The position numbers were made by a program, and so were the translations under genes. From a virus: a stretch of DNA of 62,604 bases. Of this stretch, positions 1-62,604 are shown piece by piece. Each line of letters starts with the position of its first letter. The first letter of the stretch is position 1. The notes under the pieces are model-generated. The model made no database searches, was not told where the DNA came from, and worked only from the letters and a program-made list of their open reading frames with translations. The stretch spans positions 1 to 62,604 of the IMG/VR virus record IMGVR_UViG_3300044619_000874, one strand, 5' to 3'.

Positions 1-6
1 CCGGAG

Positions 7-132
7 GACAATGGATTCGTAGTACTTCAAAACCCAAAGGTGAAACATGAACGTCTCGTCTCTGCCCTCTGCCAATGAGGGTGCTCTGGTCTGGGTCAAT
101 CAAGCCGGTCGCGTCCGCGTTGACGTGGTTCG
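7..132. repeat. Left copy of 126-bp terminal direct repeat
   Basis: Positions 7-132 are identical to 62479-62604, the last bases of the window. Positions 1-4 also match but 5-6 do not. This is either a circular assembly overlap or a short terminal redundancy. It covers the start of the first gene, so that gene is interrupted only at the right end of the window. Confidence 0.95.
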
Positions 133-928
133 GTCGGTGTTCAACTCGCTCGGGCTGGGCAAGTGCCTGCCCCGCAGGGAGAAGCGATCCATCGCACTGC
201 GGATCGCGATCAAGGCGTGGCTGATCACCCGCTACGGGAAGAAGGACGCCCGCACCATGCGGCTGTACCCTCTCGACCGCCGGGTGCTCGGCTTCGAGGT
301 GAGGAGGAAGGTGGACGGGTCGGAGATGAACGACCACCCCTACGTCTGCACCGTGAAGGCCAACGAGAAGGGTGCGTGGGTCACCTATGCCGGTAGCCCT
401 GCACCGCAGAGCGAGACCGACAACGTCTCTCGTCTCTACCTCGAACGTGTCGAGTGGTACTGCCCGACCACGGTCGGATCGTTGATCAAGAGGGCGGTGG
501 CCTACCACTGGCTGGGCACCAGCCTCAAGTCCAACGGTGGGCTGTACTTCCTGCCGGGTTGCCACCTGCCTGACTATCAGGCACTGGCCGCTGGGCTGGA
601 GCGTAGCACCACCAACCCCGACTCGGAGTTGGTGATGACCGCTGCCACGTTCGACGTTCGTAACAACCCGGGCGTGGCACGGGACGCGATGCTCTCCCTG
701 CGTGCGGAGATCAGGTCTGCCACTGACGAGATCAACAACGACCTCGTCGGTGCTCACGAGATGACCGAGCAGGGGATCGCGTCTCGCAAGGCACGGCTCG
801 ACAACCTGCTCAAGCAGGCGGCTGAGTACGCCGCCCTGTTCGAGACCTCGCTCGATGACATGAAGGCAATGGTCGAGAGCACGAAGGACGCTCTCGCCAT
901 CGCCGAACTCGCAGAGATCAGCGGCTGA
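47..928 (+). CDS. Conserved phage protein upstream of AAA/VWA pair (DUF6744-like)
   Basis: A 293-aa protein of unknown function. It has no signal peptide or membrane segment. The last third (about residues 200-290) is charged and helical, with a likely coiled coil. From memory it resembles uncharacterised proteins (DUF6744 type) that sit next to MoxR-like ATPase genes in actinobacteriophages; this could not be searched. The start is an ATG with AAAGGTG five bases upstream. It is the first gene of a three-gene set with the AAA+ ATPase and the VWA protein. It ends in GGC-TGA, followed by a copy of the repeated GGCTAG motif and an intrinsic terminator, so it may be expressed at a different level from the next two genes. 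It is inferred to be a partner or substrate of the ATPase. Confidence 0.8.
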   Translation: MNVSSLPSANEGALVWVNQAGRVRVDVVRSVFNSLGLGKCLPRREKRSIALRIAIKAWLITRYGKKDARTMRLYPLDRRVLGFEVRRKVDGSEMNDHPYVCTVKANEKGAWVTYAGSPAPQSETDNVSRLYLERVEWYCPTTVGSLIKRAVAYHWLGTSLKSNGGLYFLPGCHLPDYQALAAGLERSTTNPDSELVMTAATFDVRNNPGVARDAMLSLRAEIRSATDEINNDLVGAHEMTEQGIASRKARLDNLLKQAAEYAALFETSLDDMKAMVESTKDALAIAELAEISG

Positions 929-937
929 TCACTGCGT

Positions 938-954
938 GCGGCTAGTAGTTCTAG
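938..954 (+). repeat. GGCTAG motif, copy 1
   Basis: Exact consensus GCGGCTAGTAGTTCTAG, ten bases after the stop of the first gene and directly abutting the stem of a terminator. The next start codon is 66 bases downstream. Confidence 0.85.
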
Positions 955-990
955 AGGGGGCGGGCAACTTCGCTCGCCCCCTCTTTGTTT
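954..990 (+). terminator. Rho-independent terminator after first gene
   Basis: A 12-bp GC-rich stem (954-965 with 972-983, one G-T pair), a six-base loop AACTTC, and a T-rich tail TTTGTTT. It separates the first gene from the AAA+ ATPase gene. Confidence 0.85.
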
Positions 991-1019
991 CCCAACACCT
1001 GTTTCCGGAGGACGATTCA

Positions 1020-2147
1020 ATGTTGACTGGCATCTTCTCACACCCGATGTGGTTCCTGTTCGTTGCAATGCAGGCCGGTATCCCGACGCACGTCGTCGGC
1101 ATGCCGGGCTGTGCCAAGACCGCACTGCACATGGCCTGTGCCAAGGCGATGGGTCGGCGGTTCATCCCGCTGATCGGATCGCAATGCACACCCGAGGACG
1201 TCGGTGGTCTGCCCGTCCCCGACATGGTGGCTCGGCTCTGCCGCATGCTGCCCATGTCGTGGGTCGAGGCGGTGCTCACGCCCGGTGGCTTCCTGTTCTT
1301 CGATGAGTGGGGCAACGTGTCGCCCGCCGTGCATGCCTCGCTGCTCACCGTGGTGCAGGACAAGCGAGTCGGCGACCATCACATCGACATCGACACGATC
1401 ATGGCGGCAGCGTCGAACCCAATCGACATCTGCCCCAATGGCACGCCGCTATCCCTGCCCACCACGAACAGGTTCTTCAACGCCAAGTGGCGGAACGACA
1501 CGCGAGCCTTCCTCAATGGGCTCGTCACCTGCGAGTGGGACGCACCCGAGTTGCCCATCCTGCCGGTGGACTGGAAGTCGTACGTCCCCAAGTGGGGCGG
1601 CATCGTCTCCTCGTTCCTCTCTCGCAACGAGGCGATGATCAACGTGCCACCCAAGGATGACACGACCCCCTCGTATCCAACCGAGCGGACGTGGCGTAAC
1701 GCGGTGATGTGCCTCGCCGCTGCGGACGCAGTCGGTGCGGACATGGATTCGGACACGACCAATGTCCGGCTCATGGTCGAGGGCAACGTGGGTGAGGTGG
1801 CGACCAGCCAGTTCGCACACTTCAAGCAGACGCTCGACCTCGTTGACCCGCTCGACATCGTCGACGGCAAGACGAAGTTCGTGCATCGGGATGACCGCCC
1901 CGACCTGACGATGACCGTGCTCGGTGCCGTGGCTACTGCCGTGTCGAACGCCACGACCTTCACGCCTGATCGATGGGATGCGGCGGCCATCTTCTTCGGG
2001 GAGATCGGTGCGACGGCACACCCCGAGATCGCACTCCGCTACACGCGGGTGCTGCTCGATGCGACGAAGACCTTCAAGCACTCGCCCAGTGCCAAGGTGA
2101 TGAAGCCGCTGATCGCGTTGAACAACTCGCTCAAGGTGAGCGGCTAG
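1020..2147 (+). CDS. MoxR-like AAA+ ATPase
   Basis: A 375-aa AAA+ ATPase. Visible motifs are Walker A GMPGCAKT (residues 27-34), Walker B FLFFDE (91-96) and a sensor-1 Asn in AAASNP (about 133). MoxR-type ATPases act as chaperones or remodellers with VWA proteins through MIDAS-dependent contacts, and the next gene is a VWA protein. The start at 1020 is chosen because CCGGAGGACG lies just upstream; a longer reading frame from 936 would begin inside the GGCTAG motif and translate the terminator. The gene ends in GGC-TAG, where the stop codon is itself part of the second GGCTAG motif. A cytoplasmic remodelling role acting with the downstream protein is inferred. Confidence 0.88.
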   Translation: MLTGIFSHPMWFLFVAMQAGIPTHVVGMPGCAKTALHMACAKAMGRRFIPLIGSQCTPEDVGGLPVPDMVARLCRMLPMSWVEAVLTPGGFLFFDEWGNVSPAVHASLLTVVQDKRVGDHHIDIDTIMAAASNPIDICPNGTPLSLPTTNRFFNAKWRNDTRAFLNGLVTCEWDAPELPILPVDWKSYVPKWGGIVSSFLSRNEAMINVPPKDDTTPSYPTERTWRNAVMCLAAADAVGADMDSDTTNVRLMVEGNVGEVATSQFAHFKQTLDLVDPLDIVDGKTKFVHRDDRPDLTMTVLGAVATAVSNATTFTPDRWDAAAIFFGEIGATAHPEIALRYTRVLLDATKTFKHSPSAKVMKPLIALNNSLKVSG

Positions 2148-2156
2148 TTGTTTTAG
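2140..2156 (+). repeat. GGCTAG motif, copy 2
   Basis: GCGGCTAGTTGTTTTAG, two changes from consensus. Its TAG is the stop codon of the AAA+ ATPase. A hairpin starts four bases later. Confidence 0.8.
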
Positions 2157-2159
2157 ATA

Positions 2160-2187
2160 CCCCGCTCGGCAACTGGGCCGGGCGGGG
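2160..2187 (+). terminator. Terminator-like hairpin between AAA and VWA genes
   Basis: An 11-bp stem (2160-2170 with 2177-2187, one G-T pair) with loop AACTGG. The shape matches the terminator at 954-990, but there is no T-run, so it may pause or process RNA rather than terminate. Confidence 0.5.
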
Positions 2188-2192
2188 CACGA

Positions 2193-2200
2193 CCATAAGC
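2193..2200 (+). promoter_or_regulatory. CCATAAGC motif upstream of VWA gene
   Basis: CCATAAGC lies 16 bases before the VWA start codon, just after the hairpin. The same octamer, or CCATAACA, precedes several other genes on both strands. It is a candidate -10-like promoter element. Confidence 0.4.
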
Positions 2201-2215
2201 ACAAGGGGATATGCG

Positions 2216-3826
2216 ATGGACTCGATCAGACTCAAGGTCGCACAGTTCAGGACGATGGTGAAAGACATCCTGCCCTACTTCACGGGCTATGTGTACGGCA
2301 TGATCGCCACCGAGAAGCGTGGCATCGGCACGATGGCAGTCGATGAGCGGGGTCGTCTCTACTACGACCCGGCCCTCGTCGAGCGGGTCGATCTCAAGGG
2401 CGGTCGGTTCGTGATCTGTCACGAGGCACTGCACGTTGCACTCGGCCACGCCCCGCTGGCACGCCGGTTCCTCGGTGACCGGCCGACCCCGGCCATGCTG
2501 CGGCGATACAACCTCGCCGCCGACTGCGTGGTCAACGGCATCCTCCAGTCGTGGTGGCACGAGGCACCGAGCGAGGAGGTTCTCGGTGGCAAGTTGGTGA
2601 CGCACGTCGCCCTCGGCCTGCCGCCGTCGCTCACCGTGACGCAGTACTACGCCCTGCTCGAACAGCAAGACGATCAGAAGAAGCAGGAGCGTGAGGCTGC
2701 ACGCAAGCAGCAACGAGACAACGACCCGCGCCAGCGTGGCAAGGGCGAGGATGGCGATGGCATGGAGGACGAAGGTGATGAAGACCAAGAAGATGGTTCG
2801 GCTGATCGTGATGACGACGAAGAAGAACGTGGCGGCCAATCGGATCGGGGTGATCACGACTCCGAGGATGGCGAAGACGGTAGCGACGGCGATTCGGAAG
2901 GCGGCGGAGACGAATCGTCCGACGAAGAAGATGGTGTTCCAGATGGGGACGCTGCCGGAGAAGGAGATACCGAGCGCGAAGGGGACGATGACGGTGATAG
3001 CGGTAGCGACGAGGGCAGTGGCGGCTCGGATTCGCAGGCTGGCGATCAAGGCCGGGGCGACGAGGACGATGCCGACGGGGAAGCCGACGGGGGATGGGCT
3101 TGCCGAGGTGGCGGCGGTGCTGACGGCCAGCCTCGCGAGTACGAGGACGAAGGCGAAGGCGGGTGGAAGGATCGCGAGTACTCGATGACCGACCAGTTGG
3201 AGCAGCGGATCGAGGAGGCAGAGCAGTCCTCTCCCGGTTCGGTGCCCGGCTGCCTCAAGGACGCGGTCGGTCTGCGGCTCCGGCCGCAGGCTGACCCGTT
3301 CGACGTGCTGCGTGCCACGGTGGCACGGGCCATCGCCTCGCCGGTCGGTGCCCCCGACTACACGCTGCGGAAGTTCAGCCGCAGGCAGCAGGCCGACGGG
3401 CCTCGGCTGCGTGGCGTGAAGAAGGAGATGCCCAACGTGGTTGTGATCCTCGACACGAGCGGCTCGATGCATGGCGACCGTGTCGCGAAGGCGATGGGCG
3501 TCATCGCCAAGGCAGTGAGCCGACTCAAGTCGGTGAAGGTGGTGTGCTACGACGCCGACCTGCATGGACGCAGGACGGTGACCTCGATGGCTGCCTTCTC
3601 ATGGCAGGGTGGTGGCGGCACCAACATGGGGAAGGCCATCGAGCAGGTCGACAAAGAGGATCGGCCCGACGCCATCGTGCTGGTGACCGACCTCGAAACC
3701 CCGTGGCCGGAGCGTATGCCCCGGGCCCGGGTGGTGGTGGCTGCGGTTGACTCGAAACCCTATTGGCTGGAGCGCGTGCCCGGCTGGGTGAAACTGTGTG
3801 ACGTCTCGAAAGGAGGTGACCGATGA
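2216..3826 (+). CDS. HExxH metallopeptidase-like / VWA domain protein (DUF2201-like)
   Basis: A 536-aa protein in three parts. The N-terminal domain has a zinc-protease-type motif HEALH (H69, E70, H73, with H78 in LGHAP), as in the DUF2201 putative-metallopeptidase family. Residues about 165-325 form a very acidic, Asp/Glu/Gly-rich low-complexity linker. The C-terminal VWA domain has the MIDAS motif DTSGS at about residue 413. MoxR ATPase plus VWA protein is a known functional pairing, and the ATPase gene is directly upstream. The start at 2216 has AAGGGG upstream; longer frames run back into the preceding gene. Whether the HExxH is catalytic cannot be judged here. The stop overlaps the start of the HNH gene (ATGA), implying translational coupling. 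Confidence 0.85.
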   Translation: MDSIRLKVAQFRTMVKDILPYFTGYVYGMIATEKRGIGTMAVDERGRLYYDPALVERVDLKGGRFVICHEALHVALGHAPLARRFLGDRPTPAMLRRYNLAADCVVNGILQSWWHEAPSEEVLGGKLVTHVALGLPPSLTVTQYYALLEQQDDQKKQEREAARKQQRDNDPRQRGKGEDGDGMEDEGDEDQEDGSADRDDDEEERGGQSDRGDHDSEDGEDGSDGDSEGGGDESSDEEDGVPDGDAAGEGDTEREGDDDGDSGSDEGSGGSDSQAGDQGRGDEDDADGEADGGWACRGGGGADGQPREYEDEGEGGWKDREYSMTDQLEQRIEEAEQSSPGSVPGCLKDAVGLRLRPQADPFDVLRATVARAIASPVGAPDYTLRKFSRRQQADGPRLRGVKKEMPNVVVILDTSGSMHGDRVAKAMGVIAKAVSRLKSVKVVCYDADLHGRRTVTSMAAFSWQGGGGTNMGKAIEQVDKEDRPDAIVLVTDLETPWPERMPRARVVVAAVDSKPYWLERVPGWVKLCDVSKGGDR

Positions 3827-4479
3827 CGTTCGATGAGCAGGTGGCTGCGTTGCGGGGGAAGGTTGAGCCGAAGTACTTCGACGGCCGAAAAGCCGAGGCC
3901 ACGCCGGAGCAGTGGGCCGCAAGGCTGGATCACACCCTGAGGTGGCGATGCGAGAACTGCGAGCGAGACCGCGAATCCACTCGCGAGTCCACCGCTCGCT
4001 GGCGGATGGCAAACCCGGAAAGATCACGGGAGGTGAATCGGAGGTGGGTGTCATCCGGCAGTCGCAACGAGTACCAGCGACGGCTGAGAAAGACGGACGT
4101 CCAGTTCCGGCTTTCGGAGAGTCTTCGGGTTCGACTCGCCCACGCAATGTCTGGCCGCAGTAGGGGGGGCTCTGCCGTGCGTGACCTCGGCTGCTCGGTC
4201 GCTGACCTCAAGGCCCACCTCGAACGGCAGTTCCTGCCGGGCATGACGTGGGACAACTGGGGCGTGGGTCAGGGCAAGTGGCAGATCGACCACATCTACC
4301 CGCTGGCACAGGCTGACCTGACCGTGCGGCTAGTAGTTCTAGCGGTGTGCAACTGGCGGAACCTACAGCCCCTGTGGTTCAAGGACAACAACCGCAAGGG
4401 CGATACCGTCACGCCTGAGGCGCAGCAACTGTTTGACGGTTTGGTTTCAGAGTTCACTGACAACGAAGGAGGTGCATGA
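3823..4479 (+). CDS. HNH endonuclease carrying the GGCTAG motif in its coding sequence
   Basis: A 218-aa protein. The C-terminal half has the phage HNH pattern: QIDHIYPL supplies the DH pair, followed by NLQPLW and KDNNRKG. The N-terminal half is Arg/Glu-rich with a CxxC (CENC), probably for DNA binding. Such proteins are usually homing or packaging-associated nucleases. The start ATG overlaps the VWA stop and has AAAGGAGGTG in front. Codons about 168-174 are encoded by an exact copy of the GGCTAG motif, where related proteins (from memory) have a DPEQ-type segment. The region therefore reads RLVVLAV instead. The catalytic HNH residues lie outside this stretch, so the protein may still be active. 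Confidence 0.85.
   Translation: MTFDEQVAALRGKVEPKYFDGRKAEATPEQWAARLDHTLRWRCENCERDRESTRESTARWRMANPERSREVNRRWVSSGSRNEYQRRLRKTDVQFRLSESLRVRLAHAMSGRSRGGSAVRDLGCSVADLKAHLERQFLPGMTWDNWGVGQGKWQIDHIYPLAQADLTVRLVVLAVCNWRNLQPLWFKDNNRKGDTVTPEAQQLFDGLVSEFTDNEGGA
4326..4342 (+). repeat. GGCTAG motif, copy 3 (inside HNH gene)
   Basis: Exact GCGGCTAGTAGTTCTAG, in the plus orientation but inside an open reading frame. It is read in a frame that avoids the TAG triplets. Confidence 0.85.
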
Positions 4480-5162
4480 TGATCGCTGAGTCTGACTGGC
4501 TCGAACCCTACTGCCGCCAGTGCTGCACTGTGTGGAACTCCAACTGGAGCACGGTGCCATACGGCAGGGTCGGATGGAAGAAAGCAGCGGAGAAGTACTG
4601 CGGTGCGTACTGGGGCAGGCTCACGCCAGAGCACTGCATGAGGATTCACTACCGCTTCACGCAGATGCGGAAGGAGATCGATGGCCTGTCGGTTGAGTAC
4701 GGCATGATCCGGGGGCCGAACTGGGATGACAAAACCCAGTGGCCCTACGCCGCCGTCGCTCGGTTCGATGATCAAGGCAAGATGCTGACCGGCTACTTGC
4801 TGCACCCCGGGGCTGCGTCTTGCCCGTACTACGTTCGCCACTCGCTGCCAGTGCCGGGCAAAGCAAGGGGCACAACGTATCGATCGCTGCGTACGGTCGA
4901 GGACATGATGCCGGTGATCAAGCCGGTGACCGGCGAGGCGGGCAGCCGCTCCGCCACAGTCACCATCACCCGCGATGACGTTGCCCGTACGGGTGACGTT
5001 CGCAAGGGGGACTGCTACCTGTTCGACCTGACGATGGAGCACTCGCCACGAGTGACCGTCGAAGGTAGGTACATGGGCAGGGCGGTTCAGTTCGGTGCGC
5101 TCGACGAGATCATTGATACCGTGCGGTGTCGGCTCGTGTTCGCTGACCTACCTAGTGCATGA
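4476..5162 (+). CDS. Hypothetical protein
   Basis: A 228-aa protein I do not recognise. It has several Cys residues near the N-terminus (CRQC around residues 13-16) that could bind metal, and no membrane segment. The start is the first of two adjacent ATGs; GAAGGAGGTG lies just upstream, and the ATG overlaps the HNH stop. It belongs to the coupled run from the VWA gene onward. No catalytic motif is obvious. Confidence 0.7.
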   Translation: MMIAESDWLEPYCRQCCTVWNSNWSTVPYGRVGWKKAAEKYCGAYWGRLTPEHCMRIHYRFTQMRKEIDGLSVEYGMIRGPNWDDKTQWPYAAVARFDDQGKMLTGYLLHPGAASCPYYVRHSLPVPGKARGTTYRSLRTVEDMMPVIKPVTGEAGSRSATVTITRDDVARTGDVRKGDCYLFDLTMEHSPRVTVEGRYMGRAVQFGALDEIIDTVRCRLVFADLPSA

Positions 5163-5170
5163 GGTGTGCG

Positions 5171-5260
5171 ATGGATATCCAGTGGCTGCTGACGGTGATC
5201 GAATCGTGGGCGTTCATCGCCCTTCAGTTCTACGTCTTCTCATTCATCAGGAGAAACTGA
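5171..5260 (+). CDS. Small membrane protein (29 aa)
   Basis: A 29-aa reading frame starting MDIQWLLT and ending FIRRN. Nearly all of it is one hydrophobic helix with a basic C-terminus, so it would be a single-pass inner-membrane peptide. It has GAGGTG five bases before the ATG and sits between two genes of the same strand; its end is two bases before the start codon of the serine recombinase. Size and topology fit a tiny holin-like or regulatory membrane peptide, but nothing more specific can be said. Confidence 0.55.
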   Translation: MDIQWLLTVIESWAFIALQFYVFSFIRRN

Positions 5261-5262
5261 CC

Positions 5263-6042
5263 ATGAAGATTGCATACGGATACGGGCGGCACAGCACGAG
5301 CAAGCAGGCAGTGACTGCCGAGGTGCAGGAAGCGTCGGTGATGGATCAGTACGAGCGGCTGCTCAAACCCAAGGGCTACTCGTGGGGCGGCTGGTTCTAC
5401 GACGCCGCAGTGTCGGGCAGCAAGGACTTCAGCGACCGACCCGAGGGGGTGCGGGTGTACATGATGGCTGGCGAGGGCGACGCCGTGATCTGCCACAACT
5501 CCGACCGCATGTTCCGGTCGCAGGCTGATGCAGAGAAGACGGTGCTGCTGCTCCAGTCTCGGGGCGTGCAGATCGTGATGCCCGACCTGCCCTCGTTCGA
5601 GAAGGCTGACCCTCGGATGCTGGCTCGCATCCGGTTCGTCATCGCCCAGTGGGAGCGGGAGAAGATCGGCGAGCGCACCTCGTCTGGCATGCAACGCATG
5701 TCAGCCAAGGGCAAGAAGTTCGGTGGCCGTATCCAGTCGGTGCCACTCGGGTGGCGTAACACTGGCGGCGGCATCGCACCATGCCCGGAGGAGCGGGCGA
5801 GGATCGAGGAGATGGCCCGCATGCACGCCGAGGGTGCGTCGTTCGAGCGCATCTCGATGATCGTTTCCTACCCGCCCCACAACTGGCGTCGTCCGCTCGC
5901 CCGCAAGGGTGGCGGCGCATGGTCGAAGCGTTACGTCAGGCTGGCGATCAAGGCTCGGTCTCTGGGGTATCCTCGCTGCTACCTTTATGATCGGCAACAC
6001 AGAGTCGCAGTCTGTCAAGCGCAGCCAGCAGCCTGCCCTTGA
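5263..6042 (+). CDS. Serine recombinase (resolvase family)
   Basis: A 259-aa protein. The N-terminal resolvase domain has YGRHSTSKQ, with Ser11 the likely nucleophile, followed by DRPEG, a HNSDRMFRS segment and the long E-helix ending in EREKIGERT. The C-terminal part (about residues 145-250) is a recombinase-type DNA-binding region with PLGW and WSKRYVRLAIKAR. It is shorter than large serine integrases. The start follows CAGGAG at normal spacing. The 3' end overlaps the convergent sigma-like gene by 95 bases, so one C-terminus may be shorter than drawn. The genome also has a tyrosine integrase, so this enzyme may resolve genomes or invert DNA rather than integrate. Confidence 0.88.
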   Translation: MKIAYGYGRHSTSKQAVTAEVQEASVMDQYERLLKPKGYSWGGWFYDAAVSGSKDFSDRPEGVRVYMMAGEGDAVICHNSDRMFRSQADAEKTVLLLQSRGVQIVMPDLPSFEKADPRMLARIRFVIAQWEREKIGERTSSGMQRMSAKGKKFGGRIQSVPLGWRNTGGGIAPCPEERARIEEMARMHAEGASFERISMIVSYPPHNWRRPLARKGGGAWSKRYVRLAIKARSLGYPRCYLYDRQHRVAVCQAQPAACP

Positions 6043-6505
6043 TCGTACGCCAGTCGCGGTCACGCTCCCGGCCCAGTGACATCAGCGACCGGCCCTCGAT
6101 TACATGGGCCTCGATCAGGGCCCGGTCGTCGGGCGTCATCTCACGCAGGCAGGCGAGGGCCTGCTGCTTCTGGTCGGTGGAGAAGGCTATGCCCAGTGCC
6201 TTGCCCATGTCGATCCGCTCGTTCGCCGCCTCGCGGGAACGCTTCACCCGACGCACCTCCTTGAGCAGGGCGTGGCGAATCGCAGTGCCGTAGTAGGTGG
6301 TGGGCTTCGATTTCGATGGGTCGTAGCAGAACGACGCATCGACCACGGCCATCTCGGCTACGCTGATCATGTCGCAGTGGCGGATCAGCCTCTCGTAGCA
6401 CAGGTGCTTGGCGATGAACGCACGCACGGCGGCTGGCACCAGCGGCAGGGCAGCCTCGGCTCGCTCCTTCTGCTCGTCTGTCAGCCGCCGCTGCTTGCGT
6501 GTCAC
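5948..6505 (-). CDS. Sigma-70-family-like sigma factor
   Basis: A 185-aa protein. Residues about 60-105 resemble sigma region 2: a DPSKSKPTTYY segment followed by a basic helix, HALLKEVRRVKR. Residues about 125-175 resemble region 4 (DDRALIEAHV...SLMSLG...RTIKGRLLAALDRL), a helix-turn-helix. It would direct RNA polymerase to phage promoters, possibly late ones. It is the last gene of the minus-strand recombination operon. The GTG start at 6505 is chosen because GTGA overlaps the stop of the upstream zinc-ribbon gene; a longer version from 6538 is possible. A distant region-4-only regulator is the main alternative. Confidence 0.75.
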   Translation of the reverse strand: MTRKQRRLTDEQKERAEAALPLVPAAVRAFIAKHLCYERLIRHCDMISVAEMAVVDASFCYDPSKSKPTTYYGTAIRHALLKEVRRVKRSREAANERIDMGKALGIAFSTDQKQQALACLREMTPDDRALIEAHVIEGRSLMSLGRERDRDWRTIKGRLLAALDRLRLCVADHKGSSEDTPETEP

Positions 6506-6681
6506 TTCATCTGCCTCGTCCAGACGTCGGCTCGCCACTCCCTTGCACAGGCCCGCTCGTAGCAGAGCAGGCAGAGGTGTGCATCAGTGGGCATGCCGCT
6601 GCTGTTGACCTTCACGGTCGCAGCACGGTGGCCGCAATCGGAGCACGGACTAGCGGTCGCGGAGGCGGCGGAGTACGCCAA
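6502..6681 (-). CDS. Small zinc-ribbon protein
   Basis: About 59 aa with two Cys pairs (CSDCGH and CLLCYERAC) that should form a treble-clef or zinc-ribbon fold. The frame is open further upstream but overlaps the preceding gene. A TTG near 6681 with GGAGG some way upstream is the most plausible start, and it is uncertain. The stop is coupled to the sigma-like gene (GTGA). It may act as a small DNA- or polymerase-binding protein; this is inferred from the zinc pattern and context only. Confidence 0.5.
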   Translation of the reverse strand: MAYSAASATASPCSDCGHRAATVKVNSSGMPTDAHLCLLCYERACAREWRADVWTRQMK

Positions 6682-7027
6682 GGGAGCGGGCCTTGCCTCC
6701 ACTCGACGACTCCTCGTACGAGCCGTCGTTGACTTTCGAGAGCGGCTCGTACTCGATCCGGCCTTGCGCTTGACGCAGGGCTTCTTGCGCAGAGCGAGCC
6801 TCTTTGACCCAGCCATAGGCGACGCAGCCTCCTGCTGCGGCCAGCCCCAGCAGCAACGCTAGGGCCAGCACTGCGTAGACCTTCCAGCCGGGGCCTTGCG
6901 ATCCTTCGCTCGGCACCCGGCCGACCGTATCTGACGGGTGAATATCTCCACTCAACGGATGAGTGTACGCTCGTCCAGTATGCACAGCACCCCCCAAGGT
7001 TGGCAACAGTTGTCCGCTCCTTATCAC
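6650..7027 (-). CDS. Single-pass membrane protein
   Basis: 125 aa with a hydrophobic segment at about residues 49-71 and then a charged helical stretch (WVKEARSAQEALRQAQGR). This topology, with an N-terminal tail, one membrane helix and a soluble helix, recalls i-spanins, but there is no o-spanin candidate nested nearby. The GTG start overlaps the stop of the gene upstream (GTGA). It sits in the middle of DNA-metabolism genes. Confidence 0.6.
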   Translation of the reverse strand: MIRSGQLLPTLGGAVHTGRAYTHPLSGDIHPSDTVGRVPSEGSQGPGWKVYAVLALALLLGLAAAGGCVAYGWVKEARSAQEALRQAQGRIEYEPLSKVNDGSYEESSSGGKARSLGVLRRLRDR

Positions 7028-7395
7028 TCTCGCTCGGGGGTTGCAGGATTTATGGGCTTCCTCCTCCGGGGTACGTCATGCCTTCGCCAACGACGGGACA
7101 GGGTCAGGTCGGGATTAGAGGCGAACCTCTCAAGCCCTTCCCGCACCCCGTCCTCCTCCATGTCGAGGGCGTTGCATGCCTCGGCGAACGGGAGTACTGC
7201 GTCTCCGCCGTACATCCAGCCCAGTGCTGCCGCCTTCTGCTTCTTGACCTCGCCCCGGTAGTACATCTGCTGGCTCGTGTCGGCAGTGGGCATCCCCCGC
7301 TCGGCGATAATGAACGCGGAGTGCGCGATCATGCTGGCGCAGAGGCGGCGGTACCCACCCTCGATCTCCTCTCTGGATAGGTGGTCGAGATTCAC
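7024..7395 (-). CDS. Hypothetical protein
   Basis: 123 aa, soluble, mostly helical, acidic, with a basic C-terminal tail. It is not recognised. The GTG start overlaps the stop of the upstream diphosphohydrolase-like gene (GTGA), and its own stop overlaps the next start in the same way. It is part of the coupled minus-strand operon. Confidence 0.65.
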   Translation of the reverse strand: MNLDHLSREEIEGGYRRLCASMIAHSAFIIAERGMPTADTSQQMYYRGEVKKQKAAALGWMYGGDAVLPFAEACNALDMEEDGVREGLERFASNPDLTLSRRWRRHDVPRRRKPINPATPERE

Positions 7396-7778
7396 TCGGT
7401 CACCTCCTGCGCCTTGGCGGCGGGCGGCGGCTTGCACCCGGGCTGACGCAGGTCGTTGTTCAACTCCGGCCAGACCTCCTCACTGTGGCACGCGAACATC
7501 AGATTCCAGCCAGCGTGGGAGAGATGGTCTTCAGATCGATCCCCCTCAAGGTAGGCGTAGATGTGGGACAGGGCGTGGTTCAGGAACACCGAGATGGGCA
7601 GGCCCTTCTCGACATTGAACGACCCGTACTTCTCGGCCCCCTCGTGGCTGGCCTGCGCCATGCGGCGCAGCCCGATTGGCGAGAGCAACTCAAAGCGAAC
7701 GTCCTTCGCCGTGCGCTTGGCACCACGCCCGTACGTTGCGATACCACCATTGACCTTCGGCTTGTCGAACAGTCCCAT
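7392..7778 (-). CDS. dATP/dGTP diphosphohydrolase-like protein (DUF5664 type)
   Basis: 128 aa. The segment KDVRFELLSPIGLRRMA, followed by HEGAEKYG, FLNHALSHIYAYLEGD and HLSHAGWNLMFA, matches the phage family annotated as dATP/dGTP diphosphohydrolase N-terminal domain (DUF5664; from memory). His and Asp/Glu residues spaced along the helices suggest an all-alpha NTP pyrophosphohydrolase. It would adjust nucleotide pools during replication. The ATG at 7778 is preferred to the one at 7781 because GGAGG then has better spacing. No purZ-like or modified-base synthesis gene was seen beside it. Confidence 0.65.
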   Translation of the reverse strand: MGLFDKPKVNGGIATYGRGAKRTAKDVRFELLSPIGLRRMAQASHEGAEKYGSFNVEKGLPISVFLNHALSHIYAYLEGDRSEDHLSHAGWNLMFACHSEEVWPELNNDLRQPGCKPPPAAKAQEVTE

Positions 7779-7780
7779 CA

Positions 7781-8260
7781 TTACCTCCACTCCTTGGCAT
7801 TGGACATGTCGATGAATGCATTGCAACGCACAATGCTCCCCCCATTGACAGTCCTCTGTGTCTCGGTGCGATCCACCCGGAAGCGAACGCAGTACTGCCC
7901 GCTCTCGTCGGTGATCTTCTGTGTCAGCAGAAGGCCCTCGTCCACGAGGAAGAGGAACCCGTAGAGCGGGACGCACAGGGCTGCGGATGCCGCCTTGGCG
8001 TGCTCGATCTTGTCCATCGTGACCAGCCACTCGTCGCCCCACTTGCCACGCAAGTCCTCGCGGGTCACGCCGTACCGGCACTTGGTCTCGACGACGCCAG
8101 CGATGTGCCCCATCTTGGTGATCACGGCGTCAACCTTGGCGGGCAGGTTGTCGGGCGTCCGGTAGTACTCCAGTCCGGTGCCACGCTCGAAGATCGAGGC
8201 GGCTGCCATCTCGTCCGACAGTGTCTTCTGCCCACGGGGCGTGAGTATGTCGAGGCTCAT
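7781..8260 (-). CDS. PD-(D/E)XK nuclease-like protein
   Basis: 159 aa. The string VDAVITKMGHIAGVVETKCR contains the D...E-T-K pattern of PD-(D/E)XK nucleases, and a later helix carries Gln/Lys residues. The likely fold is a small restriction-type nuclease of unknown target. The ATG at 8260 overlaps the stop of the upstream resolvase-like gene (ATGA), and its own stop overlaps the next start. Two other PD-(D/E)XK-type genes lie in this operon, so this one is probably part of recombination or end processing. Confidence 0.7.
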   Translation of the reverse strand: MSLDILTPRGQKTLSDEMAAASIFERGTGLEYYRTPDNLPAKVDAVITKMGHIAGVVETKCRYGVTREDLRGKWGDEWLVTMDKIEHAKAASAALCVPLYGFLFLVDEGLLLTQKITDESGQYCVRFRVDRTETQRTVNGGSIVRCNAFIDMSNAKEWR

Positions 8261-8625
8261 CCCGGGTACTCCGCGAAGGCTCTGGTCTTGGTCGACGTAT
8301 GGATCGCATGGGCGAAGGCATGCATGTCTGCCAGCCTGATGGTCACCAGCCACTCGTGCTTCGACCGGCGGTGCATCACGACCGGCAGGTTGCCAGCCTT
8401 GGTGGCGTCACGCACAGCCTGCTCCATCGCCTTGTCAATGTTGATGCGCTCGACCCGCTTCGACTCGATGTGCAGGGTCGGCAACTCGGTGACCACGAGG
8501 TCGCCGTCACCTTCGGCTAGACCGCAGTACTGCTGCGACCTGCGGGCCGACAGGTAACCCATCGAGCGAAGCCGCTCGGCAAGTTCCCGTTCTGCTGCTG
8601 CGCCTTTGGCTCTTGAGTTGGTCAT
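8257..8625 (-). CDS. Holliday junction resolvase-like PD-(D/E)XK nuclease
   Basis: 122 aa. An N-terminal helix with GAAAERELAERL, then RRSQQYCG, GDGDLVV and LHIESKRV give the E...GDxD...ExK arrangement of Hjc/RusA-unrelated phage resolvases. This family typically cleaves branched recombination intermediates before packaging. It lies between an HNH gene and the second nuclease in the recombination operon. The ATG start has a GGAGCACC sequence upstream; a 54-base gap separates it from the HNH gene. Assignment to resolvase rather than a general VRR-type nuclease is by pattern only. Confidence 0.72.
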   Translation of the reverse strand: MTNSRAKGAAAERELAERLRSMGYLSARRSQQYCGLAEGDGDLVVTELPTLHIESKRVERINIDKAMEQAVRDATKAGNLPVVMHRRSKHEWLVTIRLADMHAFAHAIHTSTKTRAFAEYPG

Positions 8626-8679
8626 CGCGGTGCTCCTGCGGTCAGTGTAAGGAGGTGGTCAAGCGATCCATCAACACAA

Positions 8680-9063
8680 CTATCGCGCCGAGTTACTGCG
8701 CCTCTCGACCTCGACCCACTCGGGCAGCGGCGTCGGGTCGTCCTTCAATCCCTTGCGTCCCATCAGCCCAGCGAGGAACTCGACGTCCACCTCACCATCC
8801 TCTTGCCGCTTTGCTTCGAGGACGTGGCCGAGGGTCAGGCTTCGCTTGCCACCACTATGAAAACCAAAATGACAATCACGGCAAAGGAGAGCGAGATTTC
8901 GTACGTCGTGGCACCGCTCACCACCACGGCGACCGACGATGTGATGCACCTCATGCGTAGACCCCGGCGAGAACTTTCGTAGCCAGCACACGGCACACCG
9001 CTCGCACAGGAAGACGTACTCCCCGATGCGACGCTTCAGTGATTCGGTACGCTTACTCGGCAT
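8680..9063 (-). CDS. HNH endonuclease
   Basis: 127 aa with the complete HNH-zinc pattern: CERCAVC, then HEVHHIVGRR, NLALLCRDCH and FGFH. The HH pair supplies the catalytic His, and the Cys pairs form the structural zinc site. The ATG at 9063 overlaps the stop of the membrane metallopeptidase gene by 11 bases, and no start further upstream is needed. It is one of four HNH genes in the genome. A homing, recombination or packaging role cannot be told apart. Confidence 0.82.
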   Translation of the reverse strand: MPSKRTESLKRRIGEYVFLCERCAVCWLRKFSPGSTHEVHHIVGRRGGERCHDVRNLALLCRDCHFGFHSGGKRSLTLGHVLEAKRQEDGEVDVEFLAGLMGRKGLKDDPTPLPEWVEVERRSNSAR

Positions 9064-9784
9064 CGCCTGCCTCCAGTTGGGCGAGCAGGCCATCGCCAAT
9101 GCCATCAAGCGCAGCGGCGTAGGGCTGGCCGTCGAAGTCCTCGATCACCAGCCGGGCACGGGCGACCAGCAGTTCCAGCAGGTCGCGGAGTTCCTCCTTG
9201 GGATATTCGTCAGACTCCCGCTTGCATATCTCGTCGACCGCGAACCGGGAGTACACCAGTAGTTCAATGCAGAATCGATCGGTCTCTTGCCTGCGATCCC
9301 ACTGCAACTCCGAGCGGGTGATGCAGCCGTTGGTGTAGGCGTCGGCCTCGTCCAGTGGATAGACGGCAATGTCCTGCCACCACTCTTGTGCCTCGATCAG
9401 GTAGGTCTTGTAGGTCTTGCCTCGGTACTTCTTGGGCACCGCCTCGGCGACGTGTGCCAGTTTCGTTTGCTTCGGAATAGGGAGCCGCCACGCCACGCCG
9501 TCGAGCAGGTAGAACCCTCGCTCCTTCGGTGTAGAGCACCGAGAGTTGATGAAGTGAGTGGCCTCGTGAGCCCAAGTGATCGGGCACCCATCCCCCGCTC
9601 GTGCGGCTGCGGCGTCGGACTCCGGCAGCCGGGACACGACATCCATCAGGGTGGGTGGCAGGTTCTTATCCGAACATCTGCGAACCACCGGCACCTGAAC
9701 GTCGTCCGAGAGCAGCAGTGACCCCATCCATAGGATCACGATGCTCGCCACGATCACCCAGCCAAAGTCATAAGCCACCTTCAT
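9053..9784 (-). CDS. Membrane-anchored HExxH metallopeptidase-like protein
   Basis: 243 aa. Residues about 8-26 form one hydrophobic segment, so the rest is probably outside the cytoplasm. HEATH (H73, E74, H77) is a gluzincin-type zinc motif; a later E in LIEAQEWW is a candidate third ligand. Cys residues at about 37, 67, 83 and 154 could form disulfides, which fits export. It follows a 47-aa membrane peptide. A cell-envelope or lysis-related role is possible, because no classical endolysin was found. A host-interaction protease is the alternative. The family is not recognised. Confidence 0.6.
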   Translation of the reverse strand: MKVAYDFGWVIVASIVILWMGSLLLSDDVQVPVVRRCSDKNLPPTLMDVVSRLPESDAAAARAGDGCPITWAHEATHFINSRCSTPKERGFYLLDGVAWRLPIPKQTKLAHVAEAVPKKYRGKTYKTYLIEAQEWWQDIAVYPLDEADAYTNGCITRSELQWDRRQETDRFCIELLVYSRFAVDEICKRESDEYPKEELRDLLELLVARARLVIEDFDGQPYAAALDGIGDGLLAQLEAGDAE

Positions 9785-9924
9785 CGCCGCCTCCTTGTGC
9801 GATTGCGCTCCATCTCATCGAGCAGCAAACGGATGCTGCCCGCCATCCAGATCACAGACACGACCGTCAGCGTCAGCATTACCGTCACCAACACGAGCAG
9901 CCCGTCACGCAGCGTCGAATCCAT
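9781..9924 (-). CDS. Small membrane peptide (47 aa)
   Basis: 47 aa reading MDSTLRDGLLVLVTV at the start, then one hydrophobic helix to about residue 29, and a basic tail ending RTRRRR. The start overlaps the end of the preceding gene by 20 bases, and GGAGG stands before the ATG. Its stop (TGA) overlaps the ATG of the HExxH protein, so the two are coupled. One membrane span with a polybasic tail is compatible with a holin-like role, which remains inference. Confidence 0.6.
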   Translation of the reverse strand: MDSTLRDGLLVLVTVMLTLTVVSVIWMAGSIRLLLDEMERNRTRRRR

Positions 9925-10228
9925 CGAACTCCTCCATGCGTTCCATCGCGATGCTCGCCGCCAGTAGCCACTGCGCTAGTGCCTTGACCTGCTCGGCTGA
10001 GTACAGGATGCAGACGTCCTCTGACTGCACCGTGACGCACGGCTGTGCCACGGGCCACGACGCAGTGCGGAGGTGGCGGGGCACTGCGTGAAACTCCTTC
10101 TCGTTACACACGTCAGTGGCGAGCAGCGACTCGGGCGTGCCGTGCCGAAACCCGAGGGTGAGCATCCAGCCGTTCTCGTTAGCCACCGTGCAGATGGCCT
10201 CGTTCTCTGGCGATGGGTCGCTGTTCAT
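9905..10228 (-). CDS. Hypothetical protein
   Basis: 107 aa, soluble, with a Glu/Thr-rich N-terminus and a helical C-terminus (SAEQVKALAQWLL). It is not recognised; it may be a small accessory protein. The ATG overlaps the helicase stop (ATGA), which fixes the start. A longer frame to 10366 would only overlap the helicase gene. Confidence 0.65.
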   Translation of the reverse strand: MNSDPSPENEAICTVANENGWMLTLGFRHGTPESLLATDVCNEKEFHAVPRHLRTASWPVAQPCVTVQSEDVCILYSAEQVKALAQWLLAASIAMERMEEFDGFDAA

Positions 10229-11748
10229 CCGACCTCCTTCTGAAGTTCTCGTGTGATCGCCTTGACCAACCACTCGTTGCCGGGCGTGCGCTTCATCTTC
10301 TTGAGCGCGCCACGCAGGTAGTCCCGGGGCAGGAGTCGGATCAGTTGTCCGCGATACGGCCCCCACATCATGCGGGCACCCCTTGCCTTGGGCGTCTCGG
10401 CACTCGGCTTCGCGAACGGGTCGACCGACTTCGAGTCGAACGTGATGCCGACCACGAGTTGCCTGCGGCGGTGCTTCTCCGCCTCCATCTCGGCGAGGGC
10501 CCTCTCCTTGTCGAGGCGTTCGAGTTCACGCATCTCGGCAGCCACGTCAGCCAGTTCGACGTCGCCTTCCTCGGTTCTCTTGAGCAACTTCTCCCGGTAC
10601 TTCTGCACCTTCTCCGGCGGCAGCACGACGTCGATGGCCGAGCACACCCGGTGGTGCCGCACGTTGTCCTGATAGTCGTAAATCTTTGCGTGCGGCTTGT
10701 GCCCGTGGGCTATCGCCATCCGCCTCGTGTAGTCCGACGGCTGGGCGTCCACGTTGTCACGCTTGTCCGGCCGCAGGGCGCGCCCCAGTATCTGGAGGTA
10801 GCGCGGCAGGCTGCGGGTCGGGGTCAGCAGGTGCAACTCCTCGACCGGAGCGTCCCACCCCATCGTCAGCACGGCGACGTTGCAGATCAGTGTGGCATCA
10901 CCCGACTCGTACCTCTTCATCTCGTCATGCCGCTCGCTCTCGCTCTGCTTGCTGTGAACGAGGGCGGCACGCACTCCGTACCTCGTCTCGATCAGGTCGC
11001 GGAATGCACGGGCGTGGCTGATGTTCGGGCAGTAGACGGCACCCTTCGTGCGGTGGTTCGATGCAACGAGTGATGCCTGCTCGTGCAGCACCATCTCGTC
11101 GGACATGATCCGCTGCACTTCGGCAGCATCGAACTCACCGACCCCACCCGTCGGCAACTTGTACGACTTGACGATGATGCGGCGGGCGGAGATGGGCACG
11201 AGCCAGCCGTGCTCGATCGCAGGCACCACGCCGTACTGCACCGGCACCCTGCCGTAGTACCGCATGGCAGGCGAGCCGTGAGGGGTCGCCGTCAGCCCAC
11301 AGATCACTGCGCCGTTGGAGCGGTAGTAATCCAGTAGGTCGAGCGTCGGCCCCCCACAGCCATAGTGCGCCTCGTCAACCACGACGAGGTCGGGCGAGTA
11401 CTTCTGGCCCCGGTTCCCGGTGAGCAGGGACTGGAGCGAGGCAACGACAATCGGTGCCTCGGGCCGGGCATACAAATCCCCCTGCTCGATCTCCACATCA
11501 CGCAGCCGGTACGCCTCCACGCCTCTGGCGATCTGCGAGCAGAGCGTGATGCGGGGGTCGATGATCAGCGTGCGGGAGTACCGCTCACTGAGGATCGCCG
11601 CGATCAGCGTCTTGCCCACACCCGTGGCGATTTCACCGAGGGCCTTGCCGTCACTCCGCAGTACTGCGTCGAGCGAGTCGACCGCATGCTGCTGGATCGG
11701 GCGAGGCTTCGGTCGCGGGTCGTGGAACAGCGTCCGTGCTTCGTGCAT
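10225..11748 (-). CDS. SF2 DEAH-box helicase
   Basis: 507 aa. Motifs in order are a PRPIQQHA Q-like motif, Walker A ATGVGKT (residues 42-48), Walker B VVVDEAHYG, motif III GLTATPHG, helicase-C motifs with TMGWDAP, and motif VI QILGRALRP. It belongs to the restriction-type/UvsW-like SF2 helicases, which remodel branched DNA or replication forks. The C-terminal 130 residues are charged and unlike any domain I know. The ATG at 11748 forms TGATG with the stop of the HTH gene; a GTG one codon earlier is possible. With ERF, the exonuclease and the resolvase it completes a recombination module. Confidence 0.88.
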   Translation of the reverse strand: MHEARTLFHDPRPKPRPIQQHAVDSLDAVLRSDGKALGEIATGVGKTLIAAILSERYSRTLIIDPRITLCSQIARGVEAYRLRDVEIEQGDLYARPEAPIVVASLQSLLTGNRGQKYSPDLVVVDEAHYGCGGPTLDLLDYYRSNGAVICGLTATPHGSPAMRYYGRVPVQYGVVPAIEHGWLVPISARRIIVKSYKLPTGGVGEFDAAEVQRIMSDEMVLHEQASLVASNHRTKGAVYCPNISHARAFRDLIETRYGVRAALVHSKQSESERHDEMKRYESGDATLICNVAVLTMGWDAPVEELHLLTPTRSLPRYLQILGRALRPDKRDNVDAQPSDYTRRMAIAHGHKPHAKIYDYQDNVRHHRVCSAIDVVLPPEKVQKYREKLLKRTEEGDVELADVAAEMRELERLDKERALAEMEAEKHRRRQLVVGITFDSKSVDPFAKPSAETPKARGARMMWGPYRGQLIRLLPRDYLRGALKKMKRTPGNEWLVKAITRELQKEVG

Positions 11749-12101
11749 CACGCCGCCTCCGATGCTCGGTAGGCTCGGCGAAGCGCGCCGTACATCTTCT
11801 CAAGTCGAACGTCGTTTCGACCGCTTGCCACCCACCGCTTCGCCCGCTCCTCCGGCGTCCACGACTGGCGGATCGCCGCTGCCCTCTCCAGAATCTCCTG
11901 CTCGGTCGGATCGTCCTTCGACGTCGACCGGAAGGACTCCGCCACCGGGCGTGTCTTGTTCGCGAACTTCAGCATCCGGTAGAGCGCGTGCCTCGGCACG
12001 TTGTGAATCCTCGCCGCCTCCTTCACCGACGTCCGCTGCGTCAGGTAGTGCTCCATCGCCCTCGACATCTGGGTCGACCGTGATCCCTCTCTCGCTTCCA
12101 T
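11748..12101 (-). CDS. Helix-turn-helix DNA-binding protein
   Basis: 117 aa. The segment TSVKEAARIHNVPRHALYRML (residues about 24-44) is a homeodomain-like helix-turn-helix. A second, Arg-rich part has SWTPEERAKRWV and ends with several Arg/Lys. This could be a phage transcription regulator or a terminase-small-like DNA binder. The ATG at 12101 has AAGGAGG seven bases upstream; a TTG at 12134 would extend it without a ribosome site. Its N-terminal region is overlapped in another frame by the preceding gene. Confidence 0.7.
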   Translation of the reverse strand: MEAREGSRSTQMSRAMEHYLTQRTSVKEAARIHNVPRHALYRMLKFANKTRPVAESFRSTSKDDPTEQEILERAAAIRQSWTPEERAKRWVASGRNDVRLEKMYGALRRAYRASEAA

Positions 12102-12267
12102 GCGGTATCCCTCCTTGAAGAATGGTTCGGACAAACAAAATCGATTGCAGTGACTTGACCTCCTGCACCAGCGCAGGAAGGTCGACGTGGATGAGGCGTG
12201 GCAGAATCTCTAGCGAGAGGTTCTCCAGCCGGTACTCGATCTCGGTGAGGTCGCGATCACTTAACAC
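11800..12267 (-). CDS. Small helical protein with anomalous overlapping 3' part
   Basis: A frame of up to 155 aa starting with GTG at 12267, which overlaps the ERF stop. The first 50 residues look genuine: a charged amphipathic start (MLSDRDLTEIEYRLENLSLE) and normal codon choice. After about 12130 the frame runs for 300 bases out of phase with the convincing HTH gene and becomes Gly/Asp/Arg-rich like a shadow. Either the protein really ends near 12100 and a base is wrong in the assembly, or the two genes truly overlap, or a frameshift joins them. Function unknown. Confidence 0.4.
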   Translation of the reverse strand: MLSDRDLTEIEYRLENLSLEILPRLIHVDLPALVQEVKSLQSILFVRTILQGGIPHGSERGITVDPDVEGDGALPDAADVGEGGGEDSQRAEARALPDAEVREQDTPGGGVLPVDVEGRSDRAGDSGEGSGDPPVVDAGGAGEAVGGKRSKRRST

Positions 12268-12919
12268 TGGCTGCCTCCCTGAAAGGTTTCATGGCCTCGC
12301 GGTCGGCCTTCAGTGCCATGAGGTCGTCCTCGGTGATGCGACCTGACGCGACCGACATGGCAGCGCGAGCCAGCACCGAGTCACGCTCCTGCTCCGACTT
12401 GGCTGCGACCAGTGCCTGACGGGCGAGGCCGAGGGCCGAGTTGGGCTTGGCCTTCGGGCCTTCGAGCCCCGCACCGTCGAGGTCGCTGTCTGCTGCCACG
12501 CCGCAGAGTTCGGCGTAGTGCTTGCGTCGGAAGTAAGTGGTCTCGCTGAGAACCTTCTGCGGCTGACGCTCGGTCAACTTCGACGACGACCGCTCGAACT
12601 GACCGCTCACATGACGCAGCGTCGAGACCTCCCACTGCTCGTCGCCGATGATGAAAGTCTTCGAGGCGAGGTCGAGCCCGTGGCGGCAGTTGGCCGGGGT
12701 CACTGCATCGAGCACCTCATCGAGCGTGGCGTACATTCCGTACGCGCCCTTGGCGTTCTTCCTGATCGGCTGGTACTCGGCGCGGGCCTTGCACTTCGCC
12801 TCGGCCAACTTGTCGGTGTACTCCGACTCCATCGCTGGCATGAACGAGGTCTGAGGCTTGAGCCTCGGGTCGCGCTGGCACGGGTTGACGCAGGTCGGTT
12901 CTTCTTTCTGATCGCTCAT
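12257..12919 (-). CDS. erf: ERF-family single-strand annealing protein
   Basis: 220 aa. The central part has the ERF-family block KGAYGMYATLDEVLDAV followed by a His-Gly-Leu segment and TLRHVSGQFERSS. ERF proteins anneal single strands and promote phage recombination or circularisation. The C-terminal third is Ala/Glu-rich and probably interacts with partners. The ATG overlaps the exonuclease stop (ATGA) and has AAAGGAG upstream, which fixes the start. An exonuclease plus ERF pair is the standard two-component phage recombinase, and both are here. Confidence 0.82.
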   Translation of the reverse strand: MSDQKEEPTCVNPCQRDPRLKPQTSFMPAMESEYTDKLAEAKCKARAEYQPIRKNAKGAYGMYATLDEVLDAVTPANCRHGLDLASKTFIIGDEQWEVSTLRHVSGQFERSSSKLTERQPQKVLSETTYFRRKHYAELCGVAADSDLDGAGLEGPKAKPNSALGLARQALVAAKSEQERDSVLARAAMSVASGRITEDDLMALKADREAMKPFREAASVK

Positions 12920-13884
12920 CGACTTACTCCTTTGAAGGCCCACTCTGGAAACTGAAGGACGTTGATCTCGCCGTATCCGCTGGGCAGCCAGTGGCCGCTC
13001 TCTTTGCGGGCCTCGATCTCGTCGAGGTCGTCGGTGATCCACTGCTCGCACATGGCGACGAGCGGCTCGGGGAGTTCGCACACTTGGACTTGGTGCGATG
13101 GCGTCGTGGAGCAAGCCACGAACGTGAGGCGTTGGTCAGAGAGCCCAGCCGCAGCGGCGATCTGGGAGTACCAAGCGGAGGCGTAGTGGTAGCCGTGGTC
13201 GAGGCAGCCCCTCCACCACGATTCGAGTGGGCGGGCGTCGCGGCACGACTTCCAGTCCAGCAGCACGCCGCCGTGAGTGACGGCGTCGTAGCGGCAGCGG
13301 ATCAGGTGGCCGTCGGGTCGGCGATAGAACGCCGAGAGTTCGTGCTTCCAGATATCCTCGTAGAGGTCTCTCGCCATTGCGTTCGAGAAGAACTGCGAGA
13401 GGATCGCCTCGACGATGGCGAGGTTCTCTTCCGACGCGACGATGGCGTCAGGCCCCTGCTCATCACGCCACGCCTTCGCGGCCTTGGAGGAGGAGAGCCC
13501 GCCGCCTGCGGTGCGGAACTCCTCCGGTACCGAGACGAGGTGAGAGCGGTACCGGGTCGGGCCCAGTTCGAGGGCCGCGTGTACAAGTGTTCCGAGGTCG
13601 GTAGCCGCCGACGAGAAGGCCGGGCGGGTGCGAGCGATGTGTCGCTCGTGGAACCAAACCGGCCCGTGGTAGCGGAAGTCCCAGCCGATGGACTTCGAGG
13701 GGCAGGGGAGGGTATGGTAGACGTGGTTCGGCAGGCCCTCCACTAGGAGGGTCTGGCCGGGCTGCAACCCCTCAAGGGCGGCAAGAAGTTCCGCAAGAGT
13801 CGGGGCGACTGGATTCGAACCAGCGACCTCTACGTCCCGAACGTAGCGCGAACCCTCGCCGCCGGTCTCAAGGAGATCGGCCAT
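12916..13884 (-). CDS. PD-(D/E)XK exonuclease, RecB/RecE-like
   Basis: About 322 aa in the form drawn. Motifs are GTLVHAALE (motif I region), RYDAVTHGGVLLDWKS (motif II-III with D and DxK), and a helix with HYASAWYSQ. It would resect double-stranded ends for the ERF protein encoded next, which overlaps its stop. The start is uncertain. ATGs at 13884 or 13914 lie upstream of, and translate, a tRNA-Pro fragment (reading VAGSNPVAPT). No ribosome site precedes either, and a GTG at 13743 after the fragment is possible. The nuclease domain itself begins after the fragment. Confidence 0.78.
   Translation of the reverse strand: MADLLETGGEGSRYVRDVEVAGSNPVAPTLAELLAALEGLQPGQTLLVEGLPNHVYHTLPCPSKSIGWDFRYHGPVWFHERHIARTRPAFSSAATDLGTLVHAALELGPTRYRSHLVSVPEEFRTAGGGLSSSKAAKAWRDEQGPDAIVASEENLAIVEAILSQFFSNAMARDLYEDIWKHELSAFYRRPDGHLIRCRYDAVTHGGVLLDWKSCRDARPLESWWRGCLDHGYHYASAWYSQIAAAAGLSDQRLTFVACSTTPSHQVQVCELPEPLVAMCEQWITDDLDEIEARKESGHWLPSGYGEINVLQFPEWAFKGVSR
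13800..13846 (-). other. Putative attP: 3' part of a tRNA-Pro(CGG)
   Basis: On the minus strand this is an anticodon arm (5-bp stem, loop TTCGGGA with anticodon CGG), variable loop, T-arm with TTCGAAT, the 3' acceptor strand CGCCCCG and the discriminator A. The matching 5' acceptor strand and D-arm are missing, so it is not a functional tRNA. Tyrosine integrases commonly use tRNA 3' ends as attachment sites and rebuild the tRNA on integration. The integrase gene starts 121 bases away. Confidence 0.82.
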
Positions 13885-13966
13885 GTCAGCACTGCTTGCA
13901 TCTGATTCAGTCATTGGTATTCTCGCGACGAAAGGAGCAGTGTACAGAAGTTCAGTGGGGGAGTCA

Positions 13967-14797
13967 ATGATCGGGTTGGCAGAACGCTATCTATTGGGGA
14001 GGGACGTTTCTCGCGGATACGCGGGGAACATCAGAAGGACGGCGGCCAAGATGGATAGGGCGGGGATCACCCCTGCCAATATCAACGGGCCTGCGGTCAG
14101 CATGTGGCTCTCCTCCTTGAAAGCAAACGGTCTGTCGAGCGTGAGTATAGCGAGTGAGCGCCGTAGCGCAATCACAATCTGGAAGTTCGGCATAGAGGAC
14201 GGGTCGATCACTACACCCATCCGCCATGTCCTTCAGCCTCGTGTCACTCGTCGTGTCACTCGTGCCTTCGGACGCGATGATCTTACTGGTGCTGTCAAGC
14301 GTCTCAAAGAATTGATCCTGCCCGCGTTTCAGAGCGGTTGCTGTCGAAAGCAGTGGATCGAGGCTTGGATTTTCTACGTCTACGAAACCGGAGCGCGGTT
14401 CACCGACGCATACGAACTCCGTTCCGAAGCACTCGTTCCCGGCGGGGTTGGCTGGACTGCGAGCAAGACGGGACGGCCGGTCATCAAACGCCTGTCAGCG
14501 AGTACTTCAGATCGGCTGGCAGCACTAGCATCCCTGTCCCCCGACGGCACGGTGTTCAAGTGGGCCGTGTCGCGGCGGCATGCGTTCGCTGCGATCAGAG
14601 CGGTGTTCAAGCAGATCGGGCTGGATGGCGGAAGGACGCAATGGCTGCGCCGCAGCGGGGCAACGCACGCCGAGATGATCAAGAAAGGTGCGGCACGCGA
14701 GTACCTGTGCCACGCCACGCAGGGGCTGGCCGAATCCAACTACATAGATTTTACGCAGTTGCTACCCGAGTTGCCAGTTCCGCCCGGGATTGAGTGA
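13967..14797 (+). CDS. int: Tyrosine recombinase / integrase
   Basis: 276 aa. The N-terminal 90 residues look like a SAM-like core-binding domain. The catalytic domain shows R144 in ETGARFTDA, K167 in SKTGR, R228-R229 in QWLRRSGATH, H249 in LCHAT, and the nucleophile Y259 in ESNYI. The usual His of the HxxR box is Gln here (QWLR), a tolerated but notable change. The start at 13967 is chosen because GGGGGAG lies just upstream; longer starts at 13883 or 13940 lack good spacing. It sits beside the tRNA-Pro fragment and points away from it. Function: site-specific integration into a host tRNA-Pro gene. Confidence 0.88.
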   Translation: MIGLAERYLLGRDVSRGYAGNIRRTAAKMDRAGITPANINGPAVSMWLSSLKANGLSSVSIASERRSAITIWKFGIEDGSITTPIRHVLQPRVTRRVTRAFGRDDLTGAVKRLKELILPAFQSGCCRKQWIEAWIFYVYETGARFTDAYELRSEALVPGGVGWTASKTGRPVIKRLSASTSDRLAALASLSPDGTVFKWAVSRRHAFAAIRAVFKQIGLDGGRTQWLRRSGATHAEMIKKGAAREYLCHATQGLAESNYIDFTQLLPELPVPPGIE

Positions 14798-15083
14798 GGT
14801 CGAGCGACACTCCATTGACGAACGCGGGAGTGACCGCGCTATAGTGGCTCTGGCGGTTCATTCACTCGCAGCACCCGCCCCGACTAATCAAAAGCGCGAG
14901 CCTAAATAACAGCGGCCAGTCCGCAACGCAAACCTGCACACGAAGTCCGGTCGCTCTCCCCGACGGCCCGGCAAACTGAAGGTAGACCAATAAGGTGCAG
15001 AGAGGCGGGAGTGAGAGTTGGGAGGAGGCCCCTCCCACCTTCTCATATTAGTCGGGGTCTGCACCCACCAAGGAGAACCAGAG
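14798..15083 (+). other. Non-coding region with long-range inverted repeat
   Basis: 286 bases without a convincing gene. An 11-bp perfect inverted repeat (CCCCGACTAAT at 14878-14888; its complement at 15047-15057) brackets about 180 bases. Inside is a hairpin of 8-9 bp near 15017-15040. A promoter-like pair precedes it. It could be a structured RNA, a regulatory leader for the next gene, or a replication element. Confidence 0.45.
14815..14845 (+). promoter_or_regulatory. Sigma-70-like promoter candidate
   Basis: TTGACG (14815-14820) and TATAGT (14840-14845) with a 19-base spacer, slightly long. It would transcribe the inverted-repeat region and the gene at 15084. Confidence 0.35.
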
Positions 15084-15569
15084 ATGATCGCGATCAATCC
15101 GGCAATGCGATTCGGTAAGCACAAGGGGACTCTCGTCAGCGAGGTGCCGACCCAATACCTGACGTGGGTCATGGAGACATTCCCGCGACCGCCTGATTAC
15201 GTCGTGGCCGAAGTTGTGCGCCGTGGCTCTACGCAGTTCGGCGGGGATGCGATCCTCTGTCAGGCTGCTATCTCGGACAGGGCGTTCGATTCAGCAAGGG
15301 GTGGCCGGAAGAAGTGGCGGCGAAAGCCGCCGAGGGGGGCGAGTAACCCAAGGAGGGCTGCGAAGCGAGCAGCCCGGGGAGAGGTCGCACGACAGAAGGC
15401 GAAGGAGTCAGAGTCCCGAATGGCGAAGGGCGTCTGGATTGTCGGTGAGAACTTCGAGCGGCTCCGCCACGAGTTCATTGCAAGCGGCGGCGATGTGGAC
15501 TCCTGCCCGTTCGAGGCACCAGACAACGCTGACTTCCTCGATCACCTCTACAGCATCACCCACTCCTAG
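15084..15569 (+). CDS. DUF3820-like small protein with basic linker
   Basis: 161 aa. The N-terminus MRFGKHKGTLVSEVPTQYL then WVMETF is the signature of the DUF3820-type module, often found fused or adjacent to exonucleases. The middle (about residues 70-115) is very basic (WRRKPPRG, RRAAKRAARGE), so nucleic-acid binding is likely. The C-terminus is acidic. The ATG at 15084 has AAGGAG eight bases upstream. It follows the structured non-coding region and converges on the last virion gene, overlapping it by 14 bases. A regulator or recombination accessory role is inferred. Confidence 0.65.
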   Translation: MIAINPAMRFGKHKGTLVSEVPTQYLTWVMETFPRPPDYVVAEVVRRGSTQFGGDAILCQAAISDRAFDSARGGRKKWRRKPPRGASNPRRAAKRAARGEVARQKAKESESRMAKGVWIVGENFERLRHEFIASGGDVDSCPFEAPDNADFLDHLYSITHS

Positions 15570-18500
15570 CCTTCCGCTCCGACCGGGTAGCCCGGAACTT
15601 GGCAGCGCGCCTCTCGGTCGTGCTCTCTGCCTTCGAGGCGGCACGCGACTCCTTGTCCAAAACCTTCTTCCTTGCGAGCAGGGCTTGGAACTGCGGTGGC
15701 AGGCCCTCGGCGACCTCCTCGGGGATCGAGGTGGTAGAGAACGTGCGACGGCCCGGCACGCGCTGGAGCATCTCGTCGATGGCAGCCCGCTCGTCCCGGG
15801 TTCGCTGCTCGTCGCTGACGTAGTAGTGCCGGACGGGAGCCACGGAGTTCCACACAGCCCCGAGCGCACCGCTGGCCCGGTCTACGTTGGGGTCGAGGGC
15901 TGTGCCCACGAAGCCCGTGATGCGTGACGCACCGGGGATCAGGAGGTCGGCCGCCCACTTCACCGGCTCCTTCAGCCTGAAGGATTTGCCGTCGCCGCCA
16001 GCGAGATTGATCACTCCGCCGATCGCCTTGTCCCACTGCGACTGCGAGTACCCAACGTCCCGTCTGGTGAAGGCGTCCTTGCCGGTCGCCATCTCGGTGA
16101 ACACCCGCAGTGGTGGTGCAGCCTGTGCCGAGAAGTTCCGCAGCGTGGCACCCGCGCTTGCGGCAGCCGAGTCGAGGGCACCGTTGGCCGACGGCTTGTA
16201 GGCGAACGAGTCGAGGAACGACGCACCCGGGATATCGATCCCGCCGAGCACAGTGGACATGCCCTCGGGTGCGAGGCCGATGTTCATCGCGTCGGGCACG
16301 CCGAGCGACCGGAGTGTCTCGGGGTTGACGGTGAAGCCGCCCTTCTCCCGATAAGACTGCGGCAGGTACTGCGCGTTCTCGTCGGAGTTCTGCAACCGCT
16401 CGCGAGTCTGGAGAGCGTGGCGATATGCACCGCCGGGGTTCATCAACTCCTCGATGGCGAACTGGCCCGACCTTGCGTTGTACGAGTAGAACGGGGCCCA
16501 CAGGTTGCGGATGCCCTTCTCGAAGTCGGTGAGCGATTCGTAGTCAACGTGGATTCGCTTCAGCCTGCGGGCTGCTTCGCGAGGTGCAACACCTTCGGCG
16601 AGCAGGGCGTTGTAGCCCGAGAGCCGAGCGTGAGCGTCCGACCACTCCGATGCCTGCTCTGCCTTGCGGAAGAATGGATTGTTCGTGACCTTCCGAACTG
16701 GACGCTGGACGTTCGAGCCGGAGCCTACAGGGTCGGCGACCCAGTCCTTGCCGAACTGCGTCCACGACCGCTGCCTGTTCCCAAACGACACGCCCTTGAT
16801 TCCGTACCAGTCGAGCGAGTTCTTGTCTGTGACGATGTCCTTGACGGTCTGTGCGTTCGGGATCGGCAGCGGCATCGGCGTCGAGCCGGGCAGCACTTCG
16901 AGCAGCGACTTGCCAGTCCTGTCTCCGATCTCCCGCTCGACCATGCCCATCCCCTTGAGCGTGCCGGACTCGGCAAGGTCATTGAGGTAGGCTTGCAGGA
17001 TTTCTTCGTCACCCTTTCCGCCGGTCGCCATCTGTGCGTAGGCGGGCAGGGACTTGATGTACGGCAGGGCCTCGTCGTAACTGCCGTTGAGCAGCGACTG
17101 CGTGTGGTACATGCTCTTCGAGAGAGCGACCGGGTCTTTGACGGTGAGGAAGTTGCCGATCGTGCCCGACGCCCAGTCGCGCGTCACGCGGCTCGGCCAC
17201 GCCAAGACCTGTGACTTGAACGCCCGCATGTGCTCGGCGAGGAACTTGCCCGCTGCGCCCTGCGCCGCTGGGGACTTGACGAGGTTCTCCGCGTCGGTCA
17301 GCCGATCGATGAAGGACTGCGGAACGGAGTACCCGGAAAGGTCATTGACTCCGAGTTTCGCAAGAGCGCGAGCCTGCGCCCCCACGGCCCCGGCATTCAC
17401 GAGCGGGGTTTTTGCCTTGCCGGACTTCAGCCCGACCATCGAAAGTGCCTTGGCAAGCGGCACCATCTTCTCGCCCTTCGCAGCCCCAGCCACCTGCCTC
17501 ACGGCCCGGCTGGTGATGGCGTCTCCGAGTGCCTCGCCCGTAGCGATGGCGGCATACCGCCCGGTCGTGTACCGAGCGATGGCCTCGGCTGGGTGATTGC
17601 CAAACGCCACAGGATCAGCGGGGTCGAGGTCGCCGAGGAAGTCGGCGAGTGCTGCGGCCCGACGCTGCCCATACTTCGGGGTGCCCTTCGTCTTGGCGGC
17701 AAGTTCGATTGCGGTCTGGTGAGCCTTCGATCCCTGCACCGTCTGGTAGTACGCGCTATTTGGATCGTTGATCTCTTTGAACAGTTGGGCCGCCACCTCG
17801 TCACGCGACCAAAGTTTTCCGGCTGCGTCCTTGCGTCCCATCAGGAACTCGGGACGCTTGGCATAGAACCGCAGTTGGTCGATCGCGCCCGGCAGTTGCA
17901 GCGACTTCTTTCTGGCGATCTGGTCGCCAGTGATCAGGTCGAAGTACGCCCCCGCAGGGTTGCCGTTCTTGTTCAGCACTGTGCGATCAAGTGCCGTCGT
18001 GAGCGAGTATGGGCGATACTCGGCCCCGTACCTGTGCTTGAGCAGGTGGGCATTGATGCCAGCGTCCTTACTCTCCTGAAGGATGCTGACCTTGTTGCGA
18101 GCCCAGTCGTCGGCGATGGCCTTCAACTTCGGCGTGTTCTCGATCAGGTCGACGTCCTTGGCCGTAACCGCCACGCCCTCGATGTAGCGGTCGAGTGCCT
18201 CCTGAACGCGAACGTCCTTGGGGTCACTGAGCCCAGTGCGCCGCGCTACGTCGTCCGGTATCTTGGCGAACTGTAGTTGTTGAGCAACTTCACCTGCCGC
18301 TCGACCGCCGCGAGCAACACCATCCTGTCCGGCGTTGTTGATCTGCGTGACCGTCGATTGGCCGATCGGCTCGTAGAGTTTTCCGACCGCCTTGTTGGCG
18401 AACTGGTGGGCGGCAAGGCCGACCGGAGACCATCGGACTGTCTCTGGGATTCGATCGAGGACGCGAGCCGCAACATCCCCCGCAGCAGCACCAAGCGGAT

Positions 18501-19200
18501 CACCGACAAGCGATCCGAGTCCAAGCGATCGAGATAGCGGCGTGCTCTTGATGTCATCGTAGGACAGGTTGTTCGTGTTGAGGAAGCCGTCGAGGTGCCG
18601 CTGTTGGTCAGCACCCCACTTCCCTTGGGCGGTGCGGTTCTGGATGAGGTCTTCGAGGTTCGTGGCACGCTGCGCGGCACGAGTTCCCACAAGCGGGTCG
18701 GCTGCGTGCTCGGCGTAGTCGTCCACGCCTCGGCCCAGTCGGCGAAGTGCGCGGCCAGCCCGGCCGGTGACGTCCTCGGTCTTCGTACCGGCGGCGATGA
18801 GTCTCTGCTGGAGCGACTTGCTCGCCACCTCGGCAGCGTCATCGATCAGGCCGGTGGCCGCAGCCGCTCGGCCGCCCGGTGTCAGAGCCTTGAGCGGGCC
18901 GGAGAGGTACGTCAGCGGGTCAAGGGCAACGCTCGCCACCGTGCCCAGTGCGAACCTGCCGACAGGGTTGGTAATCCCCGTGGACTTCTCCACGAGATCG
19001 TCAGCCGAGTGTCGAGTGGCGGGGTCGAACGGATTCTCGAACGTCCCGTCCATGCCGTAGTCAACGGCGTTCCGCACGATGGCGGCCGGGGTGTCGAGAT
19101 ACCACAGCGCATTACTGACGCCACGAAGCGTGCGCGTCAGCGGGCTGGCGGAGGAGCCGTCTGGCGCGGCGGGAGTGGATGGCTCTGCGAAGTAGGCCAT
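15556..19200 (-). CDS. Very large virion-associated protein (1214 aa)
   Basis: 1214 aa, soluble, Ala-rich and largely helical, with scattered hydrophobic stretches. It has no recognisable catalytic motif. It is the last gene of the virion operon, after two other very large proteins. This order and size recall the internal core/ejection proteins of podoviruses (T7 gp14-16-like role), which form a channel for DNA entry. The C-terminus is strongly basic (RRAAKFRATRSERKARSG). The ATG follows the stop of the preceding gene with a weak GAGTG site. A multi-domain polyvalent protein delivered into the host is an alternative. Confidence 0.6.
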   Translation of the reverse strand: MAYFAEPSTPAAPDGSSASPLTRTLRGVSNALWYLDTPAAIVRNAVDYGMDGTFENPFDPATRHSADDLVEKSTGITNPVGRFALGTVASVALDPLTYLSGPLKALTPGGRAAAATGLIDDAAEVASKSLQQRLIAAGTKTEDVTGRAGRALRRLGRGVDDYAEHAADPLVGTRAAQRATNLEDLIQNRTAQGKWGADQQRHLDGFLNTNNLSYDDIKSTPLSRSLGLGSLVGDPLGAAAGDVAARVLDRIPETVRWSPVGLAAHQFANKAVGKLYEPIGQSTVTQINNAGQDGVARGGRAAGEVAQQLQFAKIPDDVARRTGLSDPKDVRVQEALDRYIEGVAVTAKDVDLIENTPKLKAIADDWARNKVSILQESKDAGINAHLLKHRYGAEYRPYSLTTALDRTVLNKNGNPAGAYFDLITGDQIARKKSLQLPGAIDQLRFYAKRPEFLMGRKDAAGKLWSRDEVAAQLFKEINDPNSAYYQTVQGSKAHQTAIELAAKTKGTPKYGQRRAAALADFLGDLDPADPVAFGNHPAEAIARYTTGRYAAIATGEALGDAITSRAVRQVAGAAKGEKMVPLAKALSMVGLKSGKAKTPLVNAGAVGAQARALAKLGVNDLSGYSVPQSFIDRLTDAENLVKSPAAQGAAGKFLAEHMRAFKSQVLAWPSRVTRDWASGTIGNFLTVKDPVALSKSMYHTQSLLNGSYDEALPYIKSLPAYAQMATGGKGDEEILQAYLNDLAESGTLKGMGMVEREIGDRTGKSLLEVLPGSTPMPLPIPNAQTVKDIVTDKNSLDWYGIKGVSFGNRQRSWTQFGKDWVADPVGSGSNVQRPVRKVTNNPFFRKAEQASEWSDAHARLSGYNALLAEGVAPREAARRLKRIHVDYESLTDFEKGIRNLWAPFYSYNARSGQFAIEELMNPGGAYRHALQTRERLQNSDENAQYLPQSYREKGGFTVNPETLRSLGVPDAMNIGLAPEGMSTVLGGIDIPGASFLDSFAYKPSANGALDSAAASAGATLRNFSAQAAPPLRVFTEMATGKDAFTRRDVGYSQSQWDKAIGGVINLAGGDGKSFRLKEPVKWAADLLIPGASRITGFVGTALDPNVDRASGALGAVWNSVAPVRHYYVSDEQRTRDERAAIDEMLQRVPGRRTFSTTSIPEEVAEGLPPQFQALLARKKVLDKESRAASKAESTTERRAAKFRATRSERKARSG

Positions 19201-19203
19201 TGA

Positions 19204-21762
19204 TCACTCCACCCGGGAACTGTCATCCATGCCGATCCGGGTAGTGCCCGCCTGCTGCGGAACGAACCGACGCCACATGGCACCAGCCACGTTGCGCGGG
19301 ATGCCAGCATTGGCGTAGGCGGCGGCCTCAAACTCGGCCTGACTCATCGGCTTCTGCCCCTGCACCGGCTGGCCGTTCTCGTCGAGGCGGTTCGCGAGGC
19401 GGTGCAGCCATCCGTACGCCATCGTGCCGGGGCCAGCCGACTGAGCCGCAAGCCAAGCGCGCCGCTGAACCACGCGGCCAGCCGTGCGCATAGCCTCTTC
19501 TCGGGTGCTCGTCTTGTCGCGCTGCATGATGGCATGAGCACCAGCCTCGGTCTGCTCCTCGATCGTTGCGCCCTCGGGCATCGCGTTCAGGGCGTTGTCG
19601 ACGATCTGCGGCAACTCCGGCGTGGCTTCCCTGCCGTCACCCTTGGCGGCGGGATCGGGGAGGGCCCCGGCCACTCCCTCTTGCGCCTTGCCCCGGATGA
19701 TGTCGCGGGCGGCATCTTCCTGACCAAGCGCGATCAGTGCCGCCGCCTTCTGGTCAGGCGTAGCATTGGGGTCAGTGAGTGTTCGGTTGGCAGCAGCCTG
19801 CTTGGCCTGCGGGGTCATCTGCGACTCTTGCCAGTTGTTGCGAGCGTTCTTGGTTCGAGTGTCCACCGAACGCTTGTCGTTCGCTGCTGTCTGTGCGCCG
19901 TCTCGTGCTTCCAGTGGCACGTTGCTAGAGAAGCCAGCACCATGTATCTGGTCGGCATAGTCCTCCAGCGTGATGCCCTTCTCCTGTAGTTGCGGGTTGG
20001 CCCGATACGAACGCACGGCCTCGAACCACTTCTTTCGCACGTCTGCGTTCGGCACTGCCGAGCGTTTCTTGGGCTGACTGTTCTGAGCGTCGACCATGTC
20101 ACGCATCTGGGCGCGATCCTTGGCGTCAGCCTCACCACGGCGGGACATGATCTCGTCGGTCAGCCCGTTGTCTACGAGCGGGCCTTGCTGCTCGACGTTC
20201 GCGAAGCCCTGCCCGGATCGCAGGCGGGACTGCGTGTCGGCGCGACTCATGGCGGCATTGCGATCGAACTGCTCTTGGTCATCCACTGCGGCACCGGGCT
20301 CACGCTTGGGCAGGCCGGGCCGACCGCCCGCTGCCTGCTGACCCGGCGGCGTGGCAACCACACCCTCGGCCACCTTGCGAGCGGCTGGCGGCGCGTCGGC
20401 GACCGGGCCCTGCTCTGGCGTGGCAGCGTCGGCACCGAACCTCGCACCGGGAGGAATGAGTACTGATCGACCGTTGCCGGTGTGGACTACTGCGCCCTGC
20501 CGGAACCTGTGCGAGCCGGGGCCGTGCTCTTTCTCGTACGCCTTCTTCTCGTTGTCGAACTGGACGCGCTCGGCGTGCTCGTTCACCCGCGAGTCGTAGT
20601 GCGCCCGAGAGGCTTCGTCGAGGGAGTCGACGTCGATGGACACAACGCGACCATCGGGCCTGCGGACGTTGACCGTCCGGGTCGACGGGTCGTGTCCCGT
20701 GATCTGGCCGTCGACCTGCTGGCCGTCAGTGAGCCGGAACCTCTGATCGCCGGGGCGGAGTTGTGGCTGCAAAGCCTTAGCCCGATCAGCCGGGGCGGGG
20801 GAGTGCGGGAGGTTCAGGCCACGAACGTAGTTCATGGTGCCCTCACCCAACCGGCTCGTGTGTACATGCCTCGGTCGGCCGTCGGCGCCAACGATCGTGA
20901 CCACGTTGTTCTCGTGGTCGTGGCCGACGACGTTGCCTTCAAAACTGTACTTGCCAGTGTTGTCGGTGAGGCGAACAGGAGTGGGTGCCTGTACGGCAGC
21001 GGGCCGAGGGGCGGGCTCTTGGGGCTTCGGGAGTTGCGGCGGCAGCGTCCCGCCGTGGGCCTGATCCGGCGCGTTGTTGTCGAACGTCGGGGCCGTCTTC
21101 GGTGGCGGGAAGAACGGCTTTGGTTGTGCCGCCTGCGGGCGCGGTGCCTGTGGCTTCGGCTGGGCGGCTGCCTCTCGCTGCTGCTTGAGGGTAGCGCGCT
21201 TCGAGGTGATCTGATTCCGGTCTCGCTCGTCGGCGACGTAGCGCGGTGCGTTGAATGCAGCCGCGTGCGTCTCGTCGTCTACCTCTTCGTGCGGCACGGC
21301 GATGGTCGAGCCATCCTGTCGCCGCATCAGGATAGAGCCAGCGTTGTTGTCGTACCCGGCGATCTCGCCGGTCATGGTGTAACCACCACGACTGGTGACC
21401 GTGCGAGGATTCCACGGGGCTGCGGGCTTCGGTTGAGCGGCAGGAGGTGGTGCAGCCGGGTTCTGCTGAACCTCACGAACGGGGCCCGGGGCAGGTCGAG
21501 GCTCTTCCCGAGTGACCCGAGGAGTGAACGTCGGAACGTCCACCTTCATGGAGTCAAGGAACTGCTGGTTCGTTCCGGTGTTGATCGCCCGACCGGCATT
21601 CTCCATTGCGCCGCGCTGCGCAAGGACTGCGGGGCTACCGCCCATCTCGTCAGCCATAGGAGGGGCGGCCTGCGGCATGGCAGCCACGCCGGGCCGGGCA
21701 GCCTGCTGCGCCTGACGCTCGGCGGTCATTCGTCGGACGCGGTCTTCAAGTGTCTCTGCCAC
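19204..21762 (-). CDS. Large virion protein with three small beta repeats (852 aa)
   Basis: 852 aa, rich in Ala, Pro and Gln. Three copies of a ~45-residue unit occur at about residues 127-171, 270-313 and 348-391. Each has a Gly-x-(Val/Ile)-x-Gly-(His/Tyr)-Asp turn, then strands and a DGR/DGS turn, suggesting SH3-like beta barrels. They are joined by Pro-rich linkers. The C-terminal half is helical and ends just before the next gene. The start is GTG at 21762 with GCGGGG upstream. Its place between two other giant virion genes suggests an internal or injected protein. Function not known. Confidence 0.6.
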   Translation of the reverse strand: MAETLEDRVRRMTAERQAQQAARPGVAAMPQAAPPMADEMGGSPAVLAQRGAMENAGRAINTGTNQQFLDSMKVDVPTFTPRVTREEPRPAPGPVREVQQNPAAPPPAAQPKPAAPWNPRTVTSRGGYTMTGEIAGYDNNAGSILMRRQDGSTIAVPHEEVDDETHAAAFNAPRYVADERDRNQITSKRATLKQQREAAAQPKPQAPRPQAAQPKPFFPPPKTAPTFDNNAPDQAHGGTLPPQLPKPQEPAPRPAAVQAPTPVRLTDNTGKYSFEGNVVGHDHENNVVTIVGADGRPRHVHTSRLGEGTMNYVRGLNLPHSPAPADRAKALQPQLRPGDQRFRLTDGQQVDGQITGHDPSTRTVNVRRPDGRVVSIDVDSLDEASRAHYDSRVNEHAERVQFDNEKKAYEKEHGPGSHRFRQGAVVHTGNGRSVLIPPGARFGADAATPEQGPVADAPPAARKVAEGVVATPPGQQAAGGRPGLPKREPGAAVDDQEQFDRNAAMSRADTQSRLRSGQGFANVEQQGPLVDNGLTDEIMSRRGEADAKDRAQMRDMVDAQNSQPKKRSAVPNADVRKKWFEAVRSYRANPQLQEKGITLEDYADQIHGAGFSSNVPLEARDGAQTAANDKRSVDTRTKNARNNWQESQMTPQAKQAAANRTLTDPNATPDQKAAALIALGQEDAARDIIRGKAQEGVAGALPDPAAKGDGREATPELPQIVDNALNAMPEGATIEEQTEAGAHAIMQRDKTSTREEAMRTAGRVVQRRAWLAAQSAGPGTMAYGWLHRLANRLDENGQPVQGQKPMSQAEFEAAAYANAGIPRNVAGAMWRRFVPQQAGTTRIGMDDSSRVE

Positions 21763-21773
21763 GGCGAACCCCG

Positions 21774-24700
21774 CTAGTCTTGGTACATGGTGCCGGGGTA
21801 GCCGATCCTGCTCGCGCCGCCCGCTGGCCGACGCATTTCGCGTAGCCGCATCTCTCTTATGGACTGAAGGAGGGCCGCCTCGTCACCCGGCATGGGGGCG
21901 GAAACGGGCATAGGCTCGCTCGGATCGTCGCCAAAATCAGGCACTCCAACGGGCGGGGCTGGCGGCCAGATGGCGTTCGAGGCGTGCCTGTATCCAACAA
22001 GGGCGGCTGCGGCTGCGGCTGGTACACGCACATAGTTGCTGCCAGCCGCCTGACGAACGCGTCCGAGGGTCGCATCGATAGCCCGCCGGGTGGCCGTTGG
22101 CGGAGGGTCGAGGCTCTGCGGAGTCTTCCCGCGATACTCGGCACGCATTCCCGCCGTGCTGGCCCACGGGTTCTGAGGGCGAACGCCCGGGGCGGCGGCA
22201 ACATCATCCACGATGTCGGCACCATCGAGGCCGGAGCCCGGGGTGTCGTCGATTGGAACGTAGAACGGATTGTCCGCGTCAGCGAAGTCCGATGGGTCAA
22301 TGTCACCTTGCGGTGCATCAGGCACGGCATTGCCGCTTGGGGTAGGCAGCGGGCCTTCGCGGAACGGAGGGGCCTCGAACGTGGTTCCCCAGCCAGTGTC
22401 GTGCCCACGAGCACCAGACCGACGTCGTTGCTGTGCAGCGCGGATCGCGGCAGTCGGGTCGCCATGCACCCGAAGGTCGTGCATGTCCGGCCGTGCCTCG
22501 GGACTGCCTTCATTGACGCGGGTCACGCTCCCGGCGTGCGGGGCGTCAATGGCATCGGCCTGCCATTGTTCGATGGGTCGTGTTGATGTCGCAGCCGCCT
22601 GCGCCCTGCGTCGGGCTGACGCTGCGCCAACGTCAACCACCTGCGGAGGTGGCTGCGAGGGACGGGTGGCTGTGGTGCGAGGAGCGGTCGCTGCCACAGT
22701 GCTCGTCGGCGGAGCAGTGGGTGGCGGGGCGGAGCCAGTGCCGCCTTCGTTCACAACCGTGTCGCTTGCAACTGGCCTTCGCGCCTTAGTGGCCGCAGTC
22801 TCTGCACGCTCTGCCTCGATGGCTTGGAGTTCTGCGTCCGTAGGCTGGCCTGTGGAGTAGTCAGACAGATCGTCCGCAAGTTCGGACGCAGCGACGTTGG
22901 GGTCAACCTTGCGCGCGGCTCGTTCTTCTGCCGACCATCCTGCTCGAACTGCCGCACGGCGAGAAGCCTCGTCGCCCTCGCCACTAGCCGCCTTACGCTG
23001 ACGGCCGGGCATGCCTGCTGCGAGTTCGGTTTCGCTCACTTCGGCCAGATCGTCGCCGACTGTGGGTGCAGCGGTCGTTGGCGGTGCGGCCTTCTTCCCG
23101 CCACGCCGAGCACCCCGGCCTTGGATCGGGAGAGCATCCTCGTCGCCGAGTGCCCAAGTGGGCTGGAGGTCTTTAAGGCCACGGTCGACCTTGGTGTCTG
23201 GCGTGAGAGGATCGCTGACGCGACGCAGGCTGGGGTTGACCTCTGGCTTCTTTTGATCGAAAGCGCGAACAGGCCCAACGTCCGCACCGCTACCCCAGTC
23301 CTTGAAGTCTCGGGTCGTAGCCTCACGCTCGCGAATGACGTCTGCGATGGCGTCGTAGCCCGGGTCGCCCTTTGCGAGCGTGCCAGCATCGTAGTCGGCG
23401 ATCAGTTGATCAACTGACTTGCCACCAACCGTGCCACGGTACTCCTTCTGCGGAGCGCGAGTGACGTCTTTCGGCTCACTGAGAACGATGCCGTCGTCCT
23501 TGCCCGGCGCACCAGCCTTCGGGAGGTCGGGGTAGGCGTCTGGCTTGAATGGCCGAGCGCGTGCATTGCCCCGGAGGAACGTCCGCGTGTCACTCGGGGC
23601 AGCAACGAAGCCCTCTTCAGCCTCACTCCACCGAGTCTCGGAGCCGGGGCGCGCAGGCGGCCTGCTGCCAAGCCCGGGGCGGGCGGCAGAGTCTGCAATG
23701 GCGGCGGCGTCGCGGGCCTGCACAGACGCAGGAAGGTTGGTCGGCATCGGGCGGCCAGCGTCAGCCATGAGAGCGGCTGCGTATCCGTGAATGGAGTCGC
23801 TGTCCATGACGGCGGAGACGCGCTCGCCCGGCACGGCAGACTTCATCGCCGACTCGGCGGTGCGGTAGGCGAGCGAGTAGGCGAATCGGCCGTCCTTGTC
23901 TGCCTTGATGGAGTCGATGACCCGCTTGTACTCGTCGATGCCGAACTCTTTGATGACGCTGTTGCGCACCTGATCGATTCGCGCAGTTGCGGGCTGGGTT
24001 GGTCGGCCCTCCATGCGCGTGATGTTGGCCTTTGCAACCTCGGACGCCTCGATCTCGTCGCGGTCGAGCCGGGCACCTACCTCGGGCTGAACCGGATCAA
24101 CACCAGATGCACCGATGGCGGCGGCCTTGCGAGCATCTGCGTCAGTCAGGTCATCCTTCGGCCCGGCATTGCGGTACTTCGTCTTGCCAACGAAGTTCTC
24201 GAACAACTTCGGGTCGTTGCTCATCAAGTGGCGGATGCCGGTGTTGTCGAGTTCGTCGCCCTTCTTGACGGGCACCTGCTTCGTGACGGTCTTCTTGCCT
24301 TCCTTCACGTTGATCGTGTAGGTGAAGTCGTACGGGGCGGAGTACTTACTATTGCGCAGTTGGCCGACGATGTCGGTGACCATCTTGTTGAGGTACGGCG
24401 AGGCAGATGTGCCGCCGACGCTCGTGACTGCGCGCTGGTTTCGCGACCGCCGCTCCATCGAACCCGGCGTGATAGTGCTGCCGTCGGGCATGCGCACCGG
24501 GATTTGCTGGCGAGTGGACTTCTTGCCGCTGTTCGGATCGATCTCCGGCTCACGGTCAACCACCTCGCGCTTGGTCTGCGGGGCCTCTGCGGCCCGCTGC
24601 GCCACCGGGAGCGGCTTGCTGCCGTCGCCGCCACCGGCAACGACTTCGCTGCCAGCGGGCTCGCTGCGGCTGCGCCATGCAGTGGCTCCGCGCTCAAGCA

Positions 24701-25319
24701 CCGGGCCAATGTCCTCCGCCTCGGCCTCTTCCGTGCCGGGGTTGCGGCGGTCGCGTCGATTGGTGGACTCGCCAAGCGGAGTCTCGGCCCGGCGTCGCCC
24801 TGCCGTCACGCCCTCCAGAGAGGTGCGGGTGCGGCTGATGTCCTCGCGCTGCCCACTCTTCGCCTCGAACTCGGCCTTGTCTGCGAGAGCGCGCTTGGCT
24901 TCGTCCGGCCGGTCATAGAGGGAGTTGCCGCCGACCCGGTCGGGGCCTTCCTCGCGGGCAGGGGAGGGCAGGGCGTCACGCTTGGGGTCAAACCCCTTGG
25001 CCGCCTCGGGCGTCTCGACCTTGCCGAACACCATCTGCTCGTACTGGGCCTGCCACAGACGGTTCTGCTTTCCGAGCAACTCGGAGTTCTTCTGATGAAC
25101 GCCCGGCTTGACAGTGTCTGACGTCAAGGAACGCTGACCGCGAGGGGTCAGCATGAACTCGCGCAGTTCTGGCGCGGTCATGTTTCCCGGTCTCACGACG
25201 CGGGTCTTCGGGGCAGGGGCCCGGCCAGCACCCTTGGCCGTCGCTGCTACGGCGTCAGGAAGTTTGGCTTCGAGGAACTGCGCGATCGTGCGGGCTGCGC
25301 CCTTGCTTCCACCGGCCAT
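21774..25319 (-). CDS. Large virion protein of low complexity (1181 aa)
   Basis: 1181 aa, rich in Arg, Ala, Asp and Pro, with many short charged segments and few hydrophobic ones, so much of it may be disordered. It shares the motif TPRGQ(R/K)(S/T)L near its N-terminus with the small nuclease-like gene at 7781 (TPRGQKTL), which may be coincidence. A hydrophobic stretch lies near residue 1105. It is the first of three giant proteins at the end of the virion operon and is probably an internal/ejection protein. The ATG lies two codons after the preceding stop. Confidence 0.55.
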   Translation of the reverse strand: MAGGSKGAARTIAQFLEAKLPDAVAATAKGAGRAPAPKTRVVRPGNMTAPELREFMLTPRGQRSLTSDTVKPGVHQKNSELLGKQNRLWQAQYEQMVFGKVETPEAAKGFDPKRDALPSPAREEGPDRVGGNSLYDRPDEAKRALADKAEFEAKSGQREDISRTRTSLEGVTAGRRRAETPLGESTNRRDRRNPGTEEAEAEDIGPVLERGATAWRSRSEPAGSEVVAGGGDGSKPLPVAQRAAEAPQTKREVVDREPEIDPNSGKKSTRQQIPVRMPDGSTITPGSMERRSRNQRAVTSVGGTSASPYLNKMVTDIVGQLRNSKYSAPYDFTYTINVKEGKKTVTKQVPVKKGDELDNTGIRHLMSNDPKLFENFVGKTKYRNAGPKDDLTDADARKAAAIGASGVDPVQPEVGARLDRDEIEASEVAKANITRMEGRPTQPATARIDQVRNSVIKEFGIDEYKRVIDSIKADKDGRFAYSLAYRTAESAMKSAVPGERVSAVMDSDSIHGYAAALMADAGRPMPTNLPASVQARDAAAIADSAARPGLGSRPPARPGSETRWSEAEEGFVAAPSDTRTFLRGNARARPFKPDAYPDLPKAGAPGKDDGIVLSEPKDVTRAPQKEYRGTVGGKSVDQLIADYDAGTLAKGDPGYDAIADVIREREATTRDFKDWGSGADVGPVRAFDQKKPEVNPSLRRVSDPLTPDTKVDRGLKDLQPTWALGDEDALPIQGRGARRGGKKAAPPTTAAPTVGDDLAEVSETELAAGMPGRQRKAASGEGDEASRRAAVRAGWSAEERAARKVDPNVAASELADDLSDYSTGQPTDAELQAIEAERAETAATKARRPVASDTVVNEGGTGSAPPPTAPPTSTVAATAPRTTATRPSQPPPQVVDVGAASARRRAQAAATSTRPIEQWQADAIDAPHAGSVTRVNEGSPEARPDMHDLRVHGDPTAAIRAAQQRRRSGARGHDTGWGTTFEAPPFREGPLPTPSGNAVPDAPQGDIDPSDFADADNPFYVPIDDTPGSGLDGADIVDDVAAAPGVRPQNPWASTAGMRAEYRGKTPQSLDPPPTATRRAIDATLGRVRQAAGSNYVRVPAAAAAALVGYRHASNAIWPPAPPVGVPDFGDDPSEPMPVSAPMPGDEAALLQSIREMRLREMRRPAGGASRIGYPGTMYQD

Positions 25320-25322
25320 GCG

Positions 25323-25670
25323 TCAGCCCTTCTTCTTTTGGAACGGGAACGAGTTCTTCTTCTTCTTGAAGGGGAACTTCTTGTTCTTCTTCTTCGCGTC
25401 GTCGATAGGCGACTTGTCGTCGTCCTCTTTGTCCTCGTCGTCATCGATGGCGACCTTGCGCACCTCGACCGGAATGTCGTCGCTCTCGACCTTTGGGGCC
25501 TTGGAGTCGCCCTTGCCCTCGCTGTGCAGGTCGGCGAGGTCTTCCTGCTCTTTGTCAGCGTCGTCGTCCGACGCCTTCTTCTTCTCGTCGGACTTGTGGT
25601 TCTTGAGCAGGGCAGCCTTCAGCATTCGCTTGAGTGCGGTCGGCTTGATGTCGTCGATGTCGAAATCCAC
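25323..25670 (-). CDS. Charged low-complexity protein
   Basis: 115 aa. The middle is Asp/Glu-rich and the end is Lys-rich (KKKNKKFPFKKKKN). No fold is recognised. The GTG start has AAGGAG upstream. Polyampholyte proteins in virion operons may act as scaffolding or DNA-condensing internal proteins; here this is inference from position only. Confidence 0.6.
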   Translation of the reverse strand: MDFDIDDIKPTALKRMLKAALLKNHKSDEKKKASDDDADKEQEDLADLHSEGKGDSKAPKVESDDIPVEVRKVAIDDDEDKEDDDKSPIDDAKKKNKKFPFKKKKNSFPFQKKKG

Positions 25671-25681
25671 GGGGGAACTCC

Positions 25682-26251
25682 TTATCCAAGTAGTCGTCGA
25701 AGGGCGTCGAGGTATGCCTTCTGCTGCGCGGCGTTGACGGTGGCGGCGGCTTGTTGACCGGCGAACCCGCGCGACCAGTCGGCCTGTGACATGGCATGAC
25801 GAACCATCGCCAACGCCTGCGCCTCACTCTCGCTGCCGTACTGGTAGGCGAGCCGAGACTTGGCGTTGTTCAACTGGTCTTGCGCGTCGATGCCAGCGGC
25901 GTCAGCGCGACCGGCCGAGAGTGCTTGCTGCTGGCCGACCTGCGCGAAGTAGTCAGTGCCCCGAGAAGAACTGACTCCGTTGCGAGCCATCTGCTTCTGG
26001 AAGACGCGAGGGTCGCCCATCATCTGAGCCTGACCCATGCGGTTGTTGATCGCGGACTGGGTAGAGGCGTCAGAGATGTAGTTGGGCTGCTGCCATGTGG
26101 ACTGGCCCGAGTAGTTACCTGCCTGCGCGGGGGCGGCAGGAGCCGGGAACGGCATGGCCTTTGGCGCGCTCGGTGCGCTCGGTGCGTTGGGCCCAGTGCT
26201 GCCGGGTGCCAGAAGGATGGGCGAACCAGACCCAAGTGGTGCAGAGATCAT
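25682..26251 (-). CDS. Virion-operon protein, Ala/Gln-rich
   Basis: 189 aa, Gln/Ala-rich and helical after a flexible N-terminal 60 residues with Pro/Gly. It is not recognised. It resembles its upstream neighbour in composition (both start with a flexible segment and end with Ala/Gln helices), so the pair may be related internal virion proteins. The ATG overlaps the neighbour's stop (ATGA). Confidence 0.6.
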   Translation of the reverse strand: MISAPLGSGSPILLAPGSTGPNAPSAPSAPKAMPFPAPAAPAQAGNYSGQSTWQQPNYISDASTQSAINNRMGQAQMMGDPRVFQKQMARNGVSSSRGTDYFAQVGQQQALSAGRADAAGIDAQDQLNNAKSRLAYQYGSESEAQALAMVRHAMSQADWSRGFAGQQAAATVNAAQQKAYLDALRRLLG

Positions 26252-26790
26252 CGCATGCCCCCTCGCAAGGCCGACCAAGGATTGAACGCGCTCTGCACGC
26301 CACCAGCGAAGCCGATGTTGTTGGCCGCGATCTGCGCCGCGAGGCCGACCTGACTGTTGGATCGCTCGGCGTAGTCGCCGTAAATCTTCGAGAGGTTTGT
26401 CGCGCCGGAGGTTGTCAACTCCGAACGCTTCGCCTGCTGCTCCATCTGGAGTTGCTGGTTCTGGGCGTCGATGCCGCGACCTATCTGCGAGGCGTCATTC
26501 CACGCCGCGCCGCGCGCGAGAGCGGAGACGTTCGGGTTCGGCTGGTTGCCAGTGCTGAGTAGCCCGGAGAGGACTCCCTGCCTTCCGATGCCGCCGCCGA
26601 CGTTAACGCTGGAGCGGTAGTTCTGTGCTGCGGGCTGCGGCTGCGAGCCAGTGGAGGCGATACCGACGGGCGCAGAGGTGGCTGCGTTGCCGACTTTCCC
26701 GCGAGTGTTTCTGTCCTTCCAGTGAGTCCACCCATCCGGGGCGGCGTCGCCGTTTCGGAATACCGCCTGCTGTGGTGTCATGCCTGCCAT
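26248..26790 (-). CDS. Virion-operon protein, Gly/Gln/Asn-rich
   Basis: 180 aa. The N-terminal half is Gly/Ser/Asn-rich and the C-terminal half is helical with Gln-rich pairs (QNQQLQMEQQAKRSEL) and a hydrophobic AAQIAANNIGFAGG stretch. It has features of a small internal or membrane-active ejection protein. The ATG has GGTGGAG upstream and a CCATAAAC motif about 20 bases before it. Confidence 0.6.
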   Translation of the reverse strand: MAGMTPQQAVFRNGDAAPDGWTHWKDRNTRGKVGNAATSAPVGIASTGSQPQPAAQNYRSSVNVGGGIGRQGVLSGLLSTGNQPNPNVSALARGAAWNDASQIGRGIDAQNQQLQMEQQAKRSELTTSGATNLSKIYGDYAERSNSQVGLAAQIAANNIGFAGGVQSAFNPWSALRGGMR

Positions 26791-26806
26791 CTGCTGTCTC
26801 CACCCG

Positions 26807-26814
26807 GTTTATGG
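26807..26814 (-). promoter_or_regulatory. CCATAAAC motif
   Basis: CCATAAAC on the minus strand, 16 bases before the start at 26790. It is a member of the recurring CCATAA family. Confidence 0.35.
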
Positions 26815-26829
26815 GGCGGGGACGAGCGA

Positions 26830-27285
26830 TCACGGCACGGCTTCAGGCCAACTTGCCGCCTGCCGGATAGCCAGCCGGATCAGCGTTTTCCCGGCCAACT
26901 CGACGTACGGCAGTTTCCGCTTGGTTGCCTCCTCGTTCAGCCAAGTGGAGATCAGTTCCACGTTGTCCCGGCACCACTGGAGGCCCTTCAAATCCATCTC
27001 TCGGGCTCTGGCGTTGCACTTACAGGTGGGGGACGAGGTGATCCCGATCCGCTTCAGCATTCCCTTCATCGCCGTCCCTGCGCCACGAGGAGGCGGAGGC
27101 TTGGGCGGGCCGTAGACTTCCGGCTTGGCAGCCTTCGCCGGGCGGGGCTTCGGGTAGGCCGGGTGCTTCTCGTCAATCGTCCACTCGTCCCCCCGCTTGG
27201 AGACGACGCAGGGCATGACGTCGGAGACTTTGTACCCGCGCTCGGCACAGCGGGCGAACAAGTGCTTCTTGTGACAGGTGATCAT
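26830..27285 (-). CDS. Hypothetical protein with Cys residues
   Basis: 151 aa. The N-terminus reads MITCHKKHLFARCAERG; a Pro-rich linker (GPPKPPPPRG) leads to a helical C-terminus with CKCNARAREMDL. Such Cys-containing small proteins often accompany Cys-rich virion proteins in this phage group. The ATG overlaps the stop of the Cys-rich repeat gene (ATGA), so the two are coupled. A related function, such as assembly or disulfide handling, is only inferred. Confidence 0.6.
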   Translation of the reverse strand: MITCHKKHLFARCAERGYKVSDVMPCVVSKRGDEWTIDEKHPAYPKPRPAKAAKPEVYGPPKPPPPRGAGTAMKGMLKRIGITSSPTCKCNARAREMDLKGLQWCRDNVELISTWLNEEATKRKLPYVELAGKTLIRLAIRQAASWPEAVP

Positions 27286-29519
27286 GGGAGGGGGTTCTCT
27301 TCTCGGCCACCAGCGCAACGAGGCTTGGCTCTCCGGGTATTTGCTTCCGGCACTGGAGGAACGGGTGCGGGGTAGGGGCCGCAAAACGCGCCAGCGGGGG
27401 TGGAGGAGCCGCTTGTGTCAAACACGGACAGTACGTTCGGGGCCGTCTCCCATGTCTTTGTGCGGCAGTTGTAAACGTAGGTGAGGTACTCGTACTTCGT
27501 GGAGGTACTGCACGCGGTGCAGCATACGTCACTCGCCTCGCAGTTTGCGGTAGCGACTACCTCCACGAGCCCGATGATGATCGCGTTCTTTTCGCGGAGT
27601 TCGTCGAACACTGAGCAATCCGCGCCGGGAAAGCAGTACGGCTGAAGGTCGTAGAAGTGAGACTCGGTTGTCGGGAAGTAGTTGGTCAGGAAACCGGATT
27701 CGGGGCTCGGCCCGCAGGTCACCATGTCGGCCTCTTCTACAGTCGCGGGCGGGGCGACGGGCGAGCAGTTACAGTCGCAGTCGATCACCGCGCCCGGCTC
27801 GTAGAAGGTTCCGCCCCACTCCTTGCATTTGTCCCGCGAGACGTACGAGAGCCCGTACTCGGTGCAGCATCCGCCGACAAAGTCGCCCCCGCATTGTTTG
27901 CCGCATGTCGGCTCGTCGTACGGGCCGTTGTCGTCGGGCTCGCACACGCCGTTCACGCAGGCGTACTTCTGCTTTGTGCAAGCCCCGTCGCAGTTCGGGT
28001 CGTCGTACCCGCCGTTGTCGTCGGGCACGCACTGGTCGTCAACGCAGGAGTACTTCTTGGGCTTGTTGCAGTTGCCGCCGCAGTCGTCTGTGTCGTACTC
28101 GCCGTCGGGGTCTTGGACGCAGGTCTTCGTGCCGTCCCCGTTGTCTTGGCAGGTGTACGCCTCCTTGCAATCTTCGGGGGCACCATCGAGGCAGGCGTCT
28201 TCGCTGTCGTACGGGCCAGAGTCGCCCGACGCGCACGCATCAGGGGCGGTGCAGTACCAGTACACCTTCGCGCACGCCGCCTCCTTGCACGCCACATCGT
28301 CGTCGTACGGCCCGCCCTTCTCCTCCGTGCCAGCAGGGCAGTTGCCCTTGTAGCAGTTGCGTTCGCCGTTGCTGTCCTCGCAGCAGTAGTACTTCTCGCA
28401 CTCGGGCTCGCAATCGTAGAGCGTGTCGTATGGCCCGCTGACCGCGTTCTCGCCGTAGTACTCGCACTCATCATCGCGGCATGTCTTGTTGCCGTCGCTG
28501 TCTTCGCAGCAGTAGTACTTGACGCCGCATTCGGACGAGCACTCGCGCGGCGTGGAGTACGGCCCGCCGTCCTCTGTCTGGTCGGGAGGGCACCCGTACT
28601 TGTAGCAGTCCTTGACGCCAGCATCGTCCTTGCAGCAGAAGTACACCGGGTCAGGCGGGCACTCGCCGTCGCAGTCGGGAGTGTCGTACTGATTGACGAT
28701 CACCGACGGGTCGATGGCGTCACTGAACGCCACGCACTCATAGCCGTCTACCGGGTACGGAGTCTTCTGGGCACAGACGTAGTAGACGGGGCACTTGTCG
28801 TTGCATTCAGTTTCGTCTGTGTACACGCCAACCGTCGTGGTGCCTGAAGGGCATTCGTCCGGGTGGCACGACCGAGTGCCGGTCGAGTCTTGGCAGCAGT
28901 AGTAGAGAGGCTTGCAGTTCGCATCGCATTCGTCGAAGTCAACGTACGGCCCGCCGACCTCGCTCATGCCTATCGGGCAGCCGCCAAGATGACACTCCTT
29001 CGGCCCGCCCGGAGACTGGCAGCAGTAGTACTGCGAGTCTTTGCAGTTGTCCTTGCAAACCTGCAAGTCGGTGTACGGCCCGGCCGGGTCTTCGGTGCAG
29101 TCGTAGGTGTCGGTGTTGCATTTGTAATGCGTCACCTTGCACTTGTCTTCACACTCCTCTGGCGTGTCGTAAACACCGTAAGAGTTGAATCCGAAGTACT
29201 CGCACTCCTGCGTGTAGCAGGCCCGGTCGTCTGGCGAGGGGCCGCAGCAGTAGTGCTTCTCTGGCTGGCAATATGCTTGGCACTCGATGAGTTCGGCGTA
29301 CGGGCCAGATACTTCAGGGAAGCAGGTGTACGAGTCGGTGTTGCAGGCGTATTGCTGGCACGCCTCTTCGCACTCGGTCTGTGAGGCGTATGTCCCGGCC
29401 GGGTCTTCGGTACAGGTGTGGGTGGAGGTGTCGCACTTCCACTTCTTGCAGCACAGGCACGAGGCGATGAACCCGGCAGCCCGGCGCAGCAGCCCACTGG
29501 CGTTGCGTGCAAGGGGCAT
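27282..29519 (-). CDS. Cysteine-rich repeat virion protein (745 aa)
   Basis: 745 aa with about 14 tandem repeats of 30-45 residues from about residue 27 to 585. Each repeat has (K/Y)-Y-(C)-C, a short Asp/Gly/Thr loop, one or two further Cys, the hallmark G-(P/V)-Y, then an x-C-x3-C ending. Roughly 90 Cys residues are visible, with spacing compatible with disulfide-linked knots like small toxin or Notch-type modules. The C-terminal 160 residues lack the repeat. There is no signal peptide, so the disulfides would form after lysis or the Cys might bind metal. It follows the tail genes and is probably a surface spike or fibre. No enzymatic motif. Confidence 0.72.
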   Translation of the reverse strand: MPLARNASGLLRRAAGFIASCLCCKKWKCDTSTHTCTEDPAGTYASQTECEEACQQYACNTDSYTCFPEVSGPYAELIECQAYCQPEKHYCCGPSPDDRACYTQECEYFGFNSYGVYDTPEECEDKCKVTHYKCNTDTYDCTEDPAGPYTDLQVCKDNCKDSQYYCCQSPGGPKECHLGGCPIGMSEVGGPYVDFDECDANCKPLYYCCQDSTGTRSCHPDECPSGTTTVGVYTDETECNDKCPVYYVCAQKTPYPVDGYECVAFSDAIDPSVIVNQYDTPDCDGECPPDPVYFCCKDDAGVKDCYKYGCPPDQTEDGGPYSTPRECSSECGVKYYCCEDSDGNKTCRDDECEYYGENAVSGPYDTLYDCEPECEKYYCCEDSNGERNCYKGNCPAGTEEKGGPYDDDVACKEAACAKVYWYCTAPDACASGDSGPYDSEDACLDGAPEDCKEAYTCQDNGDGTKTCVQDPDGEYDTDDCGGNCNKPKKYSCVDDQCVPDDNGGYDDPNCDGACTKQKYACVNGVCEPDDNGPYDEPTCGKQCGGDFVGGCCTEYGLSYVSRDKCKEWGGTFYEPGAVIDCDCNCSPVAPPATVEEADMVTCGPSPESGFLTNYFPTTESHFYDLQPYCFPGADCSVFDELREKNAIIIGLVEVVATANCEASDVCCTACSTSTKYEYLTYVYNCRTKTWETAPNVLSVFDTSGSSTPAGAFCGPYPAPVPPVPEANTRRAKPRCAGGREENPLP

Positions 29520-29521
29520 GG

Positions 29522-30319
29522 CTACACCGTGCAGTCGGTTACGGGGATGTCAATCGGCCCGGCAGATTCTGCGGGCGAGCCAAGCACATAGCGGCTCTCC
29601 CGCTTGAAGGTGAGCGCGCCGCTGCTGTCTATGACGTCGTAGACGTACTCCATCTGCTCAAGCGGAATCGAATCATCGACCTCTGCGTCTGCGCCGAATC
29701 CGAATATCGTGCGCTTGCGAAGCGCAAGCCGCTCTCCCTCGATAGATATGCCGGTGATGACCTCGATGGTTTCGCCCTTCGGCTTGATGGTGAACTCAAG
29801 ACCGTTCCGATCCACCCCAAAGACCTTCTCGTTGCTGCTCTTGACGTTGAGCCTGCGGCCTCGAAGGGTATTGCTCTCGAACGTGGCAACCTCGCCGTTG
29901 CCCCCGCTGCCGTTGAGCGAGACTCGCGGGCCATCGACTCGAATGAACGGGCCAGCCGAAATGGAAAAGGAGTTGCGGTAGACGTTGGTGTTCGTCGGCT
30001 GGAAGGGCTCGCGGAGGGGGCGATCCTCTGTCTCTGGCGCGGGAGGTCGGCGGTCGTCCTCTGCACGCTTCTCCTCCTGTGGCGGCCGGATGCGTGGCAT
30101 CTCGCCGCTGATCTGCTCTAGGTTGGGGAAGCGGTACTTGCGGAGTTCCGGCGTGACGAACTTGAAGTCGGGAGGAGTCGCGTCAACAGACACGGGGCCG
30201 CGATGGATAAGGGCTTGCGAGCAGTTACCAATCGCTGACATGGCACTGTTGGCCGCCAGCGGATTGATCCCGCCGTCGATAAGTGCCTGCTCTAGGCGAA
30301 CCGCCTGCTTGGTAAGCAT
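29522..30319 (-). CDS. Tail-associated protein, beta-rich C-terminus
   Basis: 265 aa. The N-terminal 50 residues are helical, a Pro/Glu-rich linker follows (EEKRAEDDRRPPAPE), and the C-terminal half alternates strands and turns with Gly/Asp, as in short tail fibres or collar spikes. It lies between the large nozzle-like gene and the Cys-rich gene, with only one to two bases between stops and starts. Its role is inferred to be in the tail. Confidence 0.6.
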   Translation of the reverse strand: MLTKQAVRLEQALIDGGINPLAANSAMSAIGNCSQALIHRGPVSVDATPPDFKFVTPELRKYRFPNLEQISGEMPRIRPPQEEKRAEDDRRPPAPETEDRPLREPFQPTNTNVYRNSFSISAGPFIRVDGPRVSLNGSGGNGEVATFESNTLRGRRLNVKSSNEKVFGVDRNGLEFTIKPKGETIEVITGISIEGERLALRKRTIFGFGADAEVDDSIPLEQMEYVYDVIDSSGALTFKRESRYVLGSPAESAGPIDIPVTDCTV

Positions 30320-30320
30320 G

Positions 30321-33300
30321 TCAGGCTCCCGGCGTTCCGAAGACGTCTACCGAGTGAATCTCGATGGGCCCGGTCGTAGAACGCTCTGCCGACAGTTCGA
30401 TGGCTACATGGCGGTCGTTGCCCTGTATGTCATCGACGGTGTGCGAAGAGAACAGAGCACGACACACGCCGGTAGAGATGCGGTCGGGCAGCAGGCCAGC
30501 GTCCATGTCGAGCGTGACGCACGGCTCTTGCGTCTGGTACACGACGCCCGTCCCGCGATCTCTCGCCGCTACATTGACTCGCGGGTGAGGCGAGTTGTTG
30601 TAGTACATGCGGAGTTTCATCAGGCTCGGGCCAGCGGTGGGGGTGAACAGCAGGCCGACGTTGCGGTTCTTGTCTGCCATCTCCACAGGCAAGGAGTCGT
30701 GCGGGTACTCCATGTTCCCTGACTTGAACCAGCACGGGATCGGGGCGGAGTTATTGTCCCCAACCGTGCAGGTGGCCGTTGCCCGTACGCCACCAGCGGG
30801 CGGAGGGTCAATGCTTACGCTTGCCGTCGTATAGCCGTAGCCGCCGTACCGCAGGTACACGCCAAGCAGCGTGCCGTCGCCAGAGATGGCGGCTTCGGCC
30901 ACAGCCCCATCGCCGTTGCCAGAGATAGTCACCTGTGGCGTCTTGGTGTAGCCCTTGCCGGGATTCGTGAGGGTGATGGTTTGGATCGAGTCGCACTCGA
31001 CGTCTTTGTCGCCAGAGTTGACCTCGTACAACTTCCCTTCCGGCCCGCCGTAGATGCAGCGGCTCACGCCAGCCGCGTCCCGAACTGTGGCGGAGCCCAC
31101 GAGAGCGGCTGGGTACCGCTCCTCCCACCACCCCTGCGCGTCGAACGAGAAGCAGAGCATCCGGGTGGGGTACTTGCCGGGCCCATCCCCCTTGAACCGC
31201 ACAGCCACGCGGAGGCAACGTGTCTTGCGGTCGGCCGTCACGGAGAACCAATCGTCCTGTGCGAAGTCGATCTTGTCGTCGAACAGGCTGCGGATACCGA
31301 GCGAGAGCGGCTGTACTTGCCCGCTTGCGTCCATCGCGTACACCCCTTGCGTGTCCATGCAGTAGACGAGACCCTCGAACTCATCCCAGCACCGCTGATT
31401 CAAGCACCCGCGATACGCTGCGATCTGGACGTTGGCGTCGATGATGGGCTGCGAGACGTAGGACAGGCGGTAAGAATGCCGCGTCTGCATCACCCCCAGT
31501 GAGGAGCCGTACGGAATCAGTGCCGTGATGTGGTCGTGACCCTTGACGTTCGTCTGGATGTTGATCTGGTTGATGTCAGGGCAGGACTCGGGCTCGTTGT
31601 ACTCTGAGAACTTGAGCCGGTTCGGACTGTTGCCGCCCGTGTCTACAGCCATCCACAGGCGGTCTTGAAACATCACCGCCACCGTCTTGTTCTTCGGCGG
31701 CACGCCAAAGCGATTCGCGTTGAGTTCGCCGTTCGGCAGCAGCACCGGCATGGCGGCGTAACCGGCGCGGTCGTAGTCAGTGAGTTGCTGGTCGGAGAGT
31801 TTGTCGGTGAATGAGGTTACGCCGCTGGCTACGCGATAGACCGTGTACGCCTGATCGCTCGTTGTGCGCCAGAGTTCGACCCTGAGTGGTCGTTGCGTGG
31901 CACTCGCTGGTGGCGGTGCCGCCACGACCCATGTCAACTGCTCGGCCCCCTCTCCAGTGTCGATGGTCGTTACGGGGGAGAGGCTGGAGCAGATAGGCCC
32001 GCCGCGATCTTCTGGGGTGTCGTCAACGTAGCGGTAGTAGCAGTCGTACTTACCTCGAATGTGAGGTCGGATAATGGCGACCGCTTTCGCGCCGCCGACG
32101 GGCACGCTGAGTTTCGGGGGGGAAGTGTACGAGCCACCCTTGAGGACGTTGACGGCCGTGATCTTGCCGTCCTTTACTGTGGTTTCGAGCACCGCTCCGT
32201 AGCCGTCGGAGTCGTCTACCTGAATGAAGGGCGGAACAGTGAACCCAGTGCCACCATCGTCTACCTTGACGCTCTTGATCGCGTAGGTTGAAGCAGCAGT
32301 GTCATCCCCCGCTCCGATAGTTGACTCGTGGGAGTAGAAGGCGATCCGCAGCGCAGAGGAGCCGCCACACTCGCCGGGCTTGTCGCCCACACCCAGCCTG
32401 CCCGAAGCGTGTATCTCGTACGCGACGTCCTTGTCGTACGGGCCGCCGCCGTTGGTGCCCTGTATGCCGCCGTTGCCGGGAGCGTAGCCCGGAATGTATA
32501 TGGTGCGGCCGCTAGTAAGAATCTCGACGCTGATCGGCGATCCTGCGGGGTAAAGCGCCGTGACGCTGGGCGGGAAACCCTCTGGGCCCGTTATGAGTCG
32601 CGTGCCGAAGGTGAGCAGCACCACCGCAGCGGTAGTGCTACCTGCAACCTTTACGACAAACTGGATTTCAGCCCCCCGATACCCAGCGTAGTACCAGACA
32701 CTCCCGTTCATGTCGGCGTAGTCCACCCAACTGCTTTGGATGATGTTCCCCATGCCGGGAACGAGCAGTTGCGGTGCGCCACCGCCCCCGCTAGTGATCA
32801 CCGCAGGCAGGCAGATGTACGGGGATGGCCTCGACACGACGCGGTACTTGCCGATGGCCTTCGGGTTGGAGACTGGGGTGGTCGGGCCGGTCGGGTCAGG
32901 CGTGTCGCCGTCCAGTGTGGCCGTGAGGGCCCCGAACTTGGAGTGCTGGTCTCCCAGTATCACGGTCGGCGTGGACTCATAGCCCTCGCCGTACTCCAGC
33001 ATGGAGAAGTCGCCCACCGCGTTGCCGGTGAGGAAGGCGCGGGCCTTCGCAACCTTGTCGGGACTGCCGCCGTCTATCGTCACCTTCGGGGCAGAGGTGT
33101 AGTAGTTGCCGCCCTCGATAACGTCGATGCGGGCGACGTAACTTTTCGGCGTTCCAGACGGCGTGACCGACGGCTTCGAGTTTGGGGCGTCGATGCCCAT
33201 GTCAACCGCCTCCGCATTCGTCAGATCAATGCGTGACGGGCGGATGCCGTTGCCCTGAAACAGGTAGCCGTATTTGTTCGGGCCTACCGCCAGCGTGGCC

Positions 33301-33332
33301 GGAGTGCTCTTTGCGATGGTACGGAGAAGCAT
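30321..33332 (-). CDS. Large tail nozzle-like protein with GxGY repeats (1003 aa)
   Basis: 1003 aa, beta-rich. Repeats of the type G-x-G-Y-(T/E)-(T/S)-x-P-x-V occur near the N-terminus (GGNYYTSAP, GEGYESTP), in the middle (GGTGFTVPP, GGSYTSPP) and near the C-terminus (GKGYTKTP, GGYGYTTAS). The central portion has a propeller-like pattern with LPNGELNANRFG. Size, place and beta content match the nozzle or tail-tube protein B of podoviruses (T7 gp12-like). It lies directly after the adaptor-like gene. Receptor binding through the repeats is possible. Confidence 0.65.
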   Translation of the reverse strand: MLLRTIAKSTPATLAVGPNKYGYLFQGNGIRPSRIDLTNAEAVDMGIDAPNSKPSVTPSGTPKSYVARIDVIEGGNYYTSAPKVTIDGGSPDKVAKARAFLTGNAVGDFSMLEYGEGYESTPTVILGDQHSKFGALTATLDGDTPDPTGPTTPVSNPKAIGKYRVVSRPSPYICLPAVITSGGGGAPQLLVPGMGNIIQSSWVDYADMNGSVWYYAGYRGAEIQFVVKVAGSTTAAVVLLTFGTRLITGPEGFPPSVTALYPAGSPISVEILTSGRTIYIPGYAPGNGGIQGTNGGGPYDKDVAYEIHASGRLGVGDKPGECGGSSALRIAFYSHESTIGAGDDTAASTYAIKSVKVDDGGTGFTVPPFIQVDDSDGYGAVLETTVKDGKITAVNVLKGGSYTSPPKLSVPVGGAKAVAIIRPHIRGKYDCYYRYVDDTPEDRGGPICSSLSPVTTIDTGEGAEQLTWVVAAPPPASATQRPLRVELWRTTSDQAYTVYRVASGVTSFTDKLSDQQLTDYDRAGYAAMPVLLPNGELNANRFGVPPKNKTVAVMFQDRLWMAVDTGGNSPNRLKFSEYNEPESCPDINQINIQTNVKGHDHITALIPYGSSLGVMQTRHSYRLSYVSQPIIDANVQIAAYRGCLNQRCWDEFEGLVYCMDTQGVYAMDASGQVQPLSLGIRSLFDDKIDFAQDDWFSVTADRKTRCLRVAVRFKGDGPGKYPTRMLCFSFDAQGWWEERYPAALVGSATVRDAAGVSRCIYGGPEGKLYEVNSGDKDVECDSIQTITLTNPGKGYTKTPQVTISGNGDGAVAEAAISGDGTLLGVYLRYGGYGYTTASVSIDPPPAGGVRATATCTVGDNNSAPIPCWFKSGNMEYPHDSLPVEMADKNRNVGLLFTPTAGPSLMKLRMYYNNSPHPRVNVAARDRGTGVVYQTQEPCVTLDMDAGLLPDRISTGVCRALFSSHTVDDIQGNDRHVAIELSAERSTTGPIEIHSVDVFGTPGA

Positions 33333-33342
33333 CGCATCCTCG

Positions 33343-33618
33343 CTACGCTACGGCCGGAATGAGGTACAGATTGCCTCTGACGTCCAGCGTCAGGACGGTG
33401 TCGGGCTTCCCGACGCCGCCAGAGATCACCCACATCTGCTCGACCAAGTCGCTGCCGCCAGCGTTGTTGGGATCGCCCATCAGCCGCATGCCGCCGCGAC
33501 TGGTGAGTTGGCCGGGCTTCGACAACATGAAGTTGCACTGCTGCGTGGCCCCGCCCGGAGGCACGGCATAGGGCGAGGCTTGGGTTACAAGCCCTCCCCA
33601 CTTCTGAATCCGCTGCAT
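33343..33618 (-). CDS. Small tail or nozzle accessory protein
   Basis: 91 aa. It has a basic start (MQRIQKWGG), then a strand-rich region with NLYLIPAVA at the end. It resembles the N-terminal segment of podovirus nozzle proteins (pattern of Gly-rich strands and MLSKPGQL), so it may be a split N-terminal module of the large gene downstream. The ATG lies three bases after the adaptor gene's stop. Confidence 0.6.
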   Translation of the reverse strand: MQRIQKWGGLVTQASPYAVPPGGATQQCNFMLSKPGQLTSRGGMRLMGDPNNAGGSDLVEQMWVISGGVGKPDTVLTLDVRGNLYLIPAVA

Positions 33619-33621
33619 GGC

Positions 33622-34578
33622 TTACGCCCCCTGATCGGGGCCGAGCGGTGCGTAGGTTCCGGCGTACTGCGTGGTCACAGCGTCGGGCGTCCGGTCGTAC
33701 GGGGCTCGGCGACCCGAGATCGGAGCGATCACATCACCTTCCATCGCGAGTTTCAGATCGCGCTGGTACAGGCCAACGGCGGCGTTGATGTCCTTGCCCA
33801 TCATGCGGGCCATCCAGAGTTCGGAGCCCGTGAGGATGGCGGAGAACATGCCCGGCGACACATCGAGGTAGTCGCTGATGACGTACCGGCACTGTTCGGT
33901 GAACGCGCCAATGTTGGAGTCCAACAGCAGCGAAGTAGAGGAGGCGCGCGTCGTGATGCGGGCCTGTGCCTGATACGGGTAGAACCCGGAGAGCGGCTCC
34001 GGGTAGTTGCCCGGCGTGCCGATACGGAAGATCGAGCCTACGCAGCGGGCCGGGAAGTTCGTGCTGATGCCCGTGACGGTCGTGCCGTTGGAAGTGACAA
34101 ACCCCGTCCGCACCTGCGTCTCGTACCCCATCAGCGTCAGCGGCTTCGGGGCGCGGCGGTAGGTGTACTGGATGGCTGTGTTCGTGGCGAACTTGCCGCC
34201 GATGCACAGTTCCCATCGGTCGAAGAAGGCGGGGTCAGTGCTCTTGCGCACCGTCCAGTAAACGGCCTCGCCCAACGTGAGTTGGCTCTGTTCAAGCCGT
34301 AGCCACTCGGCCGGGCTGATGTACGAGGTCACCGTCGTGCGGTCGGGGAGCACGATGGCATCGACGTTCTTGCAGTCCTCCGGCAGCGGGTAGGTGTTGT
34401 CGGTCGGGGTTACGTTGATCGTGCCCGTCGTGACATGCCACAGCCAGTCTTTGGCGTTGCACACATCCCGGTAGGAGTGATGAACAGAGGCGCGGATGAC
34501 GCGGTGCTCCTGATCCTGCGATCCGCCACCAGCGGACTGCATGAGGTATTCGATTGCGTCGTGGGCACAGTAGTGCAT
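33622..34578 (-). CDS. Head-to-tail adaptor-like protein (tail tubular A-like)
   Basis: 318 aa. The N-terminal portion is helical (HDAIEYLMQSAGGGSQDQ, then a HHSYRDV segment) and the remainder is beta-rich with TYPLPEDCKNVDAIVLPDR, YTYRRAPKPL and a FPARCVGSIFRIG strand. This helix-plus-beta layout and its place just before the nozzle gene fit the adaptor or tail tubular A protein of podoviruses. It would ring the portal and receive the tail. The ATG has AGGAG upstream. No search was possible. Confidence 0.68.
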   Translation of the reverse strand: MHYCAHDAIEYLMQSAGGGSQDQEHRVIRASVHHSYRDVCNAKDWLWHVTTGTINVTPTDNTYPLPEDCKNVDAIVLPDRTTVTSYISPAEWLRLEQSQLTLGEAVYWTVRKSTDPAFFDRWELCIGGKFATNTAIQYTYRRAPKPLTLMGYETQVRTGFVTSNGTTVTGISTNFPARCVGSIFRIGTPGNYPEPLSGFYPYQAQARITTRASSTSLLLDSNIGAFTEQCRYVISDYLDVSPGMFSAILTGSELWMARMMGKDINAAVGLYQRDLKLAMEGDVIAPISGRRAPYDRTPDAVTTQYAGTYAPLGPDQGA

Positions 34579-34606
34579 GGTCGTCTCCTAGAGTCTGGTC
34601 TGTGTG

Positions 34607-34807
34607 TTACTTGTGCTTTACGCCAGCGATCTTGTCCTTCGCAAACTGGATCACCTCTGGCGTCCAGTGCTGGGCAGCCATGTCCTTGACCGCTTGCGGG
34701 GCGTTATCGGGCAGCGGGCGAGCAGGCGAGTAGGTGCAGGCCCACAGGGTTCCGTTGCGGTTCTCGATGTAACTGATGACGCCGTGCTTTCCGATAGTCG
34801 TTCGCAT
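34607..34807 (-). CDS. Small hypothetical protein
   Basis: 66 aa, basic, with a short strand-rich start (MRTTIGKHGVISYIENRNGT) and a helix with KDMAAQHWTPEVIQFAK. It is coupled to the fibre-like gene by TGATG. The function is unknown; it is probably a fibre or tail accessory protein. Confidence 0.62.
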   Translation of the reverse strand: MRTTIGKHGVISYIENRNGTLWACTYSPARPLPDNAPQAVKDMAAQHWTPEVIQFAKDKIAGVKHK

Positions 34808-35334
34808 CAGAGGCTCCCCCGCAGCGGCGGATCGTCGGTCAAGTATGTGAAAGAGACAGAGAAGCCGCTCCCGGCGTCTTCACCGTCCTCAATCACCATC
34901 ACGGGGGCTTCTGCGTCAGCGTATGCGAGACTCCCGATGATCTTGCCTGCGGACGAGATCACCACTCCGGCGTAAGGATTCCGCGAGGTTTGCCCACTGG
35001 TCATGGTTTCCTTTATTGAAAACGGAAGCCCAAGCAGGGTGCTGTCGGGTCGCACGTCTGCGGCTTCAGCACTTGAAACGCCGATGAACAGGGTGACGAG
35101 TTGACCACTGCGAACCCAGTATCCTGCGCACGACGTGTCGATGGTCGCGTCATTACCGGGCGCAAGAAACTGCGGCTGCCACTCGCCGCTGAACTGCGTT
35201 TCGCCCTCCACGAGCAAGAAGCCATCGCTGCCCAGTGTGAGAGCGTTCCCAGCGTCAGCACTGACCGTAGACGGGCCGGGAGGCCCCTTGAGGGACTGCC
35301 ACCCGGCACCGTCGTATACCTTGACGTCCTTCAA
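34807..35334 (-). CDS. Fibre-like protein with docking-type N-terminus (175 aa)
   Basis: 175 aa. It starts MKDVKVYDGAGWQSLKGPPG, the N-terminal segment shared by a group of neighbouring genes here. The rest is beta-rich, with hydrophobic/Thr alternation as in short fibre head domains. The start is TTG at 35334 with GAGGAG seven bases upstream. The N-terminal segment probably anchors the protein to the virion while the C-terminal domain binds a receptor or carbohydrate. Confidence 0.68.
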   Translation of the reverse strand: MKDVKVYDGAGWQSLKGPPGPSTVSADAGNALTLGSDGFLLVEGETQFSGEWQPQFLAPGNDATIDTSCAGYWVRSGQLVTLFIGVSSAEAADVRPDSTLLGLPFSIKETMTSGQTSRNPYAGVVISSAGKIIGSLAYADAEAPVMVIEDGEDAGSGFSVSFTYLTDDPPLRGSL

Positions 35335-35338
35335 TGGA

Positions 35339-36223
35339 CTACTCCTCGATCCAGAAGTCGCCGATGGCTGCGGTGGCGGGCTGCGTCGGGCTCTTGGTCA
35401 CAGCGACCGAGCGGCCATCAGCACCGTCTGCGCCCGGAGCACCATCGGCACCGGCGTCGCCCTTGTCGCCCTTTTCGCCAGCCGCAGCGGCGGCACCGTC
35501 AGCACCCTTTGAGGCGATGAGTTGCCACGATGCGGGCTCGGCGTCGGGCGTGACGCCCGTGCTACTCGGGTTGGCGATCTGGACGTAGGACGATCCGAGA
35601 TACGTCACGACGTCGTAGTTGTCGTAGTCGGGGCCAGCGACGAACTCGCCCTTGTAGGTGAACCCTTGACCGTCGGCACCGGGAGCCCCGTCAGCACCCG
35701 CCGCACCGTCAGCACCCTTCGTGGCGAGGGGAGCCCACGCAGTCGTGTCGGTGATGTCCTCGTCGCCGAACCCAGCGATCATGATGTAGGTGGTGCCTTG
35801 ATAGGTCACCACATCGTTGACGGCATATGCACTGCCGTCCCACTCACCCCGAAAGGTGAAGCCAACGCCATCGGCACCCGGAGCCCCGTCAGCACCAGCC
35901 TGACCGTCTTGGCCCGGAGCACCATCGGCACCGTCCGCACCGTCCTTGCCCGCCGGGCCGCGAATGCTGCCGACGTTCACCCACGAGGTGCCGTCCCACA
36001 CGAGGCCCTCGCCGGGATTCGTGCCAGCAGGGAAGCCAGCCGGAACCGGATCGGCAACGATCCACATGTCGCCAACGTCAGGGGTAGCGGACGGTGGGTA
36101 GACAGAGGCAGTGCCCTTGATGTCTACGCCGGAGCCGTCCTTGCCGTCCTTGCCGTCCGCGCCCGGAGGCCCGACGATGGAGACCCACGCTGTGCCGTCA
36201 AAGATGCTGACGTTCTTTGCCAT
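35339..36223 (-). CDS. Collagen-like fibre protein (294 aa)
   Basis: 294 aa. It starts MAKNVSIFDGTAWVSIVGPPG, then has four or more collagen-type Gly-x-y blocks (GADGKDGKDG, GPAGKDGADG, GADGAAGADG, GEKGDKGDAG) separated by three ~40-residue globular units with YDVVTYLGSSYVQI-type strands. Collagen-like segments form trimeric rods in phage fibres. The globular units recur with similar sequence, indicating internal duplication. It is positioned in the fibre cluster. Function: structural stalk or adhesin. Confidence 0.8.
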   Translation of the reverse strand: MAKNVSIFDGTAWVSIVGPPGADGKDGKDGSGVDIKGTASVYPPSATPDVGDMWIVADPVPAGFPAGTNPGEGLVWDGTSWVNVGSIRGPAGKDGADGADGAPGQDGQAGADGAPGADGVGFTFRGEWDGSAYAVNDVVTYQGTTYIMIAGFGDEDITDTTAWAPLATKGADGAAGADGAPGADGQGFTYKGEFVAGPDYDNYDVVTYLGSSYVQIANPSSTGVTPDAEPASWQLIASKGADGAAAAAGEKGDKGDAGADGAPGADGADGRSVAVTKSPTQPATAAIGDFWIEE

Positions 36224-36235
36224 TGCTATCTGCCT

Positions 36236-36439
36236 CTAGGTGTTACTGATCCACACGGTTCCCGGCTTCGCACTTGCGGGCTGGGTGTTCTGCACTAGGA
36301 CTTCCACTGACTCGCCAGCGTCGCCCTTATCGCCTTTGTCGCCCTTGTCGCCTTTGGGGCCGGGCGTGCCTCCACCGCTCCCAGTGGTTATGGGCTTCCA
36401 CGAGTCGGTATCGACGTCGAAGTAGTAAATGACTGCCAT
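36236..36439 (-). CDS. Short collagen-like fibre protein (67 aa)
   Basis: 67 aa. It starts MAVIYYFDVDTDSWKPITTG, again the docking-type N-terminus, then a short collagen-type stretch (GPKGDKGDKGDKGDAG) and a C-terminal strand region ending TVWISNT. This is the smallest member of the fibre family. The ATG is one base after the upstream stop. It may be a truncated or accessory copy. Confidence 0.68.
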   Translation of the reverse strand: MAVIYYFDVDTDSWKPITTGSGGGTPGPKGDKGDKGDKGDAGESVEVLVQNTQPASAKPGTVWISNT

Positions 36440-36440
36440 G

Positions 36441-37829
36441 TCAGTACGCCGCCTTCCAGCGGATGCCCGAGAATGTCGCCTCGCTTGATCGTGCGCCGGG
36501 ACTAACTTTGATGTCACGATTGTTCTGATGAATCGTGCAGAACCCGTAGGTGACAGCAGTGCCAACAAGCCGCATGGCGAGGGGGAACTTCGATTCAAGT
36601 TCTGCAAGCGGGAACTGTGGCGGCAGTCGCAGCGGCACCCACTCGCCGATGCCCGCACCAAACGACAGAGTCCCCTTGAGTTCGATGAAGCCCCCAATCA
36701 TCCTCGCCTGAATCTCGGTAGAAACAGACTCCTTCGCCCCATCCATGCGCACCATCCATGTCCAATCAATGTCGGGCGGAGGAGGCTTCGTGCCACCGAC
36801 GAGCATTAACTTCACCGCGTCAAGGACGGACTTCTTGAAGTCGGCCAACGCTGGATCGTTGATCGTCGGCGAGCCAAGCGGACTGATCGCGGTCAGTTTG
36901 TCATCGACCTGCTTGCGCGAGTACAGCATCAACGCCATCTGGTTGTCGAAGTCGGCCTTGCTGAACGCTTGGTCGATCCGCATGAAGCGGTCGTCGGTCT
37001 GCTTCTGCGTGTATACGTCGGTCTTGAGGGGGTAGCGGAAGTCCGCTTCAGCCCGCGTGTAGATCGAATCAAAGATTGTCTGTACTTGGTTACGGAGAAG
37101 GTCGAGGGCTTCGAGCCTGCCGTACCGGGTGTCGGCGGTTGCGAGCGTGACGTACGGGGCGAGGTCAATGACCGGAGCGGCCTTGCTCTCCAGCGTCTCG
37201 ATGCGTGGCAGGAGGGCGTTTAGCGGTTCGAGGTCGGACTTGTAGACGAGGAACTCGTTGTTGAGTCCGACGTTCAGAACGAGCCGGGCTCCGTAGCCCT
37301 CGCCCGTGTCCGTGTACCCGAGAGCGACAGGTGGCAGCAACGTGTCGCCAAACCCGTAAGCCTGCGACACGACGGTCTTAGCGAGGAACGGCTGCTGATT
37401 GTCCTGCTTGGCGGCGTATCGGTCATCTGACTCGACCCGCGTGTAGATCGAGTCGAACACCGCCTGCAACTGCGTCGTGATCAGCGTCGTGGTCGAGAGC
37501 GGGGCGAACTTCCCGTCTACTTCCACCTTCGTGTAGGTGACGGCTTGGTCGGCCTTGAGGTCGATCTTCACCTGCAACTGCCGTGCGGTCTCGGTGACGG
37601 CGAACAGGACTTGGTTCTGCACGGCATCGAGGTCGAGGGCACCCTCATCACGGCACACCTTGATCGCGGCGTCAGTCTCTGGCTTGGTGTAGTACACCGA
37701 CAGGTCTGTGGCCGGGATGGCCGCAATGGCGGCATCGACGTACTCGGTCTTGGCGTAGTCCTCAAGACCAGCCGGTGACGCGACTATCTCTTCCCACTTC
37801 CCGTTGTTGTAGACGTTGAGAGTTTTCAT
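36441..37829 (-). CDS. Tail fibre-like protein (462 aa)
   Basis: 462 aa. The N-terminus MKTLNVYNNGKWEEIVASPAG belongs to the docking family. The middle carries several YxxxxTD.R(Y/F)-type trimeric fibre repeats (IYTRVESDDRYA, IYTRAEADFRYP, VYTQKQTDDRF). The C-terminal ~120 residues (from PPPPDIDWTWMVR on) share a layout with the two upstream fibre genes, so they are paralogous head domains. The ATG comes one base after the preceding stop and has no ribosome site, so translational coupling is likely. Confidence 0.75.
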   Translation of the reverse strand: MKTLNVYNNGKWEEIVASPAGLEDYAKTEYVDAAIAAIPATDLSVYYTKPETDAAIKVCRDEGALDLDAVQNQVLFAVTETARQLQVKIDLKADQAVTYTKVEVDGKFAPLSTTTLITTQLQAVFDSIYTRVESDDRYAAKQDNQQPFLAKTVVSQAYGFGDTLLPPVALGYTDTGEGYGARLVLNVGLNNEFLVYKSDLEPLNALLPRIETLESKAAPVIDLAPYVTLATADTRYGRLEALDLLRNQVQTIFDSIYTRAEADFRYPLKTDVYTQKQTDDRFMRIDQAFSKADFDNQMALMLYSRKQVDDKLTAISPLGSPTINDPALADFKKSVLDAVKLMLVGGTKPPPPDIDWTWMVRMDGAKESVSTEIQARMIGGFIELKGTLSFGAGIGEWVPLRLPPQFPLAELESKFPLAMRLVGTAVTYGFCTIHQNNRDIKVSPGARSSEATFSGIRWKAAY

Positions 37830-37830
37830 G

Positions 37831-38913
37831 CTAATAGGCGTAGGCTTGAGCCCCCGTCAGTTCGGTACCGGTGATCTTGCCGTCCCCGACCACGCCGACG
37901 CCGCCGTCCGCGTAGAACCGAACGAACACGCGGCGGTAAGACACGCCAGTGTCGTAGCCGAATGCCACGACGGTTTGGTCGCGGGGTGGCTTCGGGAAGT
38001 TCGCGGGCAGTCGCTGCGCTACCGTGAACGTGCCTGTGGCGGTGACGGTGAGGGTCAGTTCTCCACGCAGTTGGATCATTCCGTTCAGGACACGGGCCTC
38101 GATCAGGCCAGAGCCCGCGACCTTCACGCATGGAGTCCAGTCGATGTCGGCCGGTACGGTCTTGCCGCCAGCCATCACATTGCGAACCTCGTCAATGACG
38201 CTCTTCCGCATCGCGGCGAGGGAGTCGTCGGAAAGGCGGAGCGTGGAGAGTTGGCGGGTCGTGAGGTTGACTGTTGCAGGTGACAACCACAGGTCGCCGT
38301 CCTTGAGGTCGCCAGCCGGAGCGGTGGGGCTCTCGTATACGGCAGGTCGCTCGCCGCCTGCACCAGTGGGAATGTTGAACAGGTCAACCATTCCGACAGG
38401 GGCGAAGGGCTTGTCGAGTTCATCGGATGCAAGCCGCATCAGCCGACCGCCGTCGTCCTGCGTCAGCGTCGATGGGTTCTGTGGCGTCGGCAGGCCAGCC
38501 TCTGACTTGACGATCTTCGTGACCGAGCGGACTGGGCCGTTCATCACGATGGTGGTCTGGTACTCCTGTCGCTTGATGGCGACGAGGGCACCGGAAGCGT
38601 CGAAGTAGTGCAGGCCGTCGGCGTAGTCCTTGAAGGCGTCTTCGAGGGCGGAGGGCGTTGCGGCAGTCGGCTGTGGCGTCGCGCCCGCATGGCCGGTGAT
38701 CGGCTGTGTCGGGAACAGGTCGGTCACATCGGCAAGGGCCGTATCGACGTACTCGGTCGTGGCGTACGCCGACAGGTCAACGTCACCTGTTGCAGCGTTT
38801 GCAACAAGTGCATCGACCTCCAAGTCGGTGTAGTACCCGACCAGCCCCTTCGTGTAGGCCCACGAGGAGGTGGAGTCAGTCCGCGTCGGTAGTGCGCGAT
38901 CAGGTGCTGGCAT
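37831..38913 (-). CDS. Tail fibre-like protein with paralogous head domain (360 aa)
   Basis: 360 aa. The N-terminus is a short linker (MPAPDRALPT) with YYTDLEVDALV and YATTEYVDTAL fibre-type repeats. The C-terminal part begins with VPADIDWTPCVKVAGSG, followed by beta strands with LNGMIQLRGELTL, closely matching the order of elements in the proteins at 36441 and 39269. It is a likely receptor-binding protein of a multi-fibre virion. The start is the ATG in the TGATG overlap with the gene upstream. Confidence 0.75.
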   Translation of the reverse strand: MPAPDRALPTRTDSTSSWAYTKGLVGYYTDLEVDALVANAATGDVDLSAYATTEYVDTALADVTDLFPTQPITGHAGATPQPTAATPSALEDAFKDYADGLHYFDASGALVAIKRQEYQTTIVMNGPVRSVTKIVKSEAGLPTPQNPSTLTQDDGGRLMRLASDELDKPFAPVGMVDLFNIPTGAGGERPAVYESPTAPAGDLKDGDLWLSPATVNLTTRQLSTLRLSDDSLAAMRKSVIDEVRNVMAGGKTVPADIDWTPCVKVAGSGLIEARVLNGMIQLRGELTLTVTATGTFTVAQRLPANFPKPPRDQTVVAFGYDTGVSYRRVFVRFYADGGVGVVGDGKITGTELTGAQAYAY

Positions 38914-39269
38914 CAGACGTCACAGATGGGAATGAGGTACTTCTTGCCACCAATCACAACCGGGATGGCCCCAGTGATGAGAGGCTGATGGAAGGTCTGG
39001 CCGTCAGCAGACAGGCCAATGGGAGTGCCGTCGGCTTGCTCAATGATCGGGTCTTCCACGACGGTGATCGGGCTGGAAGCGGTGAACTCGCTGGTGCCAG
39101 TTCCAGTCCCGGTGGAGTCCCCAGTGGGGTCAATCCAGATGGCATCCACGCCGGGAGGGGCGGGCGCAACATCCGACACGAAGACCTGCGGCTCCGACGA
39201 ACCGCCGACGCCCGCAAGGGGAGCCCATGCGGTGCCGTTCCAAACGCGGAGTTCAACTGCGTCAGCCAT
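38913..39269 (-). CDS. Fibre-family protein with docking-type N-terminus (118 aa)
   Basis: 118 aa. It starts MADAVELRVWNGTAWAPLAGVGG, has a Gly/Thr-rich middle (DSTGTGTGTSEFT), and ends with a strand-rich IPVVIGGKKYLIPICDV. It has no collagen and no head domain. The ATG overlaps the stop of the upstream fibre gene. The N-terminal motif ties it to the same virion site as its neighbours; it may be an adaptor between fibres. Confidence 0.7.
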   Translation of the reverse strand: MADAVELRVWNGTAWAPLAGVGGSSEPQVFVSDVAPAPPGVDAIWIDPTGDSTGTGTGTSEFTASSPITVVEDPIIEQADGTPIGLSADGQTFHQPLITGAIPVVIGGKKYLIPICDV

Positions 39270-40354
39270 CAGGTAATCCTCACTGACGCACCGTCGAAGT
39301 ACACCGTGTCGCAGCCGCCGCACGCGACACTGAGCCAGCCGTTCGTCCGCACGTTCACCGTGCCGAGTACTGGGACTGTCGCGGTCGGGGAAGTGCGGCC
39401 AGTGATGAACGCCCGAGTGCCCACGCTCGGACGAGCGAAGGCGGGGGGGAGTTGGAGGTAGGCAAGTCCACCCTGCGAAGCCTGCGTGGTCTGGCCCGCC
39501 GCCATCTCGAAGGAGCCCCTGAGGTAGAGGACGCCATTCAACTGAATGGCCTCGACTGTCGAGGTCTGGGGGCCGGGCTGGATGGCGGCAATGATCGGAC
39601 AGGGCGTCCAAGTCGTGATGTCCGGTGGCGGAACCACCCCACCGTTCAGCGTCTTGCGAATGTCGGGGAGAATGGCCGCTGCAATGGCCGCAGTGTCAAC
39701 GGCCTCGCCAGCGGGGAGTGCTGCGAGTTTGGCGTCGATCTCTGACTGCACTTGAGCGAGCGTGATCCCCTTGCTGGCCGGAGCACTGGCCGCATCAACA
39801 GGCTTGGCCCAGATGGTCGGCAGGGCGGGGTCGCCCGGAGGGGAGGGCGGCTGCGTGTCGGATACCACTACGGGCTCGGCGAAGTACCAGCCACTCGCAG
39901 GGTCTAGGTCTGCCCGAAGGTAGCCCTGCTGAGTCGGCGTCGGAAGTTCGTAGCCGGGAGCACCGCCAGCACGAATCGGGCCACCGGAGCCGTAGAGCAG
40001 CGTCCCGAAGACGGCGGAGGTCGAACTCAACCAACCCGCACCGCCGCCGAAGTCGCCAAGATCGCCGGGCCCCGTAATGTCCACGCGAGTGAACAGAACC
40101 GGCTGGGACTGGAACGCAGCCTTGAGAGCCATCTCCTCCGACCACTGCTGGATCGGAAGGTTGGGCGAGGCAGTGAGGCCGGTGATCGGGCCAGTGGCAG
40201 TCGTGTCAACCGTGCCGCTTGGCATCGAGGCAGTGGCGAGATCGACAATGCTCTTGACGGTGACGCGCTGCGTGGTGGTGCCGTTCACGACCGGCACGAT
40301 GCTGGTCGCTGTGGCTACCCCGGTCGGCAGTGCTGTGATCTTGACGTCGGCCAT
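39269..40354 (-). CDS. Fibre protein with paralogous head domain (361 aa)
   Basis: 361 aa. The N-terminal 70 residues have Thr/Val-rich strands typical of phage fibre or baseplate-attachment starts (MADVKITALPTGVATATS). The C-terminal ~110 residues starting at VPPPDITTWTPCPI, with LNGVLYLRGSFEM and LQLPPAF, match the head-domain order in the fibre genes downstream. The start ATG forms TAATG with the stop of a 51-aa gene upstream. Confidence 0.75.
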   Translation of the reverse strand: MADVKITALPTGVATATSIVPVVNGTTTQRVTVKSIVDLATASMPSGTVDTTATGPITGLTASPNLPIQQWSEEMALKAAFQSQPVLFTRVDITGPGDLGDFGGGAGWLSSTSAVFGTLLYGSGGPIRAGGAPGYELPTPTQQGYLRADLDPASGWYFAEPVVVSDTQPPSPPGDPALPTIWAKPVDAASAPASKGITLAQVQSEIDAKLAALPAGEAVDTAAIAAAILPDIRKTLNGGVVPPPDITTWTPCPIIAAIQPGPQTSTVEAIQLNGVLYLRGSFEMAAGQTTQASQGGLAYLQLPPAFARPSVGTRAFITGRTSPTATVPVLGTVNVRTNGWLSVACGGCDTVYFDGASVRIT

Positions 40355-40509
40355 TACTGCTGCTGTTCAGTTCGGAGTTTGTCGCCCCGCTCGGTGTTCA
40401 GTACTTCGCCGGTCTCGGCGAGGATTCGATAGGTGACGATGTCCGGGGGTGGAGGCGGGACGTACCCACCCTTGGTTCGGTCTTGGCATGGGGCAAGGAA
40501 GCGATCCAC
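40354..40509 (-). CDS. Small protein (51 aa), Pro-rich
   Basis: 51 aa starting with a GTG: MDRFLAPCQDRTKGG, then a Pro run (VPPPPPD), YRILAETGEVLNTERG and a terminal Gln tail. AAGGGG is nearby upstream. It sits between two coupled virion genes and forms TAATG with the next. It is not recognised. It may be a fibre or head accessory peptide. Confidence 0.5.
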   Translation of the reverse strand: MDRFLAPCQDRTKGGYVPPPPPDIVTYRILAETGEVLNTERGDKLRTEQQQ

Positions 40510-40512
40510 GGC

Positions 40513-40827
40513 TCACCCCTTGACCATCAGAGTTCCCTTGACGTCGGCACCCCGGACTACGATGTACGTTGCGGCGTAGATGGCGTGGGGCAACTCGTAA
40601 GCCTTACCGTCAGCCACCGCGAGAGTTGCGGGCTGGGCCTCCTGATTGAGCAGGGGGGCGGGCTCGTCGCCGGGCTTGGCGACACAGCACAGTTCGAGCG
40701 TGCCAGCACCTTCCTCGACGAGCAGGATGGCACCAGAGCAGGCGGAGAACTGCACGAGCGTGCCGGAGCCGTCGGCCTTGAAGTCGACGGGGTACGATCC
40801 GCCTCCGCGCTCAACCTTACCGGGCAT
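40513..40827 (-). CDS. Small virion-operon protein (104 aa)
   Basis: 104 aa. It is mostly beta-strand with Gly turns (LVQFSACSGAILLVEEGAG) and two adjacent Cys. It has AGGAG upstream and a CCATAACA motif 25 bases before the start. Its composition suggests a small capsid decoration or head-completion protein. No family recognised. Confidence 0.6.
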   Translation of the reverse strand: MPGKVERGGGSYPVDFKADGSGTLVQFSACSGAILLVEEGAGTLELCCVAKPGDEPAPLLNQEAQPATLAVADGKAYELPHAIYAATYIVVRGADVKGTLMVKG

Positions 40828-40852
40828 GGGACTTCTCCTGCTTGTGTGCAGG

Positions 40853-40860
40853 TGTTATGG
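40853..40860 (-). promoter_or_regulatory. CCATAACA motif
   Basis: CCATAACA on the minus strand, 25 bases upstream of the start at 40827. It is one of the recurring CCATAA family. Confidence 0.35.
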
Positions 40861-40880
40861 CCCCGGCTGCGGCGGTCGCG

Positions 40881-41435
40881 TCAGGACTTCTTATTCCAGT
40901 GCGGGGTGTGGGTTTCCCTGATCCGACGCTCTGCCGCCCGTAGGGTGGTGCCCGGATTTTCACGCACCTCCTTCTTGGCAAGTTCCCTGACCAGCCGTGG
41001 GTTCAGCCCGTTTGCCCGCTTGGGCGGCGCGACGCCCTCGGGAGGCTCGTAGTTCACTTGCCCGCGAAGTTCGAGTTTCCGCTCCTTGGCGACGCGGAGC
41101 ACGTCTTCCCTGTCGGAGACCCACGCCTTCGGGTCGAGGTGGCACTTCTTGTTCGCCAGCCCCGACATGTAGTACTTGCCCTCGGTGCTGATCCCGGCGG
41201 CCTTAGCCTCCTTGAGCATCCACTTGGCCTGCTTGGTCGGCAGCCCATCGAGCCACTCGCCGTTCTTCCGGCCCTTCATCCACGAGTCGTTCGTGCCGTG
41301 GACTGCCGGTGCGGCTTGGAGCGCGCACATCTCCGCCCAGCGGGGCGTCTGGCCGTCAGAGATCATCTTCCGGTAGTGCCGCTGCACTTCCGCACTAGCG
41401 TTCGAGATGTCGGGCGGAAGATCGATGTCAACCAT
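40881..41435 (-). CDS. Hypothetical virion-operon protein
   Basis: 184 aa, basic and helical, with no membrane segment. The block WMLKEAKAAGISTEGKYYMSG with KCHLDPKAWV seems to be a conserved phage family, but its function is unknown to me. A basic C-terminus (RRIRETHTPHWNKKS) may contact DNA. It overlaps the portal stop by 8 bases, with AAGGAG upstream. Confidence 0.65.
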   Translation of the reverse strand: MVDIDLPPDISNASAEVQRHYRKMISDGQTPRWAEMCALQAAPAVHGTNDSWMKGRKNGEWLDGLPTKQAKWMLKEAKAAGISTEGKYYMSGLANKKCHLDPKAWVSDREDVLRVAKERKLELRGQVNYEPPEGVAPPKRANGLNPRLVRELAKKEVRENPGTTLRAAERRIRETHTPHWNKKS

Positions 41436-43536
41436 TCGGGACTCCTTCAGGCGAGGCCACCCCCGCGCCGCTGCCTTCTTCTTGAGAAGCGTTACCCCCG
41501 GCGGGGGGAGGGAGACCCGGTTCTCCGGGGGGAGGCATTGGCGGCGGCGGGGGTGGCGGTGGAAGTAGGAACGGAGTGGGATCGAGGTCGTTTGCCTTCG
41601 CCCATTCGGTGAGCAAGGCGTTCATGGGGCCGACTACGCCAGCAGCGACAAGGGGCTGGAGCAGCGGGGCGAGCGTCTGGAACGCCATGCCCATGCGGTC
41701 TTGCGAAGCCTGCTTGTCTAGCCGCCGAGCCGAGCCGCTCTCGATGGAGTACTCGAACTCGCGCGTGATGGCGGAGAAGTCCATGCCGTCCTTGGGGGAC
41801 ATGTGCATGGCCCACGCCTCTGCCCCAAGCGGGCCGAGCACCGGGGCGACGTCCTTGGGTTGCAGGAGCCACCGGGAGGCCATCGCCTCCTTGCGCGCAA
41901 CGAGCGACATGAAGTGCTCGAAGTTCGAGGCCATGTCGTCTGGCCGAATAGAGAGGTTCGACTGCTTGATCGACGCCTCGCTGGCCGATCGCATTTGATT
42001 CCGCGAGGAGCCGTACACGAGTTCCGTGAGGCCGACGCGCTTGTCGAACTGCTCCCCGACGGCAGCCAAAATTTCCCACATGTCCCGAGTCACGCCCGGC
42101 GTCTGGAACACGGAGATGATGTCGTTCACTGATCGGCCAAGCGACTCGCTGACCTCGATCAGTTTGAAGCCGTTCTCGGATGGGGCGAGTATCTGATCCT
42201 TGAGGTCTGTATCCGCCGCCTTCGAGACGCCGATCATCGTCTCGCACGAGACGGCAATGCGGGTCATCAGGAAACTCATTCCCCAATTCAGGAAGCGAAG
42301 TTCTCCGATGCCCGGCCGGATGTGAGACACGGGCCAGAGCGAGTTTGGCTTGCGGTGAGGAGCCCACATCGTGAACGGCCACCCGCCATTGTCGGCCCAC
42401 AGCGGGATGGGCCATGACGCCCGGACTCGCAGCGACTGCGGCAGGCCGTCCTGATCCAGTTCCTCGTCCATCACGGACGGCGGTACGTTGAGCGGGAAGT
42501 CCACGCCCTCTGCCACAACGATGTATGCGTTGTCGCCGAGCGGGTCGAACGTGCCACGGTCTTCCTTCTTGGCGTCCTTCAGCCGGTCGCCGAACCCGCA
42601 CTTGCTCCAAATCTTCCAGAACTGCACGAGGTCGTTGGTCTTGCCGGTTCGCTTCTTGCCCGGCCGCCCGTCACCGTAGCGATCGTCGGTGTGCTTGGAG
42701 GTGGACTCGTACGATTCGAGGTTCGGCTTGAGGTCGGCGCGCGAGAGGGCAAACATGCGGCAGACCTGATCAATCGGGAGCGTGCATCGCTTGGCGCACC
42801 AGTTGATCTCCTCGATGACCTGCGCATCCGGATCGAGCAGGAGGTTGTCGATCGAGTCGAAGAATGAGCCGATGACGAGCGTGGGCTCTGCGGGCGGCAC
42901 GTTGGGCTGCTCGACCGCCTCTGTCCACAGGACGCCGCCGCCCTTGATGATCCCCTCGTCGACAACCTGCCTGCCATGCGAGATGAGGTTGTTCTCGACG
43001 GGCGTCCAGTTGAGGTAGGTCTCAAGGAGTTCGGCCTGCATCTCCTTGGCTTGGTCAGCCATGCCGATGGCCTGCGACGCCTGCATGAAACGCATCACGC
43101 CTTCGTCGGGCATCGGCTGCCCGGTCATTGGGTCAACCTGATAGGCGTTCGGATCGACTCCCACCATCTCTGGCGGGATCACCGGGAACTTCCGGGGCGT
43201 GACCGTGCGCACTGGGTTGCGGTTGTAGATCACCGCGCCAATGAGTTTCACGGCCTCCCACACCCGGTTCACCGTGAGGCGAAACGCGGGCGCGGGAGTT
43301 GGCCGTGACATGAGGTTCTGACCCTTGACGCTGTTCTCGAAGAACCAGCGGGGCCCGCCGTCGAAGAAGTGCATGGCCTCGCGGGCGTCCGAGTCGAACG
43401 CGGACTTGGCCCGCTTGGCCGCACTGATCTTCTTCAGCCACGCCTGCGCGATGGGCCGGAGTGGGGAGTTGGGGTTGAGCGAGGTCTGCTTCATGTCCTC
43501 GCCGTCGCCCTTGTCCTCCATTAAGTCTTCCGCCAT
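41428..43536 (-). CDS. Portal protein
   Basis: 702 aa. Near the N-terminus it has WLKKISAAKRAKSAFDSDAREAMHFFDG, and later LTVNRVWEAVKLIGAVIYNRNP, which are typical of podovirus portals. Many Gln/Asp-rich helices follow. It ends in a Pro-rich tail (LLPPPPPPPPMPPPGEPG) that is unusual and may bind the scaffold or other proteins. Its neighbours are a small protein and terminase, the standard head-gene order. The ATG has an AGGAGG site upstream and a CCATAACA motif about 20 bases before it. Function: dodecameric DNA channel and packaging-motor dock. Confidence 0.85.
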   Translation of the reverse strand: MAEDLMEDKGDGEDMKQTSLNPNSPLRPIAQAWLKKISAAKRAKSAFDSDAREAMHFFDGGPRWFFENSVKGQNLMSRPTPAPAFRLTVNRVWEAVKLIGAVIYNRNPVRTVTPRKFPVIPPEMVGVDPNAYQVDPMTGQPMPDEGVMRFMQASQAIGMADQAKEMQAELLETYLNWTPVENNLISHGRQVVDEGIIKGGGVLWTEAVEQPNVPPAEPTLVIGSFFDSIDNLLLDPDAQVIEEINWCAKRCTLPIDQVCRMFALSRADLKPNLESYESTSKHTDDRYGDGRPGKKRTGKTNDLVQFWKIWSKCGFGDRLKDAKKEDRGTFDPLGDNAYIVVAEGVDFPLNVPPSVMDEELDQDGLPQSLRVRASWPIPLWADNGGWPFTMWAPHRKPNSLWPVSHIRPGIGELRFLNWGMSFLMTRIAVSCETMIGVSKAADTDLKDQILAPSENGFKLIEVSESLGRSVNDIISVFQTPGVTRDMWEILAAVGEQFDKRVGLTELVYGSSRNQMRSASEASIKQSNLSIRPDDMASNFEHFMSLVARKEAMASRWLLQPKDVAPVLGPLGAEAWAMHMSPKDGMDFSAITREFEYSIESGSARRLDKQASQDRMGMAFQTLAPLLQPLVAAGVVGPMNALLTEWAKANDLDPTPFLLPPPPPPPPMPPPGEPGLPPPAGGNASQEEGSGAGVASPEGVPNG

Positions 43537-43555
43537 CGCGAGCCTCCTGTACGCC

Positions 43556-43563
43556 TGTTATGG
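43556..43563 (-). promoter_or_regulatory. CCATAACA motif upstream of portal
   Basis: CCATAACA on the minus strand, 19 bases before the portal start. It belongs to the recurring CCATAA family. Confidence 0.4.
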
Positions 43564-43565
43564 CG

Positions 43566-43910
43566 TCAGTCCCCCTTCTTGCTGCTTCGGGCCAGAACCT
43601 GAACAACCTGCGGCATAAGCGTGTTCAGACGCTTGAGAGCCTCGGTTGCCGGGTGGAACCGCCAGCAGCCCCACTGCCGCCATGCCGTGTTGTCGAGGAG
43701 GCCCGGGTCGTCGGCGTGCCGGACGCTGGGCTTCTCCACGAACCCGGTGTCGGGCGAGAAGGTCAGGATGTAGACCGTGTTCACTCCCGGCCTGCGGGAA
43801 ACCCAGCCGACGCACGGGTCAGATGGGTTCTGCGGGTTGTCGTAGAACAGAACCATGTCACCCAGTTCAACAGTCTGGGTTGGGAATTCACTGCCATTCG
43901 AGGCTGCCAA
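43566..43910 (-). CDS. Small beta-rich protein
   Basis: 114 aa. Strand-rich with VELGDMVLFYDN, GWVSRRPG and VYILTFSPDTG, then a helical Arg/Lys C-terminus. The TTG at 43910 is chosen because GAGGA precedes it at good spacing; it overlaps the terminase gene by 23 bases. Its position next to terminase and portal suggests a head or packaging accessory protein. Confidence 0.6.
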   Translation of the reverse strand: MAASNGSEFPTQTVELGDMVLFYDNPQNPSDPCVGWVSRRPGVNTVYILTFSPDTGFVEKPSVRHADDPGLLDNTAWRQWGCWRFHPATEALKRLNTLMPQVVQVLARSSKKGD

Positions 43911-45588
43911 CGTAGTCCTCCTTGCTGGTAAGGCTCTCGGATTCCGGCCCTAGATACACGCAGGACGCAGGCCGGTTCTTATTGCGTCGCGCGAGGTAGT
44001 CAATTATCCACTTGGGTGTCGTGTCTGTCTCGTCCTTTTTCACCGGGAGGTGGTACCTCGGATTGGACGCGACGATGTACTCAAGGCACTGGCATGCATG
44101 CACTTCACCGCGAGTGTTCGGCTCGTCGCTGACAATGGACAAACCGTTCACGAAGTGCGTCTTCTTGCGGTACCGGCGCAACTCCTTCTCAAGGTTCGGG
44201 CACGCGCCCCGTAGCACTCGCAGCCTCGGAGTGCCGTCCGTGCGAATGTGCAGTGCGGTGCGAACCGCCGACGTTCGGGCCTGAATGTCGTCGCACCCAG
44301 CCAAGAACCCGGCCCCGGTAGTGCGGGAGCGCAGGTTGTAGTTCCGAAGTTGCTCCATGTACTGCTCCACCACCGCCCGGCCAGAGCCGATGTCGGTGAT
44401 CCGGCCGCCGTGCATGTCGATGATCCACTGGTAGAACGACTGCCCCTCGCACGCCTTGGCGAACCTCTCCCCGAAGATCGAGGCAGAGCACTGCCGGATA
44501 TACAGTTCGTCGTAGATCAGGATCATGGAGTTGTCGGGCGGGACGGCCGCAAACAGGGCGGCGGTCACGGCGTGCCCCGGGTCAACGGCGACGTAGCGCG
44601 TCCAGTCCTCCGGTATGGTCGCGCCATTCGGGAGTGCGCTCCGTTCTAGCCCGTGAATGGACATGGCGAAGTTGGGGTACACCATCACCGAGTCAGTGAT
44701 GAACTCGCCTTCGGCGCGCATTCGCAGGACGTCTTCGCCCTGTGCTGCCCACCGCTCGATCATCTTCGACTTCTCTTCTCCATCGATCCAAGCGTTATCG
44801 AGAAAGCGCAGCGTGAACTTCTTGATGCTGGGATTGGGGTCTCCCGCCTCTGCCGCCCTGTCGGCGCGCTCGGAGAGGCTCATCAGAGACTCCGACCGGG
44901 AGTGCGGCATGGCCGACCAGCACAGGCGGCCCTTGCGGTCAGCGAGACGAGCCTGCGCTTCGGCAAGGATGCTGTCGTTCCCGACGTCCTCGTCTAGGTG
45001 CAAGCGATCGCAAGAATAGCCCTGCGCAGGCTCGCCTTCAGCGGAGAAGAACTGAATCTTCCAGCCGTTGTGAAGTTCGATGTGGTTGCAGTAGTTGGCA
45101 GCCTTGAGCACCCACGAGATGCTCTTGATCATCCGGGGAGGGATCAGCGGTGGCGCAGGCTTGGCGAGGTGCTTCCGCGCGCTGTCCCGTGAGGGGTCAT
45201 AGGCCCGCCACTTATTCGTCTGCTCGTCCCGAATGATCTTAAACGCCCCTGCCTTCAGGAGGTACGGCACACACACCAGACCGATGTGCGTCCAGTTCCT
45301 CCCGATGATGACCAGCATGCCGTCCTTCTCGGGGTACTTGCCGTACGGGTCTTGACCTGTTGCGGCGCGAGCGTCCTCGACGAATGTGCAGAGAGACTTC
45401 CCCGATCTGTTGCCGCCGATCACGAGCACTTCCGAGGTGGTGCATGCGTGAACCTCCTCCTGCAACGCCGACGGCGTGTAGAGTTTGAGGGCCTCGATCC
45501 GCCGCTCGTTGATCTCCGACTGTAGTTCGCGGAGACGGTCTTGGGCGAACTTACTCGGCTTGGGAGTTGGCCGGGGCAACGGCTGCAT
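43888..45588 (-). CDS. terL: Terminase large subunit
   Basis: 566 aa. The ATPase domain has Walker A GGNRSGKS (residues 58-65) and a Walker B-like DRLHLDEDV. The C-terminal nuclease domain shows the RNase-H-fold Asp in VAVDPGHAVTA and a later acidic ITDIGSG. This is the packaging motor that cuts concatemers and pumps DNA into the capsid. The ATG has GGAGGTGG upstream and overlaps the end of the small-subunit gene by 38 bases. The domain order is complete, with no truncation. It is a good choice for phage classification. Confidence 0.9.
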   Translation of the reverse strand: MQPLPRPTPKPSKFAQDRLRELQSEINERRIEALKLYTPSALQEEVHACTTSEVLVIGGNRSGKSLCTFVEDARAATGQDPYGKYPEKDGMLVIIGRNWTHIGLVCVPYLLKAGAFKIIRDEQTNKWRAYDPSRDSARKHLAKPAPPLIPPRMIKSISWVLKAANYCNHIELHNGWKIQFFSAEGEPAQGYSCDRLHLDEDVGNDSILAEAQARLADRKGRLCWSAMPHSRSESLMSLSERADRAAEAGDPNPSIKKFTLRFLDNAWIDGEEKSKMIERWAAQGEDVLRMRAEGEFITDSVMVYPNFAMSIHGLERSALPNGATIPEDWTRYVAVDPGHAVTAALFAAVPPDNSMILIYDELYIRQCSASIFGERFAKACEGQSFYQWIIDMHGGRITDIGSGRAVVEQYMEQLRNYNLRSRTTGAGFLAGCDDIQARTSAVRTALHIRTDGTPRLRVLRGACPNLEKELRRYRKKTHFVNGLSIVSDEPNTRGEVHACQCLEYIVASNPRYHLPVKKDETDTTPKWIIDYLARRNKNRPASCVYLGPESESLTSKEDYVGSLEWQ

Positions 45589-46102
45589 GTTCCACCTCCA
45601 ATGCTGGCCGTGCCGGGAATGACACGCTGGCCGCAGCCTCCACGAGCCTCTGCTCGATCTCGGCGTTGAGTTCTTCCTCCGACCAGAAGGTCAGGGGCTT
45701 CTTCGAGCCGCCCTGCTCGGCGTTGGTGGTCACGAGGCGAGTGATGAGTTCGAGCATCTTGGTGCGAGTGGCACTGCCCGGCTTCGCGTCAAAATAGTTC
45801 TTCAGCATCATGGAGGAGAATCCGGCGGTGCCGCCGAAGTACTCCATGAGGTTCTCAAGCAACTCGGCCGAGTGCGGCACGGTTGCTCCACCTTGGCGGG
45901 CTTGAGAGATCAGCGTGTCAACCGCCTTGCTCTCGATCTTGCCCATCTTGCGGGCGCGGTACTCTTCCTTCTGAAGAGCCGCCATCTTCCGCCGCTTGGC
46001 GACGCAAGCCAAGCACCGCGTGTACTGTTTCTGGTACAGCGGAAAGTGGATCGCATCATCGGGGCGTGTGTCCCCGCACTCACTGCAAACCTTGTCGCTC
46101 AT
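45551..46102 (-). CDS. terS: Terminase small subunit-like protein
   Basis: 183 aa. The first 35 residues hold two CxxC pairs (VCSECGD and RCLACV), a zinc ribbon, followed by a basic helix (KRRKMAALQKEEYRARK). The rest is helical with Ala/Glu-rich C-terminus. It lies immediately upstream of and overlaps the large terminase gene, the usual place for the small subunit that recognises the packaging site. An N-terminal zinc ribbon is unusual for TerS. Assignment is by position and size. Confidence 0.65.
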   Translation of the reverse strand: MSDKVCSECGDTRPDDAIHFPLYQKQYTRCLACVAKRRKMAALQKEEYRARKMGKIESKAVDTLISQARQGGATVPHSAELLENLMEYFGGTAGFSSMMLKNYFDAKPGSATRTKMLELITRLVTTNAEQGGSKKPLTFWSEEELNAEIEQRLVEAAASVSFPARPALEVEHAAVAPANSQAE

Positions 46103-46120
46103 TCTTCCCTCCAGAAGAAA

Positions 46121-46176
46121 CTCACGCAGCAGGCGTCCCCGCTGCGTGAGCCCCGAGCGTCCGGTAACAACCGGAC
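46121..46176 (-). terminator. Double hairpin between head genes
   Basis: Two hairpins: a 10-bp perfect stem (46121-46130 with 46141-46150) and a 6-bp stem (46159-46164 with 46171-46176). On the minus strand the large one is followed by TTTCTTCT, so it can act as a terminator or attenuator before the terminase genes. Confidence 0.6.
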
Positions 46177-46728
46177 TTAGTTGAGAAGGCTCTGTAGCGG
46201 ACTCTGTGGTCTGCCAGAGCCACCGATCCGCTGACCGCCTGCGCCGTACAGGTCGATCCCCGGCGCGGATTGCTGAACTCCACCGCCGCCGCTGAACATG
46301 TTGCCCATCTGGGACGACATGTTGTTCAGCGCACCGACATGCCCCATCTGGGCCTTGAGTTGGTTGTCCGAGTCATGGCGGGCGGTCTCCGCCTGATACC
46401 GGCCGGTCTCGGAGTCGTACTGACGCCGGGCCGCCTCGTGCTTCATCAGGTTGCTTTCACGAGCCGCAATCTGCGCCCGGGCGGCGTAAGCAGAGTCACC
46501 AGAAGCCTGATTGGAGTTGAAGTTGGCGCGATCGGCGTAGCGTTGCGATTCAACCGCCGCAGGCGCGTGGTTCATAGAGTTGTGCAGGAAGCCGCTGTAG
46601 CCGACGTACGAGTTGGCGGCGGCGGCGGAACGGTTGGCCTGCTGCTGCGCCTCGAACGCCTGCTGCTGCATGGCACGCTCGCGATCACGCAGCGTCCAGT
46701 CGATGCCTTCGTTGTCGAGGTAGCCCAT
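46177..46728 (-). CDS. Head-region protein, Gln/Ala/Asn-rich
   Basis: 183 aa. Gln/Ala-rich helices (AMQQQAFEAQQQANRSAAAA) in the first part, then Arg/Tyr/Asp-rich segments, and a Gly-rich C-terminus. There is AAGGAGAG before the ATG. It resembles its upstream neighbour in style. It might be an internal scaffolding or capsid-associated protein. Not recognised. Confidence 0.6.
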   Translation of the reverse strand: MGYLDNEGIDWTLRDRERAMQQQAFEAQQQANRSAAAANSYVGYSGFLHNSMNHAPAAVESQRYADRANFNSNQASGDSAYAARAQIAARESNLMKHEAARRQYDSETGRYQAETARHDSDNQLKAQMGHVGALNNMSSQMGNMFSGGGGVQQSAPGIDLYGAGGQRIGGSGRPQSPLQSLLN

Positions 46729-46740
46729 TACGATCTCTCC

Positions 46741-47169
46741 TTAGTCGAGTTGAAGTACTCGCCCACCGTGCGCCTGCGACCCGCCGCTCGGGCTGCTGAA
46801 CGAGTTCGATGACGACCGGCTGGTCAGCCGCACCTTGGGCACGACCTCCCCGAACACGCCGTCGTATGCTCCGCCAGCACCGCCGCTGGACGTGTATGCG
46901 TTGATGTATGCAGTCAGGTCGGCAATGCGCCTGCCGGTGGCAAGAGCCGTCTCTATGTCGCCCTTCGCCAAGGCAGCGGCGCGGGCTGCGCTCGTCTGCG
47001 AGAGGTCGTCACCGATCTTGTAGAGGAGGTCTTGCCCGCTGTAGTCGTACGAACTAGACGAGGAGGCACTGGTGCTGCCGCCGCCGGGGTACGAAACAGA
47101 CCACGAAGGGTCGTGCTGCTTTCGGCCCTGCTCTTCCGGCATCAGGTCGTTCAGGTCTGGCTGTGCCAT
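46741..47169 (-). CDS. Head-region protein, Ser/Gly-rich
   Basis: 142 aa. Ser/Gly-rich ends (GGGSTSASSSSSYDYSG and RSSSNSFSSPSGG) flank a helical centre (AARAAALAKGDIETALATGRRI). Low-complexity ends suggest a flexible structural protein. The start at 47169 is the first ATG after the upstream gene; the ribosome site is weak. A longer frame to 47226 is open. Confidence 0.55.
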   Translation of the reverse strand: MAQPDLNDLMPEEQGRKQHDPSWSVSYPGGGSTSASSSSSYDYSGQDLLYKIGDDLSQTSAARAAALAKGDIETALATGRRIADLTAYINAYTSSGGAGGAYDGVFGEVVPKVRLTSRSSSNSFSSPSGGSQAHGGRVLQLD

Positions 47170-47255
47170 TTCGTCACTCAATGAAACGGGCGGCGGGGCG
47201 GCCTCCTGCCATCCCGCCGCCCGCAAGGTCAGTCAGTACTAGTCCTGACTGAAGA

Positions 47256-47471
47256 TCACTTCTTGCCGTCTTCGCCCCGGAGGGCAGCGGCACGGGTCTC
47301 CAACTTCTTCGCGTGGAAGCGGGCCCGGGCGGCCAGCCGCTTCTCACGACTCTCTTTGTTCACCTGACGAATCTGGTGCTTCATCTCCGGGCGGTCGACC
47401 GCATCGGTGGTGTCTTCAGCAAACGCCACCGGGGCCACAGCGAGGATCAGAGCAACGAGAGCGAAACGCAT
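47256..47471 (-). CDS. Small secreted basic protein
   Basis: 71 aa. A clear signal peptide (MRFALVALILAVAPVAFA then ED) is followed by a strongly basic, helical mature part (QVNKESREKRLAARARFHAKK). It would be exported. It is unusual to find an exported protein among capsid genes; the CAP-domain protein farther upstream in the operon is another. GGAG at good spacing precedes the ATG. The function is unknown; a role in lysis, host envelope or superinfection is possible. Confidence 0.65.
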   Translation of the reverse strand: MRFALVALILAVAPVAFAEDTTDAVDRPEMKHQIRQVNKESREKRLAARARFHAKKLETRAAALRGEDGKK

Positions 47472-47485
47472 CGAGGGTCTCCTGA

Positions 47486-47986
47486 TCACGGAACGGTGGG
47501 GGTGGTCGGGGTCGTGGTGGTCGTGTCGGCGTCTTCGGTGCCAACGCGAACGGCGGGCATGTTCTCGGCATCCTCTGGCACTTCATCGCCGTCCACGTTG
47601 ATGAACAGACGCGGCGTCGAGGTGCCGGAGACGAGATACGAGACGCGGGTGTTGAGGGGTTTCTGGGTCGGGCCGTCGATGACCAGCCAGAAGACCTCGT
47701 TCGCCACAACCGGCTTGGCGAGGTACTCGTCCACGACGCCCTTGTAGCCACGCAGCGTGACTTCGGTGCCGGGGGCGAGGTCTGCTCCGGTCGTGTTCTT
47801 CAGGGCCACGCAGGTCACGATCTCGTTCGAGAGCACCGCGCCAGTCTTGGCGTGGACGTCCGTGAACTGCTTCTTCGTGTTGGTCTGCGACTGGCCGGTG
47901 AGGGTGTCGGTCTTCTCAATGGGGTGAACCCACAGGGTGCCGAGAACCTGACCGCGACCGAAACCGGGATCGAGAACGTAACTCAT
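47486..47986 (-). CDS. Capsid decoration-like protein
   Basis: 166 aa. Beta-rich with alternating Val/Thr/Gly (GQVLGTLWVHPI, VALKNTTGADLAPGTEVTL, VFWLVIDGPTQ) and a Thr/Pro-rich tail. It lies directly after the major capsid gene, the normal place of a head-decoration or stabilising protein. AGGAG precedes the ATG. Function is inferred from position and composition. Confidence 0.65.
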   Translation of the reverse strand: MSYVLDPGFGRGQVLGTLWVHPIEKTDTLTGQSQTNTKKQFTDVHAKTGAVLSNEIVTCVALKNTTGADLAPGTEVTLRGYKGVVDEYLAKPVVANEVFWLVIDGPTQKPLNTRVSYLVSGTSTPRLFINVDGDEVPEDAENMPAVRVGTEDADTTTTTPTTPTVP

Positions 47987-48022
47987 CGTCGAATATCTCC
48001 TGCTGAGAGAGAGGTGTGTGGA

Positions 48023-49150
48023 TCAGGTGCCCTTGGCGTCGACCAACTTAAAGAAGTTGCGCGGACTTGCGAAACGCATGTTTGCCAAAACGCTGGCGAC
48101 GTATCGGTAACTCTGGTTCGTTTCCGAATAGTAAGGGCCCTCGGCCGTGATAAGTTGCCCTTCCATGCAGTGGAGGTACATGTTGGCGATCGAGAGACCG
48201 TAGCCGCAGCCCGTGGGAACGGCATACTCGGTCGAAATTTCACAGCCGTCCTGCTCGAATACGTCACTGAAGCCGTAAGACTTGAGGCCGTTCGTCTTCG
48301 TGACGATCGTGCGCTCCTTCGAGTCGAGCCTGTTCATATAGTCAATAAACATGCGTCGATCGAGCATCACGAGATCAATAGCACTGGCCTTTGAATCATT
48401 GCGCTTGGCCTGATGGATGCCTTCGCGCACAGCCTCGACGCACTGATCCTTCCACGTCGGGGTCGTGCCCTTGAAGAAGGACGACGTGTAGTTCACGATG
48501 ATCGGGGTGTAGTAGTCGTACTCCGGGTCGCACGCGACGTTGGGCCACGAGCCCTTCTCCAACTGCGAGCCAGCCTCGGCACCGAGTTCGGTGGAGAGAC
48601 CGGCGTAGTTGTCCTTGGCCCAGCAGAACGGGTCTTCCGCACGAGCAGTTGCCTCGCGAGCACCCGTGTCCACGTTGACCGTGCCGTTGAACCCGAATAG
48701 GGTGTCAAGCCCTTGGAATCGCAGTTCGTTACCGACGGCGTCGCCGTCAACGTATACCTCACGACTGAGGTGTTGCTCCATCGACTCCTGAAGACGCGAG
48801 GCCATCTTGCCCGCGACGTTGATGAGAGCCTGCTGACCACGGTTCTCAAGCATCTCACGACGGAAGATCGCGTCGGTGACTTGGTAGCCCCGGTAATCGA
48901 GTTTGGCGGTCTTCCAGAGGTTCTGGCGGCTGAAGGTACGCGGAGTCTCTCCGTTGTTACCGGAGACAGGCTGGTTGCGGAAACGAACTTCCCACGAGAA
49001 GCCCCTGCCGCTCTGATTGGTCAGCACGTTGCCGCTGCCTTCGAGCGAGGCGAAGACGCGGAACTTCCGAAGTACGTTGACCTCTTCCTCACGAAGGTAG
49101 TTCGTGATGGTCGTACCAATAGCGCGTGCCCAATCAGTCGCCGACGCCAT
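48023..49150 (-). CDS. Major capsid protein
   Basis: 375 aa. An N-terminal helix (SATDWARAIGTTITNYLREE) leads to mixed alpha/beta sequence with KTAKLDYRGYQVTDAIFRRE and SRLQESMEQHLSREVYVDGD; the C-terminus ends in strands and FFKLVDAKGT. Size and position, between a scaffold-like gene and a decoration gene, indicate the HK97-fold coat protein of a podovirus. AAGGAG lies upstream of the ATG. No N-terminal delta-domain cleavage site is evident. It would form the icosahedral shell. Confidence 0.85.
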   Translation of the reverse strand: MASATDWARAIGTTITNYLREEEVNVLRKFRVFASLEGSGNVLTNQSGRGFSWEVRFRNQPVSGNNGETPRTFSRQNLWKTAKLDYRGYQVTDAIFRREMLENRGQQALINVAGKMASRLQESMEQHLSREVYVDGDAVGNELRFQGLDTLFGFNGTVNVDTGAREATARAEDPFCWAKDNYAGLSTELGAEAGSQLEKGSWPNVACDPEYDYYTPIIVNYTSSFFKGTTPTWKDQCVEAVREGIHQAKRNDSKASAIDLVMLDRRMFIDYMNRLDSKERTIVTKTNGLKSYGFSDVFEQDGCEISTEYAVPTGCGYGLSIANMYLHCMEGQLITAEGPYYSETNQSYRYVASVLANMRFASPRNFFKLVDAKGT

Positions 49151-49172
49151 GCCGTGTCTCCTTGTTGAGGGC

Positions 49173-50258
49173 TTAGATCAGCCCGTCGCCTTCGAGTGTC
49201 TGTCGCAGTTGTTCTTCAAAACTCATCCCACGGCGTCCGGCCGAGGGACTGTTGGTCGTCACACCGGCCCTGTTGGCCGTTCGAGATGCAGCGCGCCGCA
49301 GGTATTCCATGTTGGCTTCCGCAGGAGACTGCCTCGGCGTCGGCGCGGTGGCCGGTGGTGCCGAGTACTGCTGCTGCGGGAGTTGGCTTTGGAACGCCTG
49401 CTGCTGTGCTGCACTCGCGTCTGCGCTGCGAGCCTGATGCAGTAGGTCGCGCTCGACCATCTGCAAGGCGAAGTTCCATCGGGCCTCCGGTGAGGAGATG
49501 CCGAGGCTCTTTGCCTGCTCGATGTAGTTTTTGGCCGCCTCACCTTCCGGTGAGACATTTCCGTTTTTGTCGTACAGCCAATCGCGGTTCTTTTCTTCGA
49601 GGGTCGCGACGTACTGATGTCGCTGAACCTCGGCAAATTGCCGCTGAATCATCTCTTGGGCCTGCTGCTGGGCAAGCCGCGAAACCATCGGGGCGAGGGC
49701 CTCTTCCGGGTTGGTCAGAAACTTCTCGGCGAAGTTCTGGCGGTACTGGAAGTAGTCGGTGATGGCTTCCTTGGCGTGCAGTGGGGCGTCGGGGTGGATG
49801 GCATCCCGGCCCTGATCGTCCTTGACGATGTACCGCTTGTAGCCGTCCTTGAGTTCGGGCGGCGACCACCACGACTTTTGCTCCGGCTGATGCGGGGCAG
49901 GAGCCTGCTGCGGTGCGACCTGCGGATTGTTCCGCGACGTCAGCCACTGCTCATAGTCCGGGCGATTCTTCAAGTACTCCTGCGTGTAGGGCAGGTACTG
50001 CTGGTACTGGGCCAGCGCATGGCTGGCCTGCTTCTCGCGCTCCAGTGCTTGGTAGAGCCGGGTTGCGATCTCCCGGTCATCGTCCACGCCTTGGAAGTCG
50101 GGGAGGGTGCGGAACGCGCTCCAGATCGACTGTTCGGGGTTCGCCTGCGGCTCCGGCTCGGAGTCGGCCTCCGGCTGCTCGACGTCCGGGGCTTCCTGCT
50201 CCGGGGAGTCGTCCACCTCGGGGGCGTCGTCCAGCATCTCTTCGTCTTCGAGGGCCAT
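49173..50258 (-). CDS. Scaffold-like protein
   Basis: 361 aa. It has an acidic, flexible N-terminus (MALEDEEMLDDAPEVDDSPE) and a long Gln/Glu/Ala-rich helical centre with coiled-coil character (YQALEREKQASHALAQYQQY, QQQAQEMIQRQFAEVQRHQ), ending in a Gln/Ala/Pro-rich region. This is the usual profile of a capsid scaffold, and it sits just before the major capsid gene. AAGGAA precedes the ATG. The C-terminal helix may bind coat protein. Confidence 0.78.
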   Translation of the reverse strand: MALEDEEMLDDAPEVDDSPEQEAPDVEQPEADSEPEPQANPEQSIWSAFRTLPDFQGVDDDREIATRLYQALEREKQASHALAQYQQYLPYTQEYLKNRPDYEQWLTSRNNPQVAPQQAPAPHQPEQKSWWSPPELKDGYKRYIVKDDQGRDAIHPDAPLHAKEAITDYFQYRQNFAEKFLTNPEEALAPMVSRLAQQQAQEMIQRQFAEVQRHQYVATLEEKNRDWLYDKNGNVSPEGEAAKNYIEQAKSLGISSPEARWNFALQMVERDLLHQARSADASAAQQQAFQSQLPQQQYSAPPATAPTPRQSPAEANMEYLRRAASRTANRAGVTTNSPSAGRRGMSFEEQLRQTLEGDGLI

Positions 50259-50277
50259 GTTCTTCCTTCGCTCGGGG

Positions 50278-50718
50278 TTACTTGAAACTCTGCGTCCAAT
50301 AGATGGATCGCCCGTTCTGCACAGCCCCCACGCCGATCTCGGAGTAGGAGGGGCTGAGAATGTTCCTGCGATGACCGGGGCTATTCATCCAGTCCCGCAT
50401 CACCACGTCAGGCGTCGGCTGGCCGTAGGCGACGTTCTCGCCGAAGCCGTTATTGCTGTGGTACATGCGACGCTGCCGGGCTTGGACGCCCGACCAGCCG
50501 CGTGCCACGGTCATCAACTTCTCGCTGATCTTCAGTGGTCGTAGGCCACGAGCGCGACGCTCGGCGTTGACCTTGGCTACGACTTCGTTCTCGTAGGCTG
50601 ACCCGACATACACGCGACGACACACGCCGCCGTCGCACTCGGTCTTGATGAGCCTGTTCTCTGCCGCCGCTGTTCCGCAGAGTGCGAAAGCGGCAAGCAC
50701 CAATACGGTGCGCCTCAT
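50278..50718 (-). CDS. Secreted CAP/SCP-domain protein
   Basis: 146 aa. A signal peptide (MRRTVLVLAAFALCGTAAA) precedes a CAP domain: VVAKVNAERRARGL, PLK, ARGWSGVQA, MYHSNNGFGENVA, DWMNSPGHRRNI and SEIGVGAV. The His and Glu in HSN and GENV match the cavity residues of this superfamily. CAP proteins are secreted and their biochemical activity is often unclear; in bacteria they can affect the cell envelope. It is the first gene of the virion operon, with AAGGAGG and a CCATAAGC motif upstream. Its purpose in a phage is unclear: cell-wall modification or a virion part are possible. Confidence 0.85.
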   Translation of the reverse strand: MRRTVLVLAAFALCGTAAAENRLIKTECDGGVCRRVYVGSAYENEVVAKVNAERRARGLRPLKISEKLMTVARGWSGVQARQRRMYHSNNGFGENVAYGQPTPDVVMRDWMNSPGHRRNILSPSYSEIGVGAVQNGRSIYWTQSFK

Positions 50719-50748
50719 TGGGCCTCCTTGCTCGTTAGGGGCTGACAT

Positions 50749-50756
50749 GCTTATGG
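50749..50756 (-). promoter_or_regulatory. CCATAAGC motif upstream of CAP gene
   Basis: CCATAAGC on the minus strand, 30 bases before the CAP start. With the plus-strand CCATAACA at 50766-50773 it forms an inverted repeat (TTATGG-9-CCATAA) in a divergent intergenic region. Confidence 0.45.
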
Positions 50757-50765
50757 AGCAGGGAG

Positions 50766-50773
50766 CCATAACA
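50766..50773 (+). promoter_or_regulatory. CCATAACA motif upstream of plus-strand virion gene
   Basis: CCATAACA, five bases before the ATG at 50779. If this were a -10 element, the message would be almost leaderless. Confidence 0.45.
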
Positions 50774-50778
50774 CCGAC

Positions 50779-52092
50779 ATGGGAAATCCGAACGACGCAT
50801 GGATGCAGGAAGGCGCAGCGCACGCCCGGCGCGGGCTCGTCGACATGATTGGGCGACACATGCCCGATCACGACCCGGAGGAGTTGGCTGATATCCTGAT
50901 CTCTCGCTCCGGCGAGCCGATGTACTGGGACGTCGTTGAGGCCCTTGACGGCGAGATCGCGCAGTCCGCCCAAGGCCACCCGCGCGGGATCACCGCCGAC
51001 GAGCGGGATGCGCTGGGCGGCAATCGTTTCATGCCGGACTACCTGCTCGGGCCGGGCGACCAGAAGGCTTACGCCGCCCTGCGGGACTCCAACCTCCTGA
51101 ATGCAGCGGTCGGCAGGCGGCCGGTCGCAAGCATCGACGACCTGATCGGCGGGGCGAACTACCGCGAGGGCGAGGAGGCCAAACCTCTTGAACAGTTCAG
51201 CCACGGGTCTGCGCCGCCGGGGTTTGAGCGCGACTGGAACCTCGCAAACGCTGGGCACGACTACAACACCGCCTCACAGATGCCCACGCGGCACTCGACG
51301 TTCTTCGGGGGCTCGCCCTACCCGCAGCACCAGTGGATCGGCCAGCCGTCCACGCTGCTCAACTCGTGGAACAACAACCGCGACGGCGTGCTCGGTCAGG
51401 CGATGGGCGCGTTCGATAAGTGGGGCAGGGCGGCTAAGGCTGCTGGCAGGACTCCCGGTGCGTGGGGTGGCGAGACGCACGGCATCGACGGGACGGTCGG
51501 CGCGGTAGCGAAGTGGGGCGCAAACTTCCCGCCGCAACTAGAGAAAGCGGAGCAGGCGGAGTGGGGCGGTAATGCAGTCGGTCGAGGCAGCCCGCTCGTG
51601 CCGAACGGACTGCGAGATCCGCAACTCCGGCAGGACTCAATCGACAATCTAAAACACTTCACCGCCCAAGCATCAGAGACGCCCGACGTCTTCACCTACG
51701 GCAAGTCGGTGGGTCGTGGCTACTCGCCTGCTCTCGGGTGGGCTTTTGATATGGGCACCGAAATCGCCGACCCGCTTACGGCCGCCTCGCTCGGTGCATC
51801 GTTCGCCCCGAAGGTCATGTTCAATGTGGCGTCCGGTGGGATTGGACGAGGCGTGCTGCGGTCACTTGCCGACGACGCCCCGAGGTTCCTCGCAAAGGAG
51901 GCGGGACAGGAGGCGGCCTCGCCGATCACTTGGGGGGTCGGGGCACTCACGTTCCCGAAGATGGCTGGAGCACTCACTGGCGAGAACGTCACGCCAGCCG
52001 ATCAGGCCAAGGCTGCCGCCGAGATCGAGGCGCAGCACAGGCAGGCGAATGCTGCCGTGCAGAACATTCGCCAGATGAAGAAAGATTATTAG
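50779..52092 (+). CDS. Virion-associated-like protein on plus strand (437 aa)
   Basis: 437 aa, soluble, with Gly/Pro/Trp-rich mid-region (GAWGGETHGIDG, WGGNAVGRGS), then helices with AEIEAQHRQANAAVQNIRQ at the C-terminus. In composition it recalls the giant protein at 15556 (both have FDP/DPLT segments and Ala-rich helices), so an internal/ejection role is plausible. It lies alone on the plus strand, divergent from the virion operon. The ribosome site is weak. Not recognised. Confidence 0.6.
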   Translation: MGNPNDAWMQEGAAHARRGLVDMIGRHMPDHDPEELADILISRSGEPMYWDVVEALDGEIAQSAQGHPRGITADERDALGGNRFMPDYLLGPGDQKAYAALRDSNLLNAAVGRRPVASIDDLIGGANYREGEEAKPLEQFSHGSAPPGFERDWNLANAGHDYNTASQMPTRHSTFFGGSPYPQHQWIGQPSTLLNSWNNNRDGVLGQAMGAFDKWGRAAKAAGRTPGAWGGETHGIDGTVGAVAKWGANFPPQLEKAEQAEWGGNAVGRGSPLVPNGLRDPQLRQDSIDNLKHFTAQASETPDVFTYGKSVGRGYSPALGWAFDMGTEIADPLTAASLGASFAPKVMFNVASGGIGRGVLRSLADDAPRFLAKEAGQEAASPITWGVGALTFPKMAGALTGENVTPADQAKAAAEIEAQHRQANAAVQNIRQMKKDY

Positions 52093-52346
52093 TCCTCGGA
52101 CTTGCCGAACCGGCTCCTGATGCTGGCAGCGTAGAGTTCAGCCCGCACGTCCGCAGCGGTCTTGCGCCACTCGTAGGCTTCGCCCTCAATGAGGTCGACC
52201 CGGGCCTTCTCGTACCGGAGCAGGGCGCGGAGTTTCAGTACTTCGGTACGCAGGGACTCGATCTCGGCTGCGGCGTCGAGTTGCGTCTGGTACAGGTTAG
52301 GCGTGTAGACCCACGACTTGATGCGTTCGAGGATGTCCCCAGTCAT
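52089..52346 (-). CDS. Small coiled-coil protein (85 aa)
   Basis: 85 aa. Nearly all is charged helix with heptads (QLDAAAEIESLRTEVLKLRALLRYEKARVDL). It lies just below three related genes and shares their early-looking character, though not their C-terminal module. The start is preceded by GGAG. Its stop abuts the convergent plus-strand gene (four-base overlap). Confidence 0.6.
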   Translation of the reverse strand: MTGDILERIKSWVYTPNLYQTQLDAAAEIESLRTEVLKLRALLRYEKARVDLIEGEAYEWRKTAADVRAELYAASIRSRFGKSED

Positions 52347-52460
52347 ACGTCAATTTGCTCCATTTTAGTAGTTTTGTGCATACGTTCGGGGCGTCTGTGA
52401 GGATGTCTGCTTTATCTGGCGTCCCGCGCGTATGCCTCCGGTATATCGGTCGCTACGAAA
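52347..52460 (-). other. AT-rich intergenic stretch
   Basis: 114 bases with no gene. It is AT-richer than its surroundings and includes TTTTAGTAGTTTTG, a loose resemblance to the GGCTAG motif. No convincing promoter. Confidence 0.3.
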
Positions 52461-52706
52461 TCAAAGTCGCTCCAGCAGGGAGCGAAGCGTGGCGGCTTGC
52501 TTGTCGCTCCAATCGTCGCCAATCCTGACAGAGGCATAGATGCAGTTCTCAATCGCCTCACGCTCCTCGTCGGTGAGCGCGGGCTGCGGTGGATGAACCA
52601 GCGGGCCTCCTGCACCGCCTGACAAGGACGCCCGCAATGACTCTCGCTGCTCGTCTGTGAGCGTCACGTTTATTTGCGACGGAACTTGACATTGTGTTTT
52701 AGTCAC
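52461..52706 (-). CDS. Small protein with LTDEERE/TLRxLLER module (81 aa)
   Basis: 81 aa. The C-terminal 40 residues are LTDEEREAIENCIYASV followed by ATLRSLLERL, the module shared by this gene and its two neighbours at 52703 and 53058. An earlier LTDEQRESL may be a second, shorter copy. It is probably an alpha-helical interaction domain. The GTG start overlaps the neighbour's stop (GTGA). Function unknown. Confidence 0.65.
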   Translation of the reverse strand: MTKTQCQVPSQINVTLTDEQRESLRASLSGGAGGPLVHPPQPALTDEEREAIENCIYASVRIGDDWSDKQAATLRSLLERL

Positions 52707-53032
52707 TTCGTTCTCTCCAGTAGGTTGCGAAGCGTGTCAACGCGATCAAACTCTTCGCAGTTTCCAGCGAGTTCTTCCGCCCACTCCACCGCCTCCCGCT
52801 CCTCGTCGGTGAGCGTGGGCTGAAAAATCCTCGCAATCCTCCGCGCCGCAAGCCTCGCCCTGTCTTCGGCGTAACTGTTGCCGCCCTGCCACTTCTTTGT
52901 GGTGCCATCGCGATACCACCGCATGGCGCAGTGGACGATTTCGGCAACCCGCTCCAGTTGGGATTCCCCGTGAGAACCAGCGGATGCAGGAGGCATCGCT
53001 GCGGCGTCCTGCGGTGTAGTTTCGTCTGTCAT
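52703..53032 (-). CDS. Small protein with LTDEERE/TLRxLLER module (109 aa)
   Basis: 109 aa. The N-terminal part has a HCAMRWYRDGTTKKW segment; the C-terminus is LTDEEREAVEWAEEL with DTLRNLLERTK, matching the genes on both sides. AGGAG precedes the ATG, and the stop overlaps the next start. A small helical regulator or host-interaction protein is inferred from paralogy. Confidence 0.65.
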   Translation of the reverse strand: MTDETTPQDAAAMPPASAGSHGESQLERVAEIVHCAMRWYRDGTTKKWQGGNSYAEDRARLAARRIARIFQPTLTDEEREAVEWAEELAGNCEEFDRVDTLRNLLERTK

Positions 53033-53057
53033 GCGATGCTCCTGATCCTGCGTGTTC

Positions 53058-53513
53058 TCAGCCTAGCCGTTCCAGCAACGCGCGGAGCGTCCTCGCTGCG
53101 GCATCGTCTCTGCGGCACGCACCATCCGATACGTCCTCCACGCCGTACAAAGCGTCGATTCCGCGATTCAACGCCTTCCGTTCCTCGTCGGTGAGCGTGA
53201 GCGGCGTGAGGGAGCAGTACTGCGTTGTGGTGCCTACGACATGCGGACACTGCACCGTTTCGCGGCTCTCTGCTGCACCAAATCGCACGGTGGGGTGCTC
53301 CATCATCGCGACCCGAAGCGTGGCGAGGTGCTCGTCAAACGCCCTTGCGGTGCGCATCCAGTAGTCACGTTCCTTCACCAAGGACTTCAGTTGCTCGGGC
53401 CATTCGGCTCGGATGCTCTCGATCTCGTAGGCAGCCTCTTCCATGAGGTCGGAGGCCGGGCTGGCGGCTGGCATGATCGACCAGTTGCGAAGCCGGGTGA
53501 CGATGTCGCTCAT
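53058..53513 (-). CDS. Helical protein with LTDEERK/TLRALLER module (151 aa)
   Basis: 151 aa. The N-terminal half is charged helix (SDLMEEAAYEIESIRAEWPEQL, then VKERDYWMRTA), resembling the coiled-coil gene at 52089. The C-terminal part has LTDEERKALNRGIDALYG and AARTLRALLERLG, the shared module. It therefore links both small families. Start ATG overlaps the upstream membrane-protein stop (ATGA). Confidence 0.68.
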   Translation of the reverse strand: MSDIVTRLRNWSIMPAASPASDLMEEAAYEIESIRAEWPEQLKSLVKERDYWMRTARAFDEHLATLRVAMMEHPTVRFGAAESRETVQCPHVVGTTTQYCSLTPLTLTDEERKALNRGIDALYGVEDVSDGACRRDDAAARTLRALLERLG

Positions 53514-53764
53514 CGCTGGAACCTCACGGTAATGAACGTCCCAAGGAAGGCCCCGCAGACGAGCGGAACCAAGTACTTCGGATTGCGGCTGAAGGAGATC
53601 GTCCCGTACGCGAGCATGGCGTAGAGGAAGCACGAGATCACCGCAGCCCGGAAGGCCCGACGCTTGGCTACCTCGGCGATGTACCGGGCGTACATGATGT
53701 CCACGACGAAGTAGGTCGCGAACACCAGCCACGCAGTCATCCACTGGAACTCGTCGGTGTGCAT
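53510..53764 (-). CDS. Membrane protein (84 aa)
   Basis: 84 aa with two or three hydrophobic helices (WLVFATYFVVDIMYA, AVISCFLYAMLAYG, LVPLVCGAFLGTFIT) joined by a basic loop (AKRRAFRA). It has holin-like size and topology but is not in a lysis context. The ATG at 53764 forms TGATG with the stop of the gene upstream. Holin or inner-membrane regulator are both possible. Confidence 0.6.
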   Translation of the reverse strand: MHTDEFQWMTAWLVFATYFVVDIMYARYIAEVAKRRAFRAAVISCFLYAMLAYGTISFSRNPKYLVPLVCGAFLGTFITVRFQR

Positions 53765-54354
53765 CACTTCTCCATCGAGCGGAACAGGGCTGCGTCGGCC
53801 GACTCCAGACGACGCTCAAGGGCCTCGACCTGCTTTGCCAAGGACTTGCGTTCCTTGTATGCGAGCACGCACTGGCGGAGTTGCTTGATCACCCGGGCAG
53901 CCCGGTCGCAGATGGCCCGCATCTGGTTGGCGTCGAACTCGTGGCAGTACTTCTCCAGCACCTCGACGATGTCGAACCGATCCTGCGGGATCGCCTCTCG
54001 GTACTCGCTGGTCAGGGGAGCGGCCAGCCCGCCTTGATAAGGCAGTCCTTCAACCGCTCGATCTCCAGCCGGAGTTTCTGGTTCTGCTGCCGCAACGAGT
54101 CCAGTTGCTCGGACGTAGACGGGGGTGTGCTTTCCGACGTAGGCCCCGGTGATATTGAAGGCTGCATACTCTTCTGCGTCGTCGTAAGACATGCCGTCCC
54201 TCTCGACCATGATCTGGACGATCTTGTCGATGGAGTACACGGCGGAGATGGGGCGTAGGTGGTTGTCGGTGAGCCCGATGAAGGCTTCGTCCCAACCGTC
54301 AGCGAGGAGCACGTCCTCGTCGATCTCGGCTATCGCTTCACGGTCGATTGGCAT
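53764..54354 (-). CDS. Hypothetical phage protein (196 aa)
   Basis: 196 aa. The N-terminal half has AIAEIDEDVLLADGWDEAFIG and AAFNITGAYVGKHTPVYV, which resembles a small family found in other phages (from memory) with unknown role. The C-terminal half is a charged helix (RQCVLAYKERKSLAKQVEALERRL), likely a coiled coil. Its start overlaps the end of the HNH gene. Confidence 0.65.
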   Translation of the reverse strand: MPIDREAIAEIDEDVLLADGWDEAFIGLTDNHLRPISAVYSIDKIVQIMVERDGMSYDDAEEYAAFNITGAYVGKHTPVYVRATGLVAAAEPETPAGDRAVEGLPYQGGLAAPLTSEYREAIPQDRFDIVEVLEKYCHEFDANQMRAICDRAARVIKQLRQCVLAYKERKSLAKQVEALERRLESADAALFRSMEK

Positions 54355-54785
54355 GCCTTGGTCTCCTCGGCGGCAATGGCTTCGGCTCGGGCTCGCTCAT
54401 ACACGGCAGATGCTTCTTCGGGGGTGTCGTATGAACCGAGGCATCGATTGCAGTGCATCGCCATGAACTTCTCGCCCCTCCCGTAGACGCCGGTCGGCAG
54501 GTCTCGGTATCGGTGGCGAATGTTCAGCGACTGACCCCGGAGCGTCGTGGCCCGGAGGTTCGAGATTCGGTTGTCCCACGGCACGCCGTTCTTGTGGTCG
54601 ATGGTGCCGGGCGTCGGCCAGTAACCGTGAGCCAGAAACCAAACATGGTCGTGCTGCCGAATCCTCTTGGCCCCATCTGAACGATGGATGTAGCCACTCT
54701 TGGTCTTGCACCAGAGCATCGGGCACACCTGCTCGGCGTACTCGGGATCGACGACGTACTTCCAAGTGCTGCGATTCCGGGGCAT
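54330..54785 (-). CDS. HNH homing-type endonuclease
   Basis: 151 aa. The HNH core is HDHVWFLAHGYWPTPGTIDHKNG then NRISNLR, the usual pattern for phage HNH homing nucleases. The N-terminus has WKYVVDPEYAEQV, and the C-terminal half includes YRDLPTGVYGRG and CNRCLGSYDTPEEASA, which look like nuclease-associated DNA-binding motifs. The ATG is preceded by GGAG. It is one of four HNH genes and follows the terminator of the SSB gene. Confidence 0.82.
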   Translation of the reverse strand: MPRNRSTWKYVVDPEYAEQVCPMLWCKTKSGYIHRSDGAKRIRQHDHVWFLAHGYWPTPGTIDHKNGVPWDNRISNLRATTLRGQSLNIRHRYRDLPTGVYGRGEKFMAMHCNRCLGSYDTPEEASAVYERARAEAIAAEETKACQSTVKR

Positions 54786-54819
54786 GGCGATACTCCGTTC
54801 GGGATTCGCGAACTGGAAA

Positions 54820-54855
54820 CGCGGCCCGCAGGTCTTGGGCTTCCTGCGGGCCGCG
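54820..54855 (-). terminator. Terminator-like hairpin after SSB
   Basis: A 13-bp perfect GC stem (54820-54832 with 54843-54855) with a 10-base loop. On the minus strand it is followed by TTTCC. It lies 25 bases past the SSB stop. Confidence 0.65.
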
Positions 54856-54879
54856 CCCCAACACCTGCGTCCTTGCAGG

Positions 54880-55251
54880 CTAAAATCCATGCCACGAGTC
54901 ATCCGACTCGGACTTCGGGCCACCGGCACCGGGCTGACGCTTCGGCCACTTCAGCGAGATGCCGACGTCATCAGCCATGACGGTCACCGAGGTTCGCTCG
55001 ACGCCGTCCTTCTCGTACTTCTCGACTTCGAGCCGCCCGGTCACCATGACCCGGTCGCCCTTGCCGACCTTCTCGGCGACGAGAGCGGCCATCTCGTCGA
55101 AGCACAGGACGTTGACCCATGAAGTTACGGGGTCACGACCCTCGATCTTCTTGGTAGAGGCCACGCTGAAGCGGCACATGTCTTTGCCGCCCTTGGTCTG
55201 CTTGAGTTCAGGGGCCTGACCGACATTGCCGAACACTTCTGCCTTGATCAT
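54880..55251 (-). CDS. ssb: Single-stranded DNA-binding protein
   Basis: 123 aa with the OB-fold pattern: IKAEVFGNVGQAPELK, FSVASTKKIEG, SWVNVLCFDEMAALV, KGDRVMVTGRLEV, followed by the usual acidic C-terminal tail (SESDDSWHGF), which ends in a Phe that may contact partners. It protects single-stranded DNA during replication and recombination. The ATG at 55251 is preferred since AGGAG lies nine bases upstream; an ATG at 55260 is possible. It is first in its minus-strand block and divergent from the PEP-CTERM-like gene. Confidence 0.88.
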   Translation of the reverse strand: MIKAEVFGNVGQAPELKQTKGGKDMCRFSVASTKKIEGRDPVTSWVNVLCFDEMAALVAEKVGKGDRVMVTGRLEVEKYEKDGVERTSVTVMADDVGISLKWPKRQPGAGGPKSESDDSWHGF

Positions 55252-55373
55252 CTGAATCATCTCCTTGGTGTTGGGGACTGACCTAACGTGGCCCATCATA
55301 GCGCGGTGGTCAAGCGTTCAGTCGGACGCAATATCCCCGCGCAAAACGCATGTTCGTGATGTTTGCGATCGGG

Positions 55374-55381
55374 CCATAAGC
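55374..55381 (+). promoter_or_regulatory. CCATAAGC motif upstream of PEP-CTERM-like gene
   Basis: CCATAAGC on the plus strand, 39 bases before the start at 55421, in the divergent region between SSB and this gene. Confidence 0.35.
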
Positions 55382-55420
55382 CTTGCACCGAGCACCTTCC
55401 CCCCAACACTGAGGTGCTGC

Positions 55421-56215
55421 ATGCTTCGATCAATCGCGTTCGCTCTCGCGCTGGCCGGTGCCGCAGTACTCGGTCTCGCCTTCTCGCTGTTCGGTGCTGG
55501 CATGGCACTCGCTGGCACGATCACCGGCACTGCCCAGACGTTCGACTCCGAGATTCGGCAGCGGCTGAGTGAGTACGAGGATTGGGGTGTCTGGAATGCA
55601 GGCACCCTGCAAGCCAACGTCACCAGCGGGGCAGGGCGGATCAACTACTCCCTGACGGCCTCGGCACCGGCTACGCCACTGGCTCGTGATCCCGGCGTGG
55701 CGATCTTCAACACGGGGAACGGGTACTACGTCGGCGGGCTCTCCTACGTCACCAACAGTGCCGAGGGGAAGGGCTTCACCTTGACCGTGCCATATCAGTA
55801 CGCCAATGGGAACCGGCTCGACCTGTGGCTGATGACCAATGGGCCTGTCTCGGCAGACATCACCGCCTCTGAACTCTTGGGGTCAGGGACTACGGTGAGC
55901 CTTTCTCCGTACCAGAACTACATCGTGTCGTTCATCTCGACGGGGCTGACCGAAGACCTGACCGTGAGCATGGTGGGCCGGGGCAACTTCAACAGCGCAC
56001 AGGGGCAGATGTCATTCGGTGCCGCAGCACTTTCCCCTGTGGTGGTGCCCGAGCCGGAGTACTGGCTGGCGTTCCTGCTGCTCATCGGCGGCTTCGTGGC
56101 ATACCGGGTGGTCGAGACGATCTGGTGGTTCTACGACACGGTGCGGACGCTGGAAGACGACTTCGAGGGACGAAAACTCCCCGAGGGTGACTTGGAAGAC
56201 CGCTGGCTGCCGTAG
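55421..56215 (+). CDS. Secreted PEP-CTERM-like protein
   Basis: 264 aa. Residues 1-31 form a signal peptide (ALALAGAAVLGLAFSLFGAG). A beta-rich central part with Tyr/Thr/Gly follows. Near the end VPEPEYW leads into a hydrophobic segment (LAFLLLIGGFVAYR). This VPEP + transmembrane arrangement is the PEP-CTERM sorting signal of exosortase-dependent export in some environmental bacteria, but a ~35-residue charged tail after the helix is unusual for that family. GAGGTG precedes the ATG. It is the first gene after the divergent region. A surface-bound protein made in the host cell is likely. Confidence 0.72.
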   Translation: MLRSIAFALALAGAAVLGLAFSLFGAGMALAGTITGTAQTFDSEIRQRLSEYEDWGVWNAGTLQANVTSGAGRINYSLTASAPATPLARDPGVAIFNTGNGYYVGGLSYVTNSAEGKGFTLTVPYQYANGNRLDLWLMTNGPVSADITASELLGSGTTVSLSPYQNYIVSFISTGLTEDLTVSMVGRGNFNSAQGQMSFGAAALSPVVVPEPEYWLAFLLLIGGFVAYRVVETIWWFYDTVRTLEDDFEGRKLPEGDLEDRWLP

Positions 56216-56336
56216 CACTTCGGATCGAGAGGGTAGCCACCGACCGCCAGTGGCGTGATTCACTCCCTCCGATCTGTGGCCGACGCCTGACGCAGCCTGA
56301 CAACGGCCGGGCGCAGGGGCGGAGTTGGCCTGCGGC

Positions 56337-56429
56337 TCACACAGCCGGGCCGTCAATGAACTGCATCGGGAGGAACTCGTCCTCCTCGGCTTCCCACTCG
56401 TCCTCGTCGCAGATGTGCCACCCAGCCAT
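56337..56429 (-). CDS. Acidic micro-protein (30 aa)
   Basis: 30 aa on the minus strand, starting MAGWHICDEDEW then EAEEDEF, with a high Asp/Glu content. GGAGGCGAGC is directly before the ATG and a CCATAAGC motif starts 19 bases upstream. Small acidic phage proteins can mimic DNA or bind host factors; here this is only a possibility. Confidence 0.45.
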   Translation of the reverse strand: MAGWHICDEDEWEAEEDEFLPMQFIDGPAV

Positions 56430-56447
56430 GCTCGCCTCCAGTGAGAG

Positions 56448-56455
56448 GCTTATGG
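56448..56455 (-). promoter_or_regulatory. CCATAAGC motif upstream of micro-protein
   Basis: CCATAAGC on the minus strand, 18 bases before the start at 56429. It is a member of the recurring CCATAA family. Confidence 0.4.
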
Positions 56456-56524
56456 CTCGACCGGCCTAAGTCGGGAAATCGATTCTGAGGGCCCTAGCGT
56501 GCGTTCTGGCGGGTTCGGCCACCC

Positions 56525-56542
56525 GGTGTACCTGCGTACACC
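56525..56542. promoter_or_regulatory. Palindrome GGTGTAC-ctgc-GTACACC
   Basis: A 7-bp perfect inverted repeat with a 4-base spacer between two minus-strand genes. It may be an operator for a dimeric regulator or a small terminator; there is no T-run. Confidence 0.4.
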
Positions 56543-56572
56543 AATCGGGCTTCTGGGGCGATCCTAGCGCGC

Positions 56573-57112
56573 CTACGGGCCATCTACGATCGGCAGGCAC
56601 ATCTGGCCCGGCAGAAACTTGGAAGGCTCGGGCTGGAGGGGCTCCGGGGCAACCACGGGCACCTCGTAGTTCTTCCGGGCCTCCGCGTAGATGTGGCCGA
56701 TGTGGTTGTCGTACCACGGCCTGCCCGTCCGGCTCCTGCTCCCCCAGCGGTTCAGTGCGCTGGCAATCTTCCCAAACGACCAGCACTCGTCGTCGCGGAG
56801 CATTCGGACGACCCGGCGAACCGCCTGCTCTAAGGGGTTCTCGATCAGCCTGCTATCGCGGGTGACCTCGTACCCGTAGGGCGGTCGGCCGATGCGGCGG
56901 TTCTCATCGCGAGCCCGCTCTTGACCCTCGCGGACGAGAGTGGCGACGCCGTCAGTGCGGTTACGACGAAGGTCGTGCGTCTTGTCGTGGCATGTCGGGC
57001 ACAGCGGCACAGTGCGAGTCCCGCCGCGCGACTGCGGGATGACGTGATGCTGCTCCTCGGCCGGGGAGCCGCACTCAAAGCAGCGATCGGGGTGTATGAC
57101 CAGCGCATCCAT
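56573..57112 (-). CDS. HNH nuclease fused to a serine-recombinase DNA-binding domain
   Basis: 179 aa. The first 55 residues are an HNH domain (CFECGSPAEEQHHVIPQSRGG, then LCPTCHDKTHD). From about residue 70 the sequence matches the 'Recombinase' domain of large serine recombinases: RRIGRPPYGYEVTRD, ENPLEQAVRRVVRML, FGKIASALNRWGSRSRTGRPWYDNHIGHI. The catalytic serine domain is missing, replaced by HNH. This would give a nuclease targeted by recombinase-type DNA binding. The ATG is preferred over alternatives because of a normal leader. It is flanked by non-coding regions with inverted repeats. Confidence 0.8.
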   Translation of the reverse strand: MDALVIHPDRCFECGSPAEEQHHVIPQSRGGTRTVPLCPTCHDKTHDLRRNRTDGVATLVREGQERARDENRRIGRPPYGYEVTRDSRLIENPLEQAVRRVVRMLRDDECWSFGKIASALNRWGSRSRTGRPWYDNHIGHIYAEARKNYEVPVVAPEPLQPEPSKFLPGQMCLPIVDGP

Positions 57113-57228
57113 GCGCTATGGGTTTCGCGCAGCGTGTCAAGTTTGGCAACAGGTTTAGCGCGCTACAGGGGGCGAGATATTTTGAGCGTCAACTCGTGGT
57201 GGCATGTATGTATGGGCCAGCCGCCGCC

Positions 57229-57260
57229 GGGGGGCTCGGGGCGGGGCGGGGCGGGGCGGG
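57229..57260 (+). repeat. GGGGC-repeat, G-quadruplex candidate
   Basis: Six or more runs of three or more G with 1-3 base spacers on the plus strand. Nothing else in the window looks similar. Confidence 0.6.
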
Positions 57261-57297
57261 CAGCGGCGTGGCGGGCCTGTTTTTCCGCAGCGAACGC

Positions 57298-57325
57298 GGG
57301 GCACCGTGGGAACCTTCGGTGCCCC
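57298..57325. terminator. Hairpin downstream of G-runs
   Basis: 9-bp perfect stem GGGGCACCG with a 10-base loop. There is no clear T-run, so its role is uncertain. Confidence 0.4.
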
Positions 57326-57369
57326 AAGGGCGTACCGCGATCCCAGATTGTGGCATTCCCGCCCGCATT

Positions 57370-57377
57370 ACTTATGG
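57370..57377 (-). promoter_or_regulatory. CCATAAGT motif
   Basis: CCATAAGT on the minus strand, about 260 bases upstream of the HNH-recombinase gene. It is one of the CCATAA family, but farther from its gene than the others. Confidence 0.25.
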
Positions 57378-57471
57378 CGCGACATTCGCACCGCACTACA
57401 TTCCGCCGTCGGATTTCTTCGCACGCCCCACGTTCGCGGGCACCGCTCGATTCCCCGCGAGTTATCGCCGT

Positions 57472-57488
57472 GCGGCTAGGTGTTTTGG
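57472..57488 (+). repeat. GGCTAG motif, copy 4 (degenerate)
   Basis: GCGGCTAGGTGTTTTGG, several changes from consensus. It is 34 bases before the start of the 77-aa gene. Confidence 0.5.
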
Positions 57489-57521
57489 ATCGATGCAACA
57501 CCCCCAACGGAGACGACGACG

Positions 57522-57755
57522 ATGATCCACAACCGACTGACAGTGAGCCTCGACCGGGACGACGTCACCATGATCGTGGCCGCCCTCGCAACGATGCGAG
57601 TGGACGCCGAAACCAACGCGGCCAACATGGCGGCCGTCGATGATGACATGCGAGACGATGACGCCATCGCCGATGCCCGGGCAGTGGTCGCCGACTTGCA
57701 ACGGCTGAGCGACCGACTCGTGTCCGCTGCGGTCTACGCCGCGAGATACCGCTGA
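57522..57755 (+). CDS. Small acidic protein (77 aa)
   Basis: 77 aa, helical, Asp/Ala-rich (DAETNAANMAAVDDDMRDDDA). Early-type small gene of unknown function. The start at 57522 follows a C-rich leader (ACACCCCCAACGGAGACG). The stop (TGA) is adjacent to a GGCTAG motif. Confidence 0.6.
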   Translation: MIHNRLTVSLDRDDVTMIVAALATMRVDAETNAANMAAVDDDMRDDDAIADARAVVADLQRLSDRLVSAAVYAARYR

Positions 57756-57772
57756 GCGGCTAGTCGTTCTGC
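57756..57772 (+). repeat. GGCTAG motif, copy 5
   Basis: GCGGCTAGTCGTTCTGC, directly after the stop of the 77-aa gene, and 26 bases before a 14-bp hairpin. Confidence 0.7.
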
Positions 57773-57797
57773 CCCCCCTCAACACCTTGACGCGATG

Positions 57798-57830
57798 CGG
57801 CCCGTAGCAGGGCGTTCCTGCTGCGGGCCG
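57798..57830 (+). terminator. Hairpin before GP88-like gene
   Basis: A 14-bp stem (57798-57811 with 57817-57830, one G-T pair) with a 5-base loop, followed by TTCGCATTT. It is likely a terminator or attenuator. Confidence 0.6.
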
Positions 57831-57851
57831 TTCGCATTTGGAGACTCTTCG

Positions 57852-58853
57852 ATGATCGCTCTCAACACCGTGATGCCACGCCTGCCCAAGATGGGCAAGC
57901 CTCCCCGGGCTCGTACTGCCAAGGCCAAGGGGCCGATCTTCCCGCGTCGTGCTGCGATGGAACTGGCACAGTTCGTGATGGATGCCCCGTCTGCCGCCGC
58001 CATCGCCGCGAAGTGTCGATGGATGATCGAAGACATGGTCGCCCGGTTTCCCGGCCGTGGGCCGCACGTTTCGGGCTCGTGGGAATGGATGCTCGCACGC
58101 ATCGCCGACGCCATCGACAACGGCACCGATGCCTTCACGCTCATCAGCATGGACGGCAACACGAAGTTGCCCTTCGCGTCGTGGTCATGCCTGCCTGTCG
58201 TGACGTGCCCGGGCATGGGTGCGTGCGGGAAGTTCTGCTACAGCCTGCGGGCATGGCGGAACCCATCGGCCTACGGTCGCCAACTGTGGGCGACCATCGT
58301 GCTGCGGTTCTATCGCCGCCGCATCATCGATGCGTGGAAGGCCCTCCCCGCTGGCATCGTCGTGCGGCTGTACGTTGACGGTGACTTCGACTCGGCCGAG
58401 ACGCTGCGGTTCTGGTTCAACCTGATCGCCCAACGGCCCGACCTGCGGGTCTACGGGTACTCGAAATCGTGGCACCTGCTGATCGATTGGCACCGTGCGG
58501 GACATACGTTCCCGGCCAACTACTACGTCAACGTGTCGAGCGGGTCGAAGTACGACAACGACCCTGCGATGCGGCAGGCCATGCTCGACCTGCCCGTGGC
58601 TCGCGGCGAGTTCATCGTCGTGAAGGTCAAGGGTGAGGGCACGCTCTGGCCGAAGGGTTTCCAGCGGTACCAGTCCAAGGCATACCACGAGGCGGTCTAC
58701 GCCGAGGCCAAGCGTCTCGGCATCAAGGGCGTGTCGTGCGGCGGTGACTGCGGTGCGTGCGGCAACGGCACCCACTGGTGCGGTGCGATCCAGCCCAACG
58801 GCACCGTGAAGCAGTCGCTGATCGGCCTGCCCATCCTTATCGGTGCCCACTGA
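57852..58853 (+). CDS. GP88-family phage protein (333 aa)
   Basis: 333 aa. The region SWSCLPVVTCPGMGACGKFCYSLRAW matches the phage 'Gene product 88' family (from memory), with clustered Cys residues at the core. A second Cys group lies near the C-terminus (CGGDCGACGNGTHWCG). The Cys spacing suggests metal binding. Function is not established. The ATG at 57852 has GGAG upstream at about eight bases. It is flanked by GGCTAG motifs on both sides. Confidence 0.75.
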   Translation: MIALNTVMPRLPKMGKPPRARTAKAKGPIFPRRAAMELAQFVMDAPSAAAIAAKCRWMIEDMVARFPGRGPHVSGSWEWMLARIADAIDNGTDAFTLISMDGNTKLPFASWSCLPVVTCPGMGACGKFCYSLRAWRNPSAYGRQLWATIVLRFYRRRIIDAWKALPAGIVVRLYVDGDFDSAETLRFWFNLIAQRPDLRVYGYSKSWHLLIDWHRAGHTFPANYYVNVSSGSKYDNDPAMRQAMLDLPVARGEFIVVKVKGEGTLWPKGFQRYQSKAYHEAVYAEAKRLGIKGVSCGGDCGACGNGTHWCGAIQPNGTVKQSLIGLPILIGAH

Positions 58854-58863
58854 AACGGGCACT

Positions 58864-58880
58864 GCGGCTAGTAGTTCTGA
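58864..58880 (+). repeat. GGCTAG motif, copy 6
   Basis: GCGGCTAGTAGTTCTGA, ten bases after the GP88-like stop. A small hairpin (GTGCCC...GGGCAC) directly precedes it. Confidence 0.75.
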
Positions 58881-58912
58881 ACCCCAGCACCCTCTCGAAA
58901 GGACGATGACGC

Positions 58913-59089
58913 ATGGCTTCCTACGACGTCTTCATCAACTCCGGCGTGAACGTGACCATCCCCGACAGCGTTGACCCATCGACGCCCGAGGGGCACCGCA
59001 TCCTCCGCGATGCCACGCTCGCCCGCCTTCGCACGCTCCTCGACGAGGGCGGCGAGATCGACCTCGACTACGAACGATACGACGGCTGA
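58913..59089 (+). CDS. Small protein (58 aa)
   Basis: 58 aa: MASYDVFINSGVNVTIPDS, then DATLARLRTLLDEGGEIDLDYERYDG. It looks like a small beta-helix protein of unknown function. The start is preceded by GAAAGGACGATGACGC, a leader repeated at 60204. A weak GGCTGACAGTTCTGA follows its stop. Confidence 0.55.
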   Translation: MASYDVFINSGVNVTIPDSVDPSTPEGHRILRDATLARLRTLLDEGGEIDLDYERYDG

Positions 59090-59127
59090 CAGTTCTGAAC
59101 CCTCACCCTCAACAGGAGATTGCGACC

Positions 59128-59388
59128 ATGCCATGCGGATACCACTTTCGCATCTGCAAATGCTGCGACCACCCGGGCCACGAGCGTGGCATACCCGGGT
59201 GCAAGCACAGCGGCCAGCCCGGATACCACCTCCTCGTGACACTGCCGGGTTCGACCGGCCACGTTGCGACCGAGGATCGCGTGATGCTCGACCGCACGCT
59301 GTTCAGTAGTTGGCCCATCGCCCGCATTCACAAGCAGTACAGCAAGGCGTACCCGCACTGCGAAGTCGAAGTGACCCGGCTCCCTTAA
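59128..59388 (+). CDS. Small Cys/His-rich protein (86 aa)
   Basis: 86 aa. CGYHFRICKCCDHPGHERG followed by CKHSGQPG is a Cys/His cluster likely to bind zinc. The C-terminus has VEVTRLP. The ATG follows ACAGGAGATTGCGACC, nearly the same leader as the next gene. Unknown function. Confidence 0.6.
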   Translation: MPCGYHFRICKCCDHPGHERGIPGCKHSGQPGYHLLVTLPGSTGHVATEDRVMLDRTLFSSWPIARIHKQYSKAYPHCEVEVTRLP

Positions 59389-59415
59389 CCCTCACCCTCA
59401 ACAGGAGATTCGACC

Positions 59416-59685
59416 GTGAACGTCCACCTGAATGCTGACCTGCCCGCCGTGAACGATGTGCCGACGCTACACGCCTTCGACTACATCACGCTGCTGGAGT
59501 ACTGCCGATTGGCACGGCTCGACCACGCCAAGACTCTCGAACGACTGACCGACTCGACGATCACGTTCGGCGGCGGATGCGGCGAGATGACGTTCATCGC
59601 CGCCCATCACCTGTCGGAAGAACTCGGCGTCGAAAACCCAGCCAGCCTCACGGCACGGTGCTGGACGCCCGTCTGGCTCGGCTGA
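59416..59685 (+). CDS. Small protein (89 aa)
   Basis: 89 aa, GTG start. Mixed helix and strand, with FDYITLLEYCRLARLDHAKTL in the middle and a short CGEMTFIAAHHL. No family recognised. The leader ACCCTCACCCTCAACAGGAGATT is shared with the gene upstream, indicating a duplicated translation-initiation region. Confidence 0.6.
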   Translation: MNVHLNADLPAVNDVPTLHAFDYITLLEYCRLARLDHAKTLERLTDSTITFGGGCGEMTFIAAHHLSEELGVENPASLTARCWTPVWLG

Positions 59686-59707
59686 CCAACCAACCCACAA
59701 CCCAGTA

Positions 59708-59747
59708 CTGCGGCCCCGGCGGGAGCGTTTCCCGTGCGGGGTCGCAG
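59708..59747 (+). terminator. Hairpin downstream of 89-aa gene
   Basis: A stem of about 10 bp at the base (CTGCG..CCCC with GGGG.CGCAG, one G-T pair) with an inner CGGGA/TCCCG part, followed by CGTTT. Probably a terminator or attenuator. Confidence 0.55.
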
Positions 59748-59768
59748 CGTTTCCAGAGGAGAGTTCCC

Positions 59769-60176
59769 GTGTACTACGTTCGCTTCCACCTTGCCAAAGG
59801 CCAGCACTTCAAGCACTGGCAGATCACTGCCCCCGATGGATCGAAGACCTTCCACGATCCCAACGATGTGCAGATCAAGATGTTCGGCTGCACCCTGCAC
59901 AACCAGCCGGGTACCGCTGCCCGCATTAACGCGGGCGAGATCGACAAGACCGTCTGTGCTGGCGTCGAGTGCGAGCATCTCGTCGTGAAGCAACTGCGGT
60001 GCTGGCACCTGCCCGCACCGGGTGAGCGTGTCTTCTACAACCCGCGAGTCACCCCGTTCTGGCGTGACTGTGAGGGCGTGAACATCGACGGCTCGGGGTG
60101 GGAGCAGATCACCACCATGAGCAGCGGCCTGTTCGCGACCGGCCGCGTGGCCGAGCACGTTCTCTCCCTCGGCTGA
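59769..60176 (+). CDS. Hypothetical protein (135 aa)
   Basis: 135 aa, GTG start with GAGGAGAG seven bases upstream. It has YVRFHLAKGQHFKHWQIT, then NDVQIKMFGCTLHNQPG and VCAGVECEHLVV; several Cys/His residues could bind metal. It resembles small phage proteins of unknown function. It ends in GGC-TGA and a weak GGCTGATTGATTCTG follows. Confidence 0.6.
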   Translation: MYYVRFHLAKGQHFKHWQITAPDGSKTFHDPNDVQIKMFGCTLHNQPGTAARINAGEIDKTVCAGVECEHLVVKQLRCWHLPAPGERVFYNPRVTPFWRDCEGVNIDGSGWEQITTMSSGLFATGRVAEHVLSLG

Positions 60177-60213
60177 TTGATTCTGTGACCCCAACCCCCA
60201 ACACGAAAGGACG

Positions 60214-60648
60214 ATGACGATGCATGGGCTCTTTGTTCAGCGGCCGTTCGCCAGTTCGCTGGTGCATGGCACGAAGATGATCGAGACGCGGTCGTACCCG
60301 CTGCCCGAGTCTCTGCTCGGGAAGAGGGTGTTCATCATCGAGACGCCACGCACCGGGCAACGCCGGTCGGGTGATCGCGGGGAGATCGTCGGCACCGTGC
60401 GGTTCGGTGGCTGGAAGTTGTACCTCGACAAGGAAGAGTGGCTCTCCGATGCCCTGCTGCATCGCGTCGAGGACGGCGACCTGCTGTACGGGTGGCGTGA
60501 CGACAAGAAGAAGTACGGCTGGGAGGTGACCGAGTACGAGCCGTGGACTGTGTGCAACTACCGAGGCACAGGGTACGGCAGGGTCTGGGTCACAGGCTGC
60601 GAGCCCGCCGCCCTCATCCCCGACGTTCAGCGTGCGGTTCGTTCGTGA
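60214..60648 (+). CDS. ASCH-domain-like protein (144 aa)
   Basis: 144 aa. MHGLFVQRPFASSLVHGTKMIETR, then a GKRVFIIETP strand, GEIVGTVRFGGW and later WTVCNYRG match the ASCH domain (RNA-binding, PUA-like fold). Such proteins can bind modified or structured RNA. The first ATG at 60214 and the one at 60220 are both possible. The leader is GAAAGGACGATGACG. Unusually, it lies among small unknown genes. Confidence 0.72.
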   Translation: MTMHGLFVQRPFASSLVHGTKMIETRSYPLPESLLGKRVFIIETPRTGQRRSGDRGEIVGTVRFGGWKLYLDKEEWLSDALLHRVEDGDLLYGWRDDKKKYGWEVTEYEPWTVCNYRGTGYGRVWVTGCEPAALIPDVQRAVRS

Positions 60649-60664
60649 ACCCCGGCCCGTGATC

Positions 60665-60690
60665 GGCAGCCCTCCGCAGGGCGGGCTGCC
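60665..60690 (+). terminator. Hairpin after ASCH-like gene
   Basis: 8-bp perfect stem (GGCAGCCC with GGGCTGCC) with a 10-base loop, 16 bases after the stop. No T-run; probably a weak terminator or RNA-stabilising hairpin. Confidence 0.45.
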
Positions 60691-60733
60691 ATTCGTGGAT
60701 CGTGGATCGATGACCAATCTGGAGTACTGAATC

Positions 60734-61276
60734 ATGGCTGATCAACTGAAGATCGTGTGCCGCCCGTCCTTCGACGAGATGTATGTCGAGAGCGAGAGCG
60801 GCTACATGCTGGCGAACCTGTACCGCTCCGCCAAGATGGCGGACGGCGACGTCGAGGTTATTGTCGGGGACGACTGCTGTTCGCTTGCCGCCCACAACGT
60901 CACCACCGAGGAGCAGTGGCGTGGCATCTGCGATCTGTTCGCTGCCGCACCGGAGATGCTCGCGGTGCTGCGTGACCTGCGTGCCACGCTGGAGGTGTTG
61001 ACTGGGTGGCGTGAACTCGACGGCACGCAGATCGACCAACTCATCGCCAGCGATGGGCTGCACTACCTCGACAAGGTCATCGCCAAGGCCGAGCCACCCC
61101 GCAAGGTGAAGAAGCGTCTGCTCGTCTCGGTCGAGGTCGAGGTCGAGGCCGACTCCGACGCCACGCTCGACGTGTTCAAGACCCGTGCCCTCGACAGCGT
61201 CTACACCGGGGGCGGTGTGTGCGTGTCGTTCAAGGGCAAGACGGTGACCACGCTCGGCGAACTCTACGAGGAGTGA
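60734..61276 (+). CDS. Hypothetical protein (180 aa)
   Basis: 180 aa. The N-terminal half has DEMYVESESGYMLANLY, then GDDCCSLAAHNVTTEEQW and DLFAAAPEMLAVLRDL. The C-terminal part contains a long helix (KVKKRLLVSVEVEVEADSDATL) and ends in VTTLGELYEE. It is not recognised. The start has no strong ribosome site. It is followed by a GGCTAG motif and a strong terminator. Confidence 0.6.
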   Translation: MADQLKIVCRPSFDEMYVESESGYMLANLYRSAKMADGDVEVIVGDDCCSLAAHNVTTEEQWRGICDLFAAAPEMLAVLRDLRATLEVLTGWRELDGTQIDQLIASDGLHYLDKVIAKAEPPRKVKKRLLVSVEVEVEADSDATLDVFKTRALDSVYTGGGVCVSFKGKTVTTLGELYEE

Positions 61277-61280
61277 GTGA

Positions 61281-61297
61281 GCGGCTAGTAGTTCTAG
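61281..61297 (+). repeat. GGCTAG motif, copy 7
   Basis: Exact GCGGCTAGTAGTTCTAG, four bases after the stop of the 180-aa gene and 10 bases before a strong terminator hairpin. Confidence 0.8.
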
Positions 61298-61307
61298 ACA
61301 CACAGTT

Positions 61308-61347
61308 CCACGACCCCGGCAGGTGCGTTGCCTGACCGGGGTCGTGG
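61308..61347 (+). terminator. Terminator hairpin after copy 7
   Basis: A 12-bp perfect outer stem (CCACGACCCCGG with CCGGGGTCGTGG), an extra inner CAGG/CCTG pairing, and a following TGTTTC. This is a strong intrinsic terminator. Confidence 0.75.
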
Positions 61348-61366
61348 TGTTTCAAGAGGTGATGCG

Positions 61367-61735
61367 ATGGGTGCGATGAAGCGTGCGGCCTACGAGGTGA
61401 GCGGAGCAATGCTCGACCGCTTCGTGGCTTGGTCGAAGACCGAGGAGTTCAGGGAGGGCGGCGTCTACCACAAGGCCGACGCCATCGTGAAGTGGATGCG
61501 GGAGGAGGGGTTCGTGGGCAGCCGCCCGCTGTTCGCCCTGCTGCGTGAACTGCACGAGGAGACGAAGCCGGGCACCAATGACGGCGGTGCGTCGTGGCGT
61601 TGGTGGCTGGTCGAGCGGGTGACCGAGTGCATCGAGCGGAAGTACGAGCGGGAGTACGAGGTGGCCGAGGCCGCTCGCACCCTGCTGCGTTCGATGACCG
61701 ACGAGGTGGACGCCATCGTGAAAGGAGATGCGTGA
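61367..61735 (+). CDS. Helical protein (122 aa)
   Basis: 122 aa, helical and charged (GAMLDRFVAWSKTEEFREG, then ERVTECIERKYEREYEVAEA). No recognised domain. The ATG has GAGGTG five bases upstream; a shorter possibility uses GTG or the second ATG. The stop (TGA) overlaps the next start (TGATG). Confidence 0.62.
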   Translation: MGAMKRAAYEVSGAMLDRFVAWSKTEEFREGGVYHKADAIVKWMREEGFVGSRPLFALLRELHEETKPGTNDGGASWRWWLVERVTECIERKYEREYEVAEAARTLLRSMTDEVDAIVKGDA

Positions 61736-62034
61736 TGCGATTCCGCAAGGCCAAGGACGGCACGATCTCGTACCACGCCAAGGTCGGGCGAGGCGTGGAC
61801 TATCAGGTGCAGTACTACCCGAAGACAGGGTGGAAGGCACAGCGTCGTGAGTTCTACGAGGTCGGTGTTCGCTTTGGAGGCGGGCACATTCACGACTCGC
61901 TCACTGATGCCAAGGCGTGGTGCGTCAAGGACTACCTCGCGTTCGCAGTCCAGCGTGATGCGTTCGATTCCATCATGGAGGAGAGGAGGTTGGTGCGTGA
62001 AGACGGTGACCGAGCAGGAGTACCGGGTGAGTGA
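61735..62034 (+). CDS. Small basic protein (99 aa)
   Basis: 99 aa. Beta-rich with KDGTISYHAKVGRGVDYQVQ and a helical tail (VQRDAFDSIMEERRLV). The ATG forms TGATG with the stop of the upstream gene; AAAGGAG precedes it. Its stop overlaps the start region of the next gene. Confidence 0.6.
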   Translation: MRFRKAKDGTISYHAKVGRGVDYQVQYYPKTGWKAQRREFYEVGVRFGGGHIHDSLTDAKAWCVKDYLAFAVQRDAFDSIMEERRLVREDGDRAGVPGE

Positions 62035-62308
62035 GCGTGTCGTGCTCCGCCCGGGTGTGAAGTTCAGGGCAGGCGGAGGGCCGTACTACCGCATGCCCGA
62101 CGGGACACGAGTGAGCCTCGCTGCGGCGGGGCCGTTCACCTTCCACGCATACCACAGGCGTGGCAAGGCAGGGTGGATCGAGGCAACCGACAAGCACGGC
62201 TGCTTCGCCCCGCTCCATGTGGCAGGTAGGCGGCGTCGTGTGACGCCGTCGTTGGTACCCCGACCGTACATCGTGCGGTCAACCGTCCGGAGGAAGAAGG
62301 ATGAGTAA
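61997..62308 (+). CDS. Small basic protein (103 aa)
   Basis: 103 aa. Arg-rich with RVVLRPGVKFRAGGGPYYRM and LHVAGRRRRVTPSLV, so nucleic-acid binding is possible. GTG start with AGGAGG seven bases upstream, overlapping the previous gene by 38 bases. Unknown function. Confidence 0.6.
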   Translation: MKTVTEQEYRVSERVVLRPGVKFRAGGGPYYRMPDGTRVSLAAAGPFTFHAYHRRGKAGWIEATDKHGCFAPLHVAGRRRRVTPSLVPRPYIVRSTVRRKKDE

Positions 62309-62378
62309 TGCGGAATGGATTCCGCTGGTGATCGAGGTGATCAGGCTGATCGCTGAGATCGTGCGGCAAGGAGGCTGA
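62301..62378 (+). CDS. Small peptide (25 aa)
   Basis: 25 aa: MSNAEWIPLVIEVIRLIAEI then VRQGG. Almost entirely hydrophobic helix, so a membrane or holin-like peptide is possible. Its start has AGGAAGAAGG immediately in front and overlaps the upstream gene's stop. A GGCTAG motif follows its stop. Confidence 0.45.
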   Translation: MSNAEWIPLVIEVIRLIAEIVRQGG

Positions 62379-62379
62379 T

Positions 62380-62396
62380 GCGGCTAGTAGTTCTGG
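62380..62396 (+). repeat. GGCTAG motif, copy 8
   Basis: GCGGCTAGTAGTTCTGG, two bases after the 25-aa peptide's stop and four bases before a long hairpin. Confidence 0.8.
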
Positions 62397-62399
62397 ACA

Positions 62400-62443
62400 G
62401 CACGGCGGGCCACGGGAGATCGGTTCTCTCGTGGCCCCCGTGC
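62400..62443 (+). terminator. Terminator hairpin after copy 8
   Basis: About 18 paired bases (one bulged C, one G-T pair) with loop TCGGT, followed by TTTA. It closes the plus-strand block just before the genome join and the first gene. Confidence 0.7.
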
Positions 62444-62478
62444 TTTACCGGGGTCGGCTGAACGCTTGACCACCGGGT

Positions 62479-62604
62479 GACAATGGATTCGTAGTACTTC
62501 AAAACCCAAAGGTGAAACATGAACGTCTCGTCTCTGCCCTCTGCCAATGAGGGTGCTCTGGTCTGGGTCAATCAAGCCGGTCGCGTCCGCGTTGACGTGG
62601 TTCG
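62479..62604. repeat. Right copy of 126-bp terminal direct repeat
   Basis: Identical to positions 7-132. It includes the upstream region and the first 29 codons of the first gene (ATG at 62519). Whether this is a real terminal redundancy or assembly overlap cannot be decided from sequence. Confidence 0.95.
62519..62604 (+). CDS. 5' end of first gene, repeated at right edge (partial)
   Basis: The same start (MNVSSLPSANEG...) as at position 47, cut by the window edge. On the circular map it is the same gene and not an extra copy. Confidence 0.9.
   Translation, partial: MNVSSLPSANEGALVWVNQAGRVRVDVV

Follow-up and report, generated by a model that had tools for sequence, protein, structure and literature searches.

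The window analysed here is the whole of virus record IMGVR_UViG_3300044619_000874, a stretch of 62,604 bases with an exact overlap of 126 bases between its two ends; this is very probably a whole phage genome of 62.6 kb, circular by overlap. Since the ends join, gene 1 is not truncated, and immediately upstream of it come the genes of the right end. Three open genes occupy positions 47-3826 on the plus strand (Table 1), where an earlier note on this DNA, made from the sequence alone, had placed a three-gene set. They are situated among accessory genes (neighbours encode a GP88 family protein, a serine recombinase and an endonuclease VII-like protein), and most structural genes are on the minus strand.

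Table 1. Positions of the genes, motifs and domains of the locus
Feature	Position	Strand	Description
p1	47..928	+	293 aa; distant DUF6744 similarity; C-terminal part predicted helical
Terminator-like hairpin, gap between p1 and ATPase	953..984	+	13 bp stem, then TTGTTT
MoxR-type AAA+ ATPase	1020..2147	+	375 aa; AAA_5 above cut-off; phrog_1297 7.5e-36 (PHROG)
Walker A GMPGCAKT, residues 27-34	1098..1121	+	sequence and alignment
Walker B acidic pair D95-E96	1302..1307	+	invariant in alignment
DUF2201 protein	2216..3826	+	536 aa; metallopeptidase-like domain, acidic linker, VWA domain; Pfam and AlphaFold2
HEALHVALGH, residues 69-78, HE-x2-H-x4-H motif	2420..2449	+	32/34 homologues; on and just past predicted helix 60-75
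N99-x-A-x-D103-x3-N107, second conserved motif	2510..2536	+	alignment; helix 92-113 in model
Acidic low-complexity linker, residues 160-325	2693..3190	+	mostly predicted disordered
VWA domain with MIDAS D413, S415, S417, T469, D492	3425..3814	+	alignment and fold matches

The MoxR-type ATPase and the DUF2201 protein

The ATPase gene is better started at ATG 1020, which is preceded by a Shine-Dalgarno sequence (GGAGGA at 1007), than at GTG 936; in the stretch 936-1019, GC content by codon position does not follow the pattern seen in the gene. Sequence and alignment place a Walker B motif (FFDE) and sensor 1 (N133) after Walker A, the score against the Pfam model AAA_5 is 24.0 bits (cut-off 22), and comparison of the family profile with solved structures recovers NorQ (3e-9) and 2r44 (2e-8). 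By its motifs, its profile matches and its adjacent VWA partner, gene 2 is a MoxR-type AAA+ ATPase. Gene 3 begins at ATG 2216 and not at the mechanically assigned 1973, so that HEALH falls exactly at H69-H73, the residues named in the earlier note. Two Pfam models exceed their cut-offs within this one protein, which on these matches is a DUF2201 protein: DUF2201_N (PF13203, putative metallopeptidase; 1.4e-26, 94.2 bits, cut-off 23.2) and the VWA-like DUF2201 model (PF09967; 1.1e-13, 51.9 bits, cut-off 26.4). Its MIDAS is intact (D413-x-S-G-S417, T469, D492). The central observation of the earlier note, a MoxR ATPase beside a protein with HEALH and VWA parts, is thus upheld by the gene coordinates, the Walker motifs, both Pfam matches and the MIDAS.

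Both sites of the DUF2201 protein are conserved in an alignment of 34 homologues, a diverged set of which some members are near-identical. HE-x2-H-x4-H is complete in 32 of the 34 and its HExxH glutamate is kept in 33, and D413, S415, S417 and D492 of the MIDAS are identical in all 34; at the level of the alignment the VWA metal site is therefore slightly more constant than the peptidase site. Conservation of the motifs across so diverged a set is not due to chance. The exceptions at the peptidase motif are Rhodothermus phage RM378 (EEIIH) and a Nonomuraea copy (HQVTH), both with an intact MIDAS; judged by their sequences, these variants look catalytically dead with the VWA part retained, from which it follows that cleavage cannot be needed everywhere. 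Such natural variants suggest which of the two activities is the more basic, and the separate mutability of the peptidase site and the MIDAS puts the family in a testable form. The second motif is also conserved (N99 in 33/34, D103 in 32/34 and N107 in 30/34 homologues) and might supply a third metal ligand; candidates for this ligand are D103 (32/34) and, in the first motif, H78 (34/34).

Structure prediction of the DUF2201 protein by AlphaFold2 is confident for the N-terminal domain (pLDDT mostly 75-89 in residues 1-110 and about 90 in 141-170) and moderately so for the VWA domain, with pLDDT <50 in the linker at residues 186-322. The helix that bears HEALH has pLDDT in the 80s. By Foldseek the N-terminal domain superposes on selecase (4qhi) with an rmsd of 2.3 over 78 columns (prob 1.00), and a search with a profile of this domain alone lists selecase (E 0.0017), M48 peptidases (0.07-0.3) and projannalysin (1.2); all of the listed matches are zincin-type peptidases, each weak when taken singly, and the printed alignments with selecase and M48 fall on HExxH. 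By fold and by profile, the predicted domain resembles the mini-metallopeptidase selecase, and it combines HExxH on a helix of a conserved domain with the fold of a solved zincin. As to the structural check proposed in the earlier note, for a zinc site at H69/H73, the motif lies in the model on a helix of a well-predicted domain with zincin matches in fold and profile. Selecase (MJ1213) and the minigluzincins, small zinc-peptidase folds with HExxH, are the nearest solved relatives of the domain; they are stand-alone proteins, whereas the phage domain is a predicted peptidase within a larger protein. At the level of sequence, the resemblance to selecase is weak and extends over no more than about 40 residues.

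In the search with the whole model, matches were filled by VWA domains, and the information on the N-terminal part there is the selecase match. VWA matches reach Z 12.6 and include NorD of the NorQD complex (9qhe_G, 3.4e-4, Foldseek); among viral models, some of the best matches are proteins of phages with a metallopeptidase or VWA-like annotation, and ORF892 of an Acidianus virus is matched too (5.3e-5).

Distribution of the pair, the acidic linker and p1

With p1 and the VWA protein as single queries, the scans of viral contigs gave no match; alignments of distant homologues offered no usable conserved stretch, and scans of genome collections found no relative. A degenerate DNA pattern built on HExxHxxxxH retrieved 23 viral contigs. 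A relative of the VWA protein accompanies a clear gene of the ATPase family (PHROG 1297) in 16 of them, and in all 16 the ATPase gene is upstream on the same strand, with gaps ranging from a small overlap to 2.4 kb; several of these loci are near-identical, so independent cases number nearer eleven. The pair is also found in Rhodothermus phage RM378, Pantoea phage G19, an N4-like Escherichia phage (gp24/gp25), cyanophage S-TIM54 and Thermus phage YS40_Isch, and on three actinobacterial plasmids, of Mycolicibacterium, Rhodococcus and Euzebya. The pairing of a MoxR gene with a DUF2201 gene is real and occurs widely. The distance matrices for the ATPase and the VWA protein are correlated (r = 0.79 over 22 pairs, a value reached in none of 2000 permutations), which at the sequence level shows co-inheritance of the two genes, a correlation also expected from shared descent alone. 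A second AAA type encoded beside DUF2201 proteins of 600 residues (loci L010, L022 and L027) represents another arrangement and was left aside.

The linker between the two domains is, as the earlier note remarked, acidic over about 160 residues: 66 of the 166 residues from 160 to 325 are D or E (40 D, 26 E; 40%), with a net charge of -51, and a 160-residue span reaches 68. In most homologues the linker has 20-60 residues, and some linkers are long or acidic: a few are long, and one, that of the L069 homologue, is acidic as well (32%, 141 residues); the related phage IMGVR_UViG_3300031951_000241 has about 46 residues at this position. The extreme combination of length and charge is specific to this phage among those compared. 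Because most homologues are short here, the acidic linker is not a defining part of the protein; from the sequences it appears mostly lineage-specific, and its length is not conserved.

The first protein, p1, resembles DUF6744 below the Pfam cut-off (24.2 bits, E 1.9e-5, cut-off 27), and its one homologue matches DUF6744 independently. Its AlphaFold2 model is too poor for use (pLDDT 40), and comparison with solved structures gave nothing better than E 0.33. The homologue (phmmer 3.8e-10) stands beside the same pair in IMGVR_UViG_3300031951_000241 (L056/L072), where p1, ATPase and VWA protein follow in the same order with identities of 20, 27 and 36%, respectively. The kinship of that phage with the present one extends across much of the genome (terminase 58%, portal 46%, helicase 33%, among others), which makes the trio a conserved feature of a single phage lineage. 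Profile comparison found no p1 relative among 280 ORFs neighbouring other MoxR-VWA pairs, the phages and plasmids searched gave no match and the viral contigs yielded only the one relative. The hairpin between p1 and the ATPase gene occurs in both phages (GC-rich in the related one), so that co-expression of p1 with the pair is not necessary. Given this hairpin and the restriction to one lineage, p1 is treated as a possible accessory and not as a proven third part; it may be a lineage-specific accessory or client.

Whether the two-gene MoxR-DUF2201 pair is the functional unit, with p1 merely a neighbouring gene of the lineage, appears to us evenly balanced, and this reading is compatible with any mechanism of the pair. 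The absence of p1 from 15 of the 16 paired viral loci, the hairpin, and the faster evolution of p1, the least conserved of the three proteins between the two phages, all point towards it; the preservation of the order p1-MoxR-VWA in phages that have diverged to 58% terminase identity, and the DUF6744 resemblance seen separately in each p1 protein, point away from it. That p1 is instead a dedicated third subunit or client is quite unlikely; the three genes would then encode an ATP-gated proteolytic processing system of three components, in which the long acidic linker, as an internal MIDAS ligand, would hold the machine inactive until displaced by p1 or the client. The three-gene set of the earlier note accordingly stands in part: its order is shared by two related phages, and the trio, which the note proposed to seek in other phages, was found in one genome-wide relative and nowhere else among the loci, phages and plasmids searched.

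The earlier note also related the locus to ternary conflict systems, a kinship that finds no support here. Membership of a published system of this type (VMAP, iSTAND, FtsH or beta-propeller protein with MoxR and vWA) is very improbable and was rejected: the set does have three genes including those for a MoxR and a VWA protein, and the ATPase weakly matches bpMoxR (22.5 bits), but this score is under the Pfam cut-off of 27, p1 matches none of the published third components by Pfam or PADLOC (DUF6744 being its only significant match), no effector domain was found in the set and PADLOC returned a single weak AAA-domain match.

Relation to known systems and proposed mechanism

The pair is already known, and the present locus is a new example and not a new kind of system. 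A MoxR protein paired with a metallopeptidase-vWA fusion was described in 2021 from group 2.2 jumbo phages, with a proposed role in virion assembly and peptide processing (Iyer 2021, PMC7824862). Compared by that published description, domain fusion and pairing are the same as here; the present locus differs in its 62 kb phage, the added p1 and the very long acidic linker. Genes 24 and 25 of N4 were listed as core genes in 2014 and are middle, not late, genes (PMC4193335). Their products in N4-like phages (Schitoviridae) belong to the same two families, encoded in the same order and on the same strand, and gp25 has HELWHVGLLH and a DTSGS MIDAS; identity with the present pair is about 20%, the gp25 linker is short and non-acidic, and DUF6744 found no match in the N4-like phage record tested. 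The pairs of the Rhodococcus and Mycolicibacterium plasmids likewise have this gene order, keep HExxHx4H and are about 29-33% identical where they match, and differ in being plasmid-borne and in giving no DUF6744 match. What is added here is that N4 gp24/gp25 and the present pair constitute one family with a predicted selecase-like site, together with the natural catalytic losses that leave the MIDAS intact, the co-inheritance of the genes and the lineage-specific p1. The family supplies a core gene pair of N4-like phages and has further members in cyanophages, in Thermus and Rhodothermus phages and on actinobacterial plasmids.

Two characterized MoxR-VWA systems bear on mechanism. In NorQD, a VWA finger enters the ATPase pore, the MIDAS touches acidic client residues, and the linker is proposed to be stretched as ATP is hydrolysed; the disordered linker of NorD is remodelled by the ATPase (PMC9976466, PMC13036017); a flexible linker is therefore to be expected in a NorQD-like machine. 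NorQ and NorD, a MoxR ring and a VWA partner with an N-terminal domain and flexible linker, are close solved relatives of the phage pair; NorD differs in that no HExxH domain is described in it and in that its client is a known host protein. In Acidianus two-tailed virus, p618 binds p892 and p892 raises the ATPase activity of p618 (PMC4124505), so that interaction has been shown for a viral MoxR-VWA pair, one whose VWA protein is also a fold match of gene 3. The Acidianus pair is without a peptidase domain (PMC7824862) and comes from an archaeal virus with no tailed-phage virion.

The earlier note suggested that the pair remodels client proteins, and this is still the simplest reading of a MoxR ATPase paired with a predicted metallopeptidase-like and VWA protein. 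By analogy we tentatively favour, at a little short of even confidence, a NorQD-like ATP-driven remodelling machine with a tethered peptidase that acts, most likely, on a phage protein complex. The ATPase would form a hexameric ring. With its VWA domain, the DUF2201 protein would plug this ring and, by way of the MIDAS metal, take hold of the client. Hydrolysis of ATP would exert a pull on the linker and so open the client, which the selecase-like zinc domain would clip or trim. Families, motifs with their conservation, gene order, co-inheritance and predicted fold are results of the analysis, whereas ring and complex formation, metal binding, catalysis, the client and the role of p1 are inferred. 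This client would most likely be a phage complex concerned with assembling or maturing parts of the virion or of the replication apparatus, a preference drawn from the proposal for jumbo phages (PMC7824862) and from the Acidianus virus pair.

The accessory-gene setting of the locus and the middle timing of N4 gp24/gp25 (PMC4193335) fit a non-virion client equally well, and they leave open a host or replication client. The same two observations, with the location of the trio on the strand opposite most structural genes, favour a role in early host takeover or counter-defence, in which the VWA domain would select a host complex, the MoxR ATPase open it and the peptidase inactivate it. We consider this rather unlikely: the pair is core in N4-like phages, is carried by plasmids too and spans hosts of very different kinds, a range unlike that of a narrow counter-defence gene, and the only match to defence families is to a generic AAA domain.

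Unlikely, too, is a machine for metal insertion or cofactor assembly like NorQD or the cobalt and magnesium chelatases, in which the HExxH domain would deliver a metal and cut no peptide. The place of NorQ and NorD among the closest solved relatives, the layout of NorD with N-terminal domain, disordered linker and VWA domain (PMC9976466) and a weak match of the ATPase to PHROG 249, a porphyrin biosynthesis family, agree with such a function; the near-constant HExxH glutamate, needed by a peptidase and not by a metal carrier, argues against it, and no gene for a metalloenzyme client was seen near the pair.

The client, once found, would explain a pair that is annotated in phage genomes as unknown or, wrongly, as 'HNH endonuclease'. 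The latter label, carried by PHROG 1314 and by the RM378 record, is an annotation error; the protein matches DUF2201 and no HNH family.

A one-directional repeat between genes

The motif GCGGCTAGTNGTTYT occurs eight times in the window when up to one mismatch is accepted, with every copy on the same strand, against 0.04 copies expected by chance. The majority of the copies have a stop codon at or immediately before them, and several are followed directly by a strong terminator-like hairpin. In running one way and lying between genes, the copies of GCGGCTAGTNGTTYT are reminiscent of mycobacteriophage stoperators or, alternatively, of a candidate termination or antitermination signal. The 18-base consensus has no match in the other viral contigs searched, and no repeat family of this motif was seen in the related phage IMGVR_UViG_3300031951_000241, a genome-wide relative that carries the trio in the same order. 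One copy falls within an endonuclease VII-like ORF, and DNA similarity to Virus Rctr197k, spanning window positions 4171-4324, ends right at it; that the site is retained inside an ORF suggests a signal read at the level of DNA.

Locations of the repeat copies and of other features discussed
Feature	Position	Strand	Evidence or placement
GCGGCTAGTNGTTYT copies	window 938, 2140, 4326, 57472, 57756, 58864, 61281, 62380	+	motif match, one mismatch allowed
GCGGCTAGTNGTTYT copy in coding sequence	window 4326-4340	+	within endonuclease VII-like ORF 3823-4479
GP88-family gene	window 57795-58853	+	family match, 6.4e-16; upstream of trio
Small serine recombinase gene	window 5260-6042	+	downstream of trio
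Small serine recombinase gene, related phage	L056 2581-3507	-	downstream of trio
Candidate phage sigma factor gene	window 5948-6538	-	sigma-70 region 2, E 0.0011, weak, below cut-off
tRNA match	window 13803-13863	-	Rfam, 29.3 against threshold 29

Variants and naming of the DUF2201 family

Some viral contigs (L010, L012, L016, L019, L022, L027 and L030) encode a DUF2201-type protein of greater size, 608-657 aa in the complete cases, together with a protein of about 900 aa that has a weak MoxR-like match; the two are perhaps a second, bigger version of the system. Short stand-alone proteins of Shigella phage pSb-1 (BFVD V5UNV5, 153 aa) and Agrobacterium phage Atu_ph07 (BFVD A0A2L0UZH0, 144 aa), one of which carries the name of a metallopeptidase domain, match the structural model of the window's DUF2201 protein with TM 0.72 and 0.58 over the target, respectively; in some phages, separate genes may encode the peptidase part and the VWA part. 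PHROGs (PHROG 1314) and the Rhodothermus phage RM378 record NP_835726.1 both give the family the name 'HNH endonuclease', which looks like a spreading annotation error for a metallopeptidase-VWA protein.

Flanking and minor features

The presence of a small serine recombinase downstream of the trio in both the window phage and the related phage (36% identity) suggests an element that is temperate or invertible. A protein resembling, by eye only, the GP88-family product precedes the MoxR-VWA pair in viral contig L075 (4811-5503, +). The tRNA match is probably not real, as its score is barely at threshold and ARAGORN called no tRNA there. The gene with the sigma-70 match, whose product has a homologue in the related phage, possibly encodes a phage sigma factor.
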